Source of the DNA: Spirochaetales bacterium
GTDB taxonomy: Bacteria; Spirochaetota; Leptospiria; Leptospirales; Leptonemataceae
NCBI GenBank assembly: GCA_015075425.1
Contig: JABTUL010000004.1
Span: 62,001 to 126,000 of the forward strand
Direction of reading: 5' to 3'
Length of the DNA stretch: 64,000 nucleotides
The translations under genes were made by a program, and so were the position numbers. The notes below the pieces were generated by a model that was not told where the DNA came from, made no database searches, and saw nothing but the letters and a program-made list of their open reading frames with translations. Below are positions 1 to 64,000 of the stretch, piece after piece (positions within the stretch are counted from its first letter, which is position 1; every line of letters begins with the position of its first letter).

Positions 1-286
1 ATGCACAAAAAATCTGCCCCAGCGTCTTCTCCTGATCGCAGGCAGCCAGCCCGCTAAAATCGGGAGTCTCTTCAAGGGCCAGCTGCCGGAGCGCCGCCGC
101 CTGAACTCGACCCTTGCATTCACTGTTTAGCCGGTTGACCAGTTCGGCACAGGCGGCGGCTTCCATCCATTTCTTCTTACAGGTATCGATGTCTTTGAAA
201 AGCAGGCTGCAATGGCCGAGACAAAGGACCAGGCAGGGTAAAACCAGGCGCCTCAGGTACTGCAGTCCCGTAGCCAGAGGATACAC
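1..286 (-). CDS. Cys-rich small lipoprotein, partial (3' end beyond left edge)
   Basis: Reading the minus strand from a GTG at 286 gives an open frame that runs off the left edge with no stop. The first 27 residues are a basic start (LRR), a hydrophobic stretch and a lipobox ending in LGHC, so an exported lipoprotein is likely. After the lipid-anchor Cys there are further cysteines in short spacing (DTC, AAC, SEC, AAC, IFC). This resembles the 97-residue Cys-rich lipoprotein at 16107-16400, and disulfide bonding outside the cytoplasm is inferred. An in-frame TGA lies just upstream of the GTG, so no longer start exists apart from non-standard codons. Function unknown. It is divergent from the outer-membrane protein gene at 431. 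Confidence 0.55.
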   Translation of the reverse strand, partial: MYPLATGLQYLRRLVLPCLVLCLGHCSLLFKDIDTCKKKWMEAAACAELVNRLNSECKGRVQAAALRQLALEETPDFSGLAACDQEKTLGQIFCA

Positions 287-430
287 GATGCCTGTATGGC
301 GGGACCGCCTTCAGAGGGAAGGTCTTTTTAGACCGGGCGGAAATCGGCGGCGCAGCCAAATTTTCCCGGACAGAGAAATATTTTTACATCGTGACTCGAT
401 TTTCCTGGCTCTGTACTCGTCATTTGATAG

Positions 431-1441
431 GTGAGGAACGGCCTTTTACTGCTGGCCTGGTTGGCCTTTAGCGGCCTCGCCGCGGAACAGGTGTACCTGC
501 GTAACGGGACCGTCGTATCCGGAACCATCCTGAGCCAGGACAGCAATGCAATCGTAATCAAAGGGCTGAGCGGGGTCATCACCATCCCTCGCAGCGATAT
601 CAGTCGCATCGAAGAGAGTCGAACGGAAAGAAAATCGGCCGCCGTCCGCCTGAAAGATGGCTCGGTTCTGCGCGGGACGATTGAAGATTCCGACTCCAGC
701 AGTGTTGTCTTATCCACCCAGGCCGGGCTCCTTACTCTGCGGCGCTCCATTATTGATTCCATCACAGACGGTGGTTCCTTCGCGGGCCCGGGCTCGAGCG
801 GGGGGCTGCGCAGCGGCATACGCGGCGGATCCTGGGCTTTGAGCGGGCCGGTGCGCCGGAACTACCGGTCCGGCTCGGGTGGGACGATTTTCATGGAAAC
901 GAGCCTTGGAGAGTCCAGTTTCTTGGGGCTGGAGAGTAGATTTGGCCGCTTCCTGGCAACGGACAACCAGGGCGGGCAGCTTGATCTGGCCATGGTCCAT
1001 GCTGTGGCAGGCTACGAATTCTGGTTTGCGGATCGGTTGCTGCTTCTTAGCCCCCGGGCGGGAATCGGAGTGGCCGGCATCCGCAGCATCGTGCATCGTC
1101 GCGATGTGGAATACTTTGCGCTGGACTACTTTCAGCAAAGAGAGGACTATCTGGGACTGGTGCTTCTCCATCAGGACTACCGCCGACCCAATCTGCGCAT
1201 GCTCGCTCTGCGTCACTATCTGGATAAAGGCGATCGCGTGGGTTATGTGCTTTCCGACCGTTCCATCTTTCGCGAAGAAAATTCTGGTGTGGGGGTCTCC
1301 GGAATGCTGGGATTTCTGCTGGCTTTTCATTTCCGCAGTGGCTTCTTCCTGGGGCTGGAAGCGTTCGGGGCCGGCGTGGGAGAAGGCGGGGGCGGATTGC
1401 CGCTGGGTGGCGTCCAGGCGGAACTGGGCTGGCGCTTCTAA
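431..1441 (+). CDS. exported protein with tandem SH3-like repeats and C-terminal outer-membrane barrel
   Basis: 336 residues from a GTG start. An N-terminal signal peptide (RNGLLLLAWLAFSGLAAEQ) is cut probably after GLAA. Residues about 20-110 hold two similar 40-45-residue units that begin NGTVVSGTI and DGSVLRGTI and end in IDSI/ISRIEES-type strands, like small SH3-like beta barrels found in bacterial exported proteins. After a Gly/Ser-rich linker (about 115-150), residues 150-336 alternate polar and hydrophobic residues. The chain ends in LGWRF, and a terminal Phe is the usual signal for outer-membrane insertion. I infer a beta-barrel outer-membrane protein with a periplasmic N-terminal part. 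The kelch lipoprotein begins 21 bases downstream, so the two are probably co-transcribed. Function unknown. Confidence 0.7.
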   Translation: MRNGLLLLAWLAFSGLAAEQVYLRNGTVVSGTILSQDSNAIVIKGLSGVITIPRSDISRIEESRTERKSAAVRLKDGSVLRGTIEDSDSSSVVLSTQAGLLTLRRSIIDSITDGGSFAGPGSSGGLRSGIRGGSWALSGPVRRNYRSGSGGTIFMETSLGESSFLGLESRFGRFLATDNQGGQLDLAMVHAVAGYEFWFADRLLLLSPRAGIGVAGIRSIVHRRDVEYFALDYFQQREDYLGLVLLHQDYRRPNLRMLALRHYLDKGDRVGYVLSDRSIFREENSGVGVSGMLGFLLAFHFRSGFFLGLEAFGAGVGEGGGGLPLGGVQAELGWRF

Positions 1442-1462
1442 GGAAAACTAAGGAGAAACTTT

Positions 1463-2665
1463 ATGAAAAAAATACTACATGGAATCATTATCTCCCTGTC
1501 TTTCCTGGGACTGTTCCGTTGTGGTAGCGATGCGCTGGTATCCGCCACCGCTTCCTCCAGTTCCCGGGATTTACTGACAGCCACCTTGCTTGATGTGTTG
1601 CGTAATTCTGTTTCTGGTTCCAGCTCCACGCTGGGATCCGGGACTCCCACAACGGCTCAAAAGCTACGGGGCATATGGATCGTTGGCGGCTATAACGGAA
1701 GCAGTATAGTAAATACCACAGACCTTTACGATCCAGAAACGGATACCTACTTCCAGAGTGCCGGGCCGGCACTGGGCGTAGCCCGGGCCCATATCGGACT
1801 TGTATCCATGAGCGGCAAGCTCTATGCCATCGGCGGCATTACCTCAGCGGGTGCTGCCAGCAGCTCGGTGGAAATGCTGGATATCAGTGGCAATGCGTCC
1901 AGCTGGACTTCCGAGGCTAACCTGACGACCGCCAAGATTGCTCCCATCGTCGGTAGAATTGGCGACAGACTCTACGCCGTTATGGGTTCAGCGACAGTAG
2001 CGCCGCTGCTCAATGGAGTGATCAACGAATTCAGCGGCACGGCCTGGTCGGCACCGTACGCGGCCCTGGCTGCCGGCAATCAACGAATCGATGGCTGTGG
2101 TGCTGTGATCAATGGCGTTCTCTATGTTGCCGGGGGCCGCAACGCAACCAATGGCTGGAACCTCACAACAGATGGCTGGGTACAGGCCGGGTCCAATGCC
2201 GCTACCTCCACTGTTACCGGAGTTACCGAACCCGGCCTGACCAATGCTGCGGCTCCAGGAGCGAATTTGCGGCGCTGGGGTTGCACAGCAGAAGGGATCT
2301 CCAATGCGCTCACCTCCACGCTTTTTATTATCGGGGGAACGAATACCACCCCGGCCACCAACAACTACCCCATCGCCACAACAGCTCTAACCGTTCCGCT
2401 CAATGGTGTGAGCGTGGTCAACACCGGGGCCACGGCCTTCAGTACGGAACTCTTCCTCCTGACCGCCCGCGCCTTTCCGGCCTCAGCCATGGTGACCTCG
2501 GGGAGCTATCAGGGGCTTTATGTACTCGGCGGTGGAACCAGTGGCGGGGCCCTGCGCTCGATTGAATATCTGCCCATATCCGGAGCCTCTTTTGGCGTGT
2601 TTGCGGAAAAAACCAGCATGACGGCCGGGCGCTACGGGGCCGCTGCCACAACGCTTTCCCTGTAA
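1463..2665 (+). CDS. kelch-repeat lipoprotein
   Basis: 400 residues, with a good ribosome site (AAGGAG) seven bases before the ATG. The signal peptide ends in the lipobox LFRC, so the mature protein should start at Cys20 with a lipid anchor. The body carries at least five kelch-like strands with the GG signature: IWIVGGYNG, LYAIGGITS, LYVAGGRNA, LFIIGGTNT and LYVLGGGTS. These should fold as a beta-propeller. Kelch lipoproteins of spirochetes are surface or periplasmic proteins whose ligands are mostly unknown. Sequence between the repeats is rich in Ala, Thr and Ser. It follows the barrel protein by 21 bases in a likely operon. Confidence 0.8.
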   Translation: MKKILHGIIISLSFLGLFRCGSDALVSATASSSSRDLLTATLLDVLRNSVSGSSSTLGSGTPTTAQKLRGIWIVGGYNGSSIVNTTDLYDPETDTYFQSAGPALGVARAHIGLVSMSGKLYAIGGITSAGAASSSVEMLDISGNASSWTSEANLTTAKIAPIVGRIGDRLYAVMGSATVAPLLNGVINEFSGTAWSAPYAALAAGNQRIDGCGAVINGVLYVAGGRNATNGWNLTTDGWVQAGSNAATSTVTGVTEPGLTNAAAPGANLRRWGCTAEGISNALTSTLFIIGGTNTTPATNNYPIATTALTVPLNGVSVVNTGATAFSTELFLLTARAFPASAMVTSGSYQGLYVLGGGTSGGALRSIEYLPISGASFGVFAEKTSMTAGRYGAAATTLSL

Positions 2666-2701
2666 CCTCAATTCTGCCGCAGCCGGGAACGATACTGTAG
2701 T

Positions 2702-3301
2702 ATGCGCCCTGCCCGCTTCCATGCGGTCCTTCTCTGCTCTTTTTGTGCTGTGTCGGCTTTTTCTGCTCAGGAGCAACCCGACTATCAGACGCGCAAACAG
2801 ACAGTGGAAGAGCTGGTTTCCCGGGGAAAAATGGAAGAGACTCGCGGAGCGTATGTAGAAGCGGCCCGCCTGTATGCCCGCAGCCTCGAAATCTGGCCCA
2901 ATCATCCCGAAGCTCGCGCTCGCTATGATGCTATAGTGGCATTGAGTGCTGCTCAGGCCAGCCAGCAGAATCGGTACTCTTCACTCGATCCCGGCGCTGT
3001 GTACACTCCCGCAACACAAAGATCAACGGAGAGCCGCAAAACAGAACGCCCGACGCCAAAGGCCCGGCCCGAGCCAGAAGAAAAAGCAGCGGGAGGCGCA
3101 AAGATAGAGGAGACCGCATTCAGAGAGGAAATGGAGAAATTCGCGCAGGAAGAACAGAGGGCGCGGGCCGACCTGCGGCTTGAGCTACTGCACTTGCGCT
3201 ACGCTCTATACGGCTTTGCACTGCTATTTCTGGGCCAGCTCTTCTTCCAGGCTCTGGCCGTCATCCTTCTGCTTGTAGCCCTGGCACAGAGAAGAGTGTA
3301 G
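2702..3301 (+). CDS. TPR-containing exported/membrane protein
   Basis: 199 residues. It starts with a signal-peptide-like segment (about residues 5-22, cleavage after AFSA). Residues 35-80 read as one to two tetratricopeptide helices (RGAYVEAARLYARSLEIWP). A charged low-complexity linker follows (about 95-140, rich in Arg, Glu, Pro), then a Glu/Arg-rich helix, and the chain ends in a strongly hydrophobic segment of about 30 residues (175-196) that should be a membrane anchor. It is probably a periplasmic scaffolding protein. No enzyme motif is seen. It lies 36 bases after the kelch gene and 103 bases before eutB. Confidence 0.65.
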   Translation: MRPARFHAVLLCSFCAVSAFSAQEQPDYQTRKQTVEELVSRGKMEETRGAYVEAARLYARSLEIWPNHPEARARYDAIVALSAAQASQQNRYSSLDPGAVYTPATQRSTESRKTERPTPKARPEPEEKAAGGAKIEETAFREEMEKFAQEEQRARADLRLELLHLRYALYGFALLFLGQLFFQALAVILLLVALAQRRV

Positions 3302-3340
3302 CCCTCTACTCAGGGGTGTACCCGCTGTTTGTAGGTTCCC

Positions 3341-3365
3341 GCCGGGGCCTGCCGGTTTTTCCCTC
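3341..3365 (+). terminator. possible weak intrinsic terminator before eutB
   Basis: A GC-rich segment with two CCGG arms separated by six bases is followed by five T. The stem is only 4-5 bp, so this is a weak call. It would separate the TPR gene from the eut genes. Confidence 0.25.
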
Positions 3366-3404
3366 GACAACAGGACCACAGACCCCCAGAGTGGGCCCTC
3401 CGGC

Positions 3405-4769
3405 ATGAAGCTCAAAGCCCGAATCAAGGACGAATCCTTCCAGTTTCATTCCATCAAAGAAGTTTTTGCAAAGGCCAACTCACCCAAATCCGGCGATCAA
3501 CTGGCCGGCATCGCCGCGCGATCTGCCGTCGAACGCGTGGCCGCGCGGGCCGTTCTTTCCGAATTACCATTGGCGGCGATCCGGGAAAATCCGGTCATCC
3601 CCTATGAGGAAGATGAACTCACCCGGCTGGTAGAGGACTCACTGGACGTCAGGGCCTATCAGGCCATCAAGAATTTGAGCGTGGGACAGTTCCGGGAGTG
3701 GCTGCTCTCGACTAAAACCAGTGGCGAGATGATTCGCTCCGTTGCTCCTGGCATTACGCCGGAGATGGCCGCCGCTGTCTGTAAACTCATGTCCAATATG
3801 GATCTGATGCTGGCCGGTAAAAAATGCAGCGTCGTGGTGCGGGCCAACAGTACGCTCGGCCTGCCGGGACGCATGTCTTCGCGGCTGCAATCCAACCATC
3901 CCACAGATAACGTGCAGGGCATCCTCTGGAGCGCGCGCGAAGGACTTTCCTACGGTTGCGGTGACGCCGTCATCGGCATCAATCCGGCCACCGACTCGCC
4001 GGAGTCCACCGCAGAAATTCTGAAAGCCCTGTCGGACCTTACAACGCGTAACGCAATCCCGACACAAAACTGTGTTCTTTCTCACGTAACCGTGCAGATG
4101 GAAGCTCTGGAGAAGATCGGTTGCCCCATGGATCTCATGTTCCAATCCCTGTCCGGTAGCGAAAAGGGCAACCGTGCTTTTGGCATTTCTGTTGCGCTGA
4201 TGGATGAAGCCTGTGCCATGATGCAGAGCCTGGGTTCTACCCGGGGACCCAATCGTATGTATTTTGAAACAGGACAGGGATCCGCTCTATCTTCCGAAGC
4301 ACACCACGGCGCAGATCAGCTGGTTCTCGAGGCGCGCTGCTACGGCTTTGCCCGTCGTTACCATCCCTTCCTGGTGAACACCGTGGTGGGCTTCATCGGT
4401 CCGGAATATCTGGAGAATGGACCGCAAATTACCCGGGCTGGGCTGGAAGACCATTTCATGGGCAAACTGCTGGGCATTCCCATGGGCTGCGATGCTTGTT
4501 TCACCTACCACGCAGACATGGGTCAGGATGAACTGGAAAATTTGATGGCTCTTCTGGCCGGCGCTGAATGCAGTTATCTTATGTCCTTGCCCGTGGGCGA
4601 TGATATTATGCTCAACTACCAGTCCACCTCATACCATGACATTCCGTCGCTGCGCGTGCTGCTGGATAAGCGCCCGACTCCGGAATTCGAGGCCTGGCTT
4701 GCCGATCGAGGCATCATGGAGAATGGAATACCGGGTCCGGCCTTTGGCAGAACGGAGAATATCCGATGA
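3405..4769 (+). CDS. eutB: ethanolamine ammonia-lyase large subunit
   Basis: 454 residues, the usual length for EutB (about 453). EutB is the TIM-barrel catalytic subunit that, with EutC and adenosylcobalamin, converts ethanolamine to acetaldehyde and ammonia. The whole chain matches the family by eye: the N-terminal LKARIKDESFQFHSIKEV region, SGDQLAGIAA, NPVIPYEEDELTRL, the GLPGRMSSRLQSNHPTDN loop, the FETGQGSALSS segment and the C-terminal PVGDDIMLNYQSTSYHD block. The ATG at 3405 fits the family start. The next gene (eutC) overlaps its stop by four bases, so the two are translationally coupled. No adenosylcobalamin riboswitch is visible in the 103 bases upstream. Confidence 0.97.
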   Translation: MKLKARIKDESFQFHSIKEVFAKANSPKSGDQLAGIAARSAVERVAARAVLSELPLAAIRENPVIPYEEDELTRLVEDSLDVRAYQAIKNLSVGQFREWLLSTKTSGEMIRSVAPGITPEMAAAVCKLMSNMDLMLAGKKCSVVVRANSTLGLPGRMSSRLQSNHPTDNVQGILWSAREGLSYGCGDAVIGINPATDSPESTAEILKALSDLTTRNAIPTQNCVLSHVTVQMEALEKIGCPMDLMFQSLSGSEKGNRAFGISVALMDEACAMMQSLGSTRGPNRMYFETGQGSALSSEAHHGADQLVLEARCYGFARRYHPFLVNTVVGFIGPEYLENGPQITRAGLEDHFMGKLLGIPMGCDACFTYHADMGQDELENLMALLAGAECSYLMSLPVGDDIMLNYQSTSYHDIPSLRVLLDKRPTPEFEAWLADRGIMENGIPGPAFGRTENIR

Positions 4770-5647
4770 GTGTGACCCGGGAGCTTGTCGCAGCCCTCCG
4801 GCGCCGCCTGGGAAGTGACGCCCCTTTGCCGCCTCCTCCTGCGTCACCGGATTTGATTGAAGTCCTGCCTGTGGGCAGCCGCGATTTTGCCCGGGAGGCG
4901 GCCCGCTATACGACTGCCCTTCTGGGAATTGGTAGCGTGGGCACCCGTTATGCCACAGAACTCTCCCTGCAGTTTCAAGCAGAACTGGCCGTGGCCCATG
5001 GCGCTGTGGCCAGCCTTCTGCCTGAGGGCTGGCTCGAAAGCCAGGGGCTCCTTGAGCTTTGCTCACGCGTCAGCGATCATAAAGAATACTTATTACGTCC
5101 GGACCTGGGCCGACGATTGTCTGAACAGTCGCTTTCCCGGCTCATCGAGCGGTCAGAGAAAAATAAAGATGTACAAATTATCCTTGCCGATGGTTTGTCC
5201 GCCCTTGCCTGCCAGCATTCCGGTATGACTGTGGTCCAGAACCTGGTGCGTGAATGCCAGACGCAGGGTCTGAGCGTGGGAACTCTAACAGGGGCACGCT
5301 TTGCCCGTGTGTGGCTTGAGGATGAGATCGGTCAGGCAACGCAGGCTAAAGTCGCCATCATCATTCTTGGAGAGCGGCCTGGCCTTGGCACCGGTGACGG
5401 TCTTTCCGCTTACATGGTCTATAACCCCGCAGTCGGTAAAACGGATGCTGACCGCAATATGATATCCAATATCCACGAAAGAGGTATGGCGCCTGCCGAT
5501 GCTGCCAGGCGGCTGGCCTTCCTGGCGCGGGCCATGGTGGATCAGAAGACTTCGGGGGTATCGCTGAAATTGCCCGGATCTGAAGCCACAGCTTCCGGGT
5601 ACCGGGAGGGACTCAAACGGATCCGCCTGGTGGAGGTAGAAGTATGA
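4766..5647 (+). CDS. eutC: ethanolamine ammonia-lyase small subunit
   Basis: 293 residues, close to typical EutC (about 295). EutC caps the EutB barrel and helps bind adenosylcobalamin. Family features seen are the LRRRLGSDAP-type N-terminus, the ATRYTTALLG-like segment, IILADGLSALA, ILGERPGLGTGDGLSAYMVY and the end with KTSGVSLKL. The start ATG overlaps the eutB stop (ATGA), and its own stop overlaps the eutL start by four bases, so eutB-eutC-eutL form one tight transcript. The enzyme is complete. No reactivating factor (EutA) is present in this window. Confidence 0.96.
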   Translation: MSVTRELVAALRRRLGSDAPLPPPPASPDLIEVLPVGSRDFAREAARYTTALLGIGSVGTRYATELSLQFQAELAVAHGAVASLLPEGWLESQGLLELCSRVSDHKEYLLRPDLGRRLSEQSLSRLIERSEKNKDVQIILADGLSALACQHSGMTVVQNLVRECQTQGLSVGTLTGARFARVWLEDEIGQATQAKVAIIILGERPGLGTGDGLSAYMVYNPAVGKTDADRNMISNIHERGMAPADAARRLAFLARAMVDQKTSGVSLKLPGSEATASGYREGLKRIRLVEVEV

Positions 5648-6306
5648 CCCTTGAGCCCCTTTATCCCGTGGTCCTTTCCACTCGTATCATCGCTGACGCG
5701 CATGCCGATTTGATTGCAGGCTACGGAGGAGATCCAGCGCGGCACCGTTCTCTGGGACTGCTCACCTGCGACCAGGATGATCCCACTTACGTGGCCATGG
5801 ACGAAGCCACCAAGCATGCCCCTGTCGATATTATCTTTGCCCGCTCTTTCTATGCCGGTGCCCGACATTCGTCCGGAAAATTGTCCGGAGAAATCCTGGC
5901 CGTCATGGCCGGTGCGGATCCAGACATTGTAGCCGAGGGCATGAAGGCAGCCATCCAATGCTTGAAGCACGATGCCTGCTTCTACAGTGCCAACGACGAT
6001 GGCAGCATAGCTGTTTTTCCGCACGTGATTGCCCGGCCGGGTAGTTACTTTCGCGCCCAGACAACTCTTGGCGAACATGATTCGATGGCCTACCTGGTGG
6101 CACCGCCTCTGGAAGCCACCTATGGTTTTGAGAAAGCACTCAAGGCAGCAGATGTCCAGCAGCTGAAACTCTTCCCGCCGCCCACAGAAACGAATTTTGC
6201 GGCCCTGTGGCTCAAGGGTGACCTGCCCTCCTGCCAGGCGGCAGCCGAAGCCTTCGCAGAAACCGTGGTGGAAGTGGGTCGGAACCCCTTACCGCGTATC
6301 GTCTAA
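5644..6306 (+). CDS. eutL: ethanolamine microcompartment shell protein EutL
   Basis: 220 residues, matching the usual 219. EutL is a tandem-BMC-domain shell protein that forms trimers with a gated pore in the ethanolamine-utilisation microcompartment. The two BMC halves read as residues about 1-110 and 110-215. Recognisable segments are LGLLTCDQDDPTYVAMDEA, KHAPVDIIFARSFYAG, SGKLSGEILAVMAGADP, KHDACFYSANDDG and the C-terminal RNPLPRIV. It overlaps eutC by four bases. Other shell proteins and the aldehyde/alcohol dehydrogenases of a full eut operon are not in this window. Its stop is one base from the stop of the convergent gene at 6308. Confidence 0.93.
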   Translation: MTLEPLYPVVLSTRIIADAHADLIAGYGGDPARHRSLGLLTCDQDDPTYVAMDEATKHAPVDIIFARSFYAGARHSSGKLSGEILAVMAGADPDIVAEGMKAAIQCLKHDACFYSANDDGSIAVFPHVIARPGSYFRAQTTLGEHDSMAYLVAPPLEATYGFEKALKAADVQQLKLFPPPTETNFAALWLKGDLPSCQAAAEAFAETVVEVGRNPLPRIV

Positions 6307-6307
6307 A

Positions 6308-6853
6308 TTAAGCTGGCGACTGTATCTCCTGGAAATTGCTCTCCAGAAGCCGGATGATCTGCTCCACTGCCCGTGAAGGAACATTGTATGTGGTGTGGAG
6401 TTCCTTTCTCAGAAAATCCAGCAGCTGGTTGAAACCTTTAACCTTCTCCGGAAAGTACAGCGCCACGGTTGCCGCCCGCTCACGGATCCGGTCCAGAGAT
6501 CCGCTGCTAAAAAATGGGTGAGCAGAAATCAGGAAGCGGCACTGCTTATCTACTTCCACGATAGCCAGTTCACTCAGGCGTAAGGGGATCTGTTCCTCAT
6601 CAGCTCGTAGATAGGGCTCCTCATACTTTTTAGGATAAGAAACAGGTTCATGAATCATATAAATCTTATAACCATCAGCATGCAGGCCCACCCCACCTTC
6701 CTCGGGAAAGATTTCGCGAACATGATCAAAGGAAGTGATGGAAAAAACAGCGTAGCCCCCGGGTCCCGCGTTACTGATCACCAGCAGGTGGCCCGGCTGC
6801 TGGCTTTCCAGGGAACCGCTCCGCAGAGCGCTAAAAAGTTCAAGATAAGCCAT
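6308..6853 (-). CDS. conserved hypothetical protein
   Basis: 181 residues, soluble, with no signal peptide or membrane segment. The N-terminal half has beta-rich stretches (GHLLVISNAGPGGYAVFSI), and the C-terminal 60 residues look helical (FNQLLDFLRKELHTTY...EQIIRLLESNF). I recognise no family. It ends one base from the eutL stop in convergent orientation and lies 38 bases downstream of ispH on the same strand, so it may be the last gene of an ispH transcript. Confidence 0.6.
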   Translation of the reverse strand: MAYLELFSALRSGSLESQQPGHLLVISNAGPGGYAVFSITSFDHVREIFPEEGGVGLHADGYKIYMIHEPVSYPKKYEEPYLRADEEQIPLRLSELAIVEVDKQCRFLISAHPFFSSGSLDRIRERAATVALYFPEKVKGFNQLLDFLRKELHTTYNVPSRAVEQIIRLLESNFQEIQSPA

Positions 6854-6891
6854 GAGCCTTCCTGCCTCCTGGCTTTAGAAAAGCAAGCAGC

Positions 6892-8136
6892 TTATTGGCT
6901 GGCCTGTTCCCTGATCGATGACCGATTTTCCGGCTCGGCGAGAGGCAAATCCAGGGAGAGTCCGCAGAGGTCAGCAATGCGGCGAATCACCTGGTCTACC
7001 AGTGCATCCGGGGAGCTGGCACCGGCCGTAATCAGAATTTCCAGAGGATGCCGATCCGGGAACCAGCCCTCGCGGATCACAACCTGGCCGGCCTCAAGAC
7101 AGCGGATCTCCGTCAAACTCAAGATTTCCAGAGCATCCTTGATATAGTAAGCCGGCAGACGGGACTGCATCAATTTATGCAGGTGCGAAGTATTGGAACT
7201 GTTGTACCCGCCGATCACAAGGGCAAAATCCCCGCGACTTTCCATGAGAGCCTTCACAGCATCCTGATTTTCTGACGTGGCGTAGCAAAGAGTATCACGG
7301 GTATCGGCAAAATGATAACGCAAATTCTCCCTCCCGTAAAAAGACTCCATGACATCCCTTAAATACTTACTGATTGCCCTTGTATCCGAGGCAAGCATGG
7401 TAGTTTGATTCACCACACCGATGCGTTGCAGATGCTTCTCTGGATCCAGATCGGAACTGTACTTACCCAGAAAATCACGGGCAAACTCCTCCGGGCTCCC
7501 TTCCCCGCGTATATAGTGGGCCAGAGTTTGCGCTTCTTTCATGTCGCGAATGATCAGGGCCGGTGCCTGCAATCGCGCCTGGCTGAAGGTAGCCCGCGTT
7601 TCTTCATGGTAATGCTTCCCGTGGATGATGATCGTATATCCTTTTTGCCCCAGTTCGTGAGAGCGATTCCAGACTTTCTCCACAAAAGGACAGGTGGCAT
7701 TGTAGATTCGTTTTTCGAGACCAATTTCTTCCAGCTGTTTGAGCATTTCAAAAGTAGTCCCGAAGGCCGGAACGATCACAATGTCCGTGGGTCGCAAATC
7801 AGCGATGGGGATGCGGACCGTGCCATCGGTTTCCTGCAAGAATTCCACCCCGCGGGCTTTCAAATCGGCATTCACATGCGGATTGTGAATCATCTCACTG
7901 AGCAAAAAAACGCGACGGCCGGGATTTTCCTTGAGGGCTCCGTAGGTAATTTCTATAGCATTTTCCACTCCAAAGCAGAATCCAAAATGCCGCGCAATTT
8001 TGAAGCGCACCCTTCCCAGATCCAGGATGGAGGGGCTGATGTCTTTCTTGCGCGGGTCGGATGCTTTGCGCCCGGCTTTGATCTTCCCTATGACCGGTGA
8101 GCGGAAAAAATCGGGAATTTCAAAGTTACGACCCAC
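6892..8136 (-). CDS. ispH: 4-hydroxy-3-methylbut-2-enyl diphosphate reductase (long, plant/cyanobacterial-type)
   Basis: 414 residues from a GTG. IspH carries out the last step of the MEP isoprenoid pathway, making IPP and DMAPP with a 4Fe-4S cluster. The three cluster cysteines are seen in FGFCFGVENAIE, NATCPFVEKVW and DTLCYATSENQDA. Other family blocks are SEMIHNPHVN, VIVPAFGTT, IIHGKHYHEET, NQTTML and GGYNSSNTSHL. The spacing and the HNPHVN/VNQTTML/NSSNTSHL wording match the long class found in plants and cyanobacteria, not the ~315-residue enteric class. The first ~45 residues precede conserved sequence, so a later start (GTG in the LGRVRFKIA segment) is possible. Confidence 0.95.
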   Translation of the reverse strand: MGRNFEIPDFFRSPVIGKIKAGRKASDPRKKDISPSILDLGRVRFKIARHFGFCFGVENAIEITYGALKENPGRRVFLLSEMIHNPHVNADLKARGVEFLQETDGTVRIPIADLRPTDIVIVPAFGTTFEMLKQLEEIGLEKRIYNATCPFVEKVWNRSHELGQKGYTIIIHGKHYHEETRATFSQARLQAPALIIRDMKEAQTLAHYIRGEGSPEEFARDFLGKYSSDLDPEKHLQRIGVVNQTTMLASDTRAISKYLRDVMESFYGRENLRYHFADTRDTLCYATSENQDAVKALMESRGDFALVIGGYNSSNTSHLHKLMQSRLPAYYIKDALEILSLTEIRCLEAGQVVIREGWFPDRHPLEILITAGASSPDALVDQVIRRIADLCGLSLDLPLAEPENRSSIREQASQ

Positions 8137-8173
8137 AAAGTCGGATCACCCGCCATGAGGGATGCCGCAACCA

Positions 8174-9130
8174 CTATTCCAGCAGGGAAAGTCCGAGGCC
8201 GGCCAGGCCCCGGCTCACGGAAATCGTACCGCGCACGCCAAAATGATCGGAAGCAAAAAGAGAACCCCTGTGAAAGTACAGCGGACTTTCGCCAACCAGG
8301 CTCACCGCGACCGGCCGGAAGGTGTCCGAACGCACCAGGATCCGATCGAGGCGGCGCGACGATTCGCCACGAAAGGCATAAATACGGGCCATCCAGCTTT
8401 TTTCCATGTCCCAGGTGTAGCCAGGCTGTCCAGGACGCAAGCGCAGCCATAGATCGGTAAAGTCCTGGTAGAGATGATTTTCTTCCAGAGCACCATCGCC
8501 AAAATTGAAATCGCCAAGCAGAACACTGTGCCGGTAAGGATCCAGCAGGGATCGGGTTTCCTGGATTTGCTGTTTGCGGACAGCTGCAGCTCCCAGAATA
8601 CTTTCCAGATGGACGTTGCCCACCGCAATCGGCTGACCCGGATAGTCGATGACGGCAAGGAGAGCGTACCGCCAGCGCTGGTAGGGAGCGCGCTCCAGCC
8701 TGCGTACTTTTGTTTCTTTGATGGGATAGCGCGATAGAGTAACAAGCCCGCCCGGAGCAAAAGGCTGGCCACCCCATCGGGTCACATGATAGTTCTGCTG
8801 GACCCACGGCTGGCGCAGCAAACTGTATACAAACCAGTAAGAAGCTTCCTGCAAGGCAATGACATCGGCTGAGGACCGTTCCAGAAGAGAAAACACCAGT
8901 GAAAGTCTCTGGTATGCTTCCCGGTAATTCCACATGCGGACATTCATGGTCAAGAGGGAAAGCTGCTCCTTGTTCCCCTGCGCTCCCCACGAAACGCCCT
9001 CTTCAAACGTAGCGCCTTTCGCAAAGAGCACCGGCCTTTCAAAGACTACCGGTTCTTTAAAGACAATCGCTTTTTGCGTGCCGGAACAATAAAAGACCAG
9101 TAAAGAAACCAAGAGAATGACAATTCGCAT
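8174..9130 (-). CDS. endonuclease/exonuclease/phosphatase-fold lipoprotein
   Basis: 318 residues. A short signal peptide ends in the lipobox LVFYC. The catalytic fold is that of the EEP (DNase I/sphingomyelinase) superfamily: TMNVRMWNY (Asn of motif I), DVIALQEASYW (catalytic Glu), HLESIL, VLLGDFNFG (Asp/Asn pair) and the terminal SDHFGVRGTI (Asp-His). Members cut nucleic acids, inositol phosphates or sphingomyelin using Mg2+, and the sequence alone does not choose between these. As a lipoprotein it should act in the periplasm or on the surface. It lies 37 bases upstream of ispH on the same strand. Confidence 0.85.
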   Translation of the reverse strand: MRIVILLVSLLVFYCSGTQKAIVFKEPVVFERPVLFAKGATFEEGVSWGAQGNKEQLSLLTMNVRMWNYREAYQRLSLVFSLLERSSADVIALQEASYWFVYSLLRQPWVQQNYHVTRWGGQPFAPGGLVTLSRYPIKETKVRRLERAPYQRWRYALLAVIDYPGQPIAVGNVHLESILGAAAVRKQQIQETRSLLDPYRHSVLLGDFNFGDGALEENHLYQDFTDLWLRLRPGQPGYTWDMEKSWMARIYAFRGESSRRLDRILVRSDTFRPVAVSLVGESPLYFHRGSLFASDHFGVRGTISVSRGLAGLGLSLLE

Positions 9131-9175
9131 TAACTATAAGATCGGCCGGAAAGCCACCCTCCTCCAGCCGTGTTT

Positions 9176-11155
9176 TCAGGGTTTCAGGAAGAGAACCATG
9201 GACGAAACAGTATAGGGATGCTCCCCCCTGCGTGCCAGGCTATTCACATTGTGGTGGAAACCACGCGGCGAAACAGCTCCCACAATGTAGAATCTTTCCT
9301 GATCGCGGAGCTTTAAACAGATGTTCCGATTGAAGAATAAAATGACAGCGCGATCCTTGAATTCCTGAGCCATCATGCGCAGTGCCGGCTCCACATCCTT
9401 CCAGGGAGAGTAGATATCTATAGCATTCACGGATCGGATAAAGAGCGGTGCCTTTGAATCAAGCGACAGAGCCGGCCTTTTTACCAGCCAGTTTTTCTCT
9501 TCCTGCCACTGCTTTTTTAACGAAAGTGTTCCGTCACCGGATAGAATGGAAAGATTGGGTACAGCAAGGACTCGCGATCGTCGCGCCGGCGGTACATTCT
9601 TCTGGAAGAGAGCTACCTGATCCGGTAGATCCAGGGCCACAAATTGCATCTCTTTGAATTCTTCTGCCAGCGCAATGGTTGTGACCGCCGGGTACTGGGG
9701 ATGGGCAATACCCGGACCAATTTCCACAAAGAGCAGACCTTCCCCGCGAGGCGCAGCATGACTCTCAAGAAAGAGACGCGAAAGGCGCTGCATCTCCGGC
9801 GTTCGCGGACCCGTTCCCAGTAGATCGCGCAAAAACAGATTGGTATCATCGTGCCTGCCCTGGTAAGTGCGCGCCTGCACCATCCGCGGATGGCTGCGAA
9901 AATTAAAGGCCCCCGTGTAAGAAGCAATTCGATCGTATTCTTTGCGTGTCTGGAAAAAATCTTCCGCCTCCGGCAAATCGCCGGTCAGGTAGGGATCCGC
10001 CAGACGAATTTCTGCGATTCCCAGATTTATGGGTCGGGCCTCCGGTCGATAGCGATCCATGAGATGCCGTGACAGCAGGTTGGAATTGGTTTCGATTTGC
10101 TTTTCCAGCGCTGTATTTTGCATCCCGAGAATCATGACCAGTTCCTGGGCCCATGTGTAGTGAACCATCGCCTGGAAGAATTCTCCGGCCAGCAGAGCCG
10201 CATTGCCTGTATTGAACAAAAGAGCCAGAAACAAGTCGCTGTTCATCAAATTGCGCTGAAGCAGGAGTGCCGTGCTGGCATCAAACGAGGCCAGCGCTTC
10301 CTTACCACGAGCGGAGGCCAGCGATAGGGATCCCTCATGAAAATAAAATAATGCCTGAAGTAGAGGCCAATCGGCAAATGTTGCTGCATCAAACCCGGCG
10401 GGCTGCCGTGACAGGATGGCCGTATCCAGAGCAATCAGCTGGTCATAGAAACTGCCGGTAAAGCCACCCAGTGCCAGAATTCGACGCGCCTCCCGAAAAT
10501 GGGCCAGAGCCCGCCCGGGATCGCCCAGATAGTAGGAAGCCAGGGCAATACCGCGGTGAGAGAGAGCCAGATCATGGGTTACGAGGCCATTGCGTTCCAG
10601 GATGTCCCGACTGCGAGCATAGTAAGCCAGAGCATCGTGGTAGCGGCGGCGCGGTAAAGCCCGTCGACCTTCTGCCATAAGCAGTGGAACGTGCGCCGGC
10701 GAATAGCTCTGGAAAAAAAGGCCGCCCGCCGCGATGGGAGCAAGCGCTGGGGCGAGTTGCCCTTCCAGAACGTAATGATCGGCCAGCAATCGCGCCACAG
10801 CTGCGCCGGGACTGAGCTGATTTTCTTCCAGCGCCAGCGATTCGGTAGTCCGGCGGCGCAGATCCTGAAGGGTAATGGTTCCCCCCTTCCGTTCAACGAT
10901 ATGTGTGGCACCCATGCGCTGGGCCAGACGGGCCTCAGGCACGCCTTCCACGACAAACAAAGAACGATCTGCCAGCGGAAATGAACTCAGATTTCTAAAA
11001 CCGCGCAGGCTCTGCTCGAGCATCTGCCAGTCGTTTTCCGGGCCCGATGGAATCAGGTAAAGCAGGAGCGGGCTTTGTAGGGGACCGGCCCCTTTACGCT
11101 GCTGGGTACAGAGCGAAAGAACCAGCAGAACGGGCAGAATGAAACGCCAGCTCAT
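9176..11155 (-). CDS. TPR lipoprotein with C-terminal methyltransferase-like domain
   Basis: 659 residues. The signal peptide ends in SLC, a likely lipobox. Residues ~20-110 resemble a small alpha/beta domain of the kind seen before TPR arrays (LLLYLIPSGPENDWQ). Residues ~150-370 are tetratricopeptide-type helices (RRYHDALAYYARSRDILE; DPGRALAHFREARRIL). The last ~180 residues contain LLFVEIGPGIAHPQYP followed 25 residues later by MQFVALDLPDQV, the glycine-rich and acidic-loop pattern of a class I SAM methyltransferase. The combination of lipid anchor, TPR and Rossmann-like domain is unusual because SAM is cytoplasmic. The domain may be degenerate or bind another ligand. Confidence 0.7.
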   Translation of the reverse strand: MSWRFILPVLLVLSLCTQQRKGAGPLQSPLLLYLIPSGPENDWQMLEQSLRGFRNLSSFPLADRSLFVVEGVPEARLAQRMGATHIVERKGGTITLQDLRRRTTESLALEENQLSPGAAVARLLADHYVLEGQLAPALAPIAAGGLFFQSYSPAHVPLLMAEGRRALPRRRYHDALAYYARSRDILERNGLVTHDLALSHRGIALASYYLGDPGRALAHFREARRILALGGFTGSFYDQLIALDTAILSRQPAGFDAATFADWPLLQALFYFHEGSLSLASARGKEALASFDASTALLLQRNLMNSDLFLALLFNTGNAALLAGEFFQAMVHYTWAQELVMILGMQNTALEKQIETNSNLLSRHLMDRYRPEARPINLGIAEIRLADPYLTGDLPEAEDFFQTRKEYDRIASYTGAFNFRSHPRMVQARTYQGRHDDTNLFLRDLLGTGPRTPEMQRLSRLFLESHAAPRGEGLLFVEIGPGIAHPQYPAVTTIALAEEFKEMQFVALDLPDQVALFQKNVPPARRSRVLAVPNLSILSGDGTLSLKKQWQEEKNWLVKRPALSLDSKAPLFIRSVNAIDIYSPWKDVEPALRMMAQEFKDRAVILFFNRNICLKLRDQERFYIVGAVSPRGFHHNVNSLARRGEHPYTVSSMVLFLKP

Positions 11156-11186
11156 GTTCTATCATCGGAAAAGAGTTCAGAGAAAA

Positions 11187-12167
11187 TCAGGTTTCGCGCC
11201 TGGCGGATTCCTCGTAGACCTCCTGGCGAACGGAAGCAAACAAAGAAAGCAGCTGGTCGCGATCCACGGGCTGAGTGGGGATGTAAGTGGCAAAGACAGT
11301 ACGGTAGTACGGCTCCTGCTCCTTGAGCTTGAAAAAGTTACGTGACATGATTTGGGCCACCCTTTCCGCATGGTGCTTGGTGGTGGCAATGGTAACGGCG
11401 TCCGGCATATCGTGAACGTGATGCATGTGAAAGCAGCAAACCACATCTTCGTAGTTCAAGCGGTCGATTTCTGCTTTGAGTTCAGAGAAGGATATCTTCT
11501 GTTTGCCACCGGACGGATTCTTATAGTTGATCAGGATACGCTTAAAGTAATGCACCTTCCGGCCGTCTTTATCGATTTCAATACCGTTTACAATGCGCCG
11601 TTCATCGGTCAGTTGTTTCATGATGTATTCACCACGGCCGCGATCGCTTTCAAAGTCAAAGTACTCTGAGGTGACATCGCCGCGCAGCGCATTGCGATTG
11701 ATATCGCTCAGGGTGTATTTTTTCCCGGGAGGCAATTCATGCTTGAAGCTGCTGACAAGAGAGGGATTGAGGTCATCGTTCTCAATTTCAAAGCGGACAG
11801 TCACATAACGACCGTAGCCGTGCTCAATGATATTCTGTAAAGCTTCTGTAACCATCATGCGGACCATATCACCGTCCAGCCCGAGGAGCAAGGCCAGGCG
11901 TCTGGCCTGCTGTTTGATTTCAAACATGGTTCCGTGCTTTTCATTGATTCTGTGGCCAAACTCACGTTCCACAATTTCTTCACGATCGAGCAATGCTTCA
12001 TAAACAAGATTTTTTACTGAACTTTGCAAATAGGGCGATTCCGTAATCGCATTCATTTCTTCGCGCAGTCCGCGTAATTCTTTGCGCAGAGCTTCAATCT
12101 CTTTTTCCAGCTCGACCGTAGTATCCATGTCAGGCAGATTCCTTGTTTTGGGCATGCTCGCAACCAT
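11187..12167 (-). CDS. anti-sigma-type histidine-kinase-like ATPase with coiled-coil N-terminus
   Basis: 326 residues from the ATG at 12167; a TTG nine bases earlier and ATGs at 12152 and 12128 are alternatives. Residues ~15-50 form a coiled coil (VELEKEIEALRKELRGLREE). Residues ~75-220 carry a GHKL ATPase of the RsbW/SpoIIAB sort: the N box MMVTEALQNIIEHGYG, then DRGRGEYIMKQLTDE as the glycine loop. The last ~100 residues form an unrecognised domain with HMHHVHDMPDAV. Such ATPases usually bind sigma or anti-anti-sigma factors, and the PP2C phosphatase at 32459 is the sort of enzyme that works with them. It follows the large gene upstream with only a few bases of overlap or gap. Confidence 0.75.
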   Translation of the reverse strand: MVASMPKTRNLPDMDTTVELEKEIEALRKELRGLREEMNAITESPYLQSSVKNLVYEALLDREEIVEREFGHRINEKHGTMFEIKQQARRLALLLGLDGDMVRMMVTEALQNIIEHGYGRYVTVRFEIENDDLNPSLVSSFKHELPPGKKYTLSDINRNALRGDVTSEYFDFESDRGRGEYIMKQLTDERRIVNGIEIDKDGRKVHYFKRILINYKNPSGGKQKISFSELKAEIDRLNYEDVVCCFHMHHVHDMPDAVTIATTKHHAERVAQIMSRNFFKLKEQEPYYRTVFATYIPTQPVDRDQLLSLFASVRQEVYEESARRET

Positions 12168-12172
12168 TTTTG

Positions 12173-14170
12173 TCAAATATCCAGATCTCCATCCGGCTCA
12201 GCCCGGGAAAGCTTCTGGGCCCGCTTTTCATCCTGCCTGATTGCATCGGCAAGCTTCTGATAGGGGTCATCGTCCGTCCCCGCCGGATCATTTTTTCGAT
12301 TCTCTGCACTCTTGATCTGTCGGCGCAGACTCTCCATACGCACAAGCTGACTGCTCGCCGCCTCCCCGGATTGCAGTTCATACTTTTCCTTCATTTTTTC
12401 AAAGCTGCGTTCAAGGCGGGCCGCACGGGTCCGCCATTCATGATCCACCGGGTACAGAACGAGAGCTTCGCCACCGCTACCAACCAATTGAAATTTCTGC
12501 CGGCTGAGCACTTCCATGAGATTGATTTTTTCATCGCCAAAGGCTCGTTCAAGGTCCGCCAGAATAGGAATGTAAAGCTGATCATGATAAAAAAGATCAA
12601 GTTTCTCGATAATCCGGTTGGAATCCGCCCTGTCCTTGATGCGGATACGGTTGATCCGTCGTTCTTCTTCGCGATTTTTTTCTGCCTGCTCGATCAATTC
12701 TTGATTGCGACCGGCCAGCGCCTTTTGCTCGAGGCTGACCCGACTCTTGGCAATCTTGAAAGCCGGGTCCTGAAACCAGGTGAGCCCGAGCAAAATAAAA
12801 ATTCTATAGTACCAGGGAATGTAGTTGATGTAGGCCTTGCGCAGAATCTTTCCATAAGAGCGAACAAACTCAGTGTCATCAAAAAGCTCGCGGTATTCCG
12901 CTTCATGTTCTTCCATAATGAATTTCAAAGCCAAAATTTTCCATGTATGCTGCAAAGGCAGCTCCGCCATGCCCGCAACCAGAGCCCTCAGGGCCTGCAG
13001 GTCGCGCCTTACAAAGACATGGGTCCGGCCGGAGCCCGCGCTGCGCTCAAAGCTGGAATACAGCAGCGCCAGGTGAGAGGTGATCTTTCGCCAGACTTCC
13101 TCCGGAAAACGGAATCGCTCGGCATAGTCGTAAGTCTGCATGTAGTCAGACCAGATGGCATCACGGCGGGTCATCTTTTCAATGAATTCCTGAACCATCT
13201 TCTCGCATTCCGCTTCCCAGCCCCGGGCATACAGGCGGTCGGCACCAGGAGCAGTCGCCAGAACGATTTCCACCGCCAGCGATCCCGGAAAAACTACTCC
13301 CCTTTCCTGTTCCTGACGCGGTTGCTGACGCATGATTTTCTTTAAGGCATCGGCTCGCTCCCGGCGAAACTCAGCGCGGGGCGCCACCTTTTCATCGGAA
13401 AAGTAATCCATTTCTGCCAGATAGATGCGCTCCAGTTCGCCCTTCAGGTTGCCCTTGTTTTTGTAGCGAGGGATGACCCGGGATTCCAGAAAGGCTGCGG
13501 CGCTCTCAAAGCGTTCAATAAGGTCTTCGTCACGGATGGGCAGAAGTCCAAAATCATTGAGGTCCACCACGCTGCCCGAACGCAAAAGTTCCTCTTTGAT
13601 ATCTTTGATCGTGGCTTTGAGCATTTCTGGCTGCGGATTGATCTCGAAATTCCCGGCATGCACTTCCACAAATGGATCGATGGTCGTAGCAGAAAGCTCG
13701 GCGGCACGCGGTATTTGCACAGAAGTAAAATCTTTTTCCAGATCCTTGCGGAAGGCATCGGCCTGAAAAGCCGGCCAGGATTCAAGCAGCTGATCGATCG
13801 CTTGCAATGATTGGCGAATGATTGCGGAGAAAGTCGCATTCATGTGATCTTTTTCTGACGGCAGAGTCAGAAAACAGGGATGCAGGAGCATGCGCCGGGT
13901 GCCGGTATCGTATTCCAGAAAAAACAGTTCGACTACAAGTTTATCTGAAATCAGGCGGTTGACCACATTGACCAGATCGCGTTTGGTCAAATTGAGGATA
14001 TCCGGAACAAACGTGTCCAGTGTGAAAATCTTTCCGGCCTTGATGCTTTCCGTGGAGGAATGAGCGCGGATAGTGCGGTAAACGGTATGAGTGACTTTGT
14101 CGTTGAGATTGGCGCCGCGCGCCATGGCATCACTTTCTGTCAGCAGGTCCAGAAAGGGATATTTGTTCAT
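12173..14170 (-). CDS. large conserved hypothetical protein
   Basis: 665 residues, with no signal peptide. The N-terminal part includes a run that could be a winged-helix (LDTFVPDILNLTKRDLVNVVN...). The middle is helical. Around residues 475-500 there is one moderately hydrophobic stretch (YYRIFILLGLTWF) followed by a charged coiled coil (RNQELIEQAEKNREEERRIN). The extreme C-terminus is highly charged. I recognise no family. It overlaps the LOG-family gene upstream by four bases and meets the GHKL ATPase gene downstream, so the three genes are probably one transcript. A signalling role with the ATPase is inferred from position only. Confidence 0.7.
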   Translation of the reverse strand: MNKYPFLDLLTESDAMARGANLNDKVTHTVYRTIRAHSSTESIKAGKIFTLDTFVPDILNLTKRDLVNVVNRLISDKLVVELFFLEYDTGTRRMLLHPCFLTLPSEKDHMNATFSAIIRQSLQAIDQLLESWPAFQADAFRKDLEKDFTSVQIPRAAELSATTIDPFVEVHAGNFEINPQPEMLKATIKDIKEELLRSGSVVDLNDFGLLPIRDEDLIERFESAAAFLESRVIPRYKNKGNLKGELERIYLAEMDYFSDEKVAPRAEFRRERADALKKIMRQQPRQEQERGVVFPGSLAVEIVLATAPGADRLYARGWEAECEKMVQEFIEKMTRRDAIWSDYMQTYDYAERFRFPEEVWRKITSHLALLYSSFERSAGSGRTHVFVRRDLQALRALVAGMAELPLQHTWKILALKFIMEEHEAEYRELFDDTEFVRSYGKILRKAYINYIPWYYRIFILLGLTWFQDPAFKIAKSRVSLEQKALAGRNQELIEQAEKNREEERRINRIRIKDRADSNRIIEKLDLFYHDQLYIPILADLERAFGDEKINLMEVLSRQKFQLVGSGGEALVLYPVDHEWRTRAARLERSFEKMKEKYELQSGEAASSQLVRMESLRRQIKSAENRKNDPAGTDDDPYQKLADAIRQDEKRAQKLSRAEPDGDLDI

Positions 14171-14913
14171 TCGATCTGGCTCGAAAGGATGGGAAGAATA
14201 ACAGACAGGGCTTCATCAACGGTATCCACCGATTCCATGAGCTTCAGATCTTCTGCCGCAATCATCCCGGCCTCAGCCAGGTAAGGCATATCGATCACCC
14301 GCTCCCAGAACTTCCGACCAAACAGTATCACGGGAATACGTCGCTGTATATTGCGCGTCTGCTGGAGAGTCAGTGTTTCAAAAAGCTCATCCATAGTGCC
14401 GAATCCACCCGGAAAAACAATGAGCACCCGGGCATGGTACAGAAACCAGTACTTGCGCATGAAAAAATACTGAAAATCAAACTTGAACTCACGGGAAATG
14501 TACGGGTTGGCCATCTGCTCGGCGGGAATGTTGATGTTTAAGCCAATAGTCGGCCCGCCGGCTTCATGAGCACCGCGATTGGCCGCTTCCATAATCCCGG
14601 GCCCGCCTCCTGTGCAGACAAGAAACCTCCGGCCACGGGGTACCGCCACCTCTTCTGACCAGCGAGCCAGCCGAAAACCAAGTTCCCGCGCGGCCTCATA
14701 GTAATGACCGAGTTCAGATGCAGTTTTCCGGCCTTCTTTGAGTTTTTCCGGCGAGGGCACCCGGGCAGAACCAAAGACAACGATCGTATCGGTAACATTT
14801 TCCTTTTCAAAGATGTATTGCGGATAGAGATACTCAGAGAGAAGCCTGATGGGACGGGCCGCCTGAGTTTCCAGAAATCGTTTATTGAAATATGCTTGTC
14901 GGTACGGTTGCAT
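14167..14913 (-). CDS. LOG-family (TIGR00730-type) nucleotide phosphoribohydrolase-like protein
   Basis: About 248 residues when started at the ATG at 14913 (MQPYRQAYFNKRFLE). Longer in-frame starts exist, but they would overlap the divergent glycosyltransferase. Two family signatures are clear: GGGPGIMEAANRGAHEAGG and PGGFGTMDELFE, which form the nucleotide site of LOG proteins. Such proteins cleave nucleoside monophosphates to base and ribose 5-phosphate, and are often misnamed lysine decarboxylases. The VVFGSARVP strand after the N-terminal helix is also typical. It is the first gene of the three-gene minus-strand unit and lies 24 bases from a divergent gene. Confidence 0.88.
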   Translation of the reverse strand: MQPYRQAYFNKRFLETQAARPIRLLSEYLYPQYIFEKENVTDTIVVFGSARVPSPEKLKEGRKTASELGHYYEAARELGFRLARWSEEVAVPRGRRFLVCTGGGPGIMEAANRGAHEAGGPTIGLNINIPAEQMANPYISREFKFDFQYFFMRKYWFLYHARVLIVFPGGFGTMDELFETLTLQQTRNIQRRIPVILFGRKFWERVIDMPYLAEAGMIAAEDLKLMESVDTVDEALSVILPILSSQIE

Positions 14914-14937
14914 GCTCAACTCATTATCGTCCAGCTC

Positions 14938-16071
14938 ATGCAAGCGAACCGCAACATTACTGTAGCTCTGGATGCCCGCCCCCTGATTGTTCCGGGAAAT
15001 GGCAATGCTCGCTATCTGGAGCAGATGCTGGCCAGCCTCTTTGCCGTTCGTCCTGCCTGGAAATGGGTCCTTTTCAGTCACAGAAAACTCCATTCCGATT
15101 ACTCTGAACTCTTAAGCCATCACCAGCTCCGGCTCATTACCGGCAGCCGCCTGCCCGGCCCGCTCTGGATTCATTTCACTTTGCCGGGCCTGCTTAAAAA
15201 CTACCAGCACGATGTATTCTGGGGTACCCTGGCCATGCTACCGCTTCGTTACCGCAGGCGCTGCCAGGCTCCGGCAGCGGTAAATTTTCATGACCTGAAC
15301 GCTTTTGTTGCTCCGGGGAGCATGGTCCGCTGGAATGCCTGGCAACATCGGCTTACCAACGAAAGGACCCTGCAGGAGGCGCGCACCATACTCTGTCTCT
15401 CCGGGGCCACCGCAAAGGATATTCGCCGGGTTTTCCCGCAAACGCAGAACAAGCGCATGGTGATTGTGTATCCCGGAGCCCAGATGCGTTCCGAAAAACC
15501 CGTGCGGCCACCGCCACCGGTGGGCAATTTAGAGCATTTCATTTTCTGTGTGGGAACGCTCGAACCGCGCAAAAATCAGGCAACGCTGGTGAACGCCTAC
15601 CTGAAAGCCCGGGGCACGGTTGATTTGCCTCCTCTGCTGCTGGCCGGCAAAAAAGGCTGGGGAGACGATGATCTTTACCACAAACTCAGCACCGGAGTGT
15701 ACTCCGACCGGCAGATCCATTTTCTGGAAGAGCCCGATGACGGGCAGCTGGCCTGGTGCTATGAGCAGGCGGCCTTTGTGGCCCAACCCAGCCTGCATGA
15801 GGGCTTTGGATTACCCATTCTCGAAGCGATGCACCACAAGAAGGTACTGCTTTTAAGTGATATACCGGTCTTCCGGGAAATCGGTCAGGGAAATGTATTC
15901 ATTCCGGCTCTGGATGTTGATGCCTGGGCCCGTAACCTGGCAGACTTCAGCGTGCTGGCGCGCACCGGTCAACTGCGGCCCCGCGCCTTCGATCCTGTTT
16001 ACTGGTCCTGGCATAAGCGTGCCGAAATTCTGGCACAGGCTCTGGAACTAACTGCCGCTCCCACCGCATAA
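14938..16071 (+). CDS. GT4-type glycosyltransferase
   Basis: 377 residues from the ATG at 14938. The N-terminus NITVALDARPL is the usual first strand of GT4 enzymes. The C-terminal donor domain shows FCVGTLEPRKNQATLV and the EX7E-type block PSLHEGFGLPILEAMHHKK, with DIPVFREIG after it. It should transfer a sugar from a nucleotide donor during polysaccharide or lipopolysaccharide assembly in the cytoplasm. The frame is open further upstream (to 14704), but that part is antisense to the LOG gene and unlike the family. It stands just before the MBOAT/SGNH cluster, which suggests a shared role in surface glycan synthesis. Confidence 0.88.
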   Translation: MQANRNITVALDARPLIVPGNGNARYLEQMLASLFAVRPAWKWVLFSHRKLHSDYSELLSHHQLRLITGSRLPGPLWIHFTLPGLLKNYQHDVFWGTLAMLPLRYRRRCQAPAAVNFHDLNAFVAPGSMVRWNAWQHRLTNERTLQEARTILCLSGATAKDIRRVFPQTQNKRMVIVYPGAQMRSEKPVRPPPPVGNLEHFIFCVGTLEPRKNQATLVNAYLKARGTVDLPPLLLAGKKGWGDDDLYHKLSTGVYSDRQIHFLEEPDDGQLAWCYEQAAFVAQPSLHEGFGLPILEAMHHKKVLLLSDIPVFREIGQGNVFIPALDVDAWARNLADFSVLARTGQLRPRAFDPVYWSWHKRAEILAQALELTAAPTA

Positions 16072-16106
16072 GAAAAGCGGTAATGCCGCAGGAGCGGCAC
16101 TTGAAA

Positions 16107-16400
16107 TCAGGGAGTGCCCTGGCCGGCCTTAATGATACATTCCATGAGTTTCATTTCGCCACAAGTCATGGCCTTAGCGCAGGCCTGGACATCAGGAACT
16201 TTGGCCGGATACTTGTCTTCAATGCCGGCCATGAACTTGGTACACAATTCCATACCATTGGGCTGGGATTTTACCTGGGGATCGCATTTTTCCACTTCCG
16301 CACAGAATTCGCGGTATTTTCCGGGATCAGATTTGGAGCCGCCACCGCACTGCATGAGTACCGCAACGGAGAAAAGAGAAAGAAGTAAGAATTTATTCAT
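16107..16400 (-). CDS. small Cys-rich lipoprotein
   Basis: 97 residues. The signal peptide ends in VLMQC, and the mature protein starts CGGGSKSDP, a typical flexible linker. Six further cysteines (FCAEV, KCDPQ, LCTKF, ACAKA, TCGEM, ECIIK) suggest three disulfides in the periplasm or at the surface. It resembles the partial gene at the left edge in size, signal and Cys spacing. Function unknown. It lies between two plus-strand genes, so it is transcribed alone. Confidence 0.8.
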   Translation of the reverse strand: MNKFLLLSLFSVAVLMQCGGGSKSDPGKYREFCAEVEKCDPQVKSQPNGMELCTKFMAGIEDKYPAKVPDVQACAKAMTCGEMKLMECIIKAGQGTP

Positions 16401-16495
16401 CCGGTCAATCTGTAACGCAAGATGGCTCTGTCAAGGCTGATTGACGGCCATGAAACACTTGACCCGACCCTCCAAAAAGGAAGCCTGCCGTCTGG

Positions 16496-18022
16496 ATGAA
16501 TTTTACGTCCTTCCATTTTCTGGGCTTTTTCGTGGTCACGATTATCATCGGGCACTGGCTCAGGAATCGGAAGCAACGTATCTTTTTCCTCATTGCCTCC
16601 TACTATTTCTACGGAGTCTTTGAACCTTACTACCTTATACTCATTTTTTTCTCCACTCTCTGGGATTACATTGCCGGGCTTGGCATTGAAGCTCGCCGGG
16701 CCGGAGTTACCTCCGGACTCGGACGATTTCATGAACGGACCTGGCTTACCGCTTCCATGGTGCTGAACCTCGGTCTGCTGGGATATTTTAAGTACACTAA
16801 CTTTGGCCTGACCATCCTGAACGATATTCATCCTCTGGGAGATACCATCTTCGCCTGGCCCTTCCTCAATATTCTTCTGCCGGTGGGTATTTCTTTCTAC
16901 ACTTTCCAGTCGATGAGCTACACGATTGATGTTTACCGGGGCCTGATCCCTGCCCGCAAAAGCCTGGTAGATTTTGCCCTGTATGTGTCGTTTTTCCCCC
17001 AGCTGGTGGCCGGACCCATTGTGCGGGCAGATACCTTCTTCCAGCAACTCGATGATCGACTGCCCATTGGGCCGGATGACATTGTCATTGGTATCACCCG
17101 TATCCTTGTGGGGTTTTTTCGCAAACTGGTTCTCTCGGATAACCTGGCGCCACTCATCACGGAAGTTTTCTTGCGCCACAACGAATACGGTCCTCTGGAT
17201 GTCTGGATAGCCTCCATTGGATTTTGCTGGCAGATCTATCTGGATTTTGCCGGTTATACAGACATCGCCCGGGGACTCGCACGGCTATTTGGCTTTGAAT
17301 TCAACATCAACTTCCTCTATCCCATGGCCGCGCGCAATATCACGGACCACTGGCAACGCTGGCATATCTCTTTTACCACCTGGCTGCGCGACTACATCTA
17401 CATACCGCTCGGCGGTTCGCGCGGCCATCCGGTTCGTGTTCATTTAAACATTGTTCTTGTCTGGCTCTTTGGCGGCGTCTGGCACGGGCCGGCCTATCAT
17501 TTTGTCGCCTGGGGACTCTGGCAGGCCGTAATGCAGCTTGTACACCGGCGCTACGCACGCACCCGCTTGCGAGCCTTCTTAAACGAAAAGGGTGGGCTGC
17601 CCTACAACATTTTTTCCCGCATCTTTCTTTTCTTCAATCTGAATTTTGGATTCATCTGGTTCCGTGCGCCGGATATGCAGGTGGCGACGAATATGCAGGG
17701 GCGACTTTTTGGTGGCTACCAGGCCTACGATGCCATCCTTGAGACGTTCCGCTGGATGCGCGGCCAGGGCTCGCTGGAAACCGCTCTTTTACACTGGCAG
17801 GGCCCGGCCGGGTGGTCCCCGCGCCCCTCAGAATACGGCGTCTTTGCTCTGGTTCTCGCTTTGTATTTTGTGTATGAACTGGTTTTCAACCATCTTCAAC
17901 TGGAGTATTTCTGGAAGCCAGAAAACAGAAGCAAACTGATTATCCTTTTGACCCTGCTCCTCTTTTTTATCTTAGTGTTCACACCGGCCCAGTCGCCTAA
18001 CTTTGCCTACTTCCAATTCTAA
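16496..18022 (+). CDS. MBOAT O-acyltransferase (AlgI-like), copy 1
   Basis: 508 residues, polytopic. It has the standard start NFTSFHFLGFFVV, the ASYYFYG strand, the LLPVGISFYTFQSMSYTIDVYRG and FFPQLVAGPIVR blocks, the WQRWHISFTTWLRDYIYIPLGG motif and the catalytic-His segment GGVWHGPAYHF. AlgI-type proteins pass acetyl or acyl groups across the cytoplasmic membrane to a partner that acylates an exported glycan. It overlaps the SGNH gene that follows by one base, which is the expected partner. Confidence 0.95.
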   Translation: MNFTSFHFLGFFVVTIIIGHWLRNRKQRIFFLIASYYFYGVFEPYYLILIFFSTLWDYIAGLGIEARRAGVTSGLGRFHERTWLTASMVLNLGLLGYFKYTNFGLTILNDIHPLGDTIFAWPFLNILLPVGISFYTFQSMSYTIDVYRGLIPARKSLVDFALYVSFFPQLVAGPIVRADTFFQQLDDRLPIGPDDIVIGITRILVGFFRKLVLSDNLAPLITEVFLRHNEYGPLDVWIASIGFCWQIYLDFAGYTDIARGLARLFGFEFNINFLYPMAARNITDHWQRWHISFTTWLRDYIYIPLGGSRGHPVRVHLNIVLVWLFGGVWHGPAYHFVAWGLWQAVMQLVHRRYARTRLRAFLNEKGGLPYNIFSRIFLFFNLNFGFIWFRAPDMQVATNMQGRLFGGYQAYDAILETFRWMRGQGSLETALLHWQGPAGWSPRPSEYGVFALVLALYFVYELVFNHLQLEYFWKPENRSKLIILLTLLLFFILVFTPAQSPNFAYFQF

Positions 18023-19164
18023 TGAAATCCTGGACTGACATATTTCGCGATACTCGCCTTTTGATCCCGCTTGCTTTCTTCCTTTGCTGGGAAGGTTGCC
18101 TGCAACTGGGTCTCTACGCTCCCCTGCTCCGGCCGCGCTCGTATGCCGGGAACGTGGAACGCATCATGCGCACCATCAAAGGAAGTAAGCTCCAGCCGGA
18201 CCTTCTGATTCTGGGGACGTCCGTGGCCTACCAGGGCGTGAATGTAGAACTGTTGAATCAATTGCTGGAAAAAGAAGGCCTCGTCGTGCAGAGCGCAGCT
18301 TCAGAAGGCGCGATTCTTGTTACCCAGCACTCTCTTTACCGGGAACTTGCACCACATCTGAAGAATCTGCGCGGAATTATTCATGTTACGGAATTGACTT
18401 TTCCGTGGACGGCCAGACGACTGATCGACCCCTCCAACCGCAGTATGGTTGCCCAGATCAACCGCTTTCGTGCCTTTGAGCTGCTTGAGCGCCATGAATT
18501 TCGCTTGAGCGCTCAGGATCGCGCCTTCCTTCTGATCCGTTCGATTACCTACCAGCAGGACATCCGTGAATTTGTAACCAATCCGCTGCGCCGATTCAAA
18601 GAGCTGGGCAAGATCCGCGAAGGCGCCCATCCGGATTTCGCCTATATCAATCGCGAAAAATTCCGGCTTTCTGCTTATCCCGCCAACGATCTTGGCGAAT
18701 GCATGGACGTAGCGACAAAGGGCGTAAAGGAATTCAATGAGGCGGGTCAGCGCATCACGGATAACCATCACCGCCAGGCCGTATGGCGCACCTGCGAAGT
18801 AGCCGTCCGCGATCCATTAACCCAGTCCGGATACAGTCAGTGGAATGCTCTATTTTTCCGACAAATGGCCCGGATTCATCAGGACGCGCATGAGCGCAAT
18901 CATCAGGTATTCACTGTACTCCCGCCCTACTCCGATCTCATTCCTGGCCTGAATGCCGACTGGCGACTGGAGCACTGGCAGGAGGGCCTGAAGTCCGTGC
19001 CGGGGACGCCTGTTCTGATTGATCTTCGCGGATCACTGGATGGTCCGCAAAATCGGGATTACTACTATGACACCATCCATCTCAATGAAGAGGGTAGCAT
19101 CCGCTTTACCCGTGCTCTGGCCCACTCCATCCGCGAAGAAATTTTGCCTCGCCTGAAAAACTGA
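18022..19164 (+). CDS. SGNH-type (DUF1574-like) partner of MBOAT copy 1
   Basis: 380 residues. One N-terminal membrane helix (about 12-30) is followed by an extracytoplasmic domain. The hydrolase/acyltransferase fold shows LILGTSVAYQG near residue 60 (the nucleophile Ser in the G-x-S position) and YYDTIHLNEEGS near the end (the Asp-x-x-His pair). Such proteins accept the acyl group carried over by MBOAT and place it on a surface glycan. One-base overlaps on both sides join it to the two flanking MBOAT genes. Confidence 0.82.
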   Translation: MKSWTDIFRDTRLLIPLAFFLCWEGCLQLGLYAPLLRPRSYAGNVERIMRTIKGSKLQPDLLILGTSVAYQGVNVELLNQLLEKEGLVVQSAASEGAILVTQHSLYRELAPHLKNLRGIIHVTELTFPWTARRLIDPSNRSMVAQINRFRAFELLERHEFRLSAQDRAFLLIRSITYQQDIREFVTNPLRRFKELGKIREGAHPDFAYINREKFRLSAYPANDLGECMDVATKGVKEFNEAGQRITDNHHRQAVWRTCEVAVRDPLTQSGYSQWNALFFRQMARIHQDAHERNHQVFTVLPPYSDLIPGLNADWRLEHWQEGLKSVPGTPVLIDLRGSLDGPQNRDYYYDTIHLNEEGSIRFTRALAHSIREEILPRLKN

Positions 19165-20597
19165 TGCGCTTCACCACCCTTACCTTTCTGTGCTTCTTTC
19201 TTCTAACCTATATAAGTTTCTGGTCCATCCCGCGCAAGCTGCGACCGGCTCTCCTTCTTCTGGCTTCTGTCCTTTTTTATGCGGCATGGTCCATTCCCTT
19301 TACTCTGCATTTTCTGGGAATCGTCCTTGTCAGTCATGTTCTGATCCGCCCCCTTTACTCTCAAAAAAATCGACTGCTGCTTGGCACCGTTCTTGTGTTC
19401 AATCTGGGGAATTTATTCTTTTTTAAATATTTTTACCTTTTCCTGCAAATCATTCACGATGCCAGCGGCCTTGCCTTCTTCACCCGCGAGGGTTTCAATA
19501 ACTACCTTTCTGCACTTACCGGAGAGGGGAGCATTGTCCTGCCTCTGGCCATCAGTTTTTATACCTTTCAGATCACAGCCTATGCTGTGGATGTTTACCG
19601 GGGCCAGATCAAGACAGAACACTCCCTGCTGCATTTTGCTCTGTTTATTTTCTTTTTCCCGCAACTGGTTGCCGGTCCCATCATGCGGGAGAGCGATTTT
19701 TTCTGGCAGATCCGGGAGAACAAAAGCAACCGTCAGTCGCTGGAATCAGGGATGGCTCTTTTGGCTACCGGCCTCATAAAAAAGGTCGTTATCGCTGATA
19801 ATCTGGTCAGTGGTGTGAACGCTGTTTTCCTGGATCCGGCTGCTTACGGCTGGCAGGCGCAGGTTGTCGCGGCCCTTGGTTACAGCATCCGGGTATACTG
19901 TGATTTTTCCGGCTACACAGACATCGCCCGCGGATGCGGCAAGCTACTCGGCTTTGAGTTACCGGAAAATTTTCGTGGCCCGTATTTGTCGGCTTCTTTA
20001 CGCGAAATGTGGCAACGCTGGCACGTGACCCTCTCCACCTGGCTTCGTGACTATCTATTCATTCCCCTGGGCGGCAGTCGGGCCAGCCCGTGGCGCACAC
20101 AATTCAACCTGGTGCTTTCCTTCACTCTGGGAGGCCTCTGGCACGGTGCCAACTATACCTACATCGCCTGGGGCTTCATGCATGGCCTGCTTCTGGTTGT
20201 CGAACGACCGTTACGTAGCTTGAAACAATCGCTTGCCTTTCCTCTGTGGTTGGATCGATTCCTCTGGCCGCTACGGGTTTTCCTTGTATTCAGCCTCTTT
20301 ACGGTTGGCACGCTTTTTTTCAACGCTCCGGATATTGAGCACACCTGGCTGATGCTGCAGCGGATTTTTCTTCTTTCCTCCGGTCCCGCCGGCCCGGCCC
20401 AGGAATTGATCCTGAATCTGCTTCCTGTTTGCTTCCTGCTCAATTACCTGGAATACAACAGCAAAACGTCACATCTGCTGGCCAGGCTGCCCTCTTCTGT
20501 GCGCTTTACCCTGCTGACCCTGTACGGACTTTTCACAGTGGCGCTTCTTGGTCGGTTTGCACCGGGTGGAAACGATTTTATCTATTTTCAATTTTAG
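19164..20597 (+). CDS. MBOAT O-acyltransferase (AlgI-like), copy 2
   Basis: 477 residues, polytopic. All family blocks are present: LPLAISFYTFQITAYAVDVYRG, FFFPQLVAGPIMR, WQRWHVTLSTWLRDYLFIPLGG and GGLWHGANYTYIAWG with the catalytic His. The end DFIYFQF matches the NFAYFQF end of copy 1, so the two are clear paralogues. It overlaps the previous SGNH gene by one base and is followed after six bases by another SGNH gene. Confidence 0.95.
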   Translation: MRFTTLTFLCFFLLTYISFWSIPRKLRPALLLLASVLFYAAWSIPFTLHFLGIVLVSHVLIRPLYSQKNRLLLGTVLVFNLGNLFFFKYFYLFLQIIHDASGLAFFTREGFNNYLSALTGEGSIVLPLAISFYTFQITAYAVDVYRGQIKTEHSLLHFALFIFFFPQLVAGPIMRESDFFWQIRENKSNRQSLESGMALLATGLIKKVVIADNLVSGVNAVFLDPAAYGWQAQVVAALGYSIRVYCDFSGYTDIARGCGKLLGFELPENFRGPYLSASLREMWQRWHVTLSTWLRDYLFIPLGGSRASPWRTQFNLVLSFTLGGLWHGANYTYIAWGFMHGLLLVVERPLRSLKQSLAFPLWLDRFLWPLRVFLVFSLFTVGTLFFNAPDIEHTWLMLQRIFLLSSGPAGPAQELILNLLPVCFLLNYLEYNSKTSHLLARLPSSVRFTLLTLYGLFTVALLGRFAPGGNDFIYFQF

Positions 20598-20603
20598 GCG
20601 GAC

Positions 20604-21710
20604 TTGATGGATTTCAAAAACAAACCCTATCTTTTCCTGCCCCTGCTTTCTTTTGCCCTGATTTTCTCCCTGGATAAATTGCTGCTCTGCCCGGCCGTCC
20701 AGGAAAGGACCGTACTCTGGAAAAAGATTGAGCCTCCTTTTTACGCTTCGCGTGAGGATCTGGCAGCACAGCTTGCCACAGAGACAGAAAGCGCTGGCCT
20801 GATTTTGGGGAGCAGCCGGGCCGGAGAATTTTCGAGTGACTGGATTGCCAGGCATTCCCCCGTAAAGCGAACCTACAACTTTTCCGCGCCACTGACCTGC
20901 CCGGCCTACCACTATTACTGGCTGGACAGAATCCTGAAAGGAGGCCACCGGCCGGCCTTCGTTATATTAGAAGCCGATCTCCTCCTTTTCAGTGAGGGAG
21001 CCATGGATTACGCTTTGAACTACAGTTTCGACCCGCTCTTTGTCCTCAGGCACACCGATGTTCTGGAACGGCAGGGCGCGGGCTTTGCCCTGCAGGGACG
21101 CGGATTTACTTTCGATGAAGCGGAGACCTTCTTTCTAAAATACTTCTTTGCTCTTTATCGTTTTCCACTGGATGCTAAGGCCTTGCGCGAGAACGGTCAG
21201 GAGATCTTTCTGCCGGATGGCACCTATCGCAGCGGAAGGGAACTCCGAGGCGAACTCAACCGTTTGATTGAAAGAGTCAATCGCGAAAAATTGGGGGGAA
21301 TCCCCAACCCGCTACAGTTCAATGTTCCGGAAGATGCCATGGCCGAAGATGCCAGACGACTGGCAGATCGCCACCTCTCCCGGCCTCCCTCGCCCACCCA
21401 GATTCTCTTTTTTAAAAGAATTGTCGAAGCGCTGCGTCAGGAAAAAATCCCACTGGTTGTATACTGGCCTCTCGTTTCCGAGCCCCTGGATCGGCTACAA
21501 CGTCAGGCAAGACCTGACTTCCAGAATGAACTCAAGCAGTACCTGACTTCCCTGCAAACAAACGATTGGCAGCCGGCCTTCCTGGACCCCAATCCTGATC
21601 CCCGGATACGCTGCCGTAGCTTCGTCGACTCGTCTCATCTGTCCGGAAAATGCTTTGATGAAATCACTCTTCAGCTTCTGGCAGCTCTGCGCCTGGCAGA
21701 GAGTCCCTGA
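20604..21710 (+). CDS. SGNH-type (DUF1574-like) partner of MBOAT copy 2
   Basis: 368 residues. A single membrane helix near the N-terminus (PYLFLPLLSFALIFSL) is followed by GLILGSSRAGEFS with the candidate nucleophile Ser, and by RSFVDSSHLSGKC at the end with the Asp-x-x-His pair. The domain should lie outside the cytoplasmic membrane. It is the second member of the MBOAT-SGNH pair and the last gene of this plus-strand run, ending three bases from the convergent ACT gene. Confidence 0.8.
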   Translation: MMDFKNKPYLFLPLLSFALIFSLDKLLLCPAVQERTVLWKKIEPPFYASREDLAAQLATETESAGLILGSSRAGEFSSDWIARHSPVKRTYNFSAPLTCPAYHYYWLDRILKGGHRPAFVILEADLLLFSEGAMDYALNYSFDPLFVLRHTDVLERQGAGFALQGRGFTFDEAETFFLKYFFALYRFPLDAKALRENGQEIFLPDGTYRSGRELRGELNRLIERVNREKLGGIPNPLQFNVPEDAMAEDARRLADRHLSRPPSPTQILFFKRIVEALRQEKIPLVVYWPLVSEPLDRLQRQARPDFQNELKQYLTSLQTNDWQPAFLDPNPDPRIRCRSFVDSSHLSGKCFDEITLQLLAALRLAESP

Positions 21711-21713
21711 AAC

Positions 21714-22298
21714 TCAGATTCTTTGCAGAAGATGGACCAGCCTCAGGCAGAAATTGCTGTCCCTGGTGCGCACATCGGCCGGATCAAAGTAAAAGATATT
21801 ACGCACCTCCCCTGATTCACGACTGGAAATTTTTGCCTCCAGGATATTCAAATCCACTACGTGAAACACCGCAGCCACCACCGTGAGGAGTCCCGGCTTG
21901 TCTCTTCCGGTCAGAGCAATGCCAGGACCTGGAACCTGGACCCACTCCACTCCCCCTGAGGTAAAACTTCCTGTCGGCAGATCGCGATTCTTGATAGTCA
22001 AATAGTCGATCACGGAAAGGTCATCAGAGAGCAGCGTCTCCAGCTCTGCGCGCATCTGTTCAAGTACCAGTTGACTGAGGCTCTGCCCGCTTCGCTGTCC
22101 GGAAAGCAAAAATTCATCCCGGATCAACGAGCCCGAAGTGTGGATGCTGGCCTGCTCAATATTCCAGTCGTTGGCAAAAAGCACGGCGGCGATCCGGAAG
22201 AGCACCCCCGGTCGATCCCGCTCTGTTTCAAAGTATAGCAGAAAACGATCCTGATAGGCTTCTGCCCGTAAATGACTTCGATAGCTGGTGGCTTGCAT
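21714..22298 (-). CDS. tandem ACT-domain protein (GlnD C-terminus-like)
   Basis: 194 residues with no catalytic domain. Two ACT domains are visible: residues ~15-95 (RDRPGVLFRIAAVLFANDWNIEQASIHT) and ~120-190 (RDKPGLLTVVAAVFHVVDLNILEAKISS). Both contain the D-x-P-G-L/V-L start typical of GlnD-type ACT domains. Such domains bind amino acids, commonly glutamine in GlnD. The gene sits between two MBOAT/SGNH pairs, with 142 bases of untranslated sequence upstream. A free-standing regulator is inferred. Confidence 0.78.
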   Translation of the reverse strand: MQATSYRSHLRAEAYQDRFLLYFETERDRPGVLFRIAAVLFANDWNIEQASIHTSGSLIRDEFLLSGQRSGQSLSQLVLEQMRAELETLLSDDLSVIDYLTIKNRDLPTGSFTSGGVEWVQVPGPGIALTGRDKPGLLTVVAAVFHVVDLNILEAKISSRESGEVRNIFYFDPADVRTRDSNFCLRLVHLLQRI

Positions 22299-22440
22299 GG
22301 CTTGCTTGGTCTTGCAAATTCCATGCCAGAGAGTCTTAGAAAATCATTTACAAAACGGGCGAGAATCAGCCCTGGGGAGCGGCACCCGGCAGGGGCAGCA
22401 CCGCCCCTGCGAATCAAAGCATCACCACCAGGCAGAATGC

Positions 22441-23748
22441 CTACAGATCACGCAAATTGCCAGCCGGGAACCCTCTGACCTTCTCACGATCGGGATCGGA
22501 ACTGTACGGGGCAAATCGTAAAATTTGTGGAACAACATCCCTGTAAAAATCTGCGTTCAAGCGCTCTGATCCCGGACATTCATAGTGCACCTGCTCCACG
22601 AACAACTCTTTGGGGTAAAAAGGTTCAGGAAAGTGAAGGAATTCCATCATCCCGCCGTACTCTTTTTTCAGAGCCTCCATTTGCTCCGCGTACTCCTTTA
22701 GATAGCGGGCACCGGCATAGTCTTCGATCATCGGTACGCTGACAAAAACGATCTTCACTCCCCGGGCGGTCACAGCATCGGCCAGCCGGCGGGCATTGAT
22801 GAGAGCCGGCCGCACACTTTCCAGCCTTTCCCGGTGTTTGGCAATGTTTGCATCCCTGACCGTAAGGAATTGCAGGCGCAGTTCCGGCTTCAAACGATCT
22901 GCCAGGTTGATCTGACCGTAGCGCTGGCGCAGGCCCAGTTCAATGAGGCGATTATCCTGTATGCGGGGAATTTGCGGATGGCATTCCATTCGCAGCACTC
23001 CGGCACAGGAAGCACAGTAGTCGGCTTTCTGTACGGTCTGGAAGAGTTCCGGACGCAGCCCCAGCGTGTACTGTTCAATACCTTCCCTGTATTTGTAAAG
23101 ATAGGAAAATAAGGGCACCGCCTGGCTCACGATGAAGATGCGTTCAGCACCGGTCATTTGCTGTGCCAGTTCCCCGGCGCTAAACATATGCAAGTAGCGA
23201 TGAGAAAACGCATCCCAGAGCATCGGATCATCGCGATCAGGGCCTGAAGGCATGTAACGCCTGTCTCCGGCCAGAAGACCCTTGATACGCCGGTAAAAGC
23301 GATTCCATAAATAACGGATCAGGGATTCGTCCGGACTTTCTGAATACACGAAATTCTTATCGTGGTAAGCATAGTTCCAGGTATCCATAAAGAGAGCCGG
23401 ATCCCCGGCAAAGATGACCGCCGCCGGCAGATGCTTCCGATTCAAAAAGTATTTTTCAATGAAAAATTTGTAATAGCGAGGTCCCATGGCCGGTAGACTG
23501 AAATTGAAGATACTGTAAGGCTCAGTCACAGTGGGTGCATGGCCCATGAGAGAAAGGCTGCGCGAATCGCCCAGGATCACATAGTCAAATGCAGGCTCAG
23601 CCGACTCCGCCAAAAGCCGATGATGCTCGGTTAAAAAGACACCTGCTCCCATGATATAGCGAAGCGGTAGCAAGCGCAAAACCACTTCCACCACAAGCAA
23701 AATAGAAAGGGTAATGAAAAGTGCCTTAAAACGCAAAATAAATGACAT
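22441..23748 (-). CDS. SGNH-type (DUF1574-like) partner of MBOAT copy 3
   Basis: 435 residues when started at SFILRFKAL (ATG at 23748); an ATG 18 bases earlier is possible. One N-terminal membrane helix (KALFITLSILLVVEVVL) is followed by YVILGDSRSLSLMGH, a GDSR nucleophile motif near residue 60. The end reads VEQVHYECPGSERLN, which holds the catalytic His, with an acidic residue before it instead of the clearer Asp-x-x-His of its paralogues. It overlaps the end of MBOAT copy 3 by about 20 bases on the same strand, so it is co-translated with it. Confidence 0.78.
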   Translation of the reverse strand: MSFILRFKALFITLSILLVVEVVLRLLPLRYIMGAGVFLTEHHRLLAESAEPAFDYVILGDSRSLSLMGHAPTVTEPYSIFNFSLPAMGPRYYKFFIEKYFLNRKHLPAAVIFAGDPALFMDTWNYAYHDKNFVYSESPDESLIRYLWNRFYRRIKGLLAGDRRYMPSGPDRDDPMLWDAFSHRYLHMFSAGELAQQMTGAERIFIVSQAVPLFSYLYKYREGIEQYTLGLRPELFQTVQKADYCASCAGVLRMECHPQIPRIQDNRLIELGLRQRYGQINLADRLKPELRLQFLTVRDANIAKHRERLESVRPALINARRLADAVTARGVKIVFVSVPMIEDYAGARYLKEYAEQMEALKKEYGGMMEFLHFPEPFYPKELFVEQVHYECPGSERLNADFYRDVVPQILRFAPYSSDPDREKVRGFPAGNLRDL

Positions 23749-25228
23749 CTCGCCCCCAGACTCCACTGACTACAATTGCCAGTATCATATAAAGATAAAT
23801 GAGAATTCGCACACGGGTTGTTGTGGAAAAGATCCAGAACACGGAATTTTTCCTGTAATGCATCCAGTCGATTAGCACAATGGGCAAAATAATGGCCAGC
23901 AAGCTGCGCAGGTAGGTCGCTGCGTCTTCCACGCCCTGCACCCGGCCATACAACTGGTAGGGCCCGTCTACCAGCGACTTCAGAAGCAACAGCGAATGGT
24001 CCGTATCATAGGCCCGAAAAAAGACGGCCGTAAGGGCAAAAGCGGAAAAGACCGCTCCCTTCTTGAGCGCCTTCAGGGGTAAACGAATGTACTGCGGCCA
24101 GAGATCGGGAACGGCCGGCAGCCTGGTCTGCAGCATGTCATGAAGCACCAACCAGATTCCCAGATAGAGTCCCCAGAGCACAAAGGTCCAGTTAGCACCA
24201 TGCCAGAGTCCCATGAGCAAAAAGGTGATCAGCAGATTGCGGTACTTAAAAAGTGCCCCCATACGACTGCCGCCCAGGGGAATGTAAATATAGTCCATGA
24301 CCCAGCGCGAAAGTGTTATGTGCCAGCGCTTGAAAAGATCAGAGGGGTTGTTCGCAAATTCGGGCGTATTGAAGTTCTGGCTCAAGCGCACGCCCATAAG
24401 GGCCGCTGATCCGAGAGCTATGCTTGAGTAACCGGCAAAGTCGCAATAGATCTGAAAGGCAAAAGCAAGACAGGCCAGGAGCACCTGAAACGCTCCATGC
24501 CCGCCCGCCATCTCTGGAGCGCGCAGATAGGCTTCCCGGCCAGGCAAAAAAACCTTATTCACCAGAGGGTCCAGATTGTCGGCTACGTAAACCTTCATGA
24601 AAAAACCCAGAAGCAAAAGCCATCCAGCACGTTCGATCATTTTCATGTCCAGAACCCGGGCGCTCTTGAGTTGTGGCAAAAGATCACCGGCCCGCTCAAT
24701 GGGACCGGCCACAAGTTGCGGAAAAAAACAGACAAACAGAGCAAAATCCAGAAAATTGCGCTCCGCGGGAATGACCCGGCGATACACATCGATTGTATAA
24801 GACATGGTCTGGAAAGTGTAAAAACTGATACCTACCGGAAGAACGACACGCAAAAGAAGCGTCTCCTTACCCTGAGGGAAAAAGCCGGGCGCAAAAGCGT
24901 GAACGCTGTCCACAAGCGATCCAATAAAAAAATCGTAATACTTAAAAATACCCAGAATTCCCAGATTGATCACGATGGAAACAATCAGTCCGATTCGGCG
25001 TGAGGCACCCTCCGTGGAGGCGATCACCCTGGCACAGACGTAATCCACGATGGTCGAAACAAAAATCAATCCCAGAAAAATCCAGTCCCACCAGCCATAA
25101 AAAAAGTAACTGGCGAACAAAAGAAAGGCATTCTGGTAAGGCAGCCCGTTTCGCAGCCGGGACAGTGAATAGTAGATGGCCAGAGTTATGACTAAAAAGA
25201 AAATATACGTTCCGGAGTTAAATACCAC
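23726..25228 (-). CDS. MBOAT O-acyltransferase (AlgI-like), copy 3
   Basis: 500 residues, polytopic. Family blocks are FLLFASYFFYGWW, LPVGISFYTFQTMSYTIDVYR, FFPQLVAGPIER, FKRWHITLSRWVMDYIYIPLGG and MGLWHGANWTFVLWG. It is a third paralogue, on the opposite strand from copies 1 and 2. Its end DVIYFAF matches the family's IYFxF ending. It is preceded by the GT87-like gene (11-base overlap) and followed by its SGNH partner, forming a three-gene minus-strand operon. Confidence 0.95.
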   Translation of the reverse strand: MVFNSGTYIFFLVITLAIYYSLSRLRNGLPYQNAFLLFASYFFYGWWDWIFLGLIFVSTIVDYVCARVIASTEGASRRIGLIVSIVINLGILGIFKYYDFFIGSLVDSVHAFAPGFFPQGKETLLLRVVLPVGISFYTFQTMSYTIDVYRRVIPAERNFLDFALFVCFFPQLVAGPIERAGDLLPQLKSARVLDMKMIERAGWLLLLGFFMKVYVADNLDPLVNKVFLPGREAYLRAPEMAGGHGAFQVLLACLAFAFQIYCDFAGYSSIALGSAALMGVRLSQNFNTPEFANNPSDLFKRWHITLSRWVMDYIYIPLGGSRMGALFKYRNLLITFLLMGLWHGANWTFVLWGLYLGIWLVLHDMLQTRLPAVPDLWPQYIRLPLKALKKGAVFSAFALTAVFFRAYDTDHSLLLLKSLVDGPYQLYGRVQGVEDAATYLRSLLAIILPIVLIDWMHYRKNSVFWIFSTTTRVRILIYLYMILAIVVSGVWGRDVIYFAF

Positions 25229-26636
25229 GGGCCAGCTTCCAGGATTTGTGAATTAGGAAAATGAAACAAAACCAGGTAAAAACGGAATAGATGGCCAGCG
25301 GTTCACGCACGGATGCCGGCAGGATGGCAAAAAGAAAGCCGAATAAAAAAAGGACAGCAGCAAAAAACCACTCACCGGAATCGAGCAATTCACCGGAAAG
25401 AAAAAGATAGGCCCGCAAAAACAGGGGTATCCAGAGAATCGAAAAAGTGTGAAACCAGCTGACGCCGGAAGCGACCAGACTCACAAGCAGTATCAGCCAG
25501 AGGAAATCAAGTCCCCGACGATGATAAAGATCCACGGACTTTTTCCGGATGAGAAAGATCAGCGCAAAACAAATCGGCAGAAGCATCACCAGAGTTTGTA
25601 AGATGCGGACAAGCAGACGTATCTTTTCTCCTTCCTGCCGCGAAGGAAAATTTGTTGCAGAAAAAAAGAAGGGTAACCCGTAAGAAGCCTGCTTTAAGTC
25701 AGCACCGGGCAGAATCAGTTTGCCGATCGCCGCAGAGAGCGACTGATTGTTAAGCCAGGGTCTGACAATAGCTTCCTGGCCAAAACTCTTGATTAACAGC
25801 TCATACCAGCTTTCCAGAAGGAAAACATTTTGCTCCATTCCCAGAAACAATGCCGGCAGAGCAAGGGCCAGGAGCCCGGCAGTAGTCGCACCGGCCAGGG
25901 CATGAAAGCGGCGGCCGGCCAGTAGGAAGAGCCCCAGAAAAACCGGAGCTACCTTGAGTACGGCAGCCACCCCGATCAAGGCACCGCCCAGCCAGGCAAA
26001 CTCCCGACGGGTAGAAAAAGAAAGACCCAGGCCGGGTCCGCACAAAAGAATAAGAAAAAAACCTATATTACCGTTATCCACATTGCCGAGCAAAAAATTA
26101 AAGGAGAGCACCGTGGCCAGGAGGATTCCTCCCAGAGCCAGGCGCGGGCGCTCTGAATGGTGGTAGAAATACCAGAACGCCAATCCCAGAGATACACAGG
26201 AAAGAAACTGAAAAAGATAAGCGGCCTTTTCATAGCCAATGTCCGCAAGAGGCAGCAAAAGGAAGGCAAGAAAGGGTGGATACAGGTAGCGCCCCATGCC
26301 GCGCAGCAACTTTTGCATTTCTGGCCAGAGTTCGGGGTTCAGCAGATCCTTTACATCCAGAGCCAGGGAGCGGTCCCGGGCTGTTTCCAATTCTTCACGT
26401 CGGTAGGGGTCCCGTCCAGTCTTCAAGTCGCGGGCGGCCTCCAGGTAGTCCTCAAAATCGCTGCGGCTCTGGTGGAGAAAGGATTGCAGAGGATTTTTTT
26501 CTGCGGTGATCTTGAGACCGGAGGCGTAGAAAAAAGACAGAGTCAGTAAAACAATCAGGACCCAGAGGGTTTTTTCTTTAGAAGTAAATTCTTCTGTTCG
26601 CCCAAGCCAGGCCCGAACTTCTGTCAGAGCACGCAC
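25218..26636 (-). CDS. polytopic GT87/DUF2029-like mannosyl- or arabinosyltransferase
   Basis: About 472 residues from the GTG at 26636. Longer frames reach 26756 but run antisense into queA. Around ten hydrophobic segments are spread over the chain. The first loop has FEDYLEAARDLKTGRDPY, the conserved acidic-loop wording of GT87 (DFxxYYxAAxxxLxGxxPY), which is thought to hold the catalytic Asp. GT87 enzymes use polyprenyl-phosphate sugars on the outer face of the membrane. It overlaps MBOAT copy 3 by 11 bases, so a joint role in glycan building and acylation is likely. Confidence 0.75.
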   Translation of the reverse strand: MRALTEVRAWLGRTEEFTSKEKTLWVLIVLLTLSFFYASGLKITAEKNPLQSFLHQSRSDFEDYLEAARDLKTGRDPYRREELETARDRSLALDVKDLLNPELWPEMQKLLRGMGRYLYPPFLAFLLLPLADIGYEKAAYLFQFLSCVSLGLAFWYFYHHSERPRLALGGILLATVLSFNFLLGNVDNGNIGFFLILLCGPGLGLSFSTRREFAWLGGALIGVAAVLKVAPVFLGLFLLAGRRFHALAGATTAGLLALALPALFLGMEQNVFLLESWYELLIKSFGQEAIVRPWLNNQSLSAAIGKLILPGADLKQASYGLPFFFSATNFPSRQEGEKIRLLVRILQTLVMLLPICFALIFLIRKKSVDLYHRRGLDFLWLILLVSLVASGVSWFHTFSILWIPLFLRAYLFLSGELLDSGEWFFAAVLFLFGFLFAILPASVREPLAIYSVFTWFCFIFLIHKSWKLARGI

Positions 26637-26668
26637 AAACCAATCTGCCCCGGGCAGCCCTGAGTGAA

Positions 26669-27697
26669 ATGAAAAATCAAACTGATTTTGACCGGCTGAT
26701 CGCCCGGCATACCTTCGATCTTCCGGACCATCTGATCGCCCGCCATCCCCGACCACGCGAGGAAAGCCGCCTCCTGGTGGTGGATCGGAAGGAAAAATCG
26801 CTCCAGGATACCCGATTTTCTGAGCTGCCGGCTTTTCTCCAATCCGGAGATTTGCTCATTTTCAATGAATCCCGAGTCAGCCCGCGCCGCCTCTTTCTAA
26901 AGAGACAAACCGGCAGCATCATTGAATCCCTTTTTTTGCATCAAGAAGAAGGATCCCTCTGGCACGTATTGCTGCGCGGGCTGGGCCGCCTCCGGCCTGA
27001 CGAACTCTTAAGCCACCGGCCCTCAGGAGTTTCCTTCCGCTTTCTGGAGAGGCGGGGAAGCGGGGCAATACTGGATGCCGGCAATCAGGACATGGAGGCT
27101 TTTTTTGAACGCTACGGCGAACTGGCCCTGCCCCCCTATATGGATCGGCGGGCTGACTACCAGGATCGGGAACGTTACCAGACCATTTTTGCCCGCCGTC
27201 CCGGGAGCGTGGCTGCCCCCACGGCCGGACTGCATTTTACGCCGGACCTTTTTTCCCGACTGCGAAACCAGGGCATAGAACCATCATTTCTCGATCTGGA
27301 AATTGGTTACGGAACCTTCGCGCCTCTGCAACGGGAGCAAATGGAGAAAAAGGCTCTGCATGAAGAACACTATCAGCTATCCTCTGAACTTTTGCACAAC
27401 TTCGAAAAGGCCCGGCGTCGCATTGCTGTGGGGACAACTTCCCTGCGGGCGCTGGAGAGCTATCGGCGCTCCGGCCACAACGGCCCGGGGCGCTACGCCA
27501 CCAATCTGTTCCTCTATCCTCCTGACCGCATCACTGCCGTTGAAGGCTTGATTACCAACTTCCATCTTCCCGGTTCTTCCCTCATGCTGCTGGTGGCGGC
27601 GTTTGCCGGAACGGAACTGCTTCAGGAAGCATACGCCCATGCTATAATGGAAGAATATCGCTTTTATAGCTACGGGGACGCCATGCTCATCCTGTAG
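26669..27697 (+). CDS. queA: S-adenosylmethionine:tRNA ribosyltransferase-isomerase
   Basis: 342 residues, within the usual range. QueA moves the ribosyl group of SAM onto preQ1 in tRNA to form epoxyqueuosine. Family signatures are LPDHLIARHPRPREESRLLVVDR, GDLLIFNESRVSPRRLF, RYQTIFARRPGSVAAPTAGLHFT, IGYGTFAPL, the LRALES block and the end ITNFHLPGSSLMLLVAAFAG. It starts at the ATG at 26669, 32 bases from the divergent GT87-like gene. No other queuosine gene is nearby. Confidence 0.97.
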   Translation: MKNQTDFDRLIARHTFDLPDHLIARHPRPREESRLLVVDRKEKSLQDTRFSELPAFLQSGDLLIFNESRVSPRRLFLKRQTGSIIESLFLHQEEGSLWHVLLRGLGRLRPDELLSHRPSGVSFRFLERRGSGAILDAGNQDMEAFFERYGELALPPYMDRRADYQDRERYQTIFARRPGSVAAPTAGLHFTPDLFSRLRNQGIEPSFLDLEIGYGTFAPLQREQMEKKALHEEHYQLSSELLHNFEKARRRIAVGTTSLRALESYRRSGHNGPGRYATNLFLYPPDRITAVEGLITNFHLPGSSLMLLVAAFAGTELLQEAYAHAIMEEYRFYSYGDAMLIL

Positions 27698-27755
27698 CGA
27701 AGACGTAATGGAATTCTATTTGACCACCTCATTCACCGGTCCAGATTGAACCGGT

Positions 27756-28646
27756 ATGAAGAACCTGGATGAAATCACCGCCCGCGACTATCTGGCCATT
27801 CCGGAGTTTCGCCTGGACCGTTTTCAGGGTGGCATCATGGAAAATTTATATCTGGAGTTCTTTTTACAAAAAGGCCGCTGTCTCATAACGCCTCAGTATA
27901 AATTCCTGACCACAGAACATCCCACGGCCCAGGAAGAATCCATGATCAACGACATTCTCGATAACCGGACCGAACACATCAAGCACCTGAAGGCCTACCT
28001 GCTCTTTAATCTTTCGCTGTATTCTGCCCTGATTGAAACCAACTCTTACTACATATCCAGCAACAACAGCCTGCTCATTGCCCGCTTCATCAAACAGACC
28101 GGAGATATTTTTGAGGTTAAACTTTACACTCACGATAAAGATGATCTACTCCTGCACTACAAAGACAAAATCTACCTGGGCCGCGATTTCGTATCCCTCT
28201 CCACCGTTTCCCGGGACCACTTTGGCATCCGTTTTGTGCGCAATTCTTTACAGGATCAGCTGGAAAAACTGCGCAGCCGACTTTCCCGATTCGTGCCCGC
28301 AGAAAACAATGAAGAACTCAATGCGGAGTACATGGAAGAGATCAGTGAACTTCTGGACGAATTCTCCGGCCTGACCAATGATATCCTCTCTGCCACACCC
28401 ATGCATCTATCTTCCAGCGCCAGCATCGAAGAAATGACCGATGCCAATGCCCGCTATCGGGAGCTCAAACATCTCCTTATGGAGATCGAAGATTCTGTGC
28501 GGGAAATGGAGGCCCGTATGTTTGCTCTGGATCTGGGTGCCGTGCGTTACGTGACCAAATTTCGCAAAGACCTGGTTAATGCCATCCATCTCATGATCAA
28601 GGTCAATAGCCGGATCACAGACTTTGTGAACGGCATCCACATCTAA
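27756..28646 (+). CDS. conserved hypothetical protein
   Basis: 296 residues, soluble, with no signal peptide. The N-terminal 150 residues are mixed alpha/beta (MENLYLEFFLQKGRCLITPQ). The C-terminal half is mostly helical with many acidic residues (residues ~165-290, including a likely coiled coil near DLRELKHLLMEIEDSV-type sequence). I recognise no family. It follows queA by 58 bases on the same strand and ends four bases before the end of the convergent dtd gene. Confidence 0.6.
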   Translation: MKNLDEITARDYLAIPEFRLDRFQGGIMENLYLEFFLQKGRCLITPQYKFLTTEHPTAQEESMINDILDNRTEHIKHLKAYLLFNLSLYSALIETNSYYISSNNSLLIARFIKQTGDIFEVKLYTHDKDDLLLHYKDKIYLGRDFVSLSTVSRDHFGIRFVRNSLQDQLEKLRSRLSRFVPAENNEELNAEYMEEISELLDEFSGLTNDILSATPMHLSSSASIEEMTDANARYRELKHLLMEIEDSVREMEARMFALDLGAVRYVTKFRKDLVNAIHLMIKVNSRITDFVNGIHI

Positions 28647-29116
28647 CCAGGCCTTTTCAAGCGCTCCGGCATAGCCGCACTATCAAGGAGGAACGAAGCC
28701 GGCCCGTCATTGACCAGAGAAACCTGCATGTTCGCCCCAAAAATACCGCTCTGTAAACGATCGCCAAGAATCGCTTTAGCTCCGACCAGAAAGAAATTGT
28801 AAAGCCTTTCCGCCTGCTCCGGATGGAGAGCCTGGCTAAATCCTGGCCGATTCCCCCGGGTAACATCTGCATACAGCGTGAACTGCGACACAACCAGCAA
28901 AGATCCCTGAATGTCCAGGAGGCTGTGGTTCATGCGGCCCGCATCGTCCTCAAAGATGCGCAATTTCACCGCGCGACCCAGAAGCCATTCGCATTCTGTT
29001 TCTGTGTCTGAAGACCCGGCGGCGAGAAGCATGAGGATACCGCGACCAATCCTGCCGGCACATTGGCCCTGGACATGAACGCTGGCCTCGCTCACTCTCT
29101 GAAGAAAGGCTCGCAT
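28643..29116 (-). CDS. dtd: D-aminoacyl-tRNA deacylase
   Basis: 157 residues, slightly longer than the usual 145-150. Dtd frees tRNAs mischarged with D-amino acids or glycine. The family blocks are MRAFLQRVSEASV, FEDDAGRMNHSLLD, LLVVSQFTLYADVTRGNRPGFS, GIFGANMQVSLVNDGPASF. The Gly-cisPro motif is present as NDGPAS, where most members read NDGPVT. The ATG overlaps the stop of the gene upstream, making it the last gene of the ahcY operon. Confidence 0.95.
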   Translation of the reverse strand: MRAFLQRVSEASVHVQGQCAGRIGRGILMLLAAGSSDTETECEWLLGRAVKLRIFEDDAGRMNHSLLDIQGSLLVVSQFTLYADVTRGNRPGFSQALHPEQAERLYNFFLVGAKAILGDRLQSGIFGANMQVSLVNDGPASFLLDSAAMPERLKRPG

Positions 29117-30102
29117 CAGGAGCCATCCAGAAAGCGATTGGTGAGCGGATCTTCCACGCCCAATTCTCGAGCAGCGCGCAGTTCGCGCCTGGCCCGTTCC
29201 TTCTGACCGATGCGCAGGTACAGAAGCCCCATGTTGTGCAGAGCATGGCCCAGATGTAAACGCGCCTGTTGCAGGTCGGCCAGCTCCTGTTTCAAGGTTC
29301 GTAAAAGTAAGGCTTCATTCTGACCGGACCGTAGCGCTGCATTGATTCGCGACCGCACCTCCTCAAGCATGGCCCGAAGATTCCTCTTTTCCAGTTCTTT
29401 ACAATAGTCAGTGAGCTGTTCAAAACGCTTTTCCAGCAAAGCCAGGCCCTGATAGGTCCGCCCCTCTGCCTGATTCTTTTCTTCCAGATCCTTCTCGATC
29501 CGGGTGCGAAGCTCTTTTTCTTTGCGATGAAGCTCACGCAATCGTTCAACATCTCTTTTGAGTTCACGAAGCTCCTGGCGGTCGGCATCCGCACTATCGG
29601 AACGGAAATGCTCTGTTTGCGCTTCAAGAGACTGCAAGCGCTCGAGCCGGCCAGCCATATCCTGACAGTAGTTCTGCATTTCCTCAAGAGCCACCATTGC
29701 CTGAGGGAGTCCGGATGAACCGGAAAAGCGATCGGTAACAGTTAGATGAGATTTCCAGTGATCCAGGCGGGCCAGCCATTCGTTTTTTTGCTCCGAACGT
29801 TTGCGACGCAGCTGTTTTTCCAGCGCCAGCAGTTCCATGTATATGAGAACCGGGTGCGTACAGGGCTGGATGCGTTCGCGCTCAAACCAGGCGGCCATGG
29901 CTTCCAGTTGAAAAGATACATCTTCCAGGGGGAAGACAAGGCTCTTCTTTCCCTTCTGAACAATATATTCCTCTGGAAAATAGGGAACGGCGCGCTCTGG
30001 ATCTCTCAAAACATACAGGGGAAGGTGGGCGGCCAGCCCGAGAAAATGCTTCCGCGCCTCTTCACTGGCGCGGAAGCTATCCCACTGTTTCTGTTTGCTC
30101 AA
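29116..30102 (-). CDS. coiled-coil/TPR protein of the ahcY operon
   Basis: 328 residues from a TTG five bases after the ahcY stop. No signal peptide. Residues ~165-270 form a long charged coiled coil (RQELRELKRDVERLRELHR; ELRTRIEKDLEEKNQ). The last ~50 residues look like one TPR unit (LHNMGLLYLRIGQKERARRELRAA). Function is not recognisable. It is locked between ahcY and dtd by a five-base gap and a four-base overlap, so it must be translated with them. Confidence 0.65.
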   Translation of the reverse strand: MSKQKQWDSFRASEEARKHFLGLAAHLPLYVLRDPERAVPYFPEEYIVQKGKKSLVFPLEDVSFQLEAMAAWFERERIQPCTHPVLIYMELLALEKQLRRKRSEQKNEWLARLDHWKSHLTVTDRFSGSSGLPQAMVALEEMQNYCQDMAGRLERLQSLEAQTEHFRSDSADADRQELRELKRDVERLRELHRKEKELRTRIEKDLEEKNQAEGRTYQGLALLEKRFEQLTDYCKELEKRNLRAMLEEVRSRINAALRSGQNEALLLRTLKQELADLQQARLHLGHALHNMGLLYLRIGQKERARRELRAARELGVEDPLTNRFLDGS

Positions 30103-30107
30103 AGCTA

Positions 30108-31409
30108 TCAGTATCTGTAATGATCGGGCTTGTAGGGACCCTCGACAGACACATCAATGTAAGCTGCCTGTTCTGCGGAAAGACGGGTCAACCGCGCTCC
30201 CACCGCATCCAGATGCAGCCGTGCTACCTTTTCATCCAGATGCTTGGGAAGAACATAGACTCCCACTTCATAGCGATTGGTCCACAGTTCGATCTGCGCA
30301 AGCACTTGATTGGTGAAGCTGGTGGACATGACAAACGATGGATGCCCTGTTCCGCATCCCAGGTTGACCAGTCGGCCTTCTGCAAGCAGCAGAATGCTGC
30401 GCCCGTGCGGAAAGGTGTACTTATCCACCTGGGGTTTGATCTCTGTGTGTTTGATTCCGGGGAAGCTCTTAAGAGAGGCGACCTGGATTTCAACATCAAA
30501 GTGGCCAATGTTGCAAACGATGGCACCATCCTTCATTCGCTGCATGTGCTCAATGGTAATGATGTCTTTATTGCCCGTAGTGGTCACAAAGATATCCGCT
30601 TCTTCACACCATGCGTCCATGGTATCCACCTTATAGCCTTCCATGGATGCCTGTAGCGCACAAATCGGGTCAATCTCCGTTACGATAACCCGGCAGCCAA
30701 ATGCACGCAAACTCTGAGCCGATCCCTTGCCCACATCTCCGTAGCCGGCAACAACAGCGGTCTTTCCGGCCAGCATCACGTCTGTAGCACGCTTGATCCC
30801 ATCCACCAGGGACTCGCGACAACCATAAAGATTGTCAAACTTACTTTTGGTGACGGAGTCATTGACATTGATAGCCGGCACTTTCAGTTTACCCTCACGC
30901 AGCCGACGCATGAGCGCATGGACACCGGTAGTCGTTTCTTCGGAGATACCCTTGATCTGATCGAGCAGCGCAGGATGCTTATCGTGAACCCAGGCAGTGA
31001 GATCGCCACCATCATCAAGGATCATATTCGGGCCATCCTGGAACTCCAGTGTCCTTTCAATGCACCACCAGTATTCTTCTTCCGTCATGCCTTTCCAGGC
31101 AAAAACGGGAATGCCGCGTTCGGCAATGGCTGCGGCAGCATGATCCTGCGTGCTGAAAATGTTACAGCTGGACCAGCGAATCTCTGCTCCCAGCTCGATT
31201 AAAGTTTCAATCAGCACAGCCGTCTGGATGGTCATGTGCAAACTGCCGGCAATACGCGCCCCTTTGAGAGGCTTCTTGCCACCAAATTCTTGCCGGAGAG
31301 CCATCAGGCCGGGCATTTCCTTTTCAGCGAGGATGATTTCTTCGCGTCCCCAGCGCGCCAGACTGATGTCTTTGACTTTGTAGTCTGTTCTTTCTGCAAC
31401 TGTACTCAT
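30108..31409 (-). CDS. ahcY: adenosylhomocysteinase
   Basis: 433 residues. AhcY splits S-adenosylhomocysteine into homocysteine and adenosine using NAD+, which removes the product inhibitor of methyltransferases. Family blocks include [56 protein letters not shown], the NAD-binding [22 protein letters not shown] and the C-terminal KPDHYRY. The start overlaps the stop of the regulator/methyltransferase gene by four bases. Confidence 0.98.
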
Positions 31410-32383
31410 ACTTTCTCCTTATTCTTTTTGTACTTTATAACAGTTCTCTCTTCAGGGTCCGGCCCGCCGGACAGCCGCGCGGATACAAGGATCAGCTCAA
31501 GCTCCCCTTCTCCCCGCCGATTTTCGATTCTTTCAATGAAAAAGCCCTGCTGGACCAGAAGTTCCCGGAGCCGACTTTCCTCAAAACCCAGCCAGTAATC
31601 GGCAAACCGTTCCCTCATGATTTCCATCTGATGCTTTCCCAGATCGGCCAGGATCAGTTGACCGCCCGGGCGGAGGACCCGACGTATTTCTGCGAGGGCC
31701 AGCTCGGGCGCGGGCACATGATGAAGTACCATACCTGCTAAAACGCAGTCCACCGATCCGTTGGGCAACGGCAGATTTTCCAGTTCACCCGGGCGGAAGT
31801 CTGCTTGCGGACAGCGCAGCCGGGCCTGCCTGAGTTGATCGGCATTCTGATCGACTCCAATGATTTTCCTGGCGCGACCGGGCAACTGAGCAGTCAGCAC
31901 TCCTGTTCCGCAGCCGATATCGGCTACTGTCCCGGCAGCGTCCGGTAACACCGACAGCATCCATTGTCTGTAGAGCTGGCTATCCACCAGCCCGTGCTGG
32001 TAGTCACCAAGACCGGCCCCCGACAGACTGAAATGCTCCTGGATTTGTTTGCGAACATCGCGCAATTTTTCATCCAGGCGGACCAGATCGCCAATGTGTT
32101 CGGCGGGCAGATCTTCGGCCTTTTCAAAATCCAGAGCAGAAAGGAAGGCACGAAGCACCGGACTTTGCTCCAGGGCCAGGCCGTAGTAGATGCGTGTGCC
32201 ATCTCTTAGAGAGGACGCAACTCCGGCCTCAGCCAGGATACGCAAATGTCGCGAAACCCGGCTTTGGCCCATACCTACCACCGCCATGAGCTCTTGAACG
32301 GCCAGCGGTCGTTCTCGCAAAACAAGAACGATACGCAGCCTGGCCTCATCGGCGAGGGCCCGCAGGAGTTTCACTACAGCCAT
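31406..32383 (-). CDS. ArsR-family regulator fused to a SAM methyltransferase
   Basis: 325 residues. Residues ~1-85 are an ArsR winged helix ([39 protein letters not shown] region, DGTRIYYGL). Residues ~140-300 are a class I methyltransferase: [17 protein letters not shown] (SAM loop), [33 protein letters not shown]. Fused ArsR-methyltransferase proteins next to ahcY are known from several bacteria, and ArsR-family SahR regulators respond to S-adenosylhomocysteine. I therefore infer control of this operon by SAH or SAM. The gene begins about nine bases from an operator-like repeat (32392-32411). Confidence 0.9.
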
Positions 32384-32390
32384 CTATGCC

Positions 32391-32418
32391 AATATCAGGA
32401 TATCTTGATATTTGGCAA
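32391..32418 (-). promoter_or_regulatory. promoter of the arsR-ahcY operon
   Basis: On the minus strand, TTGCCA (32418-32413) and GATATT (32396-32391) are 16 bases apart. Transcription would start near 32384, right at the ATG, so the message may be leaderless. The spacer and the -10 box are filled by the operator-like repeat, so a bound repressor would block this promoter. Confidence 0.5.
32392..32411. promoter_or_regulatory. operator-like overlapping palindromes ATATC-NN-GATAT
   Basis: The 20 bases read ATATCAGGATATCTTGATAT. This is two copies of the palindrome ATATC-N2-GATAT (32392-32403 and 32400-32411) that share four bases. Flanking TGCCAA and TTGGCA extend the symmetry with a one-base offset. 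Position within the promoter of an ArsR-type regulator suggests its own binding site. Confidence 0.6.
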
Positions 32419-32419
32419 G

Positions 32420-32458
32420 AAAAAAAGCGCCCCCCCGGACCCCGGGCCGCGGCCCCGC
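32420..32458 (-). terminator. probable terminator after the GAF-PP2C gene
   Basis: Directly after the phosphatase stop, the minus strand is almost pure G/C (including GGGCCGCGGCCC and a CCCGG/CCGGG hairpin with a three-base loop) and then has seven T. The hairpin geometry is not ideal, but the position fits, since the next promoter begins immediately after. Confidence 0.45.
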
Positions 32459-34225
32459 CTAAAGCCGTAAAACCATAATGGTCGCGTCATCAGCCGCCTC
32501 TTCGCCGGATCGAAACTCGGCCACTGCGGCAAAAATACTGTCAATGATCTCAAGCGGCGGCCGGCTCTTTTCGCGCAGCACAAGCTCAAAGAGCCTCTCT
32601 TCACCAAAATCCTGGAAAGAGGCGTTGTGGGCCTCAGTAATGCCATCCGTGTAAAGGATGAGCAGGTCTCCCGGATCATAAGGAAACATCCTTTCCAGAT
32701 ACTCAGAGCCCTTAAAAATTCCCAGTGGTGGCCCTTTGGCAGAAAGCGATTCTATACGGTTGGAATGCATGCGCACAAGGATCTGGTGATTGTGCCCGGC
32801 ACTGGCCAGGCGAACCCGATTCATTTCCCGTTCCAGCTGGATCAGCATCACCGTAACAAAAAGCCCCATACGGGACTGGGCGTAGATCTCGCGATTGACC
32901 GTAGTCAGTGTGGAAACAGGATCCAGGTGCCTGGGTATTTGTCCGGAAAGCAGAGTTTTAGAATACTCCATAAAAAGCGCGGCCGGAACGCCCTTCCCGG
33001 CAACATCGGCCATAACCACGGATATGCGCTGGTCACTGTGGTACAGAAGGTCATAAAAATCTCCACCCACTTCTTTGCAGGCTTCATAGCGGGTCGCCAC
33101 CTGAACACCGGCCACGAGGGAAGGAATTTTTGGCAGGGAATTTTTCTGGATCAATGCTGCTGTTTCCAGATCCTTCTTGTAGTCGCGTATCTGACGCTCT
33201 CTTTCCCGGGCCAGGGTGCGCGAGAGGGCATCGGCCAACTGGCCAGCGACTGTCGACAGCACTTTTAGTTCAAATTCATCAAAAATTTGATTAGTTTTCT
33301 TATCGGCGACGCTCAGCGCGCCCACACTTTCTCCGTCCTTGATAATCGGTACACAGATGAAAGATCCGGTGCGGTAGCGGTCTGCTGCAACCAGGCCCAG
33401 TTCTTTTTGCGCATCGCGAATGAGCATCCCCTCCCCGGATTCAAGAACCATGGGAATCACTTTGCTGGCCGTGCCAATCAAGCGCTCCCCTTCTTCGATT
33501 TCAAAACCCCGATTCTTAATAATACGATAATCTTTGCTGCCCGCTGATGCCAGCACAATGGAAACACGTTCGACCTCCAGAACTTCCGCTATGGCCTGTA
33601 GAATCTGGTCCAGGATAACATCAAGATCATCCTCAACATGAATACTCTGCGCTATTCTGTAAACGCAGTCCAGCTCTTCCATTCGATTCTGTAAATCTAC
33701 ATATAATTTACGGTTGTAGATGGCCAGCGCGGCCATATTGGAAAGATAGGTCAAAAGCCGGGTGTCCCCGGCATCAAAATGCCGGCCGTCCGTTGTGTTT
33801 ACCACCTCAAGAACGCCAACAAGATTACCCATGGTCAGCATGGGGACGGCCAGTAAATTGCGCGTTTTAAATCCAATCGACTCATCAATCTCGCGCAGCA
33901 CGCGGCTATCGTTCTGTGCATCGTTCACCACAATGGCCTGACGCTCAAGTCCACAGGCTCCGGCAATTCCTGAGCCGAGCGGGATGGTCCTCCTGGCAAG
34001 GAGTGCTCCCCTCTGCCCGCGAGCAATGTCAAAGATCAATTCCTGTTTTTCCTGATCAAAAAGGAGGAGGGAACTGGCCTCGGTGGAAAGAAGCTCCCGG
34101 GCCGTATCCATGATGATCGTCAAAAGCTCATGCAGGTCCATGGCTGAATTGATGCGCATGGTTATATCGTTAATGCGCGTTAAGGAAATCTGGGCGGCCA
34201 CTGCTACGTTTATCGGCAAAATCAA
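32459..34225 (-). CDS. GAF-GAF-PP2C (RsbU/SpoIIE-type) protein phosphatase
   Basis: 588 residues from a TTG at 34225; a GTG at 34201 is an alternative. Two GAF sensor domains lie at ~25-175 (LHELLTIIMDTARELLSTEA, then LLAVPMLTMGNLVGVLEVVN) and ~195-345 (LDVILDQILQAIAEVLEVER, then FICVPIIKDGESVGALSVAD). A PP2C domain follows at ~375-588, with the metal-binding acidic residues in EVGGDFYDLL, VMADVAGKGVPAALFM, ILYTDGITEAHN and EAADDATIMVLRL. Such enzymes dephosphorylate anti-anti-sigma factors in partner-switching pathways. The ATPase at 11187 could belong to such a pathway, but this is inference. It is divergent from the voltage-sensor-like gene. Confidence 0.93.
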   Translation of the reverse strand: MILPINVAVAAQISLTRINDITMRINSAMDLHELLTIIMDTARELLSTEASSLLLFDQEKQELIFDIARGQRGALLARRTIPLGSGIAGACGLERQAIVVNDAQNDSRVLREIDESIGFKTRNLLAVPMLTMGNLVGVLEVVNTTDGRHFDAGDTRLLTYLSNMAALAIYNRKLYVDLQNRMEELDCVYRIAQSIHVEDDLDVILDQILQAIAEVLEVERVSIVLASAGSKDYRIIKNRGFEIEEGERLIGTASKVIPMVLESGEGMLIRDAQKELGLVAADRYRTGSFICVPIIKDGESVGALSVADKKTNQIFDEFELKVLSTVAGQLADALSRTLARERERQIRDYKKDLETAALIQKNSLPKIPSLVAGVQVATRYEACKEVGGDFYDLLYHSDQRISVVMADVAGKGVPAALFMEYSKTLLSGQIPRHLDPVSTLTTVNREIYAQSRMGLFVTVMLIQLEREMNRVRLASAGHNHQILVRMHSNRIESLSAKGPPLGIFKGSEYLERMFPYDPGDLLILYTDGITEAHNASFQDFGEERLFELVLREKSRPPLEIIDSIFAAVAEFRSGEEAADDATIMVLRL

Positions 34226-34262
34226 AGCTCTAAACGGTCCAGAATTTGCCGATACAGATAGC

Positions 34263-35348
34263 GTGAAGTTATTCCGGGCTGTACGCCACCTGCTGATTCA
34301 GATCCTGGGCCACCCGGCCTACAATTTTCTGGCCACTCTGGCAACAGCAGGAAGCATCTGTCTGATTTTTATACCGGCCTTTTTTGATTTGAGCCTGGAG
34401 GGGTCGCGACGCCTCCTTGATCTGGACCATCTCTTGCTTCTTTTGTTCTCCGTTGAGGCTGCGCTGAAATTTATAGCTTCCGGTCGTAGATACCTCCTGC
34501 GGCTGCCCTTCTTCATTGATCTGGCAGTGATTGCCCCGCTTTTTTACTATGTCCTCTGTCAGGAGCTCTATGCACGCGGCTTTATCCTGGATGTTCAGGC
34601 CTGGCAGGAGTTTCCGGGGCTTGATATCCTGAAAGGAGCTCGTATTTTCCGTTTTCTTTACCTTTTCCATTTTTTCTATTCCCTCAAACAGATGGGGCTT
34701 TTTGTCGAAGAGTCAAGGTCCGCAGCCAAAGAGCGGATTTTTGGTGGAATAGCTGCCATTCAGTTCAGCTTCGTCCTTCTTGCTGGCATGGCCAGCTCCT
34801 GGTTTTATGCCAGCCTCAATGAAACCCAGAGACAGACCCGAATTGAACAAATCTCCCAGCACGCGACGGACTACGGGCTGGAACGCACCTATGCCGCCTA
34901 CAAAGAAGAGGTTCTCTATGTGCGCCAGGCTGCCCTGGAAGGGAGCTTTGAAATCAAGAGCCTGGACCCGGCCTATGTTTCGGCTCATTTCCTCTATAAA
35001 AGAGACTACATCCAGATCGATGGGGTGACTCCGGGCGGCACCATCCAGATCAGCTTCCGCGATCTGGTGCAAAATCAGCGCAAGATCGAATTGCTTGTGC
35101 TCTTCATCGGGGCTGTTGTAATCGTTACGCTTCTGTTTGGTCTGAATTACTACTTAAACCAGATTGTCATCCATCCGGTCAGTCGGGCCATGCGGGTCAT
35201 TGAACTGCGCATGGCGGGCGAGGAGCTTGAACACAGTCTGCACGAGGAACAAATCCCCTCTGAAATCACTGCGCTGATCCATAAAGTGGATCTTCTCTAC
35301 CAGCAGATGCGTGAACCCGCTGAATTCATAGAAGCAGTGCCGCAATAA
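34263..35348 (+). CDS. voltage-sensor-like (VSD) / periplasmic domain / HAMP-like membrane protein, copy 1
   Basis: About 361 residues from the GTG at 34263. The frame is open further upstream, but there it is antisense to the phosphatase; the true start is uncertain. Four N-terminal helices match a voltage-sensor domain: S2 LLFSVEAALKFIASG, S3 LPFFIDLAVIAPLF, and S4-like DILKGARIFRFLYLFHFF with Lys/Arg/Arg/His. No pore loop or selectivity filter follows. Instead there is a fifth helix (~165-190), an extracytoplasmic segment of ~100 residues, a sixth helix (ELLVLFIGAVVIVTLLFG) and a HAMP-like end beginning QIVIHPVSRAMRVIELRMAG. The protein at 52527 has the same plan. Function unknown. Confidence 0.72.
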   Translation: MKLFRAVRHLLIQILGHPAYNFLATLATAGSICLIFIPAFFDLSLEGSRRLLDLDHLLLLLFSVEAALKFIASGRRYLLRLPFFIDLAVIAPLFYYVLCQELYARGFILDVQAWQEFPGLDILKGARIFRFLYLFHFFYSLKQMGLFVEESRSAAKERIFGGIAAIQFSFVLLAGMASSWFYASLNETQRQTRIEQISQHATDYGLERTYAAYKEEVLYVRQAALEGSFEIKSLDPAYVSAHFLYKRDYIQIDGVTPGGTIQISFRDLVQNQRKIELLVLFIGAVVIVTLLFGLNYYLNQIVIHPVSRAMRVIELRMAGEELEHSLHEEQIPSEITALIHKVDLLYQQMREPAEFIEAVPQ

Positions 35349-37791
35349 CGCCCTGCCCCTTTGCCAGCGATCCCATGGAACGGGCAAAGGGATTCAAGGG
35401 CCGGTCCGCCGTCCATTTCTCAGCGGTTCCCGTATGAATGGCGGTGACCAGAAGATCACCGGGCTTGATGGCCCCGCTTTCTGCCGTAACTTTCACGGGT
35501 ACCAGCCCGTACAGGGCAACGGGCCGGGTCTCTTCCCCTTCTTTACGGGCGTTGAGCAGGAGAGATACCGATGGCTGAAAAATTCCCATGACTGCAGCAT
35601 TGCGGCTGCGCGATCGGGCCAGCCAGCCATCACGCGAGGAAGCAACCAGAATATCGCCCTCTTCCAGGATTTCCTGGTTCTCGATAAAAAAGTAGGCACC
35701 CAGGCTTGCCTGGCGATGATCCCCCGAGCACTCTACTGTTCCCTGAAAGGCAGAAAGTCCGAGCGCCAGTATGGCCCGGCCTGATGTGGCAATCCCCTGC
35801 CATTCCGAATGAGCGCCAGCGACCAGGGCAAAATCCTGTCCGGAAAACAGTCGACCTCCCGGTCCTTTGAGGCTGGCGCCGGAAATCCCCTCGCCAGAAT
35901 GAGAAAGGCCACTGATTCCCGATTTTTCGCCATAACCCAGTACTCCCTGCGCACCCTGCCCGACAACGCCAGCTGCTCCTTCATTGACTCCATGGATGGG
36001 GCTGTGATCGAACGGAGGCGGATGGATTCCCTCATAGGTTTTTCCTGTTTCTGCTTTGAGCAAAAGCAGGCCCGTATGACTGGAAAATTCATGCTCAACG
36101 GGTGCGTAGTCATGTTCATGGCTTAGCGGCGGGCGGGCATCAGTCAAGCGGGGGTCCTGGGCTTGGACGGCCCGCCCTGCCAGAGTACTTCCCGGCGGAG
36201 CCAGTTCCACGATCCCCGGTGCTTCTTCACTGGCCAGCTTGAGCCGACGATCATGCCCCTGCACCACAACGCCAGCCCGATCCTCTCCATTGGCTGCCAG
36301 TTCCACAATGCCGGCTCGCTCTTCTGTTGCCGGCATGAGCCTCGGGTCACTGCTCTGTACCGCTGCTTCATTTTCTGTTTCCAGCAAGCGAGCAAAACGC
36401 ATGATACCGGCCTGCTCCGTCGTCGCTTTGCGTAAGCGACTGTCGTTGGCCTGTACCACATCGCCGGGCTTATCTGCACCGTCGTGTGATAGACGTACAA
36501 TTCCATGACTGGATTCACTGGCCGGCCGCAGTCGACGATCATGTCCCTGAACCACAACTCCAGGCCTGTCCTCTCCGTCCGCGGCCAGTTCTACAATGCC
36601 CCGGCTTTCTTCCGTTGCCGCCTTCAGGCGGTCATCATCGGATTGCAACGCATGAGCCCGACGGGACTCATTGTTGCGGGCCAGCCGTACAATGCCTGGC
36701 AGATCTTCGCTGGCATATTTCAGCCGACGATCACTTCCCTGCACAGCAACTTCGGGACGGTCCTCCCCGTCACGAGCCAGTTCCACAATACCTTTCATTT
36801 CTGTCGTGGCGTCGCGCAGCCGGCGGTCACTGCCCTGGACCACAATGCCTTCGCGGACTTCACCATCCATGGCCAGTCGCACAATACCGGAGCGCAGCAC
36901 GGAAGCATAAGGCACAGGTTCCGTCTGCTGGCGCGTTTCAAACAGGTCAGGAGCAGCGTAAAGCTCTATTTCTATCAATTGTGATATATATTTACCTTCA
37001 CGTGTTCGTGCGCCCTCCAGAATGATAAGACGCAAATAGCGTACGTTAGTGGGGATGAAGCGCCAGCGGTACCATGTGCCCGGTTCGGCCAAAAATCCAT
37101 TTTCCTCAAAGAGATTGTGCCAGGCGATATTGTCTTCGCTATAGGTAATACGAAATACTTCCGGGAAGAAAGTTTCCCGGTCGTTTTTGCTCAGCAGGCG
37201 GATTTCTGAAACACGGTTCACCGCTCCCAGGTCCATCTGGATAAATTCTTCACGTTTCTGCGATCGCAGCGAGCTTGACCAGCCATATTCCGGCCGCCCA
37301 TCAATTAAATTTTCCCGCACCCACAATCGATCCAGTTCACTGGATACTTCCAGATCTACAAGACCGGAGATCATCAGCCTGAAGGCCCCGAAGGCACTGA
37401 AGTATTTCCCGCTGGAATTGGTTGCATCCGCAAGAAAAAGAAATTTTATATATTTTGTTGTTGTAAGGGCAAAGTTCCAGCTCATGGTGTTGGAAAGACC
37501 GGGCTTGAAATCGCTTTCTTTGAGGATGGGCTCCCAGACCAGTCCATCTGCTGAAACTTCAAACCGGAAAGTTCCCGGAAAAAAATTCCGGTGCTCTGGA
37601 TGGGTTTCAATCTGGATAGCATTGAAGGCTACCTGTCCCTCGAAGATGCCGATGCAACTGACCAGTGTTGGAGTATCCCATTCGGGACTCTGCCAGGCCA
37701 GTATACGACCGGAGTTATCTTCAGTCCGGCCGGGAGCCTGCCATTCAGAAAAGAGTAACAGATCGGGATGGGAAATTCTTACGGATTCCAT
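35326..37791 (-). CDS. discoidin-domain protein with eight 32-residue repeats and tail-spike-like C-terminus
   Basis: 821 residues, with no signal peptide. Residues ~5-145 and ~150-285 read as two F5/8-type C (discoidin) domains (FRFEVSADGLVWEPIL; FRITYSEDNIAWHNLF), which usually bind sugars or lipids. Residues ~297-551 are eight repeats of 32 residues with consensus ATEE--GIVELA-DGEDR-GVVVQG-DRRLK. The last 270 residues are Gly-rich (GVVGQGAQGVLGYGEKSGISG) and end in a domain like the autoproteolytic C-termini of phage tail spikes (GLVPVKVTAESGAIKPGDLLVT). The overall form suggests a fibrous surface or phage-tail-like adhesin. Its stop overlaps the end of the convergent VSD gene by 23 bases, and its start lies 12 bases inside the Rep-like gene. 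Confidence 0.75.
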   Translation of the reverse strand: MESVRISHPDLLLFSEWQAPGRTEDNSGRILAWQSPEWDTPTLVSCIGIFEGQVAFNAIQIETHPEHRNFFPGTFRFEVSADGLVWEPILKESDFKPGLSNTMSWNFALTTTKYIKFLFLADATNSSGKYFSAFGAFRLMISGLVDLEVSSELDRLWVRENLIDGRPEYGWSSSLRSQKREEFIQMDLGAVNRVSEIRLLSKNDRETFFPEVFRITYSEDNIAWHNLFEENGFLAEPGTWYRWRFIPTNVRYLRLIILEGARTREGKYISQLIEIELYAAPDLFETRQQTEPVPYASVLRSGIVRLAMDGEVREGIVVQGSDRRLRDATTEMKGIVELARDGEDRPEVAVQGSDRRLKYASEDLPGIVRLARNNESRRAHALQSDDDRLKAATEESRGIVELAADGEDRPGVVVQGHDRRLRPASESSHGIVRLSHDGADKPGDVVQANDSRLRKATTEQAGIMRFARLLETENEAAVQSSDPRLMPATEERAGIVELAANGEDRAGVVVQGHDRRLKLASEEAPGIVELAPPGSTLAGRAVQAQDPRLTDARPPLSHEHDYAPVEHEFSSHTGLLLLKAETGKTYEGIHPPPFDHSPIHGVNEGAAGVVGQGAQGVLGYGEKSGISGLSHSGEGISGASLKGPGGRLFSGQDFALVAGAHSEWQGIATSGRAILALGLSAFQGTVECSGDHRQASLGAYFFIENQEILEEGDILVASSRDGWLARSRSRNAAVMGIFQPSVSLLLNARKEGEETRPVALYGLVPVKVTAESGAIKPGDLLVTAIHTGTAEKWTADRPLNPFARSMGSLAKGQGVIAALLL
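36139..36903 (-). repeat. eight tandem 96-bp coding repeats
   Basis: The DNA encoding the eight 32-residue units of the discoidin protein. Units 2, 4 and 7 are closest to each other (GIVELA-DGEDR). Units 3, 5 and 6 have diverged. The strict 96-bp period keeps the frame, so unequal crossing-over could change repeat number. Confidence 0.75.
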
Positions 37792-38513
37792 GAATCGGCT
37801 CCTGCGGGATTCCTGGAAATCAGAAGATCATTTGCAAAATACACCCGGGAACAAACCTGCTCCAGAAGGGCTTTGAGGTGTTCTGGAAGCGAATCAGAAA
37901 AAATATAGAGGTCGTTTTCTGTCGAGAGGAGGGCTTCTTTCATCATTCGCAGACTGCTGGCGGATATTTGTCCGGCCAGGGCTTTCTCAATTTCCGACCA
38001 TGATGCTCTTTTGCCTTCGACTGTCGGGTAAAGTCTTTTTTGTTCGGCCTCAGGAGTGGCATCGTGGGCGAGAGGCACCCCTGCTGGATTATTGGTTATA
38101 GATATATGTACATGGTTGTACGGCTGGCCGACCCGAAGCGCCCCAGCGGCAGGCCCACCTGCTCCCCTGCGGGGCGCGGACACACCCCCCTGCGGGGCAG
38201 CAGCGTGTCCCTCAGGAGAGCAGGCCCAGTCCATGCGGAAGTGGTAGTAGCTGTTCTTGCGGCCATTTCCCCGGGAGACGGTGATCAAGCCGAGTTCCAC
38301 CAGCTCCTCGCGGGCTTTCCGCAGAGTAGATTTCTGCTTAAAACCAGTCAATTTCAGCAGAACGGTGGTGCCGGGGAACACAGGCTTGAACTGTCCATCA
38401 GAAAAGCGTAGCAAAGCCGGGTACAGGGCCCGGGCAGCAGCAGACATTCGGGCCCACAGGCCGCTGTCAAAAAGCGCAGTTACCAGCTTGGCGTAGGGTA
38501 AATCTTTTCCCAT
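37779..38513 (-). CDS. Rep-like winged-helix protein
   Basis: 244 residues from the ATG at 38513, chosen because GAGGT lies four bases upstream of it; the frame extends 21 codons further without a ribosome site. Residues ~15-95 look like a winged-helix domain of the plasmid/phage replication type (LYPALLRFSDGQFKPVFPG, LLKLTGFKQKSTLRKAREELVELGLITVSRGNGRK, YYHFRMD). A Pro/Gly/Ala-rich linker follows (~100-130), then a helical C-terminal part. It stands directly downstream of parA-parB on the same strand and behind an antisense RNA-like unit, which is the usual setting of a replication initiator. No catalytic motif proves this. Confidence 0.65.
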   Translation of the reverse strand: MGKDLPYAKLVTALFDSGLWARMSAAARALYPALLRFSDGQFKPVFPGTTVLLKLTGFKQKSTLRKAREELVELGLITVSRGNGRKNSYYHFRMDWACSPEGHAAAPQGGVSAPRRGAGGPAAGALRVGQPYNHVHISITNNPAGVPLAHDATPEAEQKRLYPTVEGKRASWSEIEKALAGQISASSLRMMKEALLSTENDLYIFSDSLPEHLKALLEQVCSRVYFANDLLISRNPAGADSWNP

Positions 38514-38551
38514 ACAGACCTCACAAAATCTGATTTGCGGGGCTTTTTTGT

Positions 38552-38579
38552 TTGACAGGGGAATAAAACGACACATTAT
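38552..38579 (+). promoter_or_regulatory. promoter of candidate antisense RNA
   Basis: A perfect -35 box TTGACA (38552-38557) is followed after 16 bases by CATTAT (38574-38579, four of six matches). It points away from the Rep gene, opposite to the Rep message. A start near 38586 is expected. Confidence 0.55.
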
Positions 38580-38585
38580 GTCGCT

Positions 38586-38645
38586 ACCAACATTTCCCTT
38601 TTGGAAGCCCCGCCCCTCACCGTTCCCGGAGAGGGGCTTTTTTTT
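38586..38645 (+). ncRNA. candidate antisense (countertranscript) RNA to the Rep leader
   Basis: A plus-strand transcript of about 60 bases would run from the TTGACA/CATTAT promoter to a strong terminator, wholly opposite the untranslated leader of the Rep-like gene and with no coding capacity of its own. This is the arrangement of copy-number control RNAs in plasmids. It would pair with the leader over its full length. Inferred from promoter and terminator positions only. Confidence 0.5.
38612..38645 (+). terminator. intrinsic terminator of the antisense RNA
   Basis: GCCCCTC (38612-38618) and GAGGGGC (38631-38637) pair perfectly around a 12-base loop and are followed by eight T (38638-38645). 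There is no T-run on the minus-strand side, so it works only on plus-strand transcription although both flanking genes are on the minus strand. Confidence 0.8.
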
Positions 38646-38649
38646 GCCT

Positions 38650-38686
38650 CATAATTTTATTATGTCTCATTCGCTGTCAAGCATTT
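38650..38686 (-). promoter_or_regulatory. candidate promoter of the Rep-like gene
   Basis: The minus strand reads TTGACA, then about 15 bases, then TAAAAT, inside the AT-rich palindrome CATAAT-TTT-ATTATG (38650-38664). Transcription from here would give a leader of about 140 bases that crosses the antisense-RNA region before the Rep ATG. Spacing is a little short. Confidence 0.4.
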
Positions 38687-38771
38687 TTAAATATTGCGAA
38701 TGTTCTGTACTGTGTACGATTGCAAGTACGTAAGACTGGCGAAGGAAGATTGCCTGGCTCCAGGCATAAAT

Positions 38772-39587
38772 TCATGTCAGCAGGCGATGGAGTTGCCGCT
38801 GAACGTTTCTTTCCAGTTTTTCTGCCTGGTCTTCGCTTTCGCAGGTAATGACCACCTGATGTTTGCGGCGCTGGACGGAAATTTTTTCTGCCTGGTTCCA
38901 GGCGTTATTTTTCTCTTCGCCGTTGCTTTTTCTCGCCCTCCCCTGCAGATAATCCCTGGCCTGTCGAACCGTAGCGATCTCACCTGTGCGGATAGCCTGC
39001 AAAAAAGGATCCAAATTTCCTTTGCGCTGCGCCTGCGCCGCCTGGATCATGAGATTGCGGGACTGGATTCCTGCTGCTATGCAGGCCTCCAGGACGGGAC
39101 TTTCCAGGCTGGCAATGCTCAATATTTCCGTGACATAGTTACGGGATTTCCCGACAAGGCCTGCCAGCTCAGCATCGCTAAGATCCTCTTGCTTCTTCAG
39201 GCGCAAAAGGGCCTGGGCTTCTTCCTCCGGTCGCAGATCTTCCCTCTGCAGATTTTCAATGATAGCAATGCGCCAGTAGTCGCGCTCTTCCCGGGAAATG
39301 ATCCGGCACTCGATATCGGTCCAGCCAAGCTTCTGTGCGGCCCTAAACCGGCGCTCGCCAGCAATGACGCGGTAGCCCTCCCCTTCCCTTGTCACCACGA
39401 TCGGCGAGAGCAAGCCCTCCCGCTGCAAAGAGCTGGCCAGGTCATCCAGGTTCACGGTTGCGTCCTGCCGGGGTTGCTCAGCGGACGGCTTGATGCGCTC
39501 CAGTTTCAGGCGAGTGATGGCACCATCGAGGTGCTCACTCTGGTAGATTTCCGCAAGGCTCCCCAGTTTTTTATGCTTTGAGCTCAT
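38772..39587 (-). CDS. parB: ParB-family partition protein
   Basis: 271 residues. ParB is the CTP-dependent clamp that loads at parS sites and works with ParA in DNA segregation. Seen are IKPSAEQPRQ near the N-terminus, the GYRVIAGERRFRAAQKLG box of the CTP-binding domain, IIENLQREDLRPEEEAQAL, and the HTH region LSDAELAGLVGKSRNYVTEIL. The C-terminal ~60 residues are basic and Gln-rich and should dimerise. It overlaps the end of parA by 17 bases, so the two are co-translated. Confidence 0.92.
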   Translation of the reverse strand: MSSKHKKLGSLAEIYQSEHLDGAITRLKLERIKPSAEQPRQDATVNLDDLASSLQREGLLSPIVVTREGEGYRVIAGERRFRAAQKLGWTDIECRIISREERDYWRIAIIENLQREDLRPEEEAQALLRLKKQEDLSDAELAGLVGKSRNYVTEILSIASLESPVLEACIAAGIQSRNLMIQAAQAQRKGNLDPFLQAIRTGEIATVRQARDYLQGRARKSNGEEKNNAWNQAEKISVQRRKHQVVITCESEDQAEKLERNVQRQLHRLLT

Positions 39588-40329
39588 GGCAAAGCTCCTT
39601 CATGAAGTCGCGGTATTCTGCCGCCTGTTTAGAATCCGGGGCATAATCGAAAATGGACTTGCTGGCCAGATGACTTTCCCCGACGGCCACTCCAGCGCTG
39701 ATGGTTGCTTTGAATACCGGAAAGAATTGGGAAACAACGGGCAGAATGGTCTTGGTCAGGACGGTCTTGGGTTTGAGCTGCGTAACCAGAGCCCCCAGGA
39801 TCTCCAGATCCGGGTTGATCCGCCTTTTGATGGAATTGATGGTCGTTTGTAGCCCGCTCATGCCATCTATGCTGAATTTTTCTGCCTGGGCCGGGACCAC
39901 CACGTGTGTGGCGGCGACCAGAGCATTTATGGTAAAAATGGAAAGGCTGGGCGGACAATCGATGATGATGAATTTGAAATCGTTTTTGACGGGGGATAGC
40001 GCATCCCGGAGGATGTAGGGAGCATCTACGTTCAGACTGTAGGATTCAACTTCAGCCAGAGTGATTTTTGAGGGAGCGACTTTCAGCAGCGGCTCGCTTG
40101 TGGGTAGAAGGATATCGGCAAGGGAAACCTGGCCGGAAAAGACGTTGTAGAGCGATTTTTCCAGCTTGTCTGGATTGGTAAAGATTCCCGTGGTGTTTGC
40201 CTGAGGATCCATGTCGATGAGCAGTGTAGCCTTTTTATCTTTGGCCAGAGCAAAGGCTAGGTTGAGAGCCGTCGTGGTCTTTCCCTCGCCTCCTTTCTGG
40301 TTGGTGATCGCTATGATTCGAGCACTCAT
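39571..40329 (-). CDS. parA: ParA-family partition ATPase
   Basis: 252 residues. ParA is the deviant-Walker ATPase that positions DNA during segregation. The P-loop reads NQKGGEGKTTTALNLA (signature Lys present; the common Val in KGGVGK is Glu). Other motifs are LLIDMDPQANTTG (A') and FIIIDCPPSLSIFTINAL (Walker B). It lacks an N-terminal DNA-binding extension, so it is of the short chromosomal/type Ib class. It is divergent from the activator-like gene at 40518, with the palindromes between them. Confidence 0.95.
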   Translation of the reverse strand: MSARIIAITNQKGGEGKTTTALNLAFALAKDKKATLLIDMDPQANTTGIFTNPDKLEKSLYNVFSGQVSLADILLPTSEPLLKVAPSKITLAEVESYSLNVDAPYILRDALSPVKNDFKFIIIDCPPSLSIFTINALVAATHVVVPAQAEKFSIDGMSGLQTTINSIKRRINPDLEILGALVTQLKPKTVLTKTILPVVSQFFPVFKATISAGVAVGESHLASKSIFDYAPDSKQAAEYRDFMKELCHELKA

Positions 40330-40344
40330 GAGATGGACCTGTGT

Positions 40345-40369
40345 GACATAATGTTCTGCAACGCATTAT
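40345..40369. repeat. inverted repeat ATAATG-N10-CATTAT upstream of parA
   Basis: ATAATG (40348-40353) and CATTAT (40364-40369) are perfect complements 16-40 bases upstream of the parA start. The octamer GACATAAT (40345-40352) also occurs, as ATTATGTC, twice in the Rep control region (38575-38582 and 38659-38666). A shared autoregulatory site is possible. Confidence 0.4.
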
Positions 40370-40435
40370 TAAAGGAAGAGAGCGTCAACTATTTTCAGGG
40401 CTCCGGCCGGTTTTTCGGATGCGTTTGTTCCCTTT

Positions 40436-40451
40436 TGTCGGACATCCGACA
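40436..40451. promoter_or_regulatory. palindrome TGTCGGACATCCGACA (site 1)
   Basis: Two 7-bp arms (TGTCGGA / TCCGACA) around a central CA. It lies in the parA/activator divergent region, 107 bases before parA. The second copy begins exactly 56 bases further on. Candidate parS or operator. Confidence 0.6.
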
Positions 40452-40491
40452 TCTGTCAAGTTTGTTGTCATCGCCTTTTCGTGCAAGAAAT

Positions 40492-40507
40492 TGTCGGATG
40501 TCCGACG
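40492..40507. promoter_or_regulatory. palindrome TGTCGGATGTCCGACG (site 2)
   Basis: The same 7-bp arms as site 1 with the inverted centre TG and one mismatch at the last base. It ends 11 bases before the ATG of the activator-like gene, so it overlaps the ribosome-binding region or promoter of that gene. A bound protein would affect its expression. Confidence 0.6.
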
Positions 40508-40517
40508 GCGGGTCTTC

Positions 40518-41768
40518 ATGTTGATTGCCGATTTTTTGCGCGGATTGCGGCCCGGAGCCGGGCTCCTTGAGGATTTTGGGCGTCTGGGAGCCCTGTCGCT
40601 CTTCCGGCGCCAGCTGGATCTTTTTTTACTGGAGTTTTCCACTTTGCCTGAGGGAACCATCCCGGCCTACCCCTTCCTTGAGGAGCCGGCCCTGATGCGA
40701 CGCCTGGCAGACAAGCAATTCTTTCGAGCTGATCCGGGTAGTGCGCTTCTGCCGGGATCGAAGGTGACCTGGGTTGCCGTGGATGATGTCCAGAATCCGC
40801 TGGCCCTTGCTGTGCTTGAAACCGGCCATGAGGAGGCGGAGCTCGGGGCATTTCTGTCCATGGCGCTGGCTCTTCATTTGTTTCGGCGTCGATCCCTGCC
40901 GGAATGGCTCCTTCCTGTCCTTCGTGAGCTGGAAGAATCGCAGGGGTTTGTGCTCGTCCAGTCGGAGCCAGGCTCGGGAGCGGATCTCCTCCAGGGTTTC
41001 CTTGTCGAGGCGCCGGGCGTGGAGCTGGCGCATGTGAGCTTTTCGCCGGCCCGGCTTTCCGGCCGGGTACAGATGCGGGAGCTCTTTGGTATGGATGCGG
41101 GGAAGCGGCTGGCGGGGCCGGGTGCTGTGCTGCCTTTTCTGGAGCGCAGCAGTCCCTTTCTCATTATTCAGGAGCCCGCCTTTCTGGATGCCCTGGTCCA
41201 GCAGCTCCTGGCAGAACGGGAGGAGCAGTGGCTCTTTTTTTTCACCGAATTTGACCTGGGAGCCCTCGCGGCAGCAGGCCGATTTTCTGGCGAGTTGCTC
41301 GCCCGTTGCCAGCAAAAATTTGTACTGCCTCCTTTGCGGCAGCTGGATTCGCAGGTGCTGGCCCGGGAAATACAGCGTCAATTGGGTCTACTCATGGAGA
41401 GGTACGGGCGCCAGGCAGAGCTTTCTCCGGATGGACTGAACTTGCTTCTGGATCAGGACTGGCCCGGAAATTTGAATGAGTTGACTCTGGTGCTTGAGCT
41501 AGCGTTCTTGTCCTGCCAGCAAGATGGTGCTATGTCGGCGGCCGCAGTGCAAAAAGGACTGGCTCTGCGCGGTGATTCTGCCCGCAAGGATGAGCTGGAT
41601 CTTCGTTCCAGGTTGGGCCAGCTGGAGCGTAGTTTGATCCTGCAGGCACACATTCTGCATGGGGGCAATCAGGTTCACATGGCAAGGGCGCTGCGGATCT
41701 CACGGGGTTCTTTGCAATACAAGCTGGAAAAGATGGGGCTGAATGATGCTGGGAAGCAACAAGAGTGA
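40518..41768 (+). CDS. degenerate NtrC-family (sigma-54 activator-like) protein with Fis-type HTH
   Basis: 416 residues from the ATG at 40518. The order of a bacterial enhancer-binding protein is kept: residues ~165-300 align with the AAA+ core, ~300-335 read LPPLRQLDSQVLAREI, then LLLDQDWPGNLNELTLVLELAF as in the family's YPWPGNVREL block, and the end is a Fis-type HTH (ILHGGNQVHMARALRISRGSLQYKLEKMGL). The Walker A is reduced to SEPGSGADLL, without the Lys, and no GAFTGA loop is seen. It probably cannot hydrolyse ATP or activate sigma-54. It may act as a DNA-binding protein at the par locus; the palindrome at 40492 lies just upstream. Confidence 0.75.
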   Translation: MLIADFLRGLRPGAGLLEDFGRLGALSLFRRQLDLFLLEFSTLPEGTIPAYPFLEEPALMRRLADKQFFRADPGSALLPGSKVTWVAVDDVQNPLALAVLETGHEEAELGAFLSMALALHLFRRRSLPEWLLPVLRELEESQGFVLVQSEPGSGADLLQGFLVEAPGVELAHVSFSPARLSGRVQMRELFGMDAGKRLAGPGAVLPFLERSSPFLIIQEPAFLDALVQQLLAEREEQWLFFFTEFDLGALAAAGRFSGELLARCQQKFVLPPLRQLDSQVLAREIQRQLGLLMERYGRQAELSPDGLNLLLDQDWPGNLNELTLVLELAFLSCQQDGAMSAAAVQKGLALRGDSARKDELDLRSRLGQLERSLILQAHILHGGNQVHMARALRISRGSLQYKLEKMGLNDAGKQQE

Positions 41769-42684
41769 TTTTGAACTGGAAAGCGAGCGCGGAGCCATCA
41801 TCAAGATCAAACCGGCCCGGGCCGTCTGTATTGTGTTCCGGGCAGGGCGGCCGGAGAGTCCGGCCGGGCAGATGGAGCAATCCATTCCGGTGATTGCGCT
41901 CATCGGTAAAGAGGTCCGCCCGGAAATGAAAAGCGGGGAGTTCCTGCTGGCCCCCTGTAAACACGGGCGGGTGATTGTCGGCTATCTCCAGGGCGGAGTT
42001 CTGCGTCGTCTTTTTATTACGATCCACTCTCAAGCCGATGAATTTCCCATCTACGTAATGCACTATGAAACGGCCAGGGCCTTCCTGTCCGCCGAAGGGC
42101 AGGGCAATCCCTACCGCTACATTGTTTGCGATCCGAGCGTGCCGCGTATAGACATGATGACTCTAAAGATCAAGAATGGGGACGCCCAGATCCTGCTGAT
42201 TCAGCCAGCAGAGGAGGCACCCGCAGAGCCTCTCCAAAAGCCTGTCCGTGCCACCGATCTCATGGCCCAGTCCGGCACCGCGGAGCACGCATCCAATCCC
42301 GTCTTTATGGCCCGGGTTCATCTGCGGAATTTGCACCTCGATCGTGTGAAACAGCTCCTCTATGACTTTCGTTTGAAAGCGGAGGAAATCGAATTCATCC
42401 GAACTTTTCTAACTTTGATGATTCGCAATGTCCAGAACAAAGAGGATCTTCGCCAGGCCAGGCCGCAGCTCGAAATTCTGGATACAATGTTCAGTTTCGT
42501 GGCCAACATTCTGGCCCGAAAGTCCGCTGATGAAATCATTGGAGCCATTGCAGAGCAGGCTGTGGCCGATCTCAAGCAGCTGGTTGGTTTTTACCGCCAG
42601 CGAGCCGATTCCAAAGAGGAGGAAATCTTCTTCTGGGAGCTTGAGTATCGGCTCAATAAGAACCTCGACCAGCCAAAAAAATGA
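41743..42684 (+). CDS. conserved hypothetical protein co-translated with the activator-like gene
   Basis: 313 residues. It overlaps the end of the previous gene by 26 bases (start ATG at 41743 or 41746), so it is translationally coupled. The N-terminal half is beta-rich (ESERGAIIKIKPARAVCIVF; HGRVIVGYLQGGVLRRLFI), followed by a Pro/Ala linker (~150-175). The C-terminal half is helical and acidic-basic (LLYDFRLKAEEIEFIRTFLTLM; ADEIIGAIAEQAVADLKQL). No membrane segment. No family recognised. Its position suggests a role linked to the par/rep locus. Confidence 0.7.
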   Translation: MMLGSNKSDFELESERGAIIKIKPARAVCIVFRAGRPESPAGQMEQSIPVIALIGKEVRPEMKSGEFLLAPCKHGRVIVGYLQGGVLRRLFITIHSQADEFPIYVMHYETARAFLSAEGQGNPYRYIVCDPSVPRIDMMTLKIKNGDAQILLIQPAEEAPAEPLQKPVRATDLMAQSGTAEHASNPVFMARVHLRNLHLDRVKQLLYDFRLKAEEIEFIRTFLTLMIRNVQNKEDLRQARPQLEILDTMFSFVANILARKSADEIIGAIAEQAVADLKQLVGFYRQRADSKEEEIFFWELEYRLNKNLDQPKK

Positions 42685-43130
42685 GCAAAATCGGCTTGCC
42701 AGACCGGAATATGCCTTTTATGTGGGCAAAGTATGGGCATATCTGGCTTCACTGTGCTTGCGTTTTCAGCAATCCAGGGTGTGGTCCAGGTATTTCCGGC
42801 CACCCCGGCCCCTGTTCCCGCAGCATTGGCCAGGCAGTACCTGAACGTCGAATGCGGCCCTGCTGAGTCCTTTATTTTCTCCCGGGGGCCAGAAGAGTGC
42901 AGGGCAGGCTACCAATTCTCCCGATCCTCCGCCTCTATGGATGCGCCGGAGGGCTCCTGCCTGGCTACGGACTTTACCCGGAGGCCTGGACTGGATGTCC
43001 GGCTTCGTCTCCTCTTTTCCGACTTTCCCCTGCGGGCCATCCCCGTTCCTCCGCCCGATCCCGGCCCGGTGCCGGACCCACCTGGCAGGGGAGGGCGGGT
43101 CCTTTCTGTCGCAAGTTACATGCATACTTA
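42685..43130. other. gene-poor segment, first part
   Basis: An open frame on the plus strand (42733-43275, 180 codons) starts with a signal-peptide-like stretch, then becomes Pro/Arg/Gly-rich. It has no ribosome site, and its second half is antisense to the open frame at 43131-43556, so I do not call it a gene. Otherwise I see nothing clear. The DNA is G+C-rich, unlike the AT-rich unwinding zones of most origins. Confidence 0.4.
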
Positions 43131-43556
43131 TTACAACAAGGAAAGAGGGGTCCCTAAGGTCTGGAACTTCTGCGCCCTATCAGGAGCAGGGGTGCCAAAA
43201 GCCGAGGGGGCGCGCGCGACCGGTGCTCCGCACATCAGTGGTCCACGGCCTGACCTTGCTGCCGCCTCAACATAGCAAGCAATCGCTTGCTGCAAAGATT
43301 CTTTAAAGTCCACACAAATCGACCTGGAATTGCCCGTACCCAAAGCGCCGCTTACGAGCGGCACCACGGTTGAGCCGCGAAGCGAGACATAGGCATTCGA
43401 CTGTGGCCGGATTGACGCAGCCTGGCAGAATCCCTGGCCCGGATTATTCGTGAAAACCGTGTCGCCGCACGCGACCTTTACCGCTCCGCATGCGGACGTC
43501 TGTGCGGAATCCAGCTCCTCCGTGGCTCCGCGACAGGGCAGGGCCGCGGGACCCAC
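43131..43556 (-). CDS. doubtful Cys-rich open frame, possibly a gene remnant
   Basis: Up to 141 residues. The central part reads like a genuine exported Cys-rich domain (SACGAVKVACGDTVFTNN; GQGFCQAAS; NAYVSLRGSTVVPLVSG; SICVDFKESLQQAIACYV), with six cysteines. The ends look random, Pro/Arg-rich and without signal peptide or ribosome site. A frame change near its 5' end could join it to a longer upstream frame (43478-43693), which suggests a decayed gene. Low confidence. Confidence 0.3.
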   Translation of the reverse strand: MGPAALPCRGATEELDSAQTSACGAVKVACGDTVFTNNPGQGFCQAASIRPQSNAYVSLRGSTVVPLVSGALGTGNSRSICVDFKESLQQAIACYVEAAARSGRGPLMCGAPVARAPSAFGTPAPDRAQKFQTLGTPLSLL

Positions 43557-44289
43557 TGTGCTTGGAAAGAGCCACTGTTCTTGGAAAAAAGCTCCGGGTT
43601 TTCGTTGAACCTGTACATTGCGGATACACTTTCATGAATAATTCGGGGCAGGTACGACTCGTGAGCGAAGGGGGGCTCTGAAGTGATGCCCATTTCAGGT
43701 CAGTTAGAGGCAGCTACGGTGTGGCTTGGGTTAAGTGCCCATAATGCGTCACAAGCTTTCTTCAATTGCCGGCCCGCGGTCTGTTTTCTACGCTGCTGTT
43801 CCTTTTCTGGCACTATTGTTCGGCTACCCGGTGAAGGGAAGAGTCCCGATTTTAGTCGGGCCGGAGGAAACGGAGTAGAGGAAAGGAAGGTAGTGACGGG
43901 CCGCAGGATTCAACAGGGCAGGGTGGGGTAAACCCGCTTGACATTTGCCTACCAGATCTCTGTATCCCGGAAGCCCCGTGATCTGGCAAAAAAGCCGCCG
44001 CATCCGCCGGCCTCCTCCGGAGTCACTTTGCCAAACCGTTTCCGGGTTCCTGAACAACGTCGATTACAGGGTAGGGGCACGCCGTAGCGGGCTGCCACAC
44101 TGCGGGCAGACAGACGCCCAGAAACGGTCGTTTAACAAGACGAGCAATTTTGCGATCGACCGGGCCAGAGAGGATTCCTTTCTGGCGTTGTTCAGGTGAT
44201 GTCGGACAGCGAAAGAGAAGAACCATGGAGATCGGTATGCCATATTGTCATGCTGATGTCGGACAAGCTACACATGACAGGAGGGGCCG
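43557..44289. other. non-coding or decayed segment upstream of the zinc-ribbon gene
   Basis: No supportable gene. It contains a short hairpin CCCGA-TTTTAG-TCGGG (43845-43860) without a T-run, a purine-rich stretch (about 43830-43935), and two copies of TGATGTCGGACA (44197-44208 and 44253-44264). The two copies are 56 bases apart, the same spacing as the two par-region palindromes. No tRNA, rRNA or known ncRNA pattern was recognised. Confidence 0.4.
44197..44264 (+). repeat. direct repeat TGATGTCGGACA, 56 bp apart
   Basis: Two exact 12-base copies, at 44197-44208 and 44253-44264. The core TGTCGGACA equals the left arm and centre of the palindrome at 40436. They may be half-sites for the same protein. 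Confidence 0.5.
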
Positions 44290-44508
44290 GTGGCAGAATC
44301 AATCCGGGTTAGCGTATTGTGCCATGCCTGCGGGTATGGGATGAAGGGATCTGCGCGGTATGGACCAGGGCATTACGTTCCAGAAGGGCTGGACTTCGCT
44401 TTTACTGCGACGGGCAAAATTCAGCAGGCGGACGGAAAGAAGAGGGTCAAAGGGGAGGTTGTTATTGTATGCCCAAAATGCAGCACAAGATGCAAGTACG
44501 CCATTTAG
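44290..44508 (+). CDS. small zinc-ribbon protein
   Basis: 72 residues from a GTG preceded by AGGAGGGG, a strong ribosome site, though close. It carries LCHACGYGM near the N-terminus and VCPKCSTRCKYAI at the C-terminus, so two CxxC knuckles plus one extra Cys, a zinc-ribbon layout. The middle (GLDFAFTATGKIQQADGKKRVKGEVVIV) looks like paired beta strands, as in ribbon folds. Function unknown; RNA, DNA or protein binding are all possible. It stands alone in a gene-poor stretch 287 bases before thrS. Confidence 0.7.
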   Translation: MAESIRVSVLCHACGYGMKGSARYGPGHYVPEGLDFAFTATGKIQQADGKKRVKGEVVIVCPKCSTRCKYAI

Positions 44509-44710
44509 GCGTAGAGACGGGCGCCGCCGCAAGTGCTGCCGTAGAGGCAAGGATAAGGCCGTCAGGAAGTTGGCTATATAGCCTAAAATTGGTCACTTTA
44601 TTTTGGCGGCGTTTGCTTGTGTCCGAAAGTGCGAATGAATGGGCAGAAGGCAGGGCGATGACGAAGATGTTTTATTTTGGGCAAAATGTCGGGCCAAGGG
44701 TAGCGTTCTC

Positions 44711-44739
44711 TTGACAACAAGGAGCGATAGCCTGTTATC
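44711..44739 (+). promoter_or_regulatory. possible thrS promoter
   Basis: TTGACA (44711-44716) is followed after 17 bases by GTTATC, a poor -10. A start near 44746 would leave a leader of about 50 bases before the ATG at 44796. No T-box or attenuator is visible. Confidence 0.3.
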
Positions 44740-44795
44740 AGGTTCCCACTTTGCAGCAATCCGAGAGACTTGCCACGGGAGCGGGATTCTTATCC

Positions 44796-46610
44796 ATGGC
44801 CTTCATGGGCCGAAAAGAAAAGAAAGATGGCGATGCGATTCCTCTGAGTACCATGCGGCACAGCGCTGCCCACGTGATGGCTCAAGCTCTAACCGAGCTG
44901 TTTCCCGAAGCAGATCTGGCAATTGGTCCGGATATAGAGAATGGCTTCTATTACGATGTGAGTGTGGGCCGGCCCATTTTGCCCGAGGATCTCAGGGAAA
45001 TTGAAAATCGGATGCAGCGCATTGTCAAATCCCGGCAGAAATTTGAAAGGTTTTACCTGCCGGCAGCAGAAGCGCTTGCGTATCTGCAAAAACGCGGGCA
45101 GAAGTACAAGCTGGAGATGGCCCGGGACCTGATCGCCAGGGGGGAAACACAACTATCCTTTTACCGTAATCTGGACCGCAAGGGAGAGGCCTTTGTGGAT
45201 ATGTGTGACGGGCCGCATGTGGAGCACACCGGGCAGATCGGTCATTATAAATTAACTTCGGTGGCCGGCGCTTACTGGCGCGGGGACTCCAGCCGTGACC
45301 AGTTGCAGAGAATCTATGGCTGGTTATTCCACACCAGAGAAGAACTGACCGCGCATGAGCACATGGTGGAGGAAAGCCGCAAACGGGATCATCGCAAGCT
45401 GGGCGGTGAGCTGGAACTGTTTACGACATCGGAGACCATCGGGCCGGGCCTGATACTATGGTTGCCGCGCGGTAATGTCATTAAAGAGGAGCTGGAGCGC
45501 TGGGCCATGGATACGGAGCGCAAATGGGGCTACGACCGTGTGACAACGCCGGTGATTACCAAGGAGGATCTTTTTTTTACCAGCGAACATCTGCCGCACT
45601 ATAAAGATTCCATGTTTCCTCCCATGGTGATGGACAACCAGAACTATTATATCAAACCGATGAATTGTCCTTTCCATCATACCATCTACTCTGTGCGGCC
45701 GCGGAGCTACAGGGAATTACCGATCCGGCTGGCCGAGTACGGCACCTGTCATCGCTATGAAGATTCCGGAGCGCTTCTGGGTCTGATGCGCGTTCGGGGC
45801 TTTAGCATGAACGATGCGCATATCTATTGCACCGAAGAGCAGGCTGTGGAGGAATTTGTCAGGGTCATGGAATTGCATGAATACTACTATAAAACCTTGA
45901 ACATCGCCGAGTACCATATGGTTCTCTCGCTACGCAACCCGGCCAATGAGAAGTATCATGGCGATGAGGCTATGTGGCAGAAAGCGGAGGCTCTCACCCG
46001 GAAGGCCATGGAAGTTTCTGGCATACAGTATGAGGTAGAAGAGGACGGCGCGGCTTTTTATGGTCCTAAAGTCGACTTTCAGATCAAATCAAGCATTGGT
46101 AGACTGTTCACTGCCTCGACCTGTCAGCTGGATCTCTTTATGCCGGAAAAGTTTAACCTGACCTACATCGATTCAGACGGGCAGGAAAAGCGGCCGGTGT
46201 GTCTGCACCGTAGCCCCCTGGGAACCCATGAACGATTCATCGGATTTCTCATCGAGCACTTTGCCGGTGCCTTTCCAGCCTGGCTTGCGCCGGAGCAGGT
46301 GCGTATTCTGCCGGTCATTGATAAGTTCTCTGATTATGCCCGCGAAGTTCTTTCTGTTTTAGTCGGGCAGGGTGTGCGAGCCACGGTGGATGACAGCGGC
46401 GAGACGCTGGGCAAGCGCATCCGCAATGCAGAGAAATGGAAAATTCCCTATATGCTGGTTCTGGGAGAGAAGGAAGTCGAATCCCGAACGGTTGCCGTGC
46501 GCAATTATTTTACCGGAAAACAGGACAGCCAGGCCCTGGGGGAATGGGTTCTGGAGCTTCAGGAAGAGATCCGGGAGAAAAAAATCCAGCAACTGACCAA
46601 GAAGCACTGA
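44796..46610 (+). CDS. thrS: threonyl-tRNA synthetase lacking the TGS domain
   Basis: 604 residues from the ATG at 44796; a TTG at 44751 is an alternative. ThrRS joins threonine to tRNA-Thr. The editing domain is present (MRHSAAHVMAQAL, CDGPHVEHTGQIGHYKLTS). The catalytic domain shows KPMNCPFHHTIY (zinc Cys), GLMRVRGFSMNDAHIYC (zinc His), ASTCQLDLFMPEKFNL, and RSPLGTHERFIGFLIEHF (zinc His). The anticodon-binding domain (VRILPVIDKFSDYA to the end) is complete. The usual ~60-residue N-terminal TGS domain is absent, because only ~15 residues precede the editing domain and the upstream DNA does not encode one. Confidence 0.96.
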   Translation: MAFMGRKEKKDGDAIPLSTMRHSAAHVMAQALTELFPEADLAIGPDIENGFYYDVSVGRPILPEDLREIENRMQRIVKSRQKFERFYLPAAEALAYLQKRGQKYKLEMARDLIARGETQLSFYRNLDRKGEAFVDMCDGPHVEHTGQIGHYKLTSVAGAYWRGDSSRDQLQRIYGWLFHTREELTAHEHMVEESRKRDHRKLGGELELFTTSETIGPGLILWLPRGNVIKEELERWAMDTERKWGYDRVTTPVITKEDLFFTSEHLPHYKDSMFPPMVMDNQNYYIKPMNCPFHHTIYSVRPRSYRELPIRLAEYGTCHRYEDSGALLGLMRVRGFSMNDAHIYCTEEQAVEEFVRVMELHEYYYKTLNIAEYHMVLSLRNPANEKYHGDEAMWQKAEALTRKAMEVSGIQYEVEEDGAAFYGPKVDFQIKSSIGRLFTASTCQLDLFMPEKFNLTYIDSDGQEKRPVCLHRSPLGTHERFIGFLIEHFAGAFPAWLAPEQVRILPVIDKFSDYAREVLSVLVGQGVRATVDDSGETLGKRIRNAEKWKIPYMLVLGEKEVESRTVAVRNYFTGKQDSQALGEWVLELQEEIREKKIQQLTKKH

Positions 46611-46611
46611 G

Positions 46612-47919
46612 CTGGACTTTTTTGCTGCGGAATTTCTATTACTCCTGCCTCTTCTTTTTCTGATCTACTGGTCTTTGTCTGAGGAATTCCGGGCGCATTT
46701 TCTTTTCGTAAGCTCACTGGTTCTGTACTTCCTGATAAGCGGGAAGGGGCTCATTTTCCTCCTGGGTATAATGGGACTGGCCTACCTGGCACTTCTTTTT
46801 TCCTATCCGTGGCGCTGGCTTGCCCTTGGCCTGTTGTTTCCACTTCTCTTCTACAAATATGGTCAGGCCTGGGGGCTGGGGCAGGGGGCTCTGGCAATCC
46901 CGGCCGGGCTCAGTTTCTACACGTTTCAGAGTCTGGCTTTTAGTCTGAATTATGCGCGGAAGGAGAGGCCGGGCCTGTCTTTGTTTGCGCTCTATGTCTC
47001 GTTTTTTCCGCAACTTGTAGCTGGACCCATTCTGCCACCGCCCTATTTTGGGCGTTTGCTACAATTCTTGAAAGCGCGCTTTCGTGTCTGTCGCTTTGAC
47101 AGGGGTCTGTTGCTACTGGCACTGGGGGCGGGTAAGAAAACCCTGGGGGATGGTCTGGCGGCAATCGCCGATCCCATCTTTGGCAATCTGAGCCAGGTTT
47201 CAGCGGGAGAGATGACACTGGGCCTCATGGCTTTTTCTGCGCGTATATATCTCGATTTCAGTGGCTATAGCGATCTGGCGATCGGTCTGGGCCTCCTTTT
47301 TGGGGTGCGATTGCCGGACAATTTTCGTTTTCCTTACCACAGTAGCAGCCTTGGAGAATTCTGGCAGCGCTGGCATATTACCCTCGGAGCCTTTCTCAAG
47401 CACTTCCTTTACATACCGCTGGGCGGGAGCCGACTTTCTGCGGCCCGGGAATATTTCGCCATTTTTGTCACATTTGCCCTGGGTGGAATCTGGCATGGAG
47501 CCGGCTGGCTTTTTCTTCTCTGGGGCGTCCTTCATGCTTTCTTTCTTACTCTGGAAAGAATCGTTCAGAAAGCCGTACGCTTGCCCCGTTCATTGAGCCG
47601 TACTCTGGGAAAGATCTGGACACTGGGGATTGTCACCTTGCTCTGGCTTCCTTTCCGGATGGGACTTGAGGGACTCGGGCCCGGGGATCTGCTGATGGGA
47701 CGCACGGGCGGGATGGACTTCAGCTCAGGAGTGGGACAGGGTGCCCTGCGTTTTGTGGTTCTGGTGTGGCTCGGCATTGCCCTTGGCCCGTGGCTCTACC
47801 GGCTTTGTCTGCGACTTTTCCGGCGCGGTGGTTTGCTGCTGTACGGCCTGATTGCCTTGATTTTACTTTTTGCTCTGGCCCTGCAGGAGAATGAGCCGTT
47901 CATCTATTTTGTCTTCTAA
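46612..47919 (+). CDS. MBOAT O-acyltransferase (AlgI-like), copy 4, apparent CTG start
   Basis: 435 residues if started at the CTG at 46612, one base after the thrS stop. The first standard start (TTG at 46675) would remove the conserved first helix. From the CTG the protein reads LDFFAAEFLLLLPLLFLIYW, aligning residue for residue with NFTSFHFLGFF of copy 1. No ATG, GTG or TTG lies between an in-frame TGA at 46594 and 46675. Family blocks are IPAGLSFYTFQSLAF, FFPQLVAGPIL, FWQRWHITLGAFLKHFLYIPLGG and GGIWHGAGW (catalytic His). Shorter than the other copies. No SGNH gene follows directly; one lies at 54631. Confidence 0.85.
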   Translation: MDFFAAEFLLLLPLLFLIYWSLSEEFRAHFLFVSSLVLYFLISGKGLIFLLGIMGLAYLALLFSYPWRWLALGLLFPLLFYKYGQAWGLGQGALAIPAGLSFYTFQSLAFSLNYARKERPGLSLFALYVSFFPQLVAGPILPPPYFGRLLQFLKARFRVCRFDRGLLLLALGAGKKTLGDGLAAIADPIFGNLSQVSAGEMTLGLMAFSARIYLDFSGYSDLAIGLGLLFGVRLPDNFRFPYHSSSLGEFWQRWHITLGAFLKHFLYIPLGGSRLSAAREYFAIFVTFALGGIWHGAGWLFLLWGVLHAFFLTLERIVQKAVRLPRSLSRTLGKIWTLGIVTLLWLPFRMGLEGLGPGDLLMGRTGGMDFSSGVGQGALRFVVLVWLGIALGPWLYRLCLRLFRRGGLLLYGLIALILLFALALQENEPFIYFVF

Positions 47920-47963
47920 AAAAGGGTTGCGCTTCCTTTCTGGCGCGGCAGGGCGCAGAATCT

Positions 47964-48548
47964 ATGAGAATTGAGCGCAGCGACATCCTTTCCCAGGCCG
48001 ATTACAATTCCCTGCGTCCCGAATTTCGCGCAGAGGTTATGGCCCTGAAAGATGAAAGGCGATTCTTGCTCGGACCGTACTTTTGTTTCCTTTTTGAAAA
48101 CCGAAAAACCATTCTTTACCAGATTCAGGAACTGTTGCGTGCGGAGAGCATTACTTCGGAAGAGAAAATCCAGGAGCAGATAGAAGTTTACAACCGTTTA
48201 CTACCGGACAAGTATGAGATCCGGGCAACGCTTCTGCTGGAATTTCCCGATGAAGTGTTGCGTGTAACTCATTTACAAAAGTGGCGTGGTCTTGAAGATC
48301 ACGTGCATTTGCTCCTGGATCATGATGTGATGATCAAGGCGCAATTCGATCCAGAGCAGTTCCATCCGGAGATCCTTTCCTCCGTGCAGTATCTGAACTT
48401 CGCCCTGGCTCAGGCGGGCACGGAGGCATTCTTGCTGGCCCGGGAAATCGAACTTGTTGTTTCCCACCCGGCCTGCAATGATCGGGAAGCTCTCCCGGAC
48501 CGGATCGTTGCGGCTCTGCGCGCCGACCTCAAATCCGGCCTGCAATGA
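47964..48548 (+). CDS. DUF3501 family protein
   Basis: 194 residues. The N-terminus IERSDILSQADYNSLRPEFR, LKDERRFLLGPYFCFLFENRKTILYQIQELLRAE and EQIEVYNRLLPDKYEIRATLLLEFPDE are close to the DUF3501 pattern (ERxDLLxxxxYxxxRxxFR; FENRxTxxYQIQEMLRAE). Function is not known. In other bacteria it is often next to a rubrerythrin or iron-sulfur reductase gene, but here it stands between MBOAT copy 4 and htrA. Soluble, no signal peptide. Confidence 0.85.
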   Translation: MRIERSDILSQADYNSLRPEFRAEVMALKDERRFLLGPYFCFLFENRKTILYQIQELLRAESITSEEKIQEQIEVYNRLLPDKYEIRATLLLEFPDEVLRVTHLQKWRGLEDHVHLLLDHDVMIKAQFDPEQFHPEILSSVQYLNFALAQAGTEAFLLAREIELVVSHPACNDREALPDRIVAALRADLKSGLQ

Positions 48549-48624
48549 TACGGCCCCTGCGGCCTCCGCTATCCGTCCGCTGGAAAGGCGCTTTACAGGG
48601 GGCCTCCGGTGCAAAGCCTGTACC

Positions 48625-50091
48625 ATGCGTCAACTGGCTGTTCTTTCCTGTCTGATCTTTTTCCCGCTGGCGGCCAGCGATTTTGACATTGCCCGCACGG
48701 CCGTCGTGAAGATTGATTCGACTGCCCTTGTGCATTCCTATCAGAGTCCCTGGAAGCAACCGGTGGTTCAGCGCTCAGGTGGAACCGGTTTTGTCATTGC
48801 TGGCCAGCGTATCCTCACCAACGCACACGTAGTTTCCCAGGCGACCATACTGCGGGTGAAGCGACCGGATCACCAGCGCGACTACCTGGCAAAAGTTGAA
48901 TTCATTGCCCATGACTGTGATCTGGCCCTGCTCCGCGTTGATGAAGCGGAATTTTTCCAGGGAGCGGTGCCTCTGGCTATTGGGGAGACGCCAAAGCTGC
49001 AAACACCGGTAACGGTCATTGGTTTTCCCATTGGTGGCAATCGTGAATCCATCACCAGGGGCATCGTTTCCAGGCTGGGCATGGATGTGTACAGTCATTC
49101 GGGAGTGGATGCCCACCTGACCATCCAGGTGGATGCCGCAATCAATCCGGGCAATTCCGGCGGGCCGGCCCTTTACGATGGCAAAGTGATCGGCGTGGCC
49201 TTTCAAGTGTATTCGCGGGGAGAGAATCTGGGCTATCTCATTCCGCCGGATGTTATCGGGAAGTTTCTCACGGACATAAAAGATGGAAAGTATGATGGTT
49301 ATATTGAACTCGGCGTGGTGGATATGCCCACAGAAAATGAGACGGTGCGCCGCTACTACGGCCTTGAAGGCATGCCGCGGCCCATGAGCGGAGTCGTGGT
49401 ACGCCGGATTTTGCCCGGTAGCTCTGCGGACGGCCAATTGAAAGTGGATGATGTGATTGTTGCTTTGAACGGTCAGCCCATTTCTGAATCCGGTGATATT
49501 TTCAGCGATGGCCGCCTGGTGAACTACATCGAACTCATTGATAACGTAAGCGCCGGTACCGCCATCAGGATGACCGTGCTGCGCGCGGGGAAAAAGCTCG
49601 ATTTAGATTTCCCTGCGCGCCGCATGAGTCTCATTGATTTTCAGCGCATGAATTATGAAAATCCACCCGAATACTGGATCACTGCCGGACTAGTTTTTCA
49701 GCCGGTGGATGCGAGTCTCATGCAGGTGTACGGGCGCAAGTGGACACAGGAGGGCAGGTTGACCCAGTTGTATCGCTACGGTTACTTTCTCTCGCATCAG
49801 CTCTTTGAAGAGGTCACTCACGATGTGGCCCTGACACGGCGTCTGGGGGATGAGGCCAATCTTTATGCGGAATCCTTTGAGGGTCAGCTGGTGGCGAAAG
49901 TGGACGGGGTTGCTGTTAAAAGTTTTAAACATTTTGTCGAGCTGGTCGCCCGTTCAAAGGGGGAATTCCTGGTGCTGCATTTCAGGGACACTGTGCGACC
50001 TCTGGTTCTACCCCGGGCCACTCTTGCCAGTGCCGATGCCCGCGTGCTTGGCCGTTACGGAATTCCCCGCCAGGGCCTGGTGCGCAAATGA
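48625..50091 (+). CDS. HtrA/Deg-family serine protease with PDZ domain
   Basis: 488 residues from the ATG at 48625; the frame is open upstream without a signal peptide. A signal peptide is followed by a trypsin-like domain with the complete triad: His68 (ILTNAHVV), Asp99 (HDCDLALL) and Ser178 (INPGNSGGP). A PDZ domain follows (MSGVVVRRILPGSSADG, VDDVIVALNGQPI), then a less conserved C-terminal domain. The layout (PDZ then an extra ~190-residue part) is like the Deg9-type of plants and bacteria. It should degrade damaged or exported proteins in the periplasm. Its stop overlaps the next gene by four bases. Confidence 0.93.
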   Translation: MRQLAVLSCLIFFPLAASDFDIARTAVVKIDSTALVHSYQSPWKQPVVQRSGGTGFVIAGQRILTNAHVVSQATILRVKRPDHQRDYLAKVEFIAHDCDLALLRVDEAEFFQGAVPLAIGETPKLQTPVTVIGFPIGGNRESITRGIVSRLGMDVYSHSGVDAHLTIQVDAAINPGNSGGPALYDGKVIGVAFQVYSRGENLGYLIPPDVIGKFLTDIKDGKYDGYIELGVVDMPTENETVRRYYGLEGMPRPMSGVVVRRILPGSSADGQLKVDDVIVALNGQPISESGDIFSDGRLVNYIELIDNVSAGTAIRMTVLRAGKKLDLDFPARRMSLIDFQRMNYENPPEYWITAGLVFQPVDASLMQVYGRKWTQEGRLTQLYRYGYFLSHQLFEEVTHDVALTRRLGDEANLYAESFEGQLVAKVDGVAVKSFKHFVELVARSKGEFLVLHFRDTVRPLVLPRATLASADARVLGRYGIPRQGLVRK

Positions 50092-51563
50092 AACGTTATC
50101 TTTGCCTGATTCTCCTGGCCACCTCACTGCCAGCACTATCTCTTTCTGATGAAACCATCGCCCGCAGCCTGGTTCAGGTGCGCGTGACCAAAGTGTTCTA
50201 CCAGCAGGCCCGGCCCTGGTTCAAGGATCAGGCGGAACCGTACACCATTACAGGGCTTGTGCTTCCAGGGGAGCGGATTTTAGTGCTGGCCCGTGATATT
50301 CGCAGCGCGCAAATTCTTGAAGTAACCAAGTTTTCCAGCTATGATCGCGCGCTGGCCACTGTGGTCATGGAAGATATCAATGCTAACCTGGCCCTGCTCA
50401 CGGTTACGGATCGCAACTTCTGGAAAGACTTAAGACCTGTGGAGCTGGCTGCAGAGAATGCCAGCCCTCTCTCGCGCGTCATGGCAGTGAAAATCGATGA
50501 TGCCTTTCGTGTCTATCGTGAGGAAGCCCGAATCATGGAAGTGATTCCGGCCGCAGACTACGGGTTTGCTTTCCTGCCTGTTGCCGTCTTTCGTACTTCT
50601 GAGCCTATTTTAAGTGGTGTCCTTTTTAAGGAGAATCAACTGGCCGGGTTTATTGGCTATGCCGATCGCGATAAAAAGGCGGAGGCGATTGGCGTGGACA
50701 CGATTCGGGCTTTTCTCTCCCGTCAGGGTCCTTCCTATCCCGGGTTTGTGGCTCAGGGATTGAATCTCGAGCCGCTTACCGATCCCGTTTTGCGATCCTA
50801 CTACAAATTGCCGGCTCATCGTTCCGGTGCTCTGGTGGTCCGGACCCTGCCCCACAGCAGTGCTCACGGCGTACTTCTCCGACAGGATATTCTTCTTTCT
50901 GTGGATGGCGTAAACCTGGACAACAGGGGGTTTTACCAGGACCCGCAAATCGGCAGGCAGCCGGCTCTCATGCTTTTTGCGCTGAAGGGATCCTCTCTGC
51001 GCTTACCGGGGGAAACGGTTCCCGTTGTGGTCTGGAGAGATGGCCGGGAACAGACTCTGAAAATGGTGCTGCGTTCCTATACCGGTCAGGCGGAACGGAT
51101 TCCCTGGCACGTAGCCGATCAGCCGGAATATGTGATAGAAAATGGTCTGGTTTTTCTGGAGCTGAGCATTCCCTACATCCGGGAGGTGTTGGGAGCTAAC
51201 TGGCAAAGTTCGCCCCATCACTTCAATTTCCTTGTCCGGGAAAAACGGTTTTATGACGACCAGGAGAAAGATCGGCCGGTGATTCTCGGTTCCGTCCTAC
51301 CCGATGAAAGCAACCGCAGTTATGAGAATTACGCCGGATCCGCGGTCGCGGAACTGGAAGGGCAGGCTGTGTTAGATCTGGCCGACTTCAAAAAACGCTT
51401 GGACAGTCTGGCCCGGGCGGGCAAACCCATGGCAAGTGTGATGCTTGCGGGGGGGCAAAAAGCCATTCTTTCCCTGAAAGACCGGCAGGGGATCAATGAT
51501 CGGATCCTTAAGCGCTACGGGATTGAGAAGCCCTTTCATTTGAAGCTCCGCCCGGACCGATAA
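50088..51563 (+). CDS. HtrA-like pseudoprotease (inactive paralogue)
   Basis: 491 residues with a signal peptide (LILLATSLPALSLS). It keeps the size and order of the upstream HtrA, including the PDZ region (SGALVVRTLPHSSAHG, RQDILLSVDGVNL) and the C-terminal part. The catalytic residues are lost: the NAHVV place reads VLARDI, the Asp place reads INANLALLTV, and the GNSGGP place reads SEPILSGVLF. I infer a non-catalytic partner, for example an adaptor or dominant subunit of the active protease. It overlaps the htrA gene by ATGA. Confidence 0.82.
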   Translation: MKRYLCLILLATSLPALSLSDETIARSLVQVRVTKVFYQQARPWFKDQAEPYTITGLVLPGERILVLARDIRSAQILEVTKFSSYDRALATVVMEDINANLALLTVTDRNFWKDLRPVELAAENASPLSRVMAVKIDDAFRVYREEARIMEVIPAADYGFAFLPVAVFRTSEPILSGVLFKENQLAGFIGYADRDKKAEAIGVDTIRAFLSRQGPSYPGFVAQGLNLEPLTDPVLRSYYKLPAHRSGALVVRTLPHSSAHGVLLRQDILLSVDGVNLDNRGFYQDPQIGRQPALMLFALKGSSLRLPGETVPVVVWRDGREQTLKMVLRSYTGQAERIPWHVADQPEYVIENGLVFLELSIPYIREVLGANWQSSPHHFNFLVREKRFYDDQEKDRPVILGSVLPDESNRSYENYAGSAVAELEGQAVLDLADFKKRLDSLARAGKPMASVMLAGGQKAILSLKDRQGINDRILKRYGIEKPFHLKLRPDR

Positions 51564-51597
51564 ATTACATACGTGGCCCTGCGCCGCCCGTATTTTT

Positions 51598-52527
51598 ATG
51601 GAAGAAACCGCAACGAGGATGGTCGATTTCGTGGACAGGCTCTGGACAAGCCCCAACCTGGGGCGGGCCTCAATCGTCCATAAAGAAAACAACATCCTGG
51701 CCTTTCTGCGCGAAAATCAGCCCCAGATCCGCTCTGTTCTCAAAAGGCCCGAGCTTTTTCCGGATAGAGACTGGGAGGAGGTTCTGCGTTTGTTTCTCGA
51801 AACTCTGGCTTTGCGAGTCATTGCAGCTCTGGAAGTCCGGGTGGATGCAGCTGTGGATCAAACCTTGCAGACGGATCTCCTGGCTCATTTTCAATCGGAT
51901 GGTCCTGTTTCAATCCGCCGCGATGATCTTAAAGCTATGATTCGTAGCCTTCTCCCGGGTAAGATTCTCCGCGATCAATACGCAGCCGTATTTGATGCCA
52001 TCAGCGGTCGTTTCTTTAGCCGATACGTCCCGGGGATTTTAAAAACACGGGGTGCTATCTACAATGAGCTGGTCCGGCGTGATCGCCTGATGAAACTGGA
52101 TCCATCTCTCCTTGCTGCTTATCTGGGCCTCGCCTCCCTTTTCCGTCCGCTATACTTTTTTTCGCCGGCCAACGATGACAGGAGCCTTTCGAGCGCAGCC
52201 ACGAATCAGGGCTTTGAGCAGGGTTTCTCTGATCTCATGAGCTGGCTGGGCAGTAAAGCGGGTCAGCTCCCGGAGCGTATTGTGCGACCGGGCCTCGAGA
52301 GTCAGCTGCGTGCTTATGATCACCCCGATCAAAGCGGTGCGGCCCGGCTTATTTCCATCATTGTATCCCGTGCGGCAGACTATGATCCCTACCAGAAAGT
52401 GGACAAGGGGGCTGAATCTCCCGATAAATCCTGGTTTAACATCCATCGCAGAAATGCTCGCTACTATGGCTTTGATGCGCTGTTTCTGGATGAACTCTAT
52501 CGAATTGCGAGCGAGGAAGGCTGGTAA
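51598..52527 (+). CDS. conserved hypothetical protein upstream of the VSD/HAMP gene
   Basis: 309 residues, soluble, largely helical, with no signal peptide. Blocks such as DWEEVLRLFLETLALRVIAAL and GFEQGFSDLMSWLGSKAG suggest a compact helical domain; a segment near residues 175-190 (LASLFRPLYFF) is hydrophobic but short. No family recognised. It overlaps the next gene by one base (TAATG), so the two proteins are made in equal amounts; a cytoplasmic partner of the membrane protein is inferred. Confidence 0.7.
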   Translation: MEETATRMVDFVDRLWTSPNLGRASIVHKENNILAFLRENQPQIRSVLKRPELFPDRDWEEVLRLFLETLALRVIAALEVRVDAAVDQTLQTDLLAHFQSDGPVSIRRDDLKAMIRSLLPGKILRDQYAAVFDAISGRFFSRYVPGILKTRGAIYNELVRRDRLMKLDPSLLAAYLGLASLFRPLYFFSPANDDRSLSSAATNQGFEQGFSDLMSWLGSKAGQLPERIVRPGLESQLRAYDHPDQSGAARLISIIVSRAADYDPYQKVDKGAESPDKSWFNIHRRNARYYGFDALFLDELYRIASEEGW

Positions 52528-53651
52528 TGGCTCTAAGAAAAAAGCAATCGCAGGATCATTTTCCCCTGCCTCTGGAATACCTGATTCTTATTGCCATAGT
52601 TCTTGTGGTCATCCATACCATCGTGGACGACCTGGCGCGCATCTACCACTGGCCGCATCGTCAAATTGTGATCCTGGCCATCATCGGTTTTGCCTTTGAT
52701 TTGTTTTTCTCCCTGGAGTTTGGGGCCCGGAGTTTCATCTCCTGGCGCGCCGGCAACTTCCGTCAGTATTTCTGGTATGAACGGGGTTGGGTGGATCTGC
52801 TGGCTTCTGTCCCGCTGCTCCTTTTAGTTTCCGGTCCGGCCATGATTCTCTATTTGAATCCAGAAATGGCCACGGAAGCTTCTACAAGTTTTCTGCATGT
52901 TCTCAAATCTGCCAAAGCGATACGGGTCACCCGTATTTTGCGTTTGATCCGGATTCTCAAGATTTTTGGTCGCATCCAGAATACCGATTCTGTGATGGCC
53001 AATCGTCATGTAGCTTCCATTGCCACGATCAGTGTGGTTAGCATTGTCCTTTGCCTCGTGACCGTGAGCGTGATTCCGGCCTTTCAGTATCATGACCTGG
53101 GAGCGCATCTAAAGGAGAGGAAGGCTGCTCTCGGGGCCTTGATAAAGGCGGGTGTATCGGAAGAGGCTTTGATTCGGACGATGCGTACGAGCCCCCACTA
53201 CCAGGACGTAATCCACCTTTCGAAAAACAACAATCTGCTTTATGAAAGCACTTCCCGGCATGAACTGCGCTGGACAGCTTATCCACGAGAACTGGATCTG
53301 GAGCAGGGTTACACGGTTTCTTTGAGTCATTACCAGGTAGATGCCCGTGAAGCTCGCTACAATCTCTTTGCCCTCTTTGTTATTTTGTTCCTCATTGGCG
53401 GCCTGATGTTTGTGTACACTGGACTTTTTGTGCGCGAGGTGGCGGATCCTGTATTTATCATGGATAAGGGGATGCGTTACTTTGACTATAACCTCGAGGT
53501 CCGCGTCCCGGATCACTGCGCTCAGGATGAAGTCTTTCAACTGGCTCGAGCTTACAACGCCCGCTGGCTGCCGCTCAAAAATCAGATCAATGATTTTCGT
53601 AAGCGTAAATCCGGCGGAAAATCGGTCTTGAGCGTGGACGACCTCCTGTAA
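52527..53651 (+). CDS. voltage-sensor-like (VSD) / periplasmic domain / HAMP-like membrane protein, copy 2
   Basis: 374 residues. Helices S1 (~17-35) and S2 (~47-68, with Asp58 and Glu64), S3 (ERGWVDLLASVPLLL, like the W-N-x-x-D-L segment of voltage-gated channels), and a textbook S4 at ~127-145 with basic residues at every third place (Lys127, Lys130, Arg133, Arg136, Arg139, Arg142, Lys145). No selectivity filter follows. A fifth helix, an extracytoplasmic segment of ~90 residues, a sixth helix (LFALFVILFLIGGLMFVYTG) and a HAMP-like tail (ADPVFIMDKGMRYFDY...DEVFQLARAYN) complete it. No kinase, cyclase or chemoreceptor domain is attached. Same plan as 34263-35348. Confidence 0.8.
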   Translation: MALRKKQSQDHFPLPLEYLILIAIVLVVIHTIVDDLARIYHWPHRQIVILAIIGFAFDLFFSLEFGARSFISWRAGNFRQYFWYERGWVDLLASVPLLLLVSGPAMILYLNPEMATEASTSFLHVLKSAKAIRVTRILRLIRILKIFGRIQNTDSVMANRHVASIATISVVSIVLCLVTVSVIPAFQYHDLGAHLKERKAALGALIKAGVSEEALIRTMRTSPHYQDVIHLSKNNNLLYESTSRHELRWTAYPRELDLEQGYTVSLSHYQVDAREARYNLFALFVILFLIGGLMFVYTGLFVREVADPVFIMDKGMRYFDYNLEVRVPDHCAQDEVFQLARAYNARWLPLKNQINDFRKRKSGGKSVLSVDDLL

Positions 53652-53662
53652 CTAAGGTCCCC

Positions 53663-54634
53663 ATGGGTTCTGTCCTTGATTATGTACTGCTTGTTCTGGG
53701 TTTTGTCCTGCTTATCAAGGGAGCCGACTTCCTGATTGATGGTGCCGTGGGCCTCGCCAGGCGGGTGGGTGTTTCAGATATCGTTGTTGGACTAACGGTG
53801 ATCGCCTTCGGGACCTCTTTACCGGAACTGGTGGTGAATGTCATGGCCAGCTTGCAGGGGAAGTCAGATTTGGCTGTGGGCAACGTCATCGGTTCCAATA
53901 CAGCCAACATACTTTTGATTCTGGGTGTATCCAGTCTTGTCAGACCGCTCAGCGTGCAAAGTAACACCATCTGGAAGGAAATTCCGTTTGCTCTGCTTGC
54001 CGTTATTGTCATGGGAGTTCTGGCCAATGATCGGCTGCTTGCTGGAGGATCGAGTGATAAGCTGGCTCTCTCTGACGGGATCGTTTTACTTGCATTTTTC
54101 ATCATCTTTTTGTTCTATGTTTTTGGTCTTGCGCAACAGGGAGCCATTGAGCTGGAAGATGTCCCTTCCGATGGGGCCATGTCGGTGTCCAGGATTGTGC
54201 TTCTGCTCCTCGCCGGCTTTGCTGGCATTATCCTCGGTGGAGACTGGATTGTTGACGGAGCGGTTACGCTGGGCCGGGATCTGGGCGTCAGTGAAGCCTT
54301 TATTGGTCTCACCGTGCTGGCACTGGGCACATCCCTTCCTGAGCTGGCTGCATCCGCTGCCGCTGCGCTTAAGGGTAAGGTGGATCTGGCTATCGGCAAT
54401 GTAGTCGGTTCTAATATTTTTAATATTTTTCTGGTTCTGGGAACATCCGCTACGATTTCAGCGATTGATTTTCACCCGGACCGTAATTTTGATGTCTTTG
54501 TTTCTGCCGGGGCCGCCCTGCTATTAATGCTTTCCGTGCTTTTTCCACAGAAGAATAAACTGGGACGGCTACCGGGAGTGGTTTTTCTGGGAAGTTACCT
54601 GGTTTATGTTTTCTTTGTTGTCGGACGCGGTTGA
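53663..54634 (+). CDS. calcium/sodium antiporter (CaCA family, YrbG-like)
   Basis: 323 residues, about ten membrane helices. The two inverted alpha repeats are clear: FGTSLPELVVNVMASLQGKSDLAV...NVIGSNTANILLILG at ~50-95 and LGTSLPELAASAAAALKGKV...NVVGSNIFNIFLVLG at ~215-260. These hold the ion-binding Glu (SLPE) residues. The protein should exchange Ca2+ for Na+ or H+ across the cytoplasmic membrane. It starts 11 bases after the VSD/HAMP gene, which ties the two together in one transcript. Confidence 0.95.
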   Translation: MGSVLDYVLLVLGFVLLIKGADFLIDGAVGLARRVGVSDIVVGLTVIAFGTSLPELVVNVMASLQGKSDLAVGNVIGSNTANILLILGVSSLVRPLSVQSNTIWKEIPFALLAVIVMGVLANDRLLAGGSSDKLALSDGIVLLAFFIIFLFYVFGLAQQGAIELEDVPSDGAMSVSRIVLLLLAGFAGIILGGDWIVDGAVTLGRDLGVSEAFIGLTVLALGTSLPELAASAAAALKGKVDLAIGNVVGSNIFNIFLVLGTSATISAIDFHPDRNFDVFVSAGAALLLMLSVLFPQKNKLGRLPGVVFLGSYLVYVFFVVGRG

Positions 54635-55974
54635 AGGCAGCCTTCAAGCGGTTCGTTCTTTTTGGCATCCTCTTCGTCTTTCTGGACCGGCTCTGTTTTG
54701 ACCTGCTTTTGTTTCGTATCCCTCCCGTAGCCGCCTGGGATACGCAGGGTAGATTTGAGCTGGAGCGTCAGCTCAGGTCTTTGCCGGACGCGCCCTCCTT
54801 TGTGGTGCTGGGCAGCTCCGTTGCCCGTTATGGTCTGCTGCCTGAGAATCAGACCATCATTCTGAGTCGGAACGGCTTAAACCCCTATGAGTTGCTGGCC
54901 TTAAGCGAAAGGCTGGATGTCCGTCCCGGGCTTTTCATTGTGCTTGTGCATCCGGTTGATTTTCGTCTGGAAAGAGCGGCCGTGCGCAAAAGAGAAGCCT
55001 TTCTGGATCTTTATGAATTGTCTTATGTTCGCGAAATCCATCCGTTAACCGCTTTATACGGTGCCCCGTATGAAAAACGGCCCGCTGCACTCCTTTCTTT
55101 TCTTTTGTCCTCCTATCGCTACGGTGGGATACTGCGTGAGTCTCTGGACACGGGTTCCTCCCTCTCGTACCGGAATTACCAGGGAATTGCACTGCGTGGA
55201 GTGAACCGACGGGGGTGGCTCGGTCCGCAGTTTTCCCTTGTCCTGTCCGGGCAGGCGCAGAAGACGGGCCTCATCCTCCAGCTCCCGCAACGAATTGGGG
55301 AGGAAGTCCGGCTTGAGCTATCAGCGGAGGACAACAAGCGCATTTATCCCCTTAAAAAGGGATGGCAGACGATTCCTTTAAACGACTGGCCGGCAGGGAC
55401 CGAACTGCGAGGCACATTTTCCCGTAGTTTCTCCGAGGATGGTGTCTTGCTGGTGGCTCGTTTGCCGCAATGGTTTGGTTTAACTTTTATAGAAAGATTC
55501 CAGGAGAAAAGTCGCCTGCGTATTCTCGAAGACGATCTCTTGATGAGCATGAACGCGGATCAGGTGGAGCGTTTTCACAAAGAGAGACAGGCGAGTCTGG
55601 ATGGCCCTGGTCGAGAGTATTTGCAGGCTCTGGCATTGCTGCGCCGGGACCTGGCTCGCGCGGAATTTGAAGAGGGGGAACCGACCTTTACGCTGTTCCG
55701 TCAGGCCATACGAAAGCTTCGCAAACAGGCGCCGGTGCTTGTCATCAATGTTCCGGAAAATCCGCTGAGTTTAGCGGCCTATGGCTCATCGCGTTGGTAC
55801 AGCGGATTTGTGGATTTTCTAAGAGAAGGAGCCTCCTGTTTTGCTGATGAAAGCCAGTTTCTGGAAGCCCGTTATTTTTATGATACGCACCATCTGAGTT
55901 ATGATGGTGCACGAAAATTCACGTCCCGCCTGTCGGACCTTCGTCAGGCATGCCTTCACGCAATCGGGCAATAG
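54631..55974 (+). CDS. SGNH-type (DUF1574-like) membrane-anchored protein, copy 4
   Basis: 447 residues from a TTG overlapping the antiporter stop (TTGA). An N-terminal membrane helix (FVLFGILFVFLDRLCF) is followed by FVVLGSSVARYGLL with the candidate nucleophile Ser. The end has FYDTHHLSYDGARK with the Asp-x-x-His pair. A middle region (~190-290) looks like an inserted beta-rich domain. It is a paralogue of the other three SGNH proteins, but its likely MBOAT partner (46612) is eight genes upstream in the same direction. It overlaps the convergent mqnD by 56 bases. Confidence 0.78.
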   Translation: MKAAFKRFVLFGILFVFLDRLCFDLLLFRIPPVAAWDTQGRFELERQLRSLPDAPSFVVLGSSVARYGLLPENQTIILSRNGLNPYELLALSERLDVRPGLFIVLVHPVDFRLERAAVRKREAFLDLYELSYVREIHPLTALYGAPYEKRPAALLSFLLSSYRYGGILRESLDTGSSLSYRNYQGIALRGVNRRGWLGPQFSLVLSGQAQKTGLILQLPQRIGEEVRLELSAEDNKRIYPLKKGWQTIPLNDWPAGTELRGTFSRSFSEDGVLLVARLPQWFGLTFIERFQEKSRLRILEDDLLMSMNADQVERFHKERQASLDGPGREYLQALALLRRDLARAEFEEGEPTFTLFRQAIRKLRKQAPVLVINVPENPLSLAAYGSSRWYSGFVDFLREGASCFADESQFLEARYFYDTHHLSYDGARKFTSRLSDLRQACLHAIGQ

Positions 55975-56710
55975 CTCGCCGTCCATCGGCACCCCAGTCC
56001 ATACTGTAAGTATTTACATATAAATCGATGTGCGCACGAATCACCTCATCGCTCAGAGATTGGGCATGAGATCGGATGAATGACCAGTCAGGCTCTTGCT
56101 GCCAGCCATCTTCGATGCTTCTGCGAATCCTCTGTTCCAGATCCTCCTTTTGATCCTGGCAATCTCTGCGCAGTGCTATGCAACCCAGAGGAATGGGTTG
56201 TCCGGTTTCTTCTTCCCACCAGCGTCCCAGGTCCACAAGCTCAATGAGTCCACGTTCTTTGTAGGTGAAGCGATCCTCATGAATGATCACTCCCCCAAGC
56301 GACGGATCTACGGCAACCGCCGGCATGATTTGATCGTAGCGCAGATTCTTGAGTGGCACCGGGCGATTCGCAGACCTCAGGTAGGCGGACGCAAGCAGCC
56401 TGGCTGTTGTGAGCGATCCAGGCGTCACTATGGCGCTGATGCTATCCAGGGACTGTCCCGGACTCACTATGAGCAGGGGACCACAGCCGCGCCCCATAGC
56501 ACCGCCAGCATCCAGCAAAATATAATCCTCTTCCAGCTTGAAGTAGGCGGCAAAGGAAAGCTTGGTAAGGGTGTAGCGCTTTTCTTTCAGGGCTATTTGA
56601 TTGAGTTCTTCCACGTCATGGAAATAAGGAGTCCAGCCCTGTGTTCTCAGGAAGTGGGAAAAAATAAAGGTATCATTGGGGCAGGGGGACAGTGCCAGGG
56701 AGCGGTTCAT
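55919..56710 (-). CDS. mqnD: 1,4-dihydroxy-6-naphthoate synthase
   Basis: 263 residues. MqnD acts late in the futalosine route to menaquinone, turning cyclic dehypoxanthinyl futalosine into dihydroxynaphthoate. It has the family start SLALSPCPNDTFIFSHF, then VEELNQIALKEKRYTLTKLSFAAY, GRGCGPLLIV, GSLTTARLL and VIIHEDRFTY, in the periplasmic-binding-protein-like fold. The 3' end overlaps the convergent SGNH gene by 56 bases. The start overlaps the stop of the MBL gene by four bases, so both are in one transcript. No other mqn gene is in the window. Confidence 0.93.
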   Translation of the reverse strand: MNRSLALSPCPNDTFIFSHFLRTQGWTPYFHDVEELNQIALKEKRYTLTKLSFAAYFKLEEDYILLDAGGAMGRGCGPLLIVSPGQSLDSISAIVTPGSLTTARLLASAYLRSANRPVPLKNLRYDQIMPAVAVDPSLGGVIIHEDRFTYKERGLIELVDLGRWWEEETGQPIPLGCIALRRDCQDQKEDLEQRIRRSIEDGWQQEPDWSFIRSHAQSLSDEVIRAHIDLYVNTYSMDWGADGRRAIARLREGMPDEGPTGGT

Positions 56711-57654
56711 TCGAGAGCGATTTGCATCCCTTCCCGACCCAGGTAGATATTCAGGTCCCGGACTCCCAGATTCTGACGATGCTCGATGGCTGCCATATAG
56801 TTCTGGTACAGCCGATCGTCAGGATAGGATGGCTCATGATGAGTAAGGATCAGATTCTTTACCTTCCATTTAACGGCGCAATTGACCGCCATGGTCTGGC
56901 TGGTGTGGCCCCAGTCGAATTTGTTGAAATGATCATCCAGGGTGTACTGTGCGTCCATGAGCAGAACATCGGCGGCGGAAAAAAAATCATCATAGGGGCT
57001 GCGGGATTCAATATCTGTGCCGGTAAATTCTGCATCAGTTGCAAAAATAAAGGATTTTTGATTTTCCAGGAACCGATAGGCCGTGCTGCCTCCTGGATGC
57101 CGGAGTTCAAATGTAGTAATGGTAAGCCCTTCACAGGAAAAGGAATCCTGGCCCAGGGTATGGAACTTCTTTTGCGACAGTGTTTGATGAAAGGGCATGG
57201 GAAAGAACAGGGGTTGCATCTGAGTGATCAGTCGGTCTTCCAGGTCCGGCACGGTGGCGATAAAAGTAATACGATTGCCGGGCACATAGAGCGGCTTAAA
57301 AAACGGCAGCCCCTGGATATGGTCCCAGTGCGTGTGCGTGAAAAATAAATAGAGCTCACCTTCCCCCTTTCCGCAAGGACCCTTCATGAGTTCATCACCC
57401 AGGGCAACGATTCCCGTACCAGCATCAACAATCAGATGAACACCGGGCCGCGGCTGGACCTCAATGCAGGTGGTATTTCCACCATAGATATAGCGGAGAT
57501 CGGGTGTCAGGGAGGTGAGAAAATCATCCACGCCTTCCCGGGTAAGCCCGGTAGCAATGGCGCGGTCCACGATTTCCTTGAGTCGCCGACTGTACTCAGC
57601 TTGCGTCAGGGGAGAGGGAATTGACCCGCGCACACCCCATAACTTAATTTTCAT
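56707..57654 (-). CDS. metallo-beta-lactamase-fold hydrolase
   Basis: 315 residues from the ATG at 57654, preceded by AGGGAG. A longer frame to 57696 runs into the tRNA and is rejected. The N-terminus MKIKLWGVRGSIPSP and the metal site FTHTHWDHIQG are typical of phosphodiesterase-like MBL proteins; later metal ligands are in FELRHPGG, FATDAEFTG, and LTHHEPSYPDDRL. A nuclease or cyclic-nucleotide phosphodiesterase activity is likely. Cytoplasmic. Confidence 0.88.
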   Translation of the reverse strand: MKIKLWGVRGSIPSPLTQAEYSRRLKEIVDRAIATGLTREGVDDFLTSLTPDLRYIYGGNTTCIEVQPRPGVHLIVDAGTGIVALGDELMKGPCGKGEGELYLFFTHTHWDHIQGLPFFKPLYVPGNRITFIATVPDLEDRLITQMQPLFFPMPFHQTLSQKKFHTLGQDSFSCEGLTITTFELRHPGGSTAYRFLENQKSFIFATDAEFTGTDIESRSPYDDFFSAADVLLMDAQYTLDDHFNKFDWGHTSQTMAVNCAVKWKVKNLILTHHEPSYPDDRLYQNYMAAIEHRQNLGVRDLNIYLGREGMQIALE

Positions 57655-57672
57655 GGTGCTCCCTGAAGTGTA

Positions 57673-57744
57673 TCGGGATGAGTGGACTTGAACCACCGAC
57701 CCCCGCGTCCCGAACGCGGTGCGCTACCACTGCGCTACATCCCG
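57673..57744 (-). tRNA. tRNA-Pro (anticodon CGG)
   Basis: 72 bases fold as a full cloverleaf: 7-bp acceptor stem CGGGATG/CATCCCG, D arm GCGC/GCGC, anticodon stem CCGCG/CGCGG around the loop TTCGGGA (anticodon CGG, reading CCG), T arm GGTGG/CCACT with TTCAAGT, discriminator A. CCA is not encoded. It lies 18 bases before the start of the MBL gene on the same strand. Confidence 0.95.
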
Positions 57745-57847
57745 AGGGTAAGACCCTGAGGAGTAGCGGTTTTCCTGGAAGATGCCCGGTCAAGGATAAA
57801 TACAAAGCATTGACCGGCCAGGGCCGAAAAAAAAACTGGTCGTGACT

Positions 57848-58195
57848 ATGCTGACGGTGGCCCAACTGGAAGAAAAATTCAGTCAATTGACGGATATAAC
57901 GGACCGTGTTGCTATGATCAACAGTCGCTACGACTCGGATCTGGACGGCGCTCTTACAGAAATGGAAGAATTCATTGAAGATGCCATGCAGTGGGATGTG
58001 GAGCAGCTCACAGCGGAAGCCCGCTTGAATTATTTAAGCCAGGTTTCCTTCCACCGTGAAGTCATTGCCGAAATCATTGCCGATGCCAGGCGCCTTTTGA
58101 TCGATGAACGCCGGGAGCAGGTAAAGCGGCTGGTCGCCTATCATAAGAATTTTAGCCGCTGGTGCAATAAGGTAGAAAAACTCTTCGCTGCCTGA
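57848..58195 (+). CDS. small conserved hypothetical protein
   Basis: 115 residues from the ATG at 57848; a GTG six bases earlier is possible. All-helical and acidic at the N-terminal half (LTVAQLEEKFSQLTDITDRVAMINSRYDSDLDGALTEMEEFIED), basic at the end (RREQVKRLVAYHKNFSRWCNKVEKLF). No family recognised. The stop codon lies inside the inverted repeat at 58191. Confidence 0.65.
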   Translation: MLTVAQLEEKFSQLTDITDRVAMINSRYDSDLDGALTEMEEFIEDAMQWDVEQLTAEARLNYLSQVSFHREVIAEIIADARRLLIDERREQVKRLVAYHKNFSRWCNKVEKLFAA

Positions 58196-58217
58196 AAAAA
58201 ACGCTTTTTTTTTCAGG
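58191..58217. terminator. inverted repeat, probable two-way terminator
   Basis: CCTGAAAAAAA (58191-58201) pairs with TTTTTTTCAGG around a very short loop, giving a hairpin with T nine in a row. It includes the stop codon of the gene at 57848 and lies 18 bases before the next gene. The A/T stem makes it weak. Confidence 0.45.
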
Positions 58218-58234
58218 TCCTTTGTTACTTTCGT

Positions 58235-59134
58235 ATGTCTATGCAAAGAACTCTTCTGTTTGTTATCATCCTCGCTGTCCTGGTCGCCGGCTGCGGAAAA
58301 AAGGGCGATGGTCCCGATGGCCCGGCCATGCTCAAAGCAGCCATTACCTACATGAAAGGGGATGTGCAGATTGAGAAAGCATCGGGCAAAGAAACCGGGC
58401 GCATTGGCGCAATTCTCGAGCCGGGCGATGTTCTGGTAACCGGAACGGACGGTGGTGTTGAGGTCATGGTGCAAAACATGGGTGCCCTGCGCATCGGCTC
58501 TGATTCGCGGATTCGTATCCAATCGCTTTTTGGCGAAGGTGGCGGCTCTCAGGCGGAAATCAAGCTGGACCGTGGTGACCTGACCTCCATGATCAAGAAA
58601 CAATCCCCCAAAGATCAATACTCTGTTATCACCCCCACAGCCATAGCGGGCGTTCGTGGCACAACTTTTGTAACGACGGTTGAAAGGCTTCCTGCCGGCT
58701 CAAAAAGTGAACCTGTGGTTTCCGTGGCGGTCCTGGAAGGTTCGGTGACTGTCGGGATGCCCGGTCAATCCGATATCATTCTGGAAAAGAATGCGGAACT
58801 TACCATGCGTGGTTTCCAGAAACTCAGCAAGGATATGATTCGTCCGCTTTCACGCGAGGCCCTGGAGTCCATGAAGAAAATGGCCGTCTTCCACAAGACC
58901 AATGTCATGGAGTTTCGCTCTTTGATGGCCGATTTACAGAAGGCTTCACCGGAAATGCAATTGCTCGAATCCGATCAGACCCTGGATGCTACCATGGATG
59001 AGCGCGGCCAGAAAACCGGCCTTGGTGAAGACTCCGTGCGCCAGGCCAAACGTGTGGATGAGTCCCGTTTCATTCAGCGCGACACAACCGGTGATCCGGT
59101 TAAGCTCAAGCCCGAGTCCGGCTTTAAGGAATAG
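58235..59134 (+). CDS. FecR-domain lipoprotein
   Basis: 299 residues. The signal peptide ends in LVAGC. Residues ~30-180 are a FecR domain: ITYMKGDVQIE, AILEPGDVLVTGTDGGVEV, LRIGSDSRIRIQSL, TPTAIAGVRGTTFVTTV, VAVLEGSVTVG. The FecR domain binds ligands in the periplasm; many Leptospira lipoproteins carry it (the LipL45 type). Residues ~200-299 are helical and charged. Its end overlaps the convergent GT-C gene by 11 bases. Confidence 0.88.
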   Translation: MSMQRTLLFVIILAVLVAGCGKKGDGPDGPAMLKAAITYMKGDVQIEKASGKETGRIGAILEPGDVLVTGTDGGVEVMVQNMGALRIGSDSRIRIQSLFGEGGGSQAEIKLDRGDLTSMIKKQSPKDQYSVITPTAIAGVRGTTFVTTVERLPAGSKSEPVVSVAVLEGSVTVGMPGQSDIILEKNAELTMRGFQKLSKDMIRPLSREALESMKKMAVFHKTNVMEFRSLMADLQKASPEMQLLESDQTLDATMDERGQKTGLGEDSVRQAKRVDESRFIQRDTTGDPVKLKPESGFKE

Positions 59135-60686
59135 GACCGATTTCATAATTCGCGATTTCCAGAAAGGGCACGGCCCGGGAGCTAATCTGCCGGCCCTTGA
59201 AGTCTTTAGGGACAAGGGTCGGGGCAAAGGAAAAGGTGTCTCCCTGAGGGGACACCAGGTTCTCGCCGCGCAATAGTGTATGCCACACGGAAATACGGGA
59301 AATTCCGGCTGTTCTGAGTAAAGCGATCAATCTGTGAAAATCGGCATCGGACTCGGCTAAAAGATAGGTCCGCTTTTCCGGATCATGGAAATAGAAGGTG
59401 TTAAGCGTCCGGTTGCGCAGGACCACAACTTTTTCCGATCCTGTTGCTGCCCATGCCTCCTTTGCGATCAAAGCCAGACCCTCACGGAATTTCCGGGCAT
59501 TCTTTAGATGCTCGAGGCCTCCACGGACCGTCCAGGCGGTGGTGCCGATGAAGAGTAACAGCAACCCGTATCTTTGCCAGCGGACATTAGAGCGGGTCAG
59601 GGGCAACATGGATAGAATCAGCAGAGGATAGGCAGCCATGATATAGCGCTCTCCAAATTGCGCGGCCGGTGGCACGGAAATCAAAAAGGGAACAGCCAGA
59701 CAGTACGCCCATCCACTCAGGAAAAGGGTTCGGTATTCCTCGCCGGCCTTCTGCCATTGCAGAAGAAGAAGTAAGGAAAGGGCCACGGCCGGAGTCGCCC
59801 GCCCCAGGGTAGTATAGGGTTGCTCGCGAAGCCAAAGATACTCAAGTACTCTGTACAGTGCGTCGGCAATGACCGGCCAGCCAAATCCTGCCTTTCCACG
59901 AAAACCAAAGGGATGTCCGGTGAGCAGCAGATTCGAGCCAACAAAAAGGAGAAAGAGAATGCCCGTCGTCAGGGCAAAACGCAGATCGGATTGAAGGCGA
60001 AATTTTCCCCCCGAGGCCAGGAAACGGCCAGCCAGAAGGAGCGGAGCCAGAAGAATCGACTCTGCCCGGACAAACAGGCCCAGGCCCACAGAGAGGCCGG
60101 CCAGAATCTCCCTGTAGGGAAACCGGCTGAATAGATAGAAGTAAGCGGCAGCCAGGAAGCAAAAGGTTGTGATCACATGCTCGTAGGCGCTGAAGGCATA
60201 AGGGATCAGGGCGGAGCCTCCGGCCAGTACCATGAGCAGGGGGGCCCCCCGGGAGGGCTCTGCCTGTCTGGCAATGATTTTGTATCCCAGGATCAGAACG
60301 CCGATTCCCGTGGAAAGCACCAGAGCCACAATCCCTGCAAGTCCACCCAGAGCGTAAAAGGGGCGGTACAGGTGGATCAGCTGGAACGGAAAGGGCAGGT
60401 GGTAGGAACCGTCTGACTCAATCAAAAAGGGGTAAATGGCCGGGTAAAACTCATGCCGGGGATCGACTTCTTTGAGACCGTACAGGACATCTGTGCGGCC
60501 GCTTTCCCGCAAATCCTGGATCTGCTGGATTTTGTAGGCATTATCCCCGCTTTCCAGGCCCCGGGGGTAGTAGACCACAAAAAGCAACAGGTAGCTGGCA
60601 AGGCAGGCGGAAAATGTCCAGGCCACGATTTTCAGGGAATGCTCCCGGTCTTTTCCCTGTACGTTACTTGACACGTTCAGCGACAA
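59124..60686 (-). CDS. polytopic GT-C-like glycosyltransferase
   Basis: 520 residues with about ten membrane helices and a soluble C-terminal part of ~130 residues. The first loop has YYPRGLESGDNAYK, an acidic loop at the place of the catalytic Asp in GT-C enzymes (PMT/ArnT type), and HVITTFCFLAAAYFYLFSRFPYREILAGLSV resembles their middle helices. It should move a sugar from a polyprenyl donor on the outer side of the membrane. Leptospira has families of such proteins. It is divergent from the lipoprotein gene at 60702 with 15 bases between. Confidence 0.7.
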   Translation of the reverse strand: MSLNVSSNVQGKDREHSLKIVAWTFSACLASYLLLFVVYYPRGLESGDNAYKIQQIQDLRESGRTDVLYGLKEVDPRHEFYPAIYPFLIESDGSYHLPFPFQLIHLYRPFYALGGLAGIVALVLSTGIGVLILGYKIIARQAEPSRGAPLLMVLAGGSALIPYAFSAYEHVITTFCFLAAAYFYLFSRFPYREILAGLSVGLGLFVRAESILLAPLLLAGRFLASGGKFRLQSDLRFALTTGILFLLFVGSNLLLTGHPFGFRGKAGFGWPVIADALYRVLEYLWLREQPYTTLGRATPAVALSLLLLLQWQKAGEEYRTLFLSGWAYCLAVPFLISVPPAAQFGERYIMAAYPLLILSMLPLTRSNVRWQRYGLLLLFIGTTAWTVRGGLEHLKNARKFREGLALIAKEAWAATGSEKVVVLRNRTLNTFYFHDPEKRTYLLAESDADFHRLIALLRTAGISRISVWHTLLRGENLVSPQGDTFSFAPTLVPKDFKGRQISSRAVPFLEIANYEIGPIP

Positions 60687-60701
60687 AGCTTGAGTACTCC
60701 C

Positions 60702-62360
60702 ATGAAGCGTGCCTTGCTGCTACTTTCCCTCTTTTTTTGCGGTTGCAGCACATTACAAAAAATCCAGACCACTGCGGAGGAGTTCCTGCTACCGGTGCTG
60801 CGTGTCCAGCACCTTCCGGTGGCGGCCCGGGAAGACAGCGAGGATTTTAAAATCCGCACCAGCCGCAGCGGCCCACTCGTCCTGATCCACCAGTTGCAAA
60901 CAAAAGAAGGGCAGAATGTAGAGACGGCAACTCTATCGCGTACGTTGCTCCTTTCTCGCATGTCCTTCCCGGATGTAAAGTGGGTGGAGGCTCCCCGTAA
61001 TTTGCTTCCGGTGACAGAAGCGGAAAATCGTAAGTTTTTACGTGACAATCGTGCTGATGCTCTGGCCGATTTTTCTCTCGAAGGTGCAGGCACGGCCCTG
61101 ACTTTGACCCTGCGATTGCTGGATCCTTATTCTGGAACGCCCTTTAGCGAGCTGCGGCAGGATATCAAGGTTCATGAACGCCCCCTTCCATCCGGCCACC
61201 AGGATATCATTCGCTATGGAGATCAGATTCTCTTTTTGACCAATACCACCGGAGCGCAACTGGAGCTGCAAAGTCCGCGGCCGGCTGCTGCCCTTCGTGA
61301 ATTTCTGCTCACCTCTATAACAGGCCGCCTGAATGTATCATCCAGTGCGGCGGCGACGCAAGTCGTGCTTACCGCAGAAAAAGGGTCGGCGCGCAAGCTG
61401 GGGAGTACCCCTCTGGAAAATGTTCTTATAGAAGAAGGGCGCTATACCCTGCAATTTCAGCGCACGGGATTCAAATCCATCACGCAAACCATCCAGGTGC
61501 GCGCCGGCCGCACGGAGAATATCGTGGTTCCCTGGCCTGATGATCCGGTGCAACATATGGCTGTCCTTTATTCGAGTCCAACGGATCTGCGGATTGCCGT
61601 GGACGGGCAGGTGCGTGGCAATACGCCGCTTTATCTGAACGGCCTGGAAAAAGGGGATCTGCCGCTCGAACTTTCCCGACTCAAAGAGAATGCCTATGAA
61701 GTGGTGGGGGAGGCTGTTTTTAAAGTCTCTGAACCTTTCAGTGGTCGGGCCTTTCTTCTCAAGCATGAGGAAACATTTCCGGCAGAACTCCTTTCCGGAG
61801 ATTTGTTTCGACCGGTAGCAGAAAGGGGAACGGTGAAGTTCCAGGGACCGGGCCTGTCTCTTACGACGAGTCAGCCTGACCGCTGGGGCGGGATCGCTAC
61901 CATACCTTTCTTTATTGATTCTTTTGATGCCAGGCTTGCTGTGGTGGAATCGGAGGGCGGACGATTGCTCTGGCTCATCGAGTCCTCCGGGGATAGCGTG
62001 GCTGTAGAAGTGAACGGAAATACCTATCGGGCCATACACCTGCGTGATAAGAAGACCCTGGCGATGTCCCCAATTTTCCAGACGCGACTGCCTTCCCCTG
62101 AAGGAAGGCATACCGTGCGCATCCAGTACCTGAAAGAAAAAAAAGAAGTGAAGGTCAAGGTAGATGGCACAGCTATCTATGAGGCTGAATTCCTCCCCGC
62201 CACAGAAGCATCGCTTTCTCTTCTCACCCGCGGTGAAGGGGCGGATGGCCGCAAGCTTGCCGATCATCTCTCTTTTGCCTCCGGTCGCGGCCGCCTGGAT
62301 GGTCGGCTGGTGGACTGGCCTTTTCTTGATGATGTCGTGGATTTTGTAAAGAGAAGATAA
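60702..62360 (+). CDS. PEGA-domain lipoprotein
   Basis: 552 residues from the ATG at 60702. The signal peptide ends in FFCGC. Residues ~210-275 (KLGSTPLENVLIEEGRYTLQF, then FKSITQTIQV) and ~285-335 (LRIAVDGQVRGNTPLYLNGL) are PEGA-like domains, beta-sandwich modules of surface proteins. The C-terminal ~170 residues form a beta-rich domain like a lectin or laminin-G fold (AIYEAEFLP, RKLADHLSFASGRGRL). Function unknown; probably a periplasmic or surface lipoprotein. It overlaps the start of the TPR gene by one base. Confidence 0.78.
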   Translation: MKRALLLLSLFFCGCSTLQKIQTTAEEFLLPVLRVQHLPVAAREDSEDFKIRTSRSGPLVLIHQLQTKEGQNVETATLSRTLLLSRMSFPDVKWVEAPRNLLPVTEAENRKFLRDNRADALADFSLEGAGTALTLTLRLLDPYSGTPFSELRQDIKVHERPLPSGHQDIIRYGDQILFLTNTTGAQLELQSPRPAAALREFLLTSITGRLNVSSSAAATQVVLTAEKGSARKLGSTPLENVLIEEGRYTLQFQRTGFKSITQTIQVRAGRTENIVVPWPDDPVQHMAVLYSSPTDLRIAVDGQVRGNTPLYLNGLEKGDLPLELSRLKENAYEVVGEAVFKVSEPFSGRAFLLKHEETFPAELLSGDLFRPVAERGTVKFQGPGLSLTTSQPDRWGGIATIPFFIDSFDARLAVVESEGGRLLWLIESSGDSVAVEVNGNTYRAIHLRDKKTLAMSPIFQTRLPSPEGRHTVRIQYLKEKKEVKVKVDGTAIYEAEFLPATEASLSLLTRGEGADGRKLADHLSFASGRGRLDGRLVDWPFLDDVVDFVKRR

Positions 62361-64000
62361 TGATGAAAATAAAAATACTGATCCTAATGCATTTTCTGAC
62401 TCTCTGCGTTGTCTGCGTTGCTCCACCGCGCAGATCCAGCATCCAGGAGAGCAGCTTCAAATCCGTTGCCGATCCCGTGGCTCATAAGAAAGCTCTCTCT
62501 CTGGTCAATCAGGGTAACCGGCTCTTTGCGCAAAAGCAGTTTGCCCGGGCTCTGCAACTGGCAGAAGAATCGCTCGGCATTGCGGAAACCTTCGAGGGCT
62601 ACTACCTGAAGGGATCGCTTCTTTTTCAGCTCAATCGCACAGCAGAAGCCCTCGAAAGTTATGCGGAGGCAGAAAAGCTTCAGGGGGATAACGAACAACT
62701 CCTGCTTTCCATAGCTGTGGCGGCCACCGCCGCTGGAGATCTGGAAGGGGCCTTGAAACGCTATGAGACGCTTCATCGACTGAAGCCGGAGGAGGGCATC
62801 TACCCGTTTAAAGCCGGAGTCACGATGCGACAGTTGGGCCGCTACCAGGAAGCCCATGAAATGCTAAAAAAAGCCGACAAACCCGGCTTTTCCCATCGCG
62901 ACCAGCTTTTCCTGCAACTTGGAGATACGGCCCTTGAGCTCAAGGAATTTGCTCTGGCGGAGGAATATTTCAAGAAAGCCCGCGAGATCAATCCAAAGTT
63001 GGCTGCGGCGAACCGGGGAGGAGCAGCCACGCAGATGGCTGCCGTTCTGGAAGAGGGCAATCGTAAACTTGCTGCCCGTGACTATCCGGGTGCACTTGCC
63101 TCTTATGAGCGGGGCAGAGAACTCGCTCCGGATCAGGCCGCTCCTTACCTTTTGTCCGGTGCTGTTCTCCTTACCATGAAGCGTTACCAGGAAGCGGAGA
63201 ACAAACTGACTCGTGCGCTGCAACTTGCACCGGCCGACCCCAAAGGCTATTCTCTTCTGGGGAGCGTCTACCAGAAGATGACCCAGTATGCCCGGGCGCG
63301 CAAGGTGCTTGAATCCGGCCTCAAAGTCGCTCCGGAAAGCTATGATATTTTAAATAAAATCGGAATGGTGGAGCGGGATGAAGAACGTCACGCCCGGGCC
63401 ATTGATGCCTTTCAGCAGGCCCTGCGAATCAAGCCTGATTATACGCCGGCACGGATCAATCTGGCGTTTGCTTTTCTCTCCAGTGCCCGATACGAAGATG
63501 CAAGACGTGAATTTACCAGAGCGCGCAGTGAAGATCCTTCCAATGCCGACTTAAAAGACAGCGATGTGCTTGTTGACGTTTACCGTCATCTGGATCGCGG
63601 CGACAATTTCTTCAAACGAGCGCAGCTGGACGCCGCTATCCGCGAATACGCTGCCGCGCAAAAGATCCGGCCGCTGCCCCTGGTGTACAATTCGCTGGGC
63701 CGCACGGAGTTCCAGCGCAAGCGCTACAAGCAGGCGGAGGAGCATTACCAGAAAACCCTGACCCTGGACGCGGAGAATGTTCCGGCACTGCAGGGGCTTC
63801 TGCGGGTTTACAATGTTACCGGTCGCAAAGCCGATAGCAAACGGATAGCCGATCAATTTGCCCGCGCCGTGGGCAGCGACCTACTGGTGCAGATCACCAT
63901 GGGGCAATTGCTGGAGGATGAAGGTAAGCTCGAACAGGCGCTCAAGCATTATGAAGGACTCAAAGCGCGCGACAACTCAGGGACAGTGGATCGGCGCCTG
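62360..64000 (+). CDS. TPR-repeat lipoprotein, partial (runs past right edge)
   Basis: At least 547 residues with no stop before the window ends. The N-terminal segment (KILILMHFLTLCVVC) ends in a lipobox-like LTLC or CVVC. The rest is an array of about 13 tetratricopeptide units (FARALQLAEESLGI; ALASYERGRELAPDQAAPYL; AIDAFQQALRIKPDYTPARI). Such proteins hold together complexes in the periplasm. The start ATG shares one base with the previous stop, so it is co-transcribed with the PEGA lipoprotein. Confidence 0.85.
   Translation, partial: MMKIKILILMHFLTLCVVCVAPPRRSSIQESSFKSVADPVAHKKALSLVNQGNRLFAQKQFARALQLAEESLGIAETFEGYYLKGSLLFQLNRTAEALESYAEAEKLQGDNEQLLLSIAVAATAAGDLEGALKRYETLHRLKPEEGIYPFKAGVTMRQLGRYQEAHEMLKKADKPGFSHRDQLFLQLGDTALELKEFALAEEYFKKAREINPKLAAANRGGAATQMAAVLEEGNRKLAARDYPGALASYERGRELAPDQAAPYLLSGAVLLTMKRYQEAENKLTRALQLAPADPKGYSLLGSVYQKMTQYARARKVLESGLKVAPESYDILNKIGMVERDEERHARAIDAFQQALRIKPDYTPARINLAFAFLSSARYEDARREFTRARSEDPSNADLKDSDVLVDVYRHLDRGDNFFKRAQLDAAIREYAAAQKIRPLPLVYNSLGRTEFQRKRYKQAEEHYQKTLTLDAENVPALQGLLRVYNVTGRKADSKRIADQFARAVGSDLLVQITMGQLLEDEGKLEQALKHYEGLKARDNSGTVDRRL

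Follow-up and report, generated by a model that had tools for sequence, protein, structure and literature searches.

In Ci-VSP, a poreless voltage-sensor protein, S4 is directly followed by a PTEN-like enzyme located in the cytosol. The archaeal Af1503 is a HAMP receptor without a fused enzyme, and HAMP domains are dimeric helical bundles that relay the movement of transmembrane (TM) helices. Few voltage sensors other than channels are known, and most of these are of animal origin (see also the review PMC13095418). In the literature that we searched, no description was found of a protein joining a voltage-sensor domain (VSD) to HAMP, or of the spirochaete family to which the gene analysed here belongs. 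This gene, which we call A, lies in a stretch of 64,000 nucleotides from the genome of a Spirochaetales bacterium (contig JABTUL010000004.1, positions 62,001 to 126,000; hereafter the window). A sequence-only reading of the window had presented A as a second VSD/HAMP protein, besides the one at 52527-53651, which we call B. That observation is confirmed; the open reading frame of A is real, and its parts are the following.

34263-35348, forward strand: protein A, a putative poreless voltage-sensor/HAMP membrane protein of 361 aa, with GTG start at 34263 and stop codon at 35346-35348.
34317-34691, forward strand: S1-S4 voltage-sensor-like domain of A, residues ~19-143 (Pfam Ion_trans and column counts).
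34725-34808, forward strand: S5 helix of A, residues ~155-182 (hydropathy; kept in alignment A1).
34809-35066, forward strand: loop of ~90 residues (~183-268), presumably periplasmic, that replaces the pore loop (alignment A1).
35076-35312, forward strand: TM6 and divergent HAMP of A, residues ~272-350, followed by a short tail and the stop (hhalign to HAMPs of the same genome).

The only Pfam family above cut-off in A is Ion_trans (residues 18-149, E 9.6e-9), which covers the S1-S4 part, while a search of NCBIfam and a phmmer search of the PDB with the A sequence alone were unproductive. Alignment A1, composed of 16 sequences of the A family and used as a profile, had matches in the PDB to 74 different sequences at E<=1; the 60 listed ones all belong to voltage-sensor proteins, with no matched stretch going beyond profile position 178, that is, S5. 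They include Shaker (2.5e-6), a NaChBac chimera (9.3e-6) and the voltage-sensor phosphatase 4g7v (2.3e-3). Like Ci-VSP and other poreless VSD proteins, A would couple S1-S4 to an element that is not a pore but, unlike Ci-VSP, it lacks an enzyme and continues with S5, loop, TM6 and HAMP. With the voltage-gated cation channels (Shaker, NaChBac, NavMs) it shares the S1-S4 fold and the pattern of S2 Glu, S3 Asp and S4 Arg, whereas it differs from them in having no pore loop or filter, a TM6 that runs into HAMP and only two to three charges in S4. The AlphaFold model predicted for A, built on an alignment of three rows, has a pLDDT of 55, too low to count; it contains a long helix (266-326) and another at 333-357, resembling TM6-HAMP, and Foldseek found no PDB match for it at E<=0.001, the top rows being mostly voltage-gated channels.

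In the window, S4 of A reads GLDILKGARIFRFLYLFHFF, with the Lys, Arg, Arg and His that the sequence-only reading had picked out. The acidic and basic positions of the domain are Glu65 in S2, Asp86 in S3 and Lys124, Arg127 and Arg130 in S4. Counted over 15 rows of A1 (the sixteenth, L028, is a fragment), Glu65 is present in 12 and Asp86 in 13, with Glu in the other two; position 124 is Lys or Arg in 10 rows, Arg127 occurs in 11 and Arg130 in all 15. S4 is the most conserved region of the protein, its mean entropy being 1.58 bits against 1.92 for the loop and 1.91-2.11 for S1-S3. The gene is present in 16 of 30 genomes of the order, all within the family of the window (16/22, own genome counted; 0/8 in the sister family), and is under purifying selection, dN/dS ranging from 0.10 to 0.26 in five relative pairs with saturated dS; a sixth pair yielded no dS.

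The search was widened to 392 genomes, all of Spirochaetota; the large searches, whether by protein or by profile, scored at most five candidates in each genome. Outside its own family, the A1 profile matched a frame of 576 aa in one genome, G099 (E 1.1e-25), which has the following layout.

L105:4962-6692, forward strand, equal to L061:631-2361, reverse strand: VSD-loop-TM-HAMP-HD-GYP in a single frame of 576 aa, with Arg-rich S4 (profile and Pfam).

Its domains are Ion_trans (E 1.4e-17), a weak HAMP (0.072) and HD_5 (7e-25), and its C-terminus bears the motifs HDLGK and HHEKIDGSGYP, which we take to be the HD-GYP signature. The same gene occurs on JAKSBL010000178.1 of 'MAG: Spirochaetes bacterium isolate MAG.183' (L105). 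The fusion, found in one of the 392 genomes, is the sole fused relative that emerged; a first scan of further contigs was unproductive and a second returned just the MAG gene again. A VSD-type membrane module can therefore be joined to an enzyme, as this one frame demonstrates. Like HAMP-HD-GYP receptors, the protein has HAMP and HD-GYP behind its membrane part, which is A-like, but its input would be a voltage sensor; A is devoid of such an output. The fusion, from an uncultured spirochaete, is a candidate voltage-controlled c-di-GMP phosphodiesterase and, joining the same receptor to a complete HD-GYP domain, points to a signalling role. Another frame, L062:1501-2460, is VSD-TM-HAMP-like with Arg-rich S4 and may carry an output domain, the contig ending inside its HAMP.

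With the membrane part of the fusion as query, matches were obtained in 101/392 genomes, many of them plain channels sharing the VSD only. Twenty longer matches were chosen for hydropathy, alignment and BLAST analysis. They show four to six segments over threshold; in each, a long loop precedes the last TM, and 19/20 extend at least 30 residues beyond that TM (the exception is L121). Alignment and BLAST split them into 16 proteins of B type (L106-L113, L115, L118-L123 and L125) and four of a group C (L114, L116, L117 and L124). Group C shares the VSD with A and B and has its own conserved upstream gene, which belongs to no Pfam family in L114; by hhalign, its tail matches neither HAMP (9.5%) nor the tails of A or B. 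The B type is represented in the window by a two-gene module.

51598-52527, forward strand: 309-aa partner of B, belonging to no Pfam family; its stop and the start of B share one base.
52527-53651, forward strand: protein B, relative of A with a canonical seven-charge S4 (profile alignments and column counts).

Direct comparison by BLASTP detects no relation between A and B (best E 0.64), while their profiles align by hhalign over 321 columns, the full length, with E 6.7e-14. When the halves are compared, the VSDs give 2.4e-8 and the parts after S4 7.6e-8, against 0.09-0.11 for mismatched halves; these E-values refer to one comparison each. By this profile evidence A and B form one family, inclusive of loop, TM6 and HAMP. 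The full-length alignment that the sequence-only reading had called for thus bears out its impression of a common domain order with little identity, and the family it had suspected from two diverged copies turns out to be larger than supposed.

The charge of S4 separates the two proteins: two to three basic residues in A, seven in B. In alignment A2, which has 15 rows (the 16 B-type proteins minus L112 and L121, plus B of the window), S4 has Lys or Arg at 127 and 130, Arg at 133, 136, 139 and 142 and Lys at 145, seven basic residues spaced every third position and present in 15/15 rows, as are the acidic Asp58, Glu64 and Asp90. S4 is the most conserved region of B (1.24 bits) and the loop the least conserved (2.64 bits). 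Judging from these columns, B is likely to be a functional voltage sensor and the input of its branch is most likely the membrane potential. The A2 profile matches 121/392 genomes at E<=1e-10, some matches being partial or of group C, and the B type is spirochaete-wide; tblastn of B against plasmids was unproductive. A partner of ~310 aa without Pfam family precedes B in 12/16 of the fetched B loci (L106, L107, L109-L113, L115, L118, L120, L122 and L125) and in the window, which suggests that the output of B goes through a separate protein. Upstream of the module, the window encodes a PDZ_3-domain protein at 50088-51563. A B-type partner gene beside A was sought and rejected, since at E<=1 the partner profile matches none of the ORFs in loci L017-L031, which are those of A.

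The C-terminal part of A deserves a separate consideration. As in Af1503-type receptors, it forms the HAMP end of a membrane receptor, whereas the input in A is a voltage-sensor-like domain and the HAMP is too divergent for Pfam, giving no match at E<=1. We used as reference 24 of the 28 HAMP matches from the window's own genome, each with its preceding TM helix, omitting the three weakest and L177, in which the match starts inside the profile. Aligned by hhalign to these 24 HAMPs, TM6 plus HAMP scores 83.8% for A (E 7.8e-6) and 93.9% for B (1.5e-7), with Pro and Glu of A in register; reversed sequences give 1-5%, and S1-S2 or S5-loop segments 0.1-2.2%. When TM6 is removed, A drops to a probability of 8.8% and B to one of 58%. 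Caution is thus due with the HAMP call in A, TM6 supplying part of the match. Within A1, Pro305, Leu315 and Arg316 are invariant and Glu320, Glu334 and Tyr346 nearly so. We consider the tail of A as HAMP-like but divergent; the HAMP proposed by the sequence-only reading stands at 84% when TM6 is included, and fails at the level of Pfam. It follows directly the last TM helix, as in HAMP receptors, and no output or catalytic domain lies downstream, the protein stopping ~11 residues after HAMP.

Taken together, these features make it fairly probable that A is a VSD-HAMP receptor in which the pore is lacking and the gating charge reduced, and not a channel. Its loop would face the periplasm and the protein would dimerise through TM6-HAMP. 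Given that HAMPs relay TM movement, a movement of S4, of the loop domain or of both would reach TM6, shift it and switch HAMP, which could then signal by touching another protein in the cytosol; we infer an output of this kind from the fact that A and B end at or near HAMP, that B has a partner and that one of the relatives has an enzyme fused to it. With a gating charge shrunk to two or three, A may sense voltage weakly or may have become a receptor depending mainly on its loop, and voltage sensing by A is uncertain.

This raises a question: Does A still sense voltage at all? A possible answer, to which we give less credit than to the VSD-HAMP receptor with reduced gating charge, is that it no longer does, S1-S4 being an inherited scaffold and A an ordinary receptor binding a ligand via the loop domain. 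The low charge of S4 would agree with such a loss, and so would the conservation of the loop, which in A is about that of S1-S3 whereas in B the loop is the least conserved region. Against it, S4 has remained the most conserved region of A, Arg130 is present in every row and position 86 is acidic in 15/15; moreover, no ligand or fold was found for the loop of A. That voltage sensing can be lost in the superfamily is suggested by the Brachyspira-like relatives of B. These form f14, one of the families matched by A2; another is f38 (Borrelia-like, genomes of 0.9-1.9 Mb).

L206:8753-11833, L207:8507-11581 and L208:9101-12175: Borrelia-like set of HAD phosphatase, partner, VSD-HAMP protein and 173-aa protein.
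L209:8514-10297 and L210:8313-10096: Brachyspira-like homologues with partner and TM6-HAMP tail kept (the tail still matches).

The partner profile matches with E 3e-23 to 8e-20 in f38 and with 6e-14 and 2e-10 in f14. Borrelia-like proteins have lost the S2 Glu and have S4 shortened to three Arg and one Lys; in the two Brachyspira-like loci the acidic residues of S2 and S3 have disappeared and S4 has lost its arginines but for one in its first position, while two His remain as well. Since tail and partner are kept throughout this erosion, the persistent core is TM6-HAMP with its partner, and the voltage sensor can erode.

In the three f38 loci, the 287-aa partner and the following B gene lie tail to tail with flaA-cheA-cheW-cheX-cheY genes; cheA is identified by Pfam in L206, the other names are what we presume from gene order, and the cheX-cheY part of L207 is unresolved in the ORF list. 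This order matches BB0668-BB0679 of B. burgdorferi, in which B would presumably be BB0674 and the partner BB0675; the literature searched contained no paper mentioning BB0673-BB0675. FliG occurs in 119/121 genomes matched by the B profile versus 348/392 overall, two lists compared by eye, and both exceptions are incomplete MAGs (88% and 73% complete). However, of the 44 genomes without FliG, 14 among the 20 listed come from one family, f49, so that the association may be close to a single evolutionary event; in f22, a large family that does have FliG, B is not matched at all. The link of B to motility is consequently weak. Voltage-dependent chemotaxis has reportedly been seen in Spirochaeta aurantia, and a broader proposal would make the superfamily the missing membrane-potential receptor of spirochaetes: B would read voltage via its canonical S4, and HAMP would relay it to the partner or, in one lineage, to HD-GYP, perhaps underlying that chemotaxis, with A retuned to a smaller charge. 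We regard this proposal, as a whole, as unlikely.

We now turn to the genes surrounding A.

32459-34225, reverse strand: GAF-GAF-PP2C (SpoIIE-type) phosphatase, divergent neighbour of A (Pfam domains).
34226-34262: intergenic gap of 37 bp between A and the phosphatase, where relatives have metF.
35326-37791, reverse strand: conserved F5/8-type-C protein of 821 aa in convergent orientation to A, the two overlapping by 23 bp.

Pfam agrees with the sequence-only reading on the GAF-GAF-SpoIIE/PP2C nature of the phosphatase, and the gap of 37 bases that it gave is correct for a TTG start at 34225; with other TTG or GTG codons within the first nine codons, the gap could reach 61 bp. The 821-aa protein, highly conserved next to A, has two F5/8C stretches and then a repeated motif. 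From the 37-base gap, shared regulation or a shared pathway of A and phosphatase had been proposed, and in a rival reading along these lines A controls the phosphatase. We took the flanks of 15 relatives of A, in which gene order is readable only as far as the contigs extend; two (L023 and L028) stop at contig ends, leaving 13 with both A and phosphatase. Most relatives keep the order SAHH, ArsR-methyltransferase, PP2C, metF, A, F5/8C protein, 265-aa protein, ParB and ParA, the names from SAHH to ParA being partly presumed from sequence. A and phosphatase do share this small block in 13/13 relatives, so that the neighbourhood is indeed conserved, and yet they are never directly adjacent, since metF lies between them in 13/13.

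The window is devoid of metF, while a metF of 38% identity lies on another contig of the genome. The divergent gap of 37 bp is therefore a secondary state, which arose through loss of metF, and the link to the phosphatase is probably an accident of synteny and of this loss. Three genomes, G003, G004 and G005, retain SAHH, ArsR-methyltransferase, phosphatase, metF and the F5/8C gene, which metF directly overlaps, and miss A; in G017 the contig terminates within metF, and whether A follows is not readable. The phosphatase, present in 26/30 genomes at E<=1e-100, including 7/8 of the sister family that has no A, does not need A, and A evolves much faster than it does. Furthermore, the window is syntenic as one segment from ~28.6 to 42.7 kb, which renders the adjacency of the two genes uninformative. 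A shared promoter in the gap is also rejected: the gap contains no promoter-like site, and the two such sites in 33900-35700 (versus 1.0 expected) both sit inside the A gene. With metF in between and the phosphatase persisting without A, a special pair is rejected, and control of the phosphatase by A is quite improbable.

Least of all do we credit the idea that A is an ion or proton channel, conducting through an S5-TM6 pore or the voltage sensor itself, which we hold to be very improbable: Ion_trans and the channels among the structure matches speak for it, but these concern the S1-S4 domain and the similarity stops at S5, the loop of ~90 residues has no selectivity filter and TM6 runs on into HAMP. 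A channel pore is rejected: in all rows of A, B and C the S5-TM6 stretch is free of K+ or Na+ filter motifs, and two chance matches in these rows fall in other loops.

For the biology of spirochaetes, the family is of interest on several counts. A bacterial receptor with a loop domain and HAMP in place of a pore would show membrane potential wired directly into bacterial signalling, and the A/B family supplies testable genes for this possibility. The spirochaete-wide module of partner and B (51598-53651) is a better subject than A for studying bacterial voltage sensing. In turn, the graded loss of charge, from seven in B to two to three in A, three Arg in the shortened S4 of Borrelia-like proteins and almost none in Brachyspira-like ones, constitutes a natural series with which one can ask what a voltage sensor does once voltage sensing stops.

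Follow-up and report, generated by a model that had tools for sequence, protein, structure and literature searches.

Chromids, in the account of a 2018 review, are of two major types by their replication control, iteron and repABC, and repABC is found only in alphaproteobacteria (PMC6090056; this and the other papers cited here by number are used in part). In repABC replicons, including those of chromids, the order is parA, parB, antisense RNA, initiator: the RNA (RepE or ctRNA) lies between repB and repC, is about 50 nt long and ends in a terminator, and the leader that it binds has two alternative folds (PMC6090056). In the repABC and pT181 models, antisense binding makes a Rho-independent terminator form in the leader, i.e., transcription is attenuated (PMC6090056, PMC5703833). 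The RepA_N plasmids of the pSK41 type in staphylococci also have an antisense RNA to the rep leader (RNAI), for which the proposed effect is sequestering of the ribosome site, and the pPR9-type initiator has an N-terminal HTH_36 domain (pfam13730) and a pSK41-like control region upstream (PMC5703833).

The locus described here comes from a spirochaete genome of 4.13 Mb, where it lies on a contig of 249,708 bp (C4). By the window we mean the whole stretch of 64,000 nucleotides that was analyzed. The original prediction placed an antisense-RNA control unit in the leader of a Rep-like gene: a TTGACA-16-CATTAT promoter followed by a strong terminator on the plus strand, although both flanking genes lie on the minus strand. 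Direct reading confirms the layout. Promoter and terminator run from 38552 to 38645 of the plus strand, with the terminator hairpin 32 bases past the -10 box, and parB and rep are both on the minus strand (Table 1). We take 38513 as the start of rep; the start in the list of open reading frames, 38576, is a longer in-frame opening. Because the rep mRNA is predicted to start near 38644, from the minus-strand promoter at 38680-38651, the antisense RNA would cover its first 60 nt or so and would end right at this start, and given that start the claimed full complementarity to the Rep leader holds as well.

Table 1. Features of the parA-parB-rep region, in window coordinates
Feature	Position	Strand	Description
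rep	37779-38513	-	244 aa, initiator-like; HTH_36 winged helix and a DnaA-domain-I-like C-terminal domain (weakly supported)
rep 5' leader	38514-38644	-	In order: terminator complement, arm A (GGGGCUUCC), antisense-promoter complement, arm C (AAGCCCCGC), Shine-Dalgarno hairpin
Arm C	38537-38545	-	AAGCCCCGC in rep mRNA; upstream of rep ribosome site
Antisense RNA promoter	38552-38579	+	TTGACA-16-CATTAT; -35 TTGACA 38552-38557, -10 CATTAT 38574-38579; from sequence and promoter scan
Conserved element	38575-38582		GACATAAT/ATTATGTC; antisense promoter, overlapping its -10
Predicted antisense RNA	38586-38645	+	About 57-60 nt; 5' tail ACCAACA, small UUCC..GGAA hairpin, terminator hairpin
Arm A	38605-38613	-	GCGGGGCUU in rep mRNA; covered by antisense RNA
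Intrinsic terminator	38612-38645	+	7-bp stem GCCCCTC 38612-38618 / GAGGGGC 38631-38637, inner CCG/CGG, eight T 38638-38645
Predicted rep promoter	38651-38680	-	TTGACA-18-AATTAT, with GACATAAT between its two boxes
Conserved element	38659-38666		GACATAAT or its reverse complement; rep promoter
parB	38772-39587	-	Contains the cumulative GC-skew minimum of the contig (39421)
parA	39571-40329	-	Upstream of parB
Third conserved element	40345-40352	+	GACATAAT; parA promoter
Candidate parS	40436-40451		TGTCGGACATCCGACA; palindrome
Candidate parS	40492-40507		TGTCGGATGTCCGACG; palindrome

None of 200 shuffles folds as well as the predicted antisense RNA (z -3.38). Its promoter alone is not beyond chance, because it is one of three found by the scan in 6 kb and shuffled sequences yield 2.6. 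Taken by itself, this chance frequency would fit the view that the plus-strand promoter and terminator are an accident or a remnant without function. We think this very improbable indeed, given that the unit is kept in 36 of 38 leaders and that a covariance model detects it across families. To obtain these leaders, Rep matches were collected across the window's class, where 36 of 48 genomes gave 37 loci (one genome has two), and L. interrogans brought the total to 38; the relatives compared include Leptospiraceae, Leptospirales and Spirochaetia metagenome-assembled genomes. A leader was scored as positive if an opposite-strand promoter lay within 80 nt upstream of rep and a terminator tail followed at 35-95 nt from its -10 box. 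The promoter spacer could be 14-19; the range had been 15-19 and was broadened once, when initial results had been inspected. This conserved pairing of an opposite-strand promoter with a terminator, as expected in the leader of an antisense-controlled initiator, was found in 36 of 38 Rep leaders. Among 7,600 dinucleotide shuffles, 35 had it, and when the window was cut into 1,110 tiles, 3 did. Promoter and terminator at this spacing are far beyond chance. In the positive leaders, the tail lies 50-78 nt past the -10 box, and the place, strand, length and architecture of the unit are all kept, which supports the predicted antisense-RNA control unit.

Most of these RNAs begin with a 5' tail of CCAACA or CCATTCA, and they share the small UUCC..GGAA hairpin and the terminator. 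The letters of the terminator stems vary while the pairing is kept, as judged from pair types counted from the base of the stem in 36 RNAs, but this is supportive only, because the stems were picked by requiring pairing. (Counting was by stem position, as a MAFFT alignment of 35 of the RNAs, with G047 left out, did not line up the stems.) In the two leaders that failed, we found no antisense unit in G027, which retains Rep and parA and looks like a natural loss, and in G038 the promoter and 5' end look intact but no terminator passes. Rep can therefore live without the unit or with a variant of it. One genome, G033, has two modules (L073 and L074). Their antisense RNAs are largely alike in the 5' half, and most of the differences between them fall in the terminator hairpin; this reflects either two strains in the bin or specificity in the terminator loop.

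The promoters have an element in common, GACATAAT. In the 400 bases upstream of rep, 37 of 38 loci have the string GACATAA in one direction or the other (4.8% of shuffles), and 29 of 38 have it twice or more (0.1% of shuffles); it overlaps the antisense -10 box in 29 of 36. Three of the five GACATAAT copies on C4 are inside the parA-parB-rep module, and the copy at the parA promoter is also present in relatives G004, G008 and G021. It looks like an operator, or else a -10 variant. That the promoters of rep, parA and the antisense RNA all have it points to a possible second layer of control, by a protein that would bind this shared element. The arrangement of the promoters also bears on another way to lower rep expression, namely convergent transcription rather than RNA pairing. 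In the window, the antisense and rep promoters are convergent and their predicted start sites are separated by about 60 bp, which speaks for such interference. In some relatives, however, the GACATAA of the likely rep promoter is far off (-389 in G008, -351 in L. interrogans) and the length of the antisense RNA is still near 57. Furthermore, interference requires neither a conserved RNA 5' end nor a hairpin, so we doubt very much that it is the main effect.

We trained a covariance model (R1; 58 positions, 6 pairs) on 15 of the 19 RNAs in the window's family, among them that of the window itself, and ran it over 44 sources. It matches the window at 38585-38644 of the plus strand, which is a training sequence. 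Among the 23 non-training Rep loci, it finds 13 at the expected place and strand with E<=1, and the copy on L. interrogans chromosome II has E 6.2e-5. There were two off-target matches (L071:5344 and L097:12293). In G027, G038 and 12 genomes that had given no Rep match, R1 found nothing (0 of 14), which shows little because the model is weak for distant families. At the gathering score, Rfam reported only a tRNA in the window and no family at the unit. The best sub-threshold match in the 401 bases searched was suhB (E 0.031, 21.5 bits against a cut-off of 41), which we read as likeness of the terminator and rejected.

We also took 11 rep loci of Leptospira plasmids from 107 records. These were kept out of the 38 because their leaders differ, as judged by reading, and because R1 matches none of the 11. 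Their parB-rep gap (L086-L096) has a different control region, with a hairpin upstream of the rep promoter. The loop of this hairpin (e.g., GGTTAGAG) is by eye complementary to a loop of the leader (CTCTAACC), and both loops appear to change together in several plasmids (L087, L091 and L095) but not in L096. It is possible that these plasmids use a trans-acting RNA that pairs by its loop.

What is a plasmid-type layout doing beside housekeeping genes? This puzzle of the original prediction is resolved by the position of the unit, at the origin-like region of an apparent chromid. The cumulative GC-skew minimum of C4 is at window position 39421, inside parB (the skew is negative to about 100 kb, positive to about 170 kb and mixed beyond), the window contains the core genes thrS (threonyl-tRNA synthetase), ispH and ahcY (adenosylhomocysteinase), and a DnaA-family gene is on C1. 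Because the skew minimum is in parB, thrS and ispH are present and dnaA is on another contig, C4 is most likely a chromid. Its apparent origin has replication and partition genes of plasmid type, apart from dnaA, and core genes are present as well. The ends of C4 do not overlap; the related records, L. interrogans chromosome II (NZ_CP020413.2, 350,181 bp) and T. parva pTURPA.01 (25,287 bp), are circular.

Gene order is conserved as well. A Fis-like regulator and a hypothetical gene are divergent from the module, followed by parA, parB, the unit, rep and a discoidin-domain gene. L. interrogans chromosome II has the same order, and so has pTURPA.01 except for an additional small gene that follows rep. 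We read the replication core of C4 as orthologous to that of Leptospira chromosome II; the two are alike in gene order, antisense unit and related Rep, and they differ in leader sequence. The discoidin gene, next after rep in these two records also, encodes a protein of F5/8 type C repeats (35326-37791 in the window). The palindrome TGTCGGAYRTCCGACA, with up to 1 mismatch, has only two sites in the 4.13-Mb genome, both upstream of parA, and these are our candidates for parS. Its core is present in one to three copies in 10 of 10 chromid-type long loci examined in other genomes, and in none of the 11 Leptospira plasmid loci. In G024, the module (L081, G024:C2:1178000-1192000) is on a contig of 1.41 Mb; it may therefore have integrated into, or grown into, a large replicon.

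In L. interrogans, the predicted antisense RNA is at 295,141-295,199 of NZ_CP020413.2 (L071:4845-4903) and rep starts at 295,297. A published transcript interval lies over this unit. LIC2nc40 is a transcribed non-coding region of chromosome 2 (348,946-349,168), in the 5' UTR of LIC20276 (Caimano et al. 2014, PMC3953431). It was listed without RT-PCR validation (PMC3953431) and detected again (PMC5243855), and the consulted parts of both papers report it only as an uncharacterised sRNA candidate. The mapping assumes that NZ_CP020413.2, a record from the same serovar, corresponds to the Copenhageni chromosome rotated but not inverted. If LIC2nc10 (159,019-159,243) contains the cobalamin aptamer, which is at 105,100-105,279 of NZ_CP020413.2, then coordinate arithmetic gives an offset of -53,964 to -53,919, which moves the start of LIC2nc40 to 294,982-295,027 and its end to 295,204-295,249. 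The interval covers the predicted antisense RNA at every allowed offset; this is an overlap of intervals, as the consulted parts of the source give no strand. The antisense RNA gene may be the explanation for LIC2nc40.

The target of this control would be an initiator of the HTH_36 type. HTH_36 (PF13730) matches the window Rep at 33.9 bits (cut-off 25) and was matched in all 11 aligned Reps at E<=1. For the winged helix in a structure model of Rep, the best matches are 4pql (Z 9.9, 99 aligned, rmsd 5.0), 4pt7 (Z 9.7, 86, 2.9) and 5kbj (Z 9.0, 87, 2.8), and Foldseek gives E 0.013 for 4pql, which is fold likeness only. The structure listing names the three as DNA binding protein, initiator and Rep-DNA complex, and we take them to be N-terminal domains of staphylococcal RepA, so the closest solved fold is presumably that of the pSK41 type. 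Unlike pSK41 Rep, with which it shares the winged-helix N-terminal fold, the window Rep lacks a RepA_N match, and RepA_N was absent among Pfam matches at E<=1 in all 11 Reps. The RepC N-domain (RP-C) appears in 1 of the 11, at E 0.15, under the cut-off and as a sequence-profile match only. The C-terminal domain is predicted to be mixed alpha/beta (helix-helix-strand-strand-helix-strand), whereas pSK41 Rep has five helices there; the pPR9-type initiator, compared by description, has the C-terminal part of pSK41 Rep (PMC5703833). Foldseek found nothing for our C-terminal domain (best E 0.84). In a second structure comparison, DnaA domain I came first, with Z 4.1, but was tied with unrelated folds, so this modeled likeness is a weak lead. 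The RepC and DnaD folds were missing from the match lists of the C-terminal domain, which excludes neither. Searches with Rep gave no match in phages, and all plasmid matches were from Leptospira or Turneriella (the window Rep matched 3 records and the L. interrogans Rep 107).

How might the RNA act on Rep? We consider it quite likely that it brakes the translation of Rep by a switch between arms of the leader and so controls the copy number of the apparent chromid, keeping it low. An RNA of about 57-60 nt, transcribed against the rep mRNA, would repress the initiator of a replicon of about 250 kb. When replicon copies are few and the RNA is scarce, arm A would pair with arm C; this pairing would compete with the hairpin around the rep Shine-Dalgarno site, and translation of Rep would follow. 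When copies are many and the RNA is abundant, arm A would be covered and arm C left to local structure, the ribosome site would stay closed, and initiation would stop.

The window leader, too, folds better than its shuffles (z -3.85). In its minimum-free-energy fold, GGGGCUU (arm A) is paired to AAGCCCC (arm C), which overlaps the GCGGGGCUU/AAGCCCCGC pairing of Table 1. If the region covered by the antisense RNA is barred from pairing, 31 of 36 leaders have a rep ribosome site that is harder to open, and one leader has a site that is easier to open. Because this bias exists partly for any sequence, arm A was shuffled as a control. Relative to these controls, 27 of 36 leaders are above the shuffled mean and p<0.05 is attained by 7 of 36; for the family of the window, the corresponding numbers are 17 and 5 of 19. 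The window itself has p 0.082 and L. interrogans p 0.016. In direct tests of duplexes between arm A and the downstream leader, 7 of 36 leaders reach p<0.05 and the Turneriella group has no such pairing. The local fold at the rep ribosome site has a median z of -1.34. These counts are not independent because the leaders are related. So of the RNA switch in the original prediction, which had named leader folding with and without the antisense RNA as a check, the direction stands (31 of 36 leaders, and 17 of 19 in the family), but significance against shuffled arm A is reached in few leaders and not in the window. We regard the switch as moderately supported.

Attenuation, as in the repABC and pT181 models, would be another use for such a leader, and the window does have something like it: at 38558-38583 of the sense (minus) strand, a small hairpin (CGACAUAAUGUGUCG/CGACATAATGTGTCG) is followed by UUUUAUU (TTTTATT). 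But a local sense-strand terminator is found in just 3 of 36 leaders, as compared to 37 of 1,800 shuffles (2.1%), so the attenuator is not a conserved part, and antisense-induced termination is an unlikely explanation. Given this and the folding results, we favor control mainly at translation.

Translation could also be reached without the switch. In plasmids R1 (tap) and ColIb (repY), an antisense RNA blocks the coupling of a leader peptide to the initiator. In the window, the 5' end of the antisense RNA covers GGGAAATG, a possible leader start, and either direct occlusion or blocked coupling to rep could follow. Several relatives (e.g., G008, G018, G010, G009 and G021) do have leader open reading frames that extend up to the rep start or past it. 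On the other hand, frame and length vary among relatives, and the window's own frame from GGGAAATG encodes MLVAT and stops at once, which makes this reading improbable too.

Returning to translational control by the two arms, is this then a repABC system? The order of parA, parB and initiator, with an antisense RNA that ends in a terminator in the parB-initiator gap, is that of repABC, and so are the length of the RNA, the alternative folds of the leader and the occurrence in an apparent chromid. The differences are that the window belongs to another phylum, that its initiator is of the HTH_36 type, with the RepC N-domain match mentioned above, and that rep has its own predicted promoter (with read-through from parB also possible). 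Nor is a Rho-independent terminator upstream of the initiator's ribosome site a regular feature, with 3 of 36 leaders having one. We do not file the system as repABC because the RepC match of the initiator stays under the cut-off and because few leaders have the attenuator. In proposed mechanism, pSK41 is nearer than repABC. By analogy with these systems, our best reading is that the module is an analogue of repABC control with an HTH_36 initiator and would act mainly on translation.

The literature searched yielded no description of the control of Leptospira's second chromosome. The portions of PMC4338851 and PMC4140679 that we consulted do not mention "antisense," and those of PMC13224635 do not mention "replication," "parB" or "partition." We lean slightly towards a broader reading, that there is a third type of chromid control beside iteron and repABC: a module found across this class of spirochaetes, with a pair of parS sites, parA, parB, an antisense RNA of about 57 nt, an HTH_36 initiator and a GACATAAT operator on three promoters, whose layout is independent of repABC and which would limit a second chromosome, that of L. 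interrogans among them, to roughly one copy per cell cycle. Under this reading, LIC2nc40 is or contains the antisense RNA. With an RNA of defined length, a promoter and a target, the control of Leptospira chromosome II becomes directly testable. If the reading is true, then an orphan transcript from RNA-seq would be explained, and the layout of parA, parB, antisense RNA and initiator would have evolved more than once.

Follow-up and report, generated by a model that had tools for sequence, protein, structure and literature searches.

A pore-less voltage-sensor-domain protein with a HAMP receptor layout and its conserved partner gene in Spirochaetota

In the window (the whole 64,000-nucleotide stretch of DNA that was analyzed), a 374-aa protein, V, combines a voltage-sensor domain (VSD; helices S1–S4 with a full set of S4 charges) with the TM5–outer domain–TM6–HAMP order of membrane receptors and has no ion pore, and the open reading frame (ORF) of V forms with the ORF directly upstream, U, a gene unit that recurs across the phylum. 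The adjacency of U and V across the phylum, the absence of U where the HAMP tail of V has been lost, and a single VSD–outer–HAMP–HD-GYP protein are new here. We consider V to be, with fair probability, a pore-less membrane receptor in which the VSD serves as the membrane-potential input and which signals through HAMP to U. The features of the two genes are as follows.

51598–52527, plus strand: U, a 309-aa soluble all-helical protein with no Pfam family, directly upstream of V (ORF, AlphaFold2 model, conserved neighbor)
52527–53651, plus strand: V, a 374-aa pore-less VSD/HAMP protein (ORF, Pfam, AlphaFold2 model)
52566–52643, plus strand: S1 helix of V, residues 14–39 (AlphaFold2 model)
52656–52748, plus strand: S2 helix of V, residues 44–74, with D58, F61, E64 and R68 (AlphaFold2 model, conservation)
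52785–52856, plus strand: S3 helix of V, residues 87–110, G87-W88-x-D90...P96 (AlphaFold2 model, conservation)
52905–52961, plus strand: S4 charge array of V, K127, K130, R133, R136, R139, R142 and K145 (sequence)
52992–53072, plus strand: TM5 of V (156–182), a receptor-like first signaling helix replacing S5 (AlphaFold2 model)
53073–53330, plus strand: outer (extracytoplasmic) domain of V (183–268), alpha/beta with three strands, replacing the pore loop and filter (AlphaFold2 model); missing in homologues L066 and L068
53331–53435, plus strand: TM6 of V (269–303) (AlphaFold2 model)
53430–53609, plus strand: HAMP domain of V, first helix (AS1) to 317, connector 318–334, second helix (AS2) 335–361, motif D-E-V-F-x-L-A-x-x-Y-N (hhalign, decoys, AlphaFold2 model)
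53619–53648, plus strand: conserved C-terminal tail of V, KSVLSVDDLL, a possible docking motif (alignment; weak statistics, p 0.02)

The voltage-sensor domain

An earlier note on this DNA had placed a 374-aa ORF at 52527–53651 on the plus strand, had read its first four helices as a VSD with seven basic residues at every third position of S4 (K127 to K145), and had pointed to W-x-D-L in S3; each of these readings was borne out. S4 of V is LKSAKAIRVTRILRLIRILKIFG, in which the seven basic residues from K127 to K145 are spaced by exactly three residues. A run of seven at this spacing appeared in none of 20,000 whole-protein shuffles of V, and a run of six in 6 of the 20,000. W88-x-D90-L is present in S3. 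Pfam Ion_trans (PF00520) matched residues 17–178 of V with an E value of 4.5e-10 and 39.6 bits, against a curated cut-off of 25, and also matched 33 of 35 aligned V homologues. When a profile of V was compared with PDB sequences, Kv1.2 was aligned in register from S2 to S4 (S2 FEFLVR, S3 IDIVAIIP), a weak match (E 0.02). Structure prediction, which the earlier note had named beforehand as the refuting test, was performed with AlphaFold2 using an input alignment of 65 sequences (pLDDT 87, pTM 0.81); it gave a four-helix sensor bundle with the S4 helix modeled at 131–147 and no re-entrant pore loop after S4. Kv channels and Ci-VSP had been proposed as the sensors for comparison, and the closest solved fold to the VSD of V was indeed the Ci-VSP sensor (Z 10.0, 126 residues, rmsd 3.9), followed by the sensors of Cav, SLC9C1 and TPC. 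A Z of about 10 would not decide the matter alone in a helical bundle; taken together with the sequence match and the S4 charges, the series of VSD folds identifies the N-terminal part of V as a voltage-sensor domain.

The residues expected to matter for voltage sensing are strongly conserved. All seven S4 charges are kept in 110 of 133 V homologues, at approximately 35% identity, and the charge-transfer center, formed by the aromatic F61 and the acid E64 of S2 and the acid D90 of S3, is nearly invariant (F61 in 128 of the 133, E64 in 118 with Asp in five more, for a total of 123, and D90 in 126). Membrane-potential sensing through HAMP would fit this retention of the S4 charges and the charge-transfer residues. 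A different reading, to which we assign a low but appreciable probability, is that the four-helix domain is a VSD fold kept as a membrane scaffold or as a ligand or lipid sensor, with the outer domain as the real input and voltage irrelevant. Such a scaffold would explain why Brachyspira-like homologues (L264–L267 and L272), which have one of the seven S4 basics left, and several other homologues have dropped most of the S4 charges while keeping TM5, the outer domain, HAMP and U, and why the layout is conserved in a second protein family of the window, P0002, despite an eroded S4. It sits poorly with the seven charges and the S2/S3 countercharges in 110 of the 133 homologues, and with L066 and L068, where the loop between TM5 and TM6 is only approximately 14 residues long, so that the outer domain has been shed, whereas the full VSD, the tail and U are kept. 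The erosion of S4 also counts against our preferred reading of V as a voltage-input receptor: the Brachyspira-like homologues retain U and HAMP with a single S4 basic residue, and the Borrelia-like homologues keep four of the seven charges. From the loss of the S4 charges in Brachyspira-like homologues with U, the outer domain and HAMP in place, it follows that voltage is not the sole input in every lineage and that the HAMP–U half can outlive the voltage input.

P0002 is encoded at 34083–35348 on the plus strand and has a V-like VSD–outer–HAMP-like layout (Ion_trans, E 1.3e-8) in which S4 is largely eroded. It is transcribed divergently from a gene for a GAF-GAF-SpoIIE phosphatase (32459–34225, minus strand), and this neighborhood is kept in 9 of 10 relatives examined. 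A further subfamily of pore-less proteins with a VSD–outer–HAMP-like layout, approximately 420–500 aa in length and with a long C-terminal extension, was observed at L193, L194, L235, L243, L245 and L257; no U was found beside the two members that were examined.

A receptor layout in place of the pore

Where a channel would continue after S4 with S5, a pore helix, a selectivity filter and S6, none of these was found in the AlphaFold2 model of V, which has an alpha/beta outer part at 191–267 instead and then one long helix, 269–317, in which TM6 and the first HAMP helix leave the membrane together. No selectivity-filter-like motif occurred in the V relatives; TVGYG, TVGFG or TTGFG was present in distant matches from the same search, and these are short channel-sized proteins. 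The absence of an ion pore, asserted in the earlier note, was thus confirmed. Its order of a helix, an outer segment of approximately 90 residues, a helix and a HAMP-like tail also stood, with the length of the outer segment refined to approximately 85 residues (183–268).

That V is a channel after all, passing ions or protons through its VSD in the manner of Hv1 or through an oligomeric TM5/TM6 pathway, appears very improbable to us. VSD folds can conduct, as Hv1 does, and V belongs to the Ion_trans family, but V has neither a pore loop nor a filter. The hallmarks of Hv1 are an Asp in the middle of S1 and the S4 signature RxxRxxRxxN; residues 18–33 of V S1 contain no Asp or Glu, and the S4 charge row contains no Asn, continuing instead with R142 and K145. 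A channel would, moreover, leave the linkage between HAMP and U unexplained.

The HAMP domain of V escaped ordinary searches. Pfam HAMP (PF00672) gave no row for V and was likewise absent from the family listings of 35 members, even with E values up to 10, and plain Pfam, NCBIfam and PDB sequence searches gave no HAMP match in V. Because these searches missed it, 26 HAMP domains from the genome of the window were aligned into a reference profile, and hhalign was used to compare it with the tail of V, in line with the HAMP comparison that the earlier note had proposed. The tail matched the profile over 68 columns with a probability of 94.6% and an E value of 6.9e-8; the score was 39–40, whereas none of 100 column-permuted decoys exceeded 14.5 and the reversed alignment scored 11.4. 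U, when put in place of V as a control, reached a probability of 0.2%. In the AlphaFold2 model, a helix, a connector and a helix (269–317, 318–334 and 335–361) come directly after the TM helix, as is expected of HAMP, and a Foldseek search with the whole V model placed the sensor kinase WalK in the top row (probability 0.89, E 0.065). These data indicate that the tail of V is a divergent HAMP domain.

After the HAMP domain, Pfam matched no MCP signaling domain, HisKA domain or other output domain, and only a short tail follows; nor was a PTEN-like phosphatase domain matched by Pfam in V, whose ORF ends after HAMP and the tail. The earlier statement that no output domain is attached therefore holds literally, although it had missed U directly upstream, a VSD–HAMP–HD-GYP fusion in another genome and P0002, the window's other protein with this layout.

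Distribution, the partner gene U and an HD-GYP fusion

V is present as a single copy in its own genome. It was detected in 58 of 198 relatives when a single sequence was used for the search, and in 127 of 393 genomes of the phylum when a profile was used. A first contig scan with the single V sequence found no relative; with a profile and one peptide pattern, 92 were found across 84,980 species genomes. Among the 80 loci that were kept, all those with a named group belonged to spirochaetes, except for one labeled Hydrogenedentota, and the contig in question sits in a genome (G044) of the window's own class. Judging from these searches, V is likely to be restricted to Spirochaetota, across which the order VSD–TM5–outer–TM6–HAMP recurs. 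Two other assignments were rejected: a plasmid-borne gene, as there was no plasmid match, and an anti-phage defense gene, where the sole match was to ZorA (MotA/ExbB-like; E 0.02) and covered the TM region only.

The stop codon of U overlaps the start codon of V (TAATG). U gave a confident all-helical AlphaFold2 model (pLDDT 95); no relative was found among Pfam families or PDB sequences, and Foldseek returned no match with E<0.001. A member of the U family (approximately 310 aa) precedes V at 33 of the 39 loci first collected and at most of 80 further loci, some of them shared with the first set; among distinct HAMP-bearing V members with sufficient flanking sequence the figure is 94 of 112, and the median spacing is 3 bases (98 of 100 within approximately 50 bases). 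U is present in 122 of the 393 genomes of the phylum. U and V also adjoin each other in families taken, on the basis of gene content and genome size, to be Borreliaceae (0.9–1.9 Mb) and Brachyspiraceae.

The presence of U follows the HAMP tail. Among 123 non-truncated V members, 95 have both the HAMP tail and U, 20 have the tail without an adjacent U, 8 have neither, and none has U without the tail (Fisher p 3e-6, for rows that are related and not independent). In this count, L268, whose tail is divergent, L193 and L194 (460 aa) were first scored as tail-less and were relabeled by eye, as their sequences continue into a HAMP-like tail. Some V homologues end after TM6, all of these HAMP-less homologues are without U, and U was not found anywhere in four genomes that hold a tail-less V (G292, G308, G334 and G360). 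On a quick tree of V, loss of HAMP required four changes, of which three are forced by well-supported branches, giving at least three independent losses. Since U is absent wherever the HAMP tail has been lost, U is tied to the HAMP half of V rather than to the VSD. The alternative that U is an accessory factor for the folding, localization or scaffolding of V, with HAMP signaling to some other, unlinked protein, would suit a gene encoded before V at close spacing and a fold with no significant known relative; we regard it as rather unlikely, because U is missing wherever the HAMP tail is missing even though the membrane part is intact, a pattern more in keeping with a partner of HAMP than with a factor that helps the membrane part to fold. 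The reading of U as the HAMP partner has to accommodate the 20 HAMP-bearing members without an adjacent U, some of which have another neighbor, for example a caspase-fold putative lipoprotein. The conserved C-terminal motif SxLSxDDLL was also considered as a docking site for U and was set aside, as its association with U is weak (Fisher p 0.02) and the tail persists in a clade lacking U.

Several features of the surrounding genes were recorded. In a V subclade without U (L060, L064, L275, L277, L279 and L281), a gene for the caspase-fold putative lipoprotein lies directly upstream; Peptidase_C14 was tested in L281. In a Borrelia-like genome, a diverged U–V pair (L260:6925–8846, minus strand) is convergent with flaA-cheA-cheW/R-cheX-cheY (Pfam), and by the gene order of B. 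burgdorferi this pair would correspond to BB_0674 and BB_0675, for which no paper was found in the open-access literature. In the window itself, two consecutive trypsin-like/PDZ_3 (HtrA-like) genes upstream of U (48454–51563, plus strand) are kept close to U–V in the family of the window, and V is followed by a Na+/Ca2+ antiporter gene (TIGR00367; 53663–54634, plus strand), whose cluster recurs near V in two relatives only.

In genome G113, a single 604-aa protein (L182:4588–6399, minus strand) has the order VSD–outer–HAMP–HD-GYP, with matches to Ion_trans (1.6e-17) and HD_5/HD-GYP (7.8e-25), an outer domain and a weak HAMP match (0.077). The fusion shows that evolution has joined a V-type input to an intracellular signaling enzyme. 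Because a V-type input module is here covalently joined to HD-GYP, the output of the system may feed nucleotide second-messenger signaling; the weight of this fusion is limited by its being a single case among the 393 genomes, and one in a fragmented draft genome.

The fusion, with its true HD-GYP domain, also raises the question of whether U belongs to the HD/HD-GYP superfamily as a catalytically inactive member, in which case U–V would be a split form of the VSD–HAMP–HD-GYP protein. In a fold comparison with U (VIA-align), rows 1–7 were HD-GYP or HD proteins (4mcw and 4r8z with Z 7.5, Bd1817 with 7.0 and PgpH with 6.4), followed by YhaM and PDE5, but a Z below 8 in a helical protein may reflect a common arrangement. 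The hhalign alignment of U with HD-GYP was collinear over 173 columns, yet its probability was 0.9%, and 3 of 100 decoys attained its score of 18.5. U lacks a conserved histidine at the HD metal site; the best column for His reaches 37 of 60 and holds a Tyr in the U of the window. We consider the dead-HD explanation doubtful and treat the possible kinship of U with the HD superfamily, suggested by the modeled fold, only as a lead.

Proposed signaling and comparison with known systems

Computation shows the architecture of V and its linkage to U; that V is voltage-dependent and that it contacts U, we infer. In the mechanism that we propose, a change in membrane potential would move S4 of V, and the S4–TM5 linker would relay this movement to TM5 and TM6, at which point a second signal could enter from the outer domain. 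HAMP would then convert the movement and switch the soluble U, which may bind HAMP together with the C-terminal tail of V. The wider proposal is that V–U constitutes a dedicated membrane-potential receptor system in which a pore-less VSD acts by way of HAMP on soluble partners of a new class, and which extends over Spirochaetota including Borrelia-like members and is wired in one lineage to HD-GYP (c-di-GMP); here we see the balance as even.

Bacterial membrane potential is increasingly seen as a signal, through mechanisms that are poorly known, according to the available part of one report (PMC10015841). A VSD–HAMP receptor with a fixed partner, if real, would be a concrete and testable protein for such signaling, and the modularity of HAMP permits chimeras of V. 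Taken at the level of sequence, the spirochaete V–U pair points to a bacterial system specialized in sensing electrical potential, and it would offer a possible function for an unannotated pair of genes adjoining the chemotaxis operon of Borrelia-like genomes.

The available parts of two reviews of VSD proteins (PMC13095418 and PMC10651576) name channels, Hv1, VSP, SLC9C1/sNHE, TMEM266 and protist adenylyl cyclase–channel fusions, and the pore-less proteins that they name (VSP, SLC9C1, TMEM266 and others) are all eukaryotic. Searches of the open-access literature found no paper that, judging by title and abstract, describes a bacterial VSD–HAMP protein, and none on a VSD with HD-GYP. Ci-VSP and SLC9C1/sNHE resemble V in that a complete VSD is linked to an effector other than a channel and no ion pore is present; they differ in being eukaryotic and in carrying a PTEN-like phosphatase or an exchanger, whereas V is bacterial, continues with TM5–outer–TM6–HAMP and has no enzyme attached. 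Protist adenylyl cyclase–K+ channel fusions combine a voltage-sensor membrane part with second-messenger signaling (available part of PMC10651576, citing Weber 2004) and are like V in tying a voltage-sensor-containing membrane part to signaling, but they keep the K+ pore and have the cyclase in the same chain, whereas V is pore-less and U is a separate protein. Bacterial voltage-gated channels of the NavAb/KvAP type (PF00520) share with V the homologous S1–S4 with S4 charges; in V the pore domain is replaced and a selectivity filter is missing. HD-GYP c-di-GMP phosphodiesterases with HAMP are comparable to the fused VSD–outer–HAMP–HD-GYP relative of V, although V itself lacks HD-GYP and U resembles the HD fold weakly and without the metal ligands. 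With HAMP receptors, such as chemoreceptors and sensor kinases (e.g., WalK), V has in common the order of TM helix, outer domain, TM helix and HAMP, but in V a VSD precedes the first signaling helix, the chain carries no MCP, kinase or cyclase domain, and U, a separate protein, is the candidate for the output.
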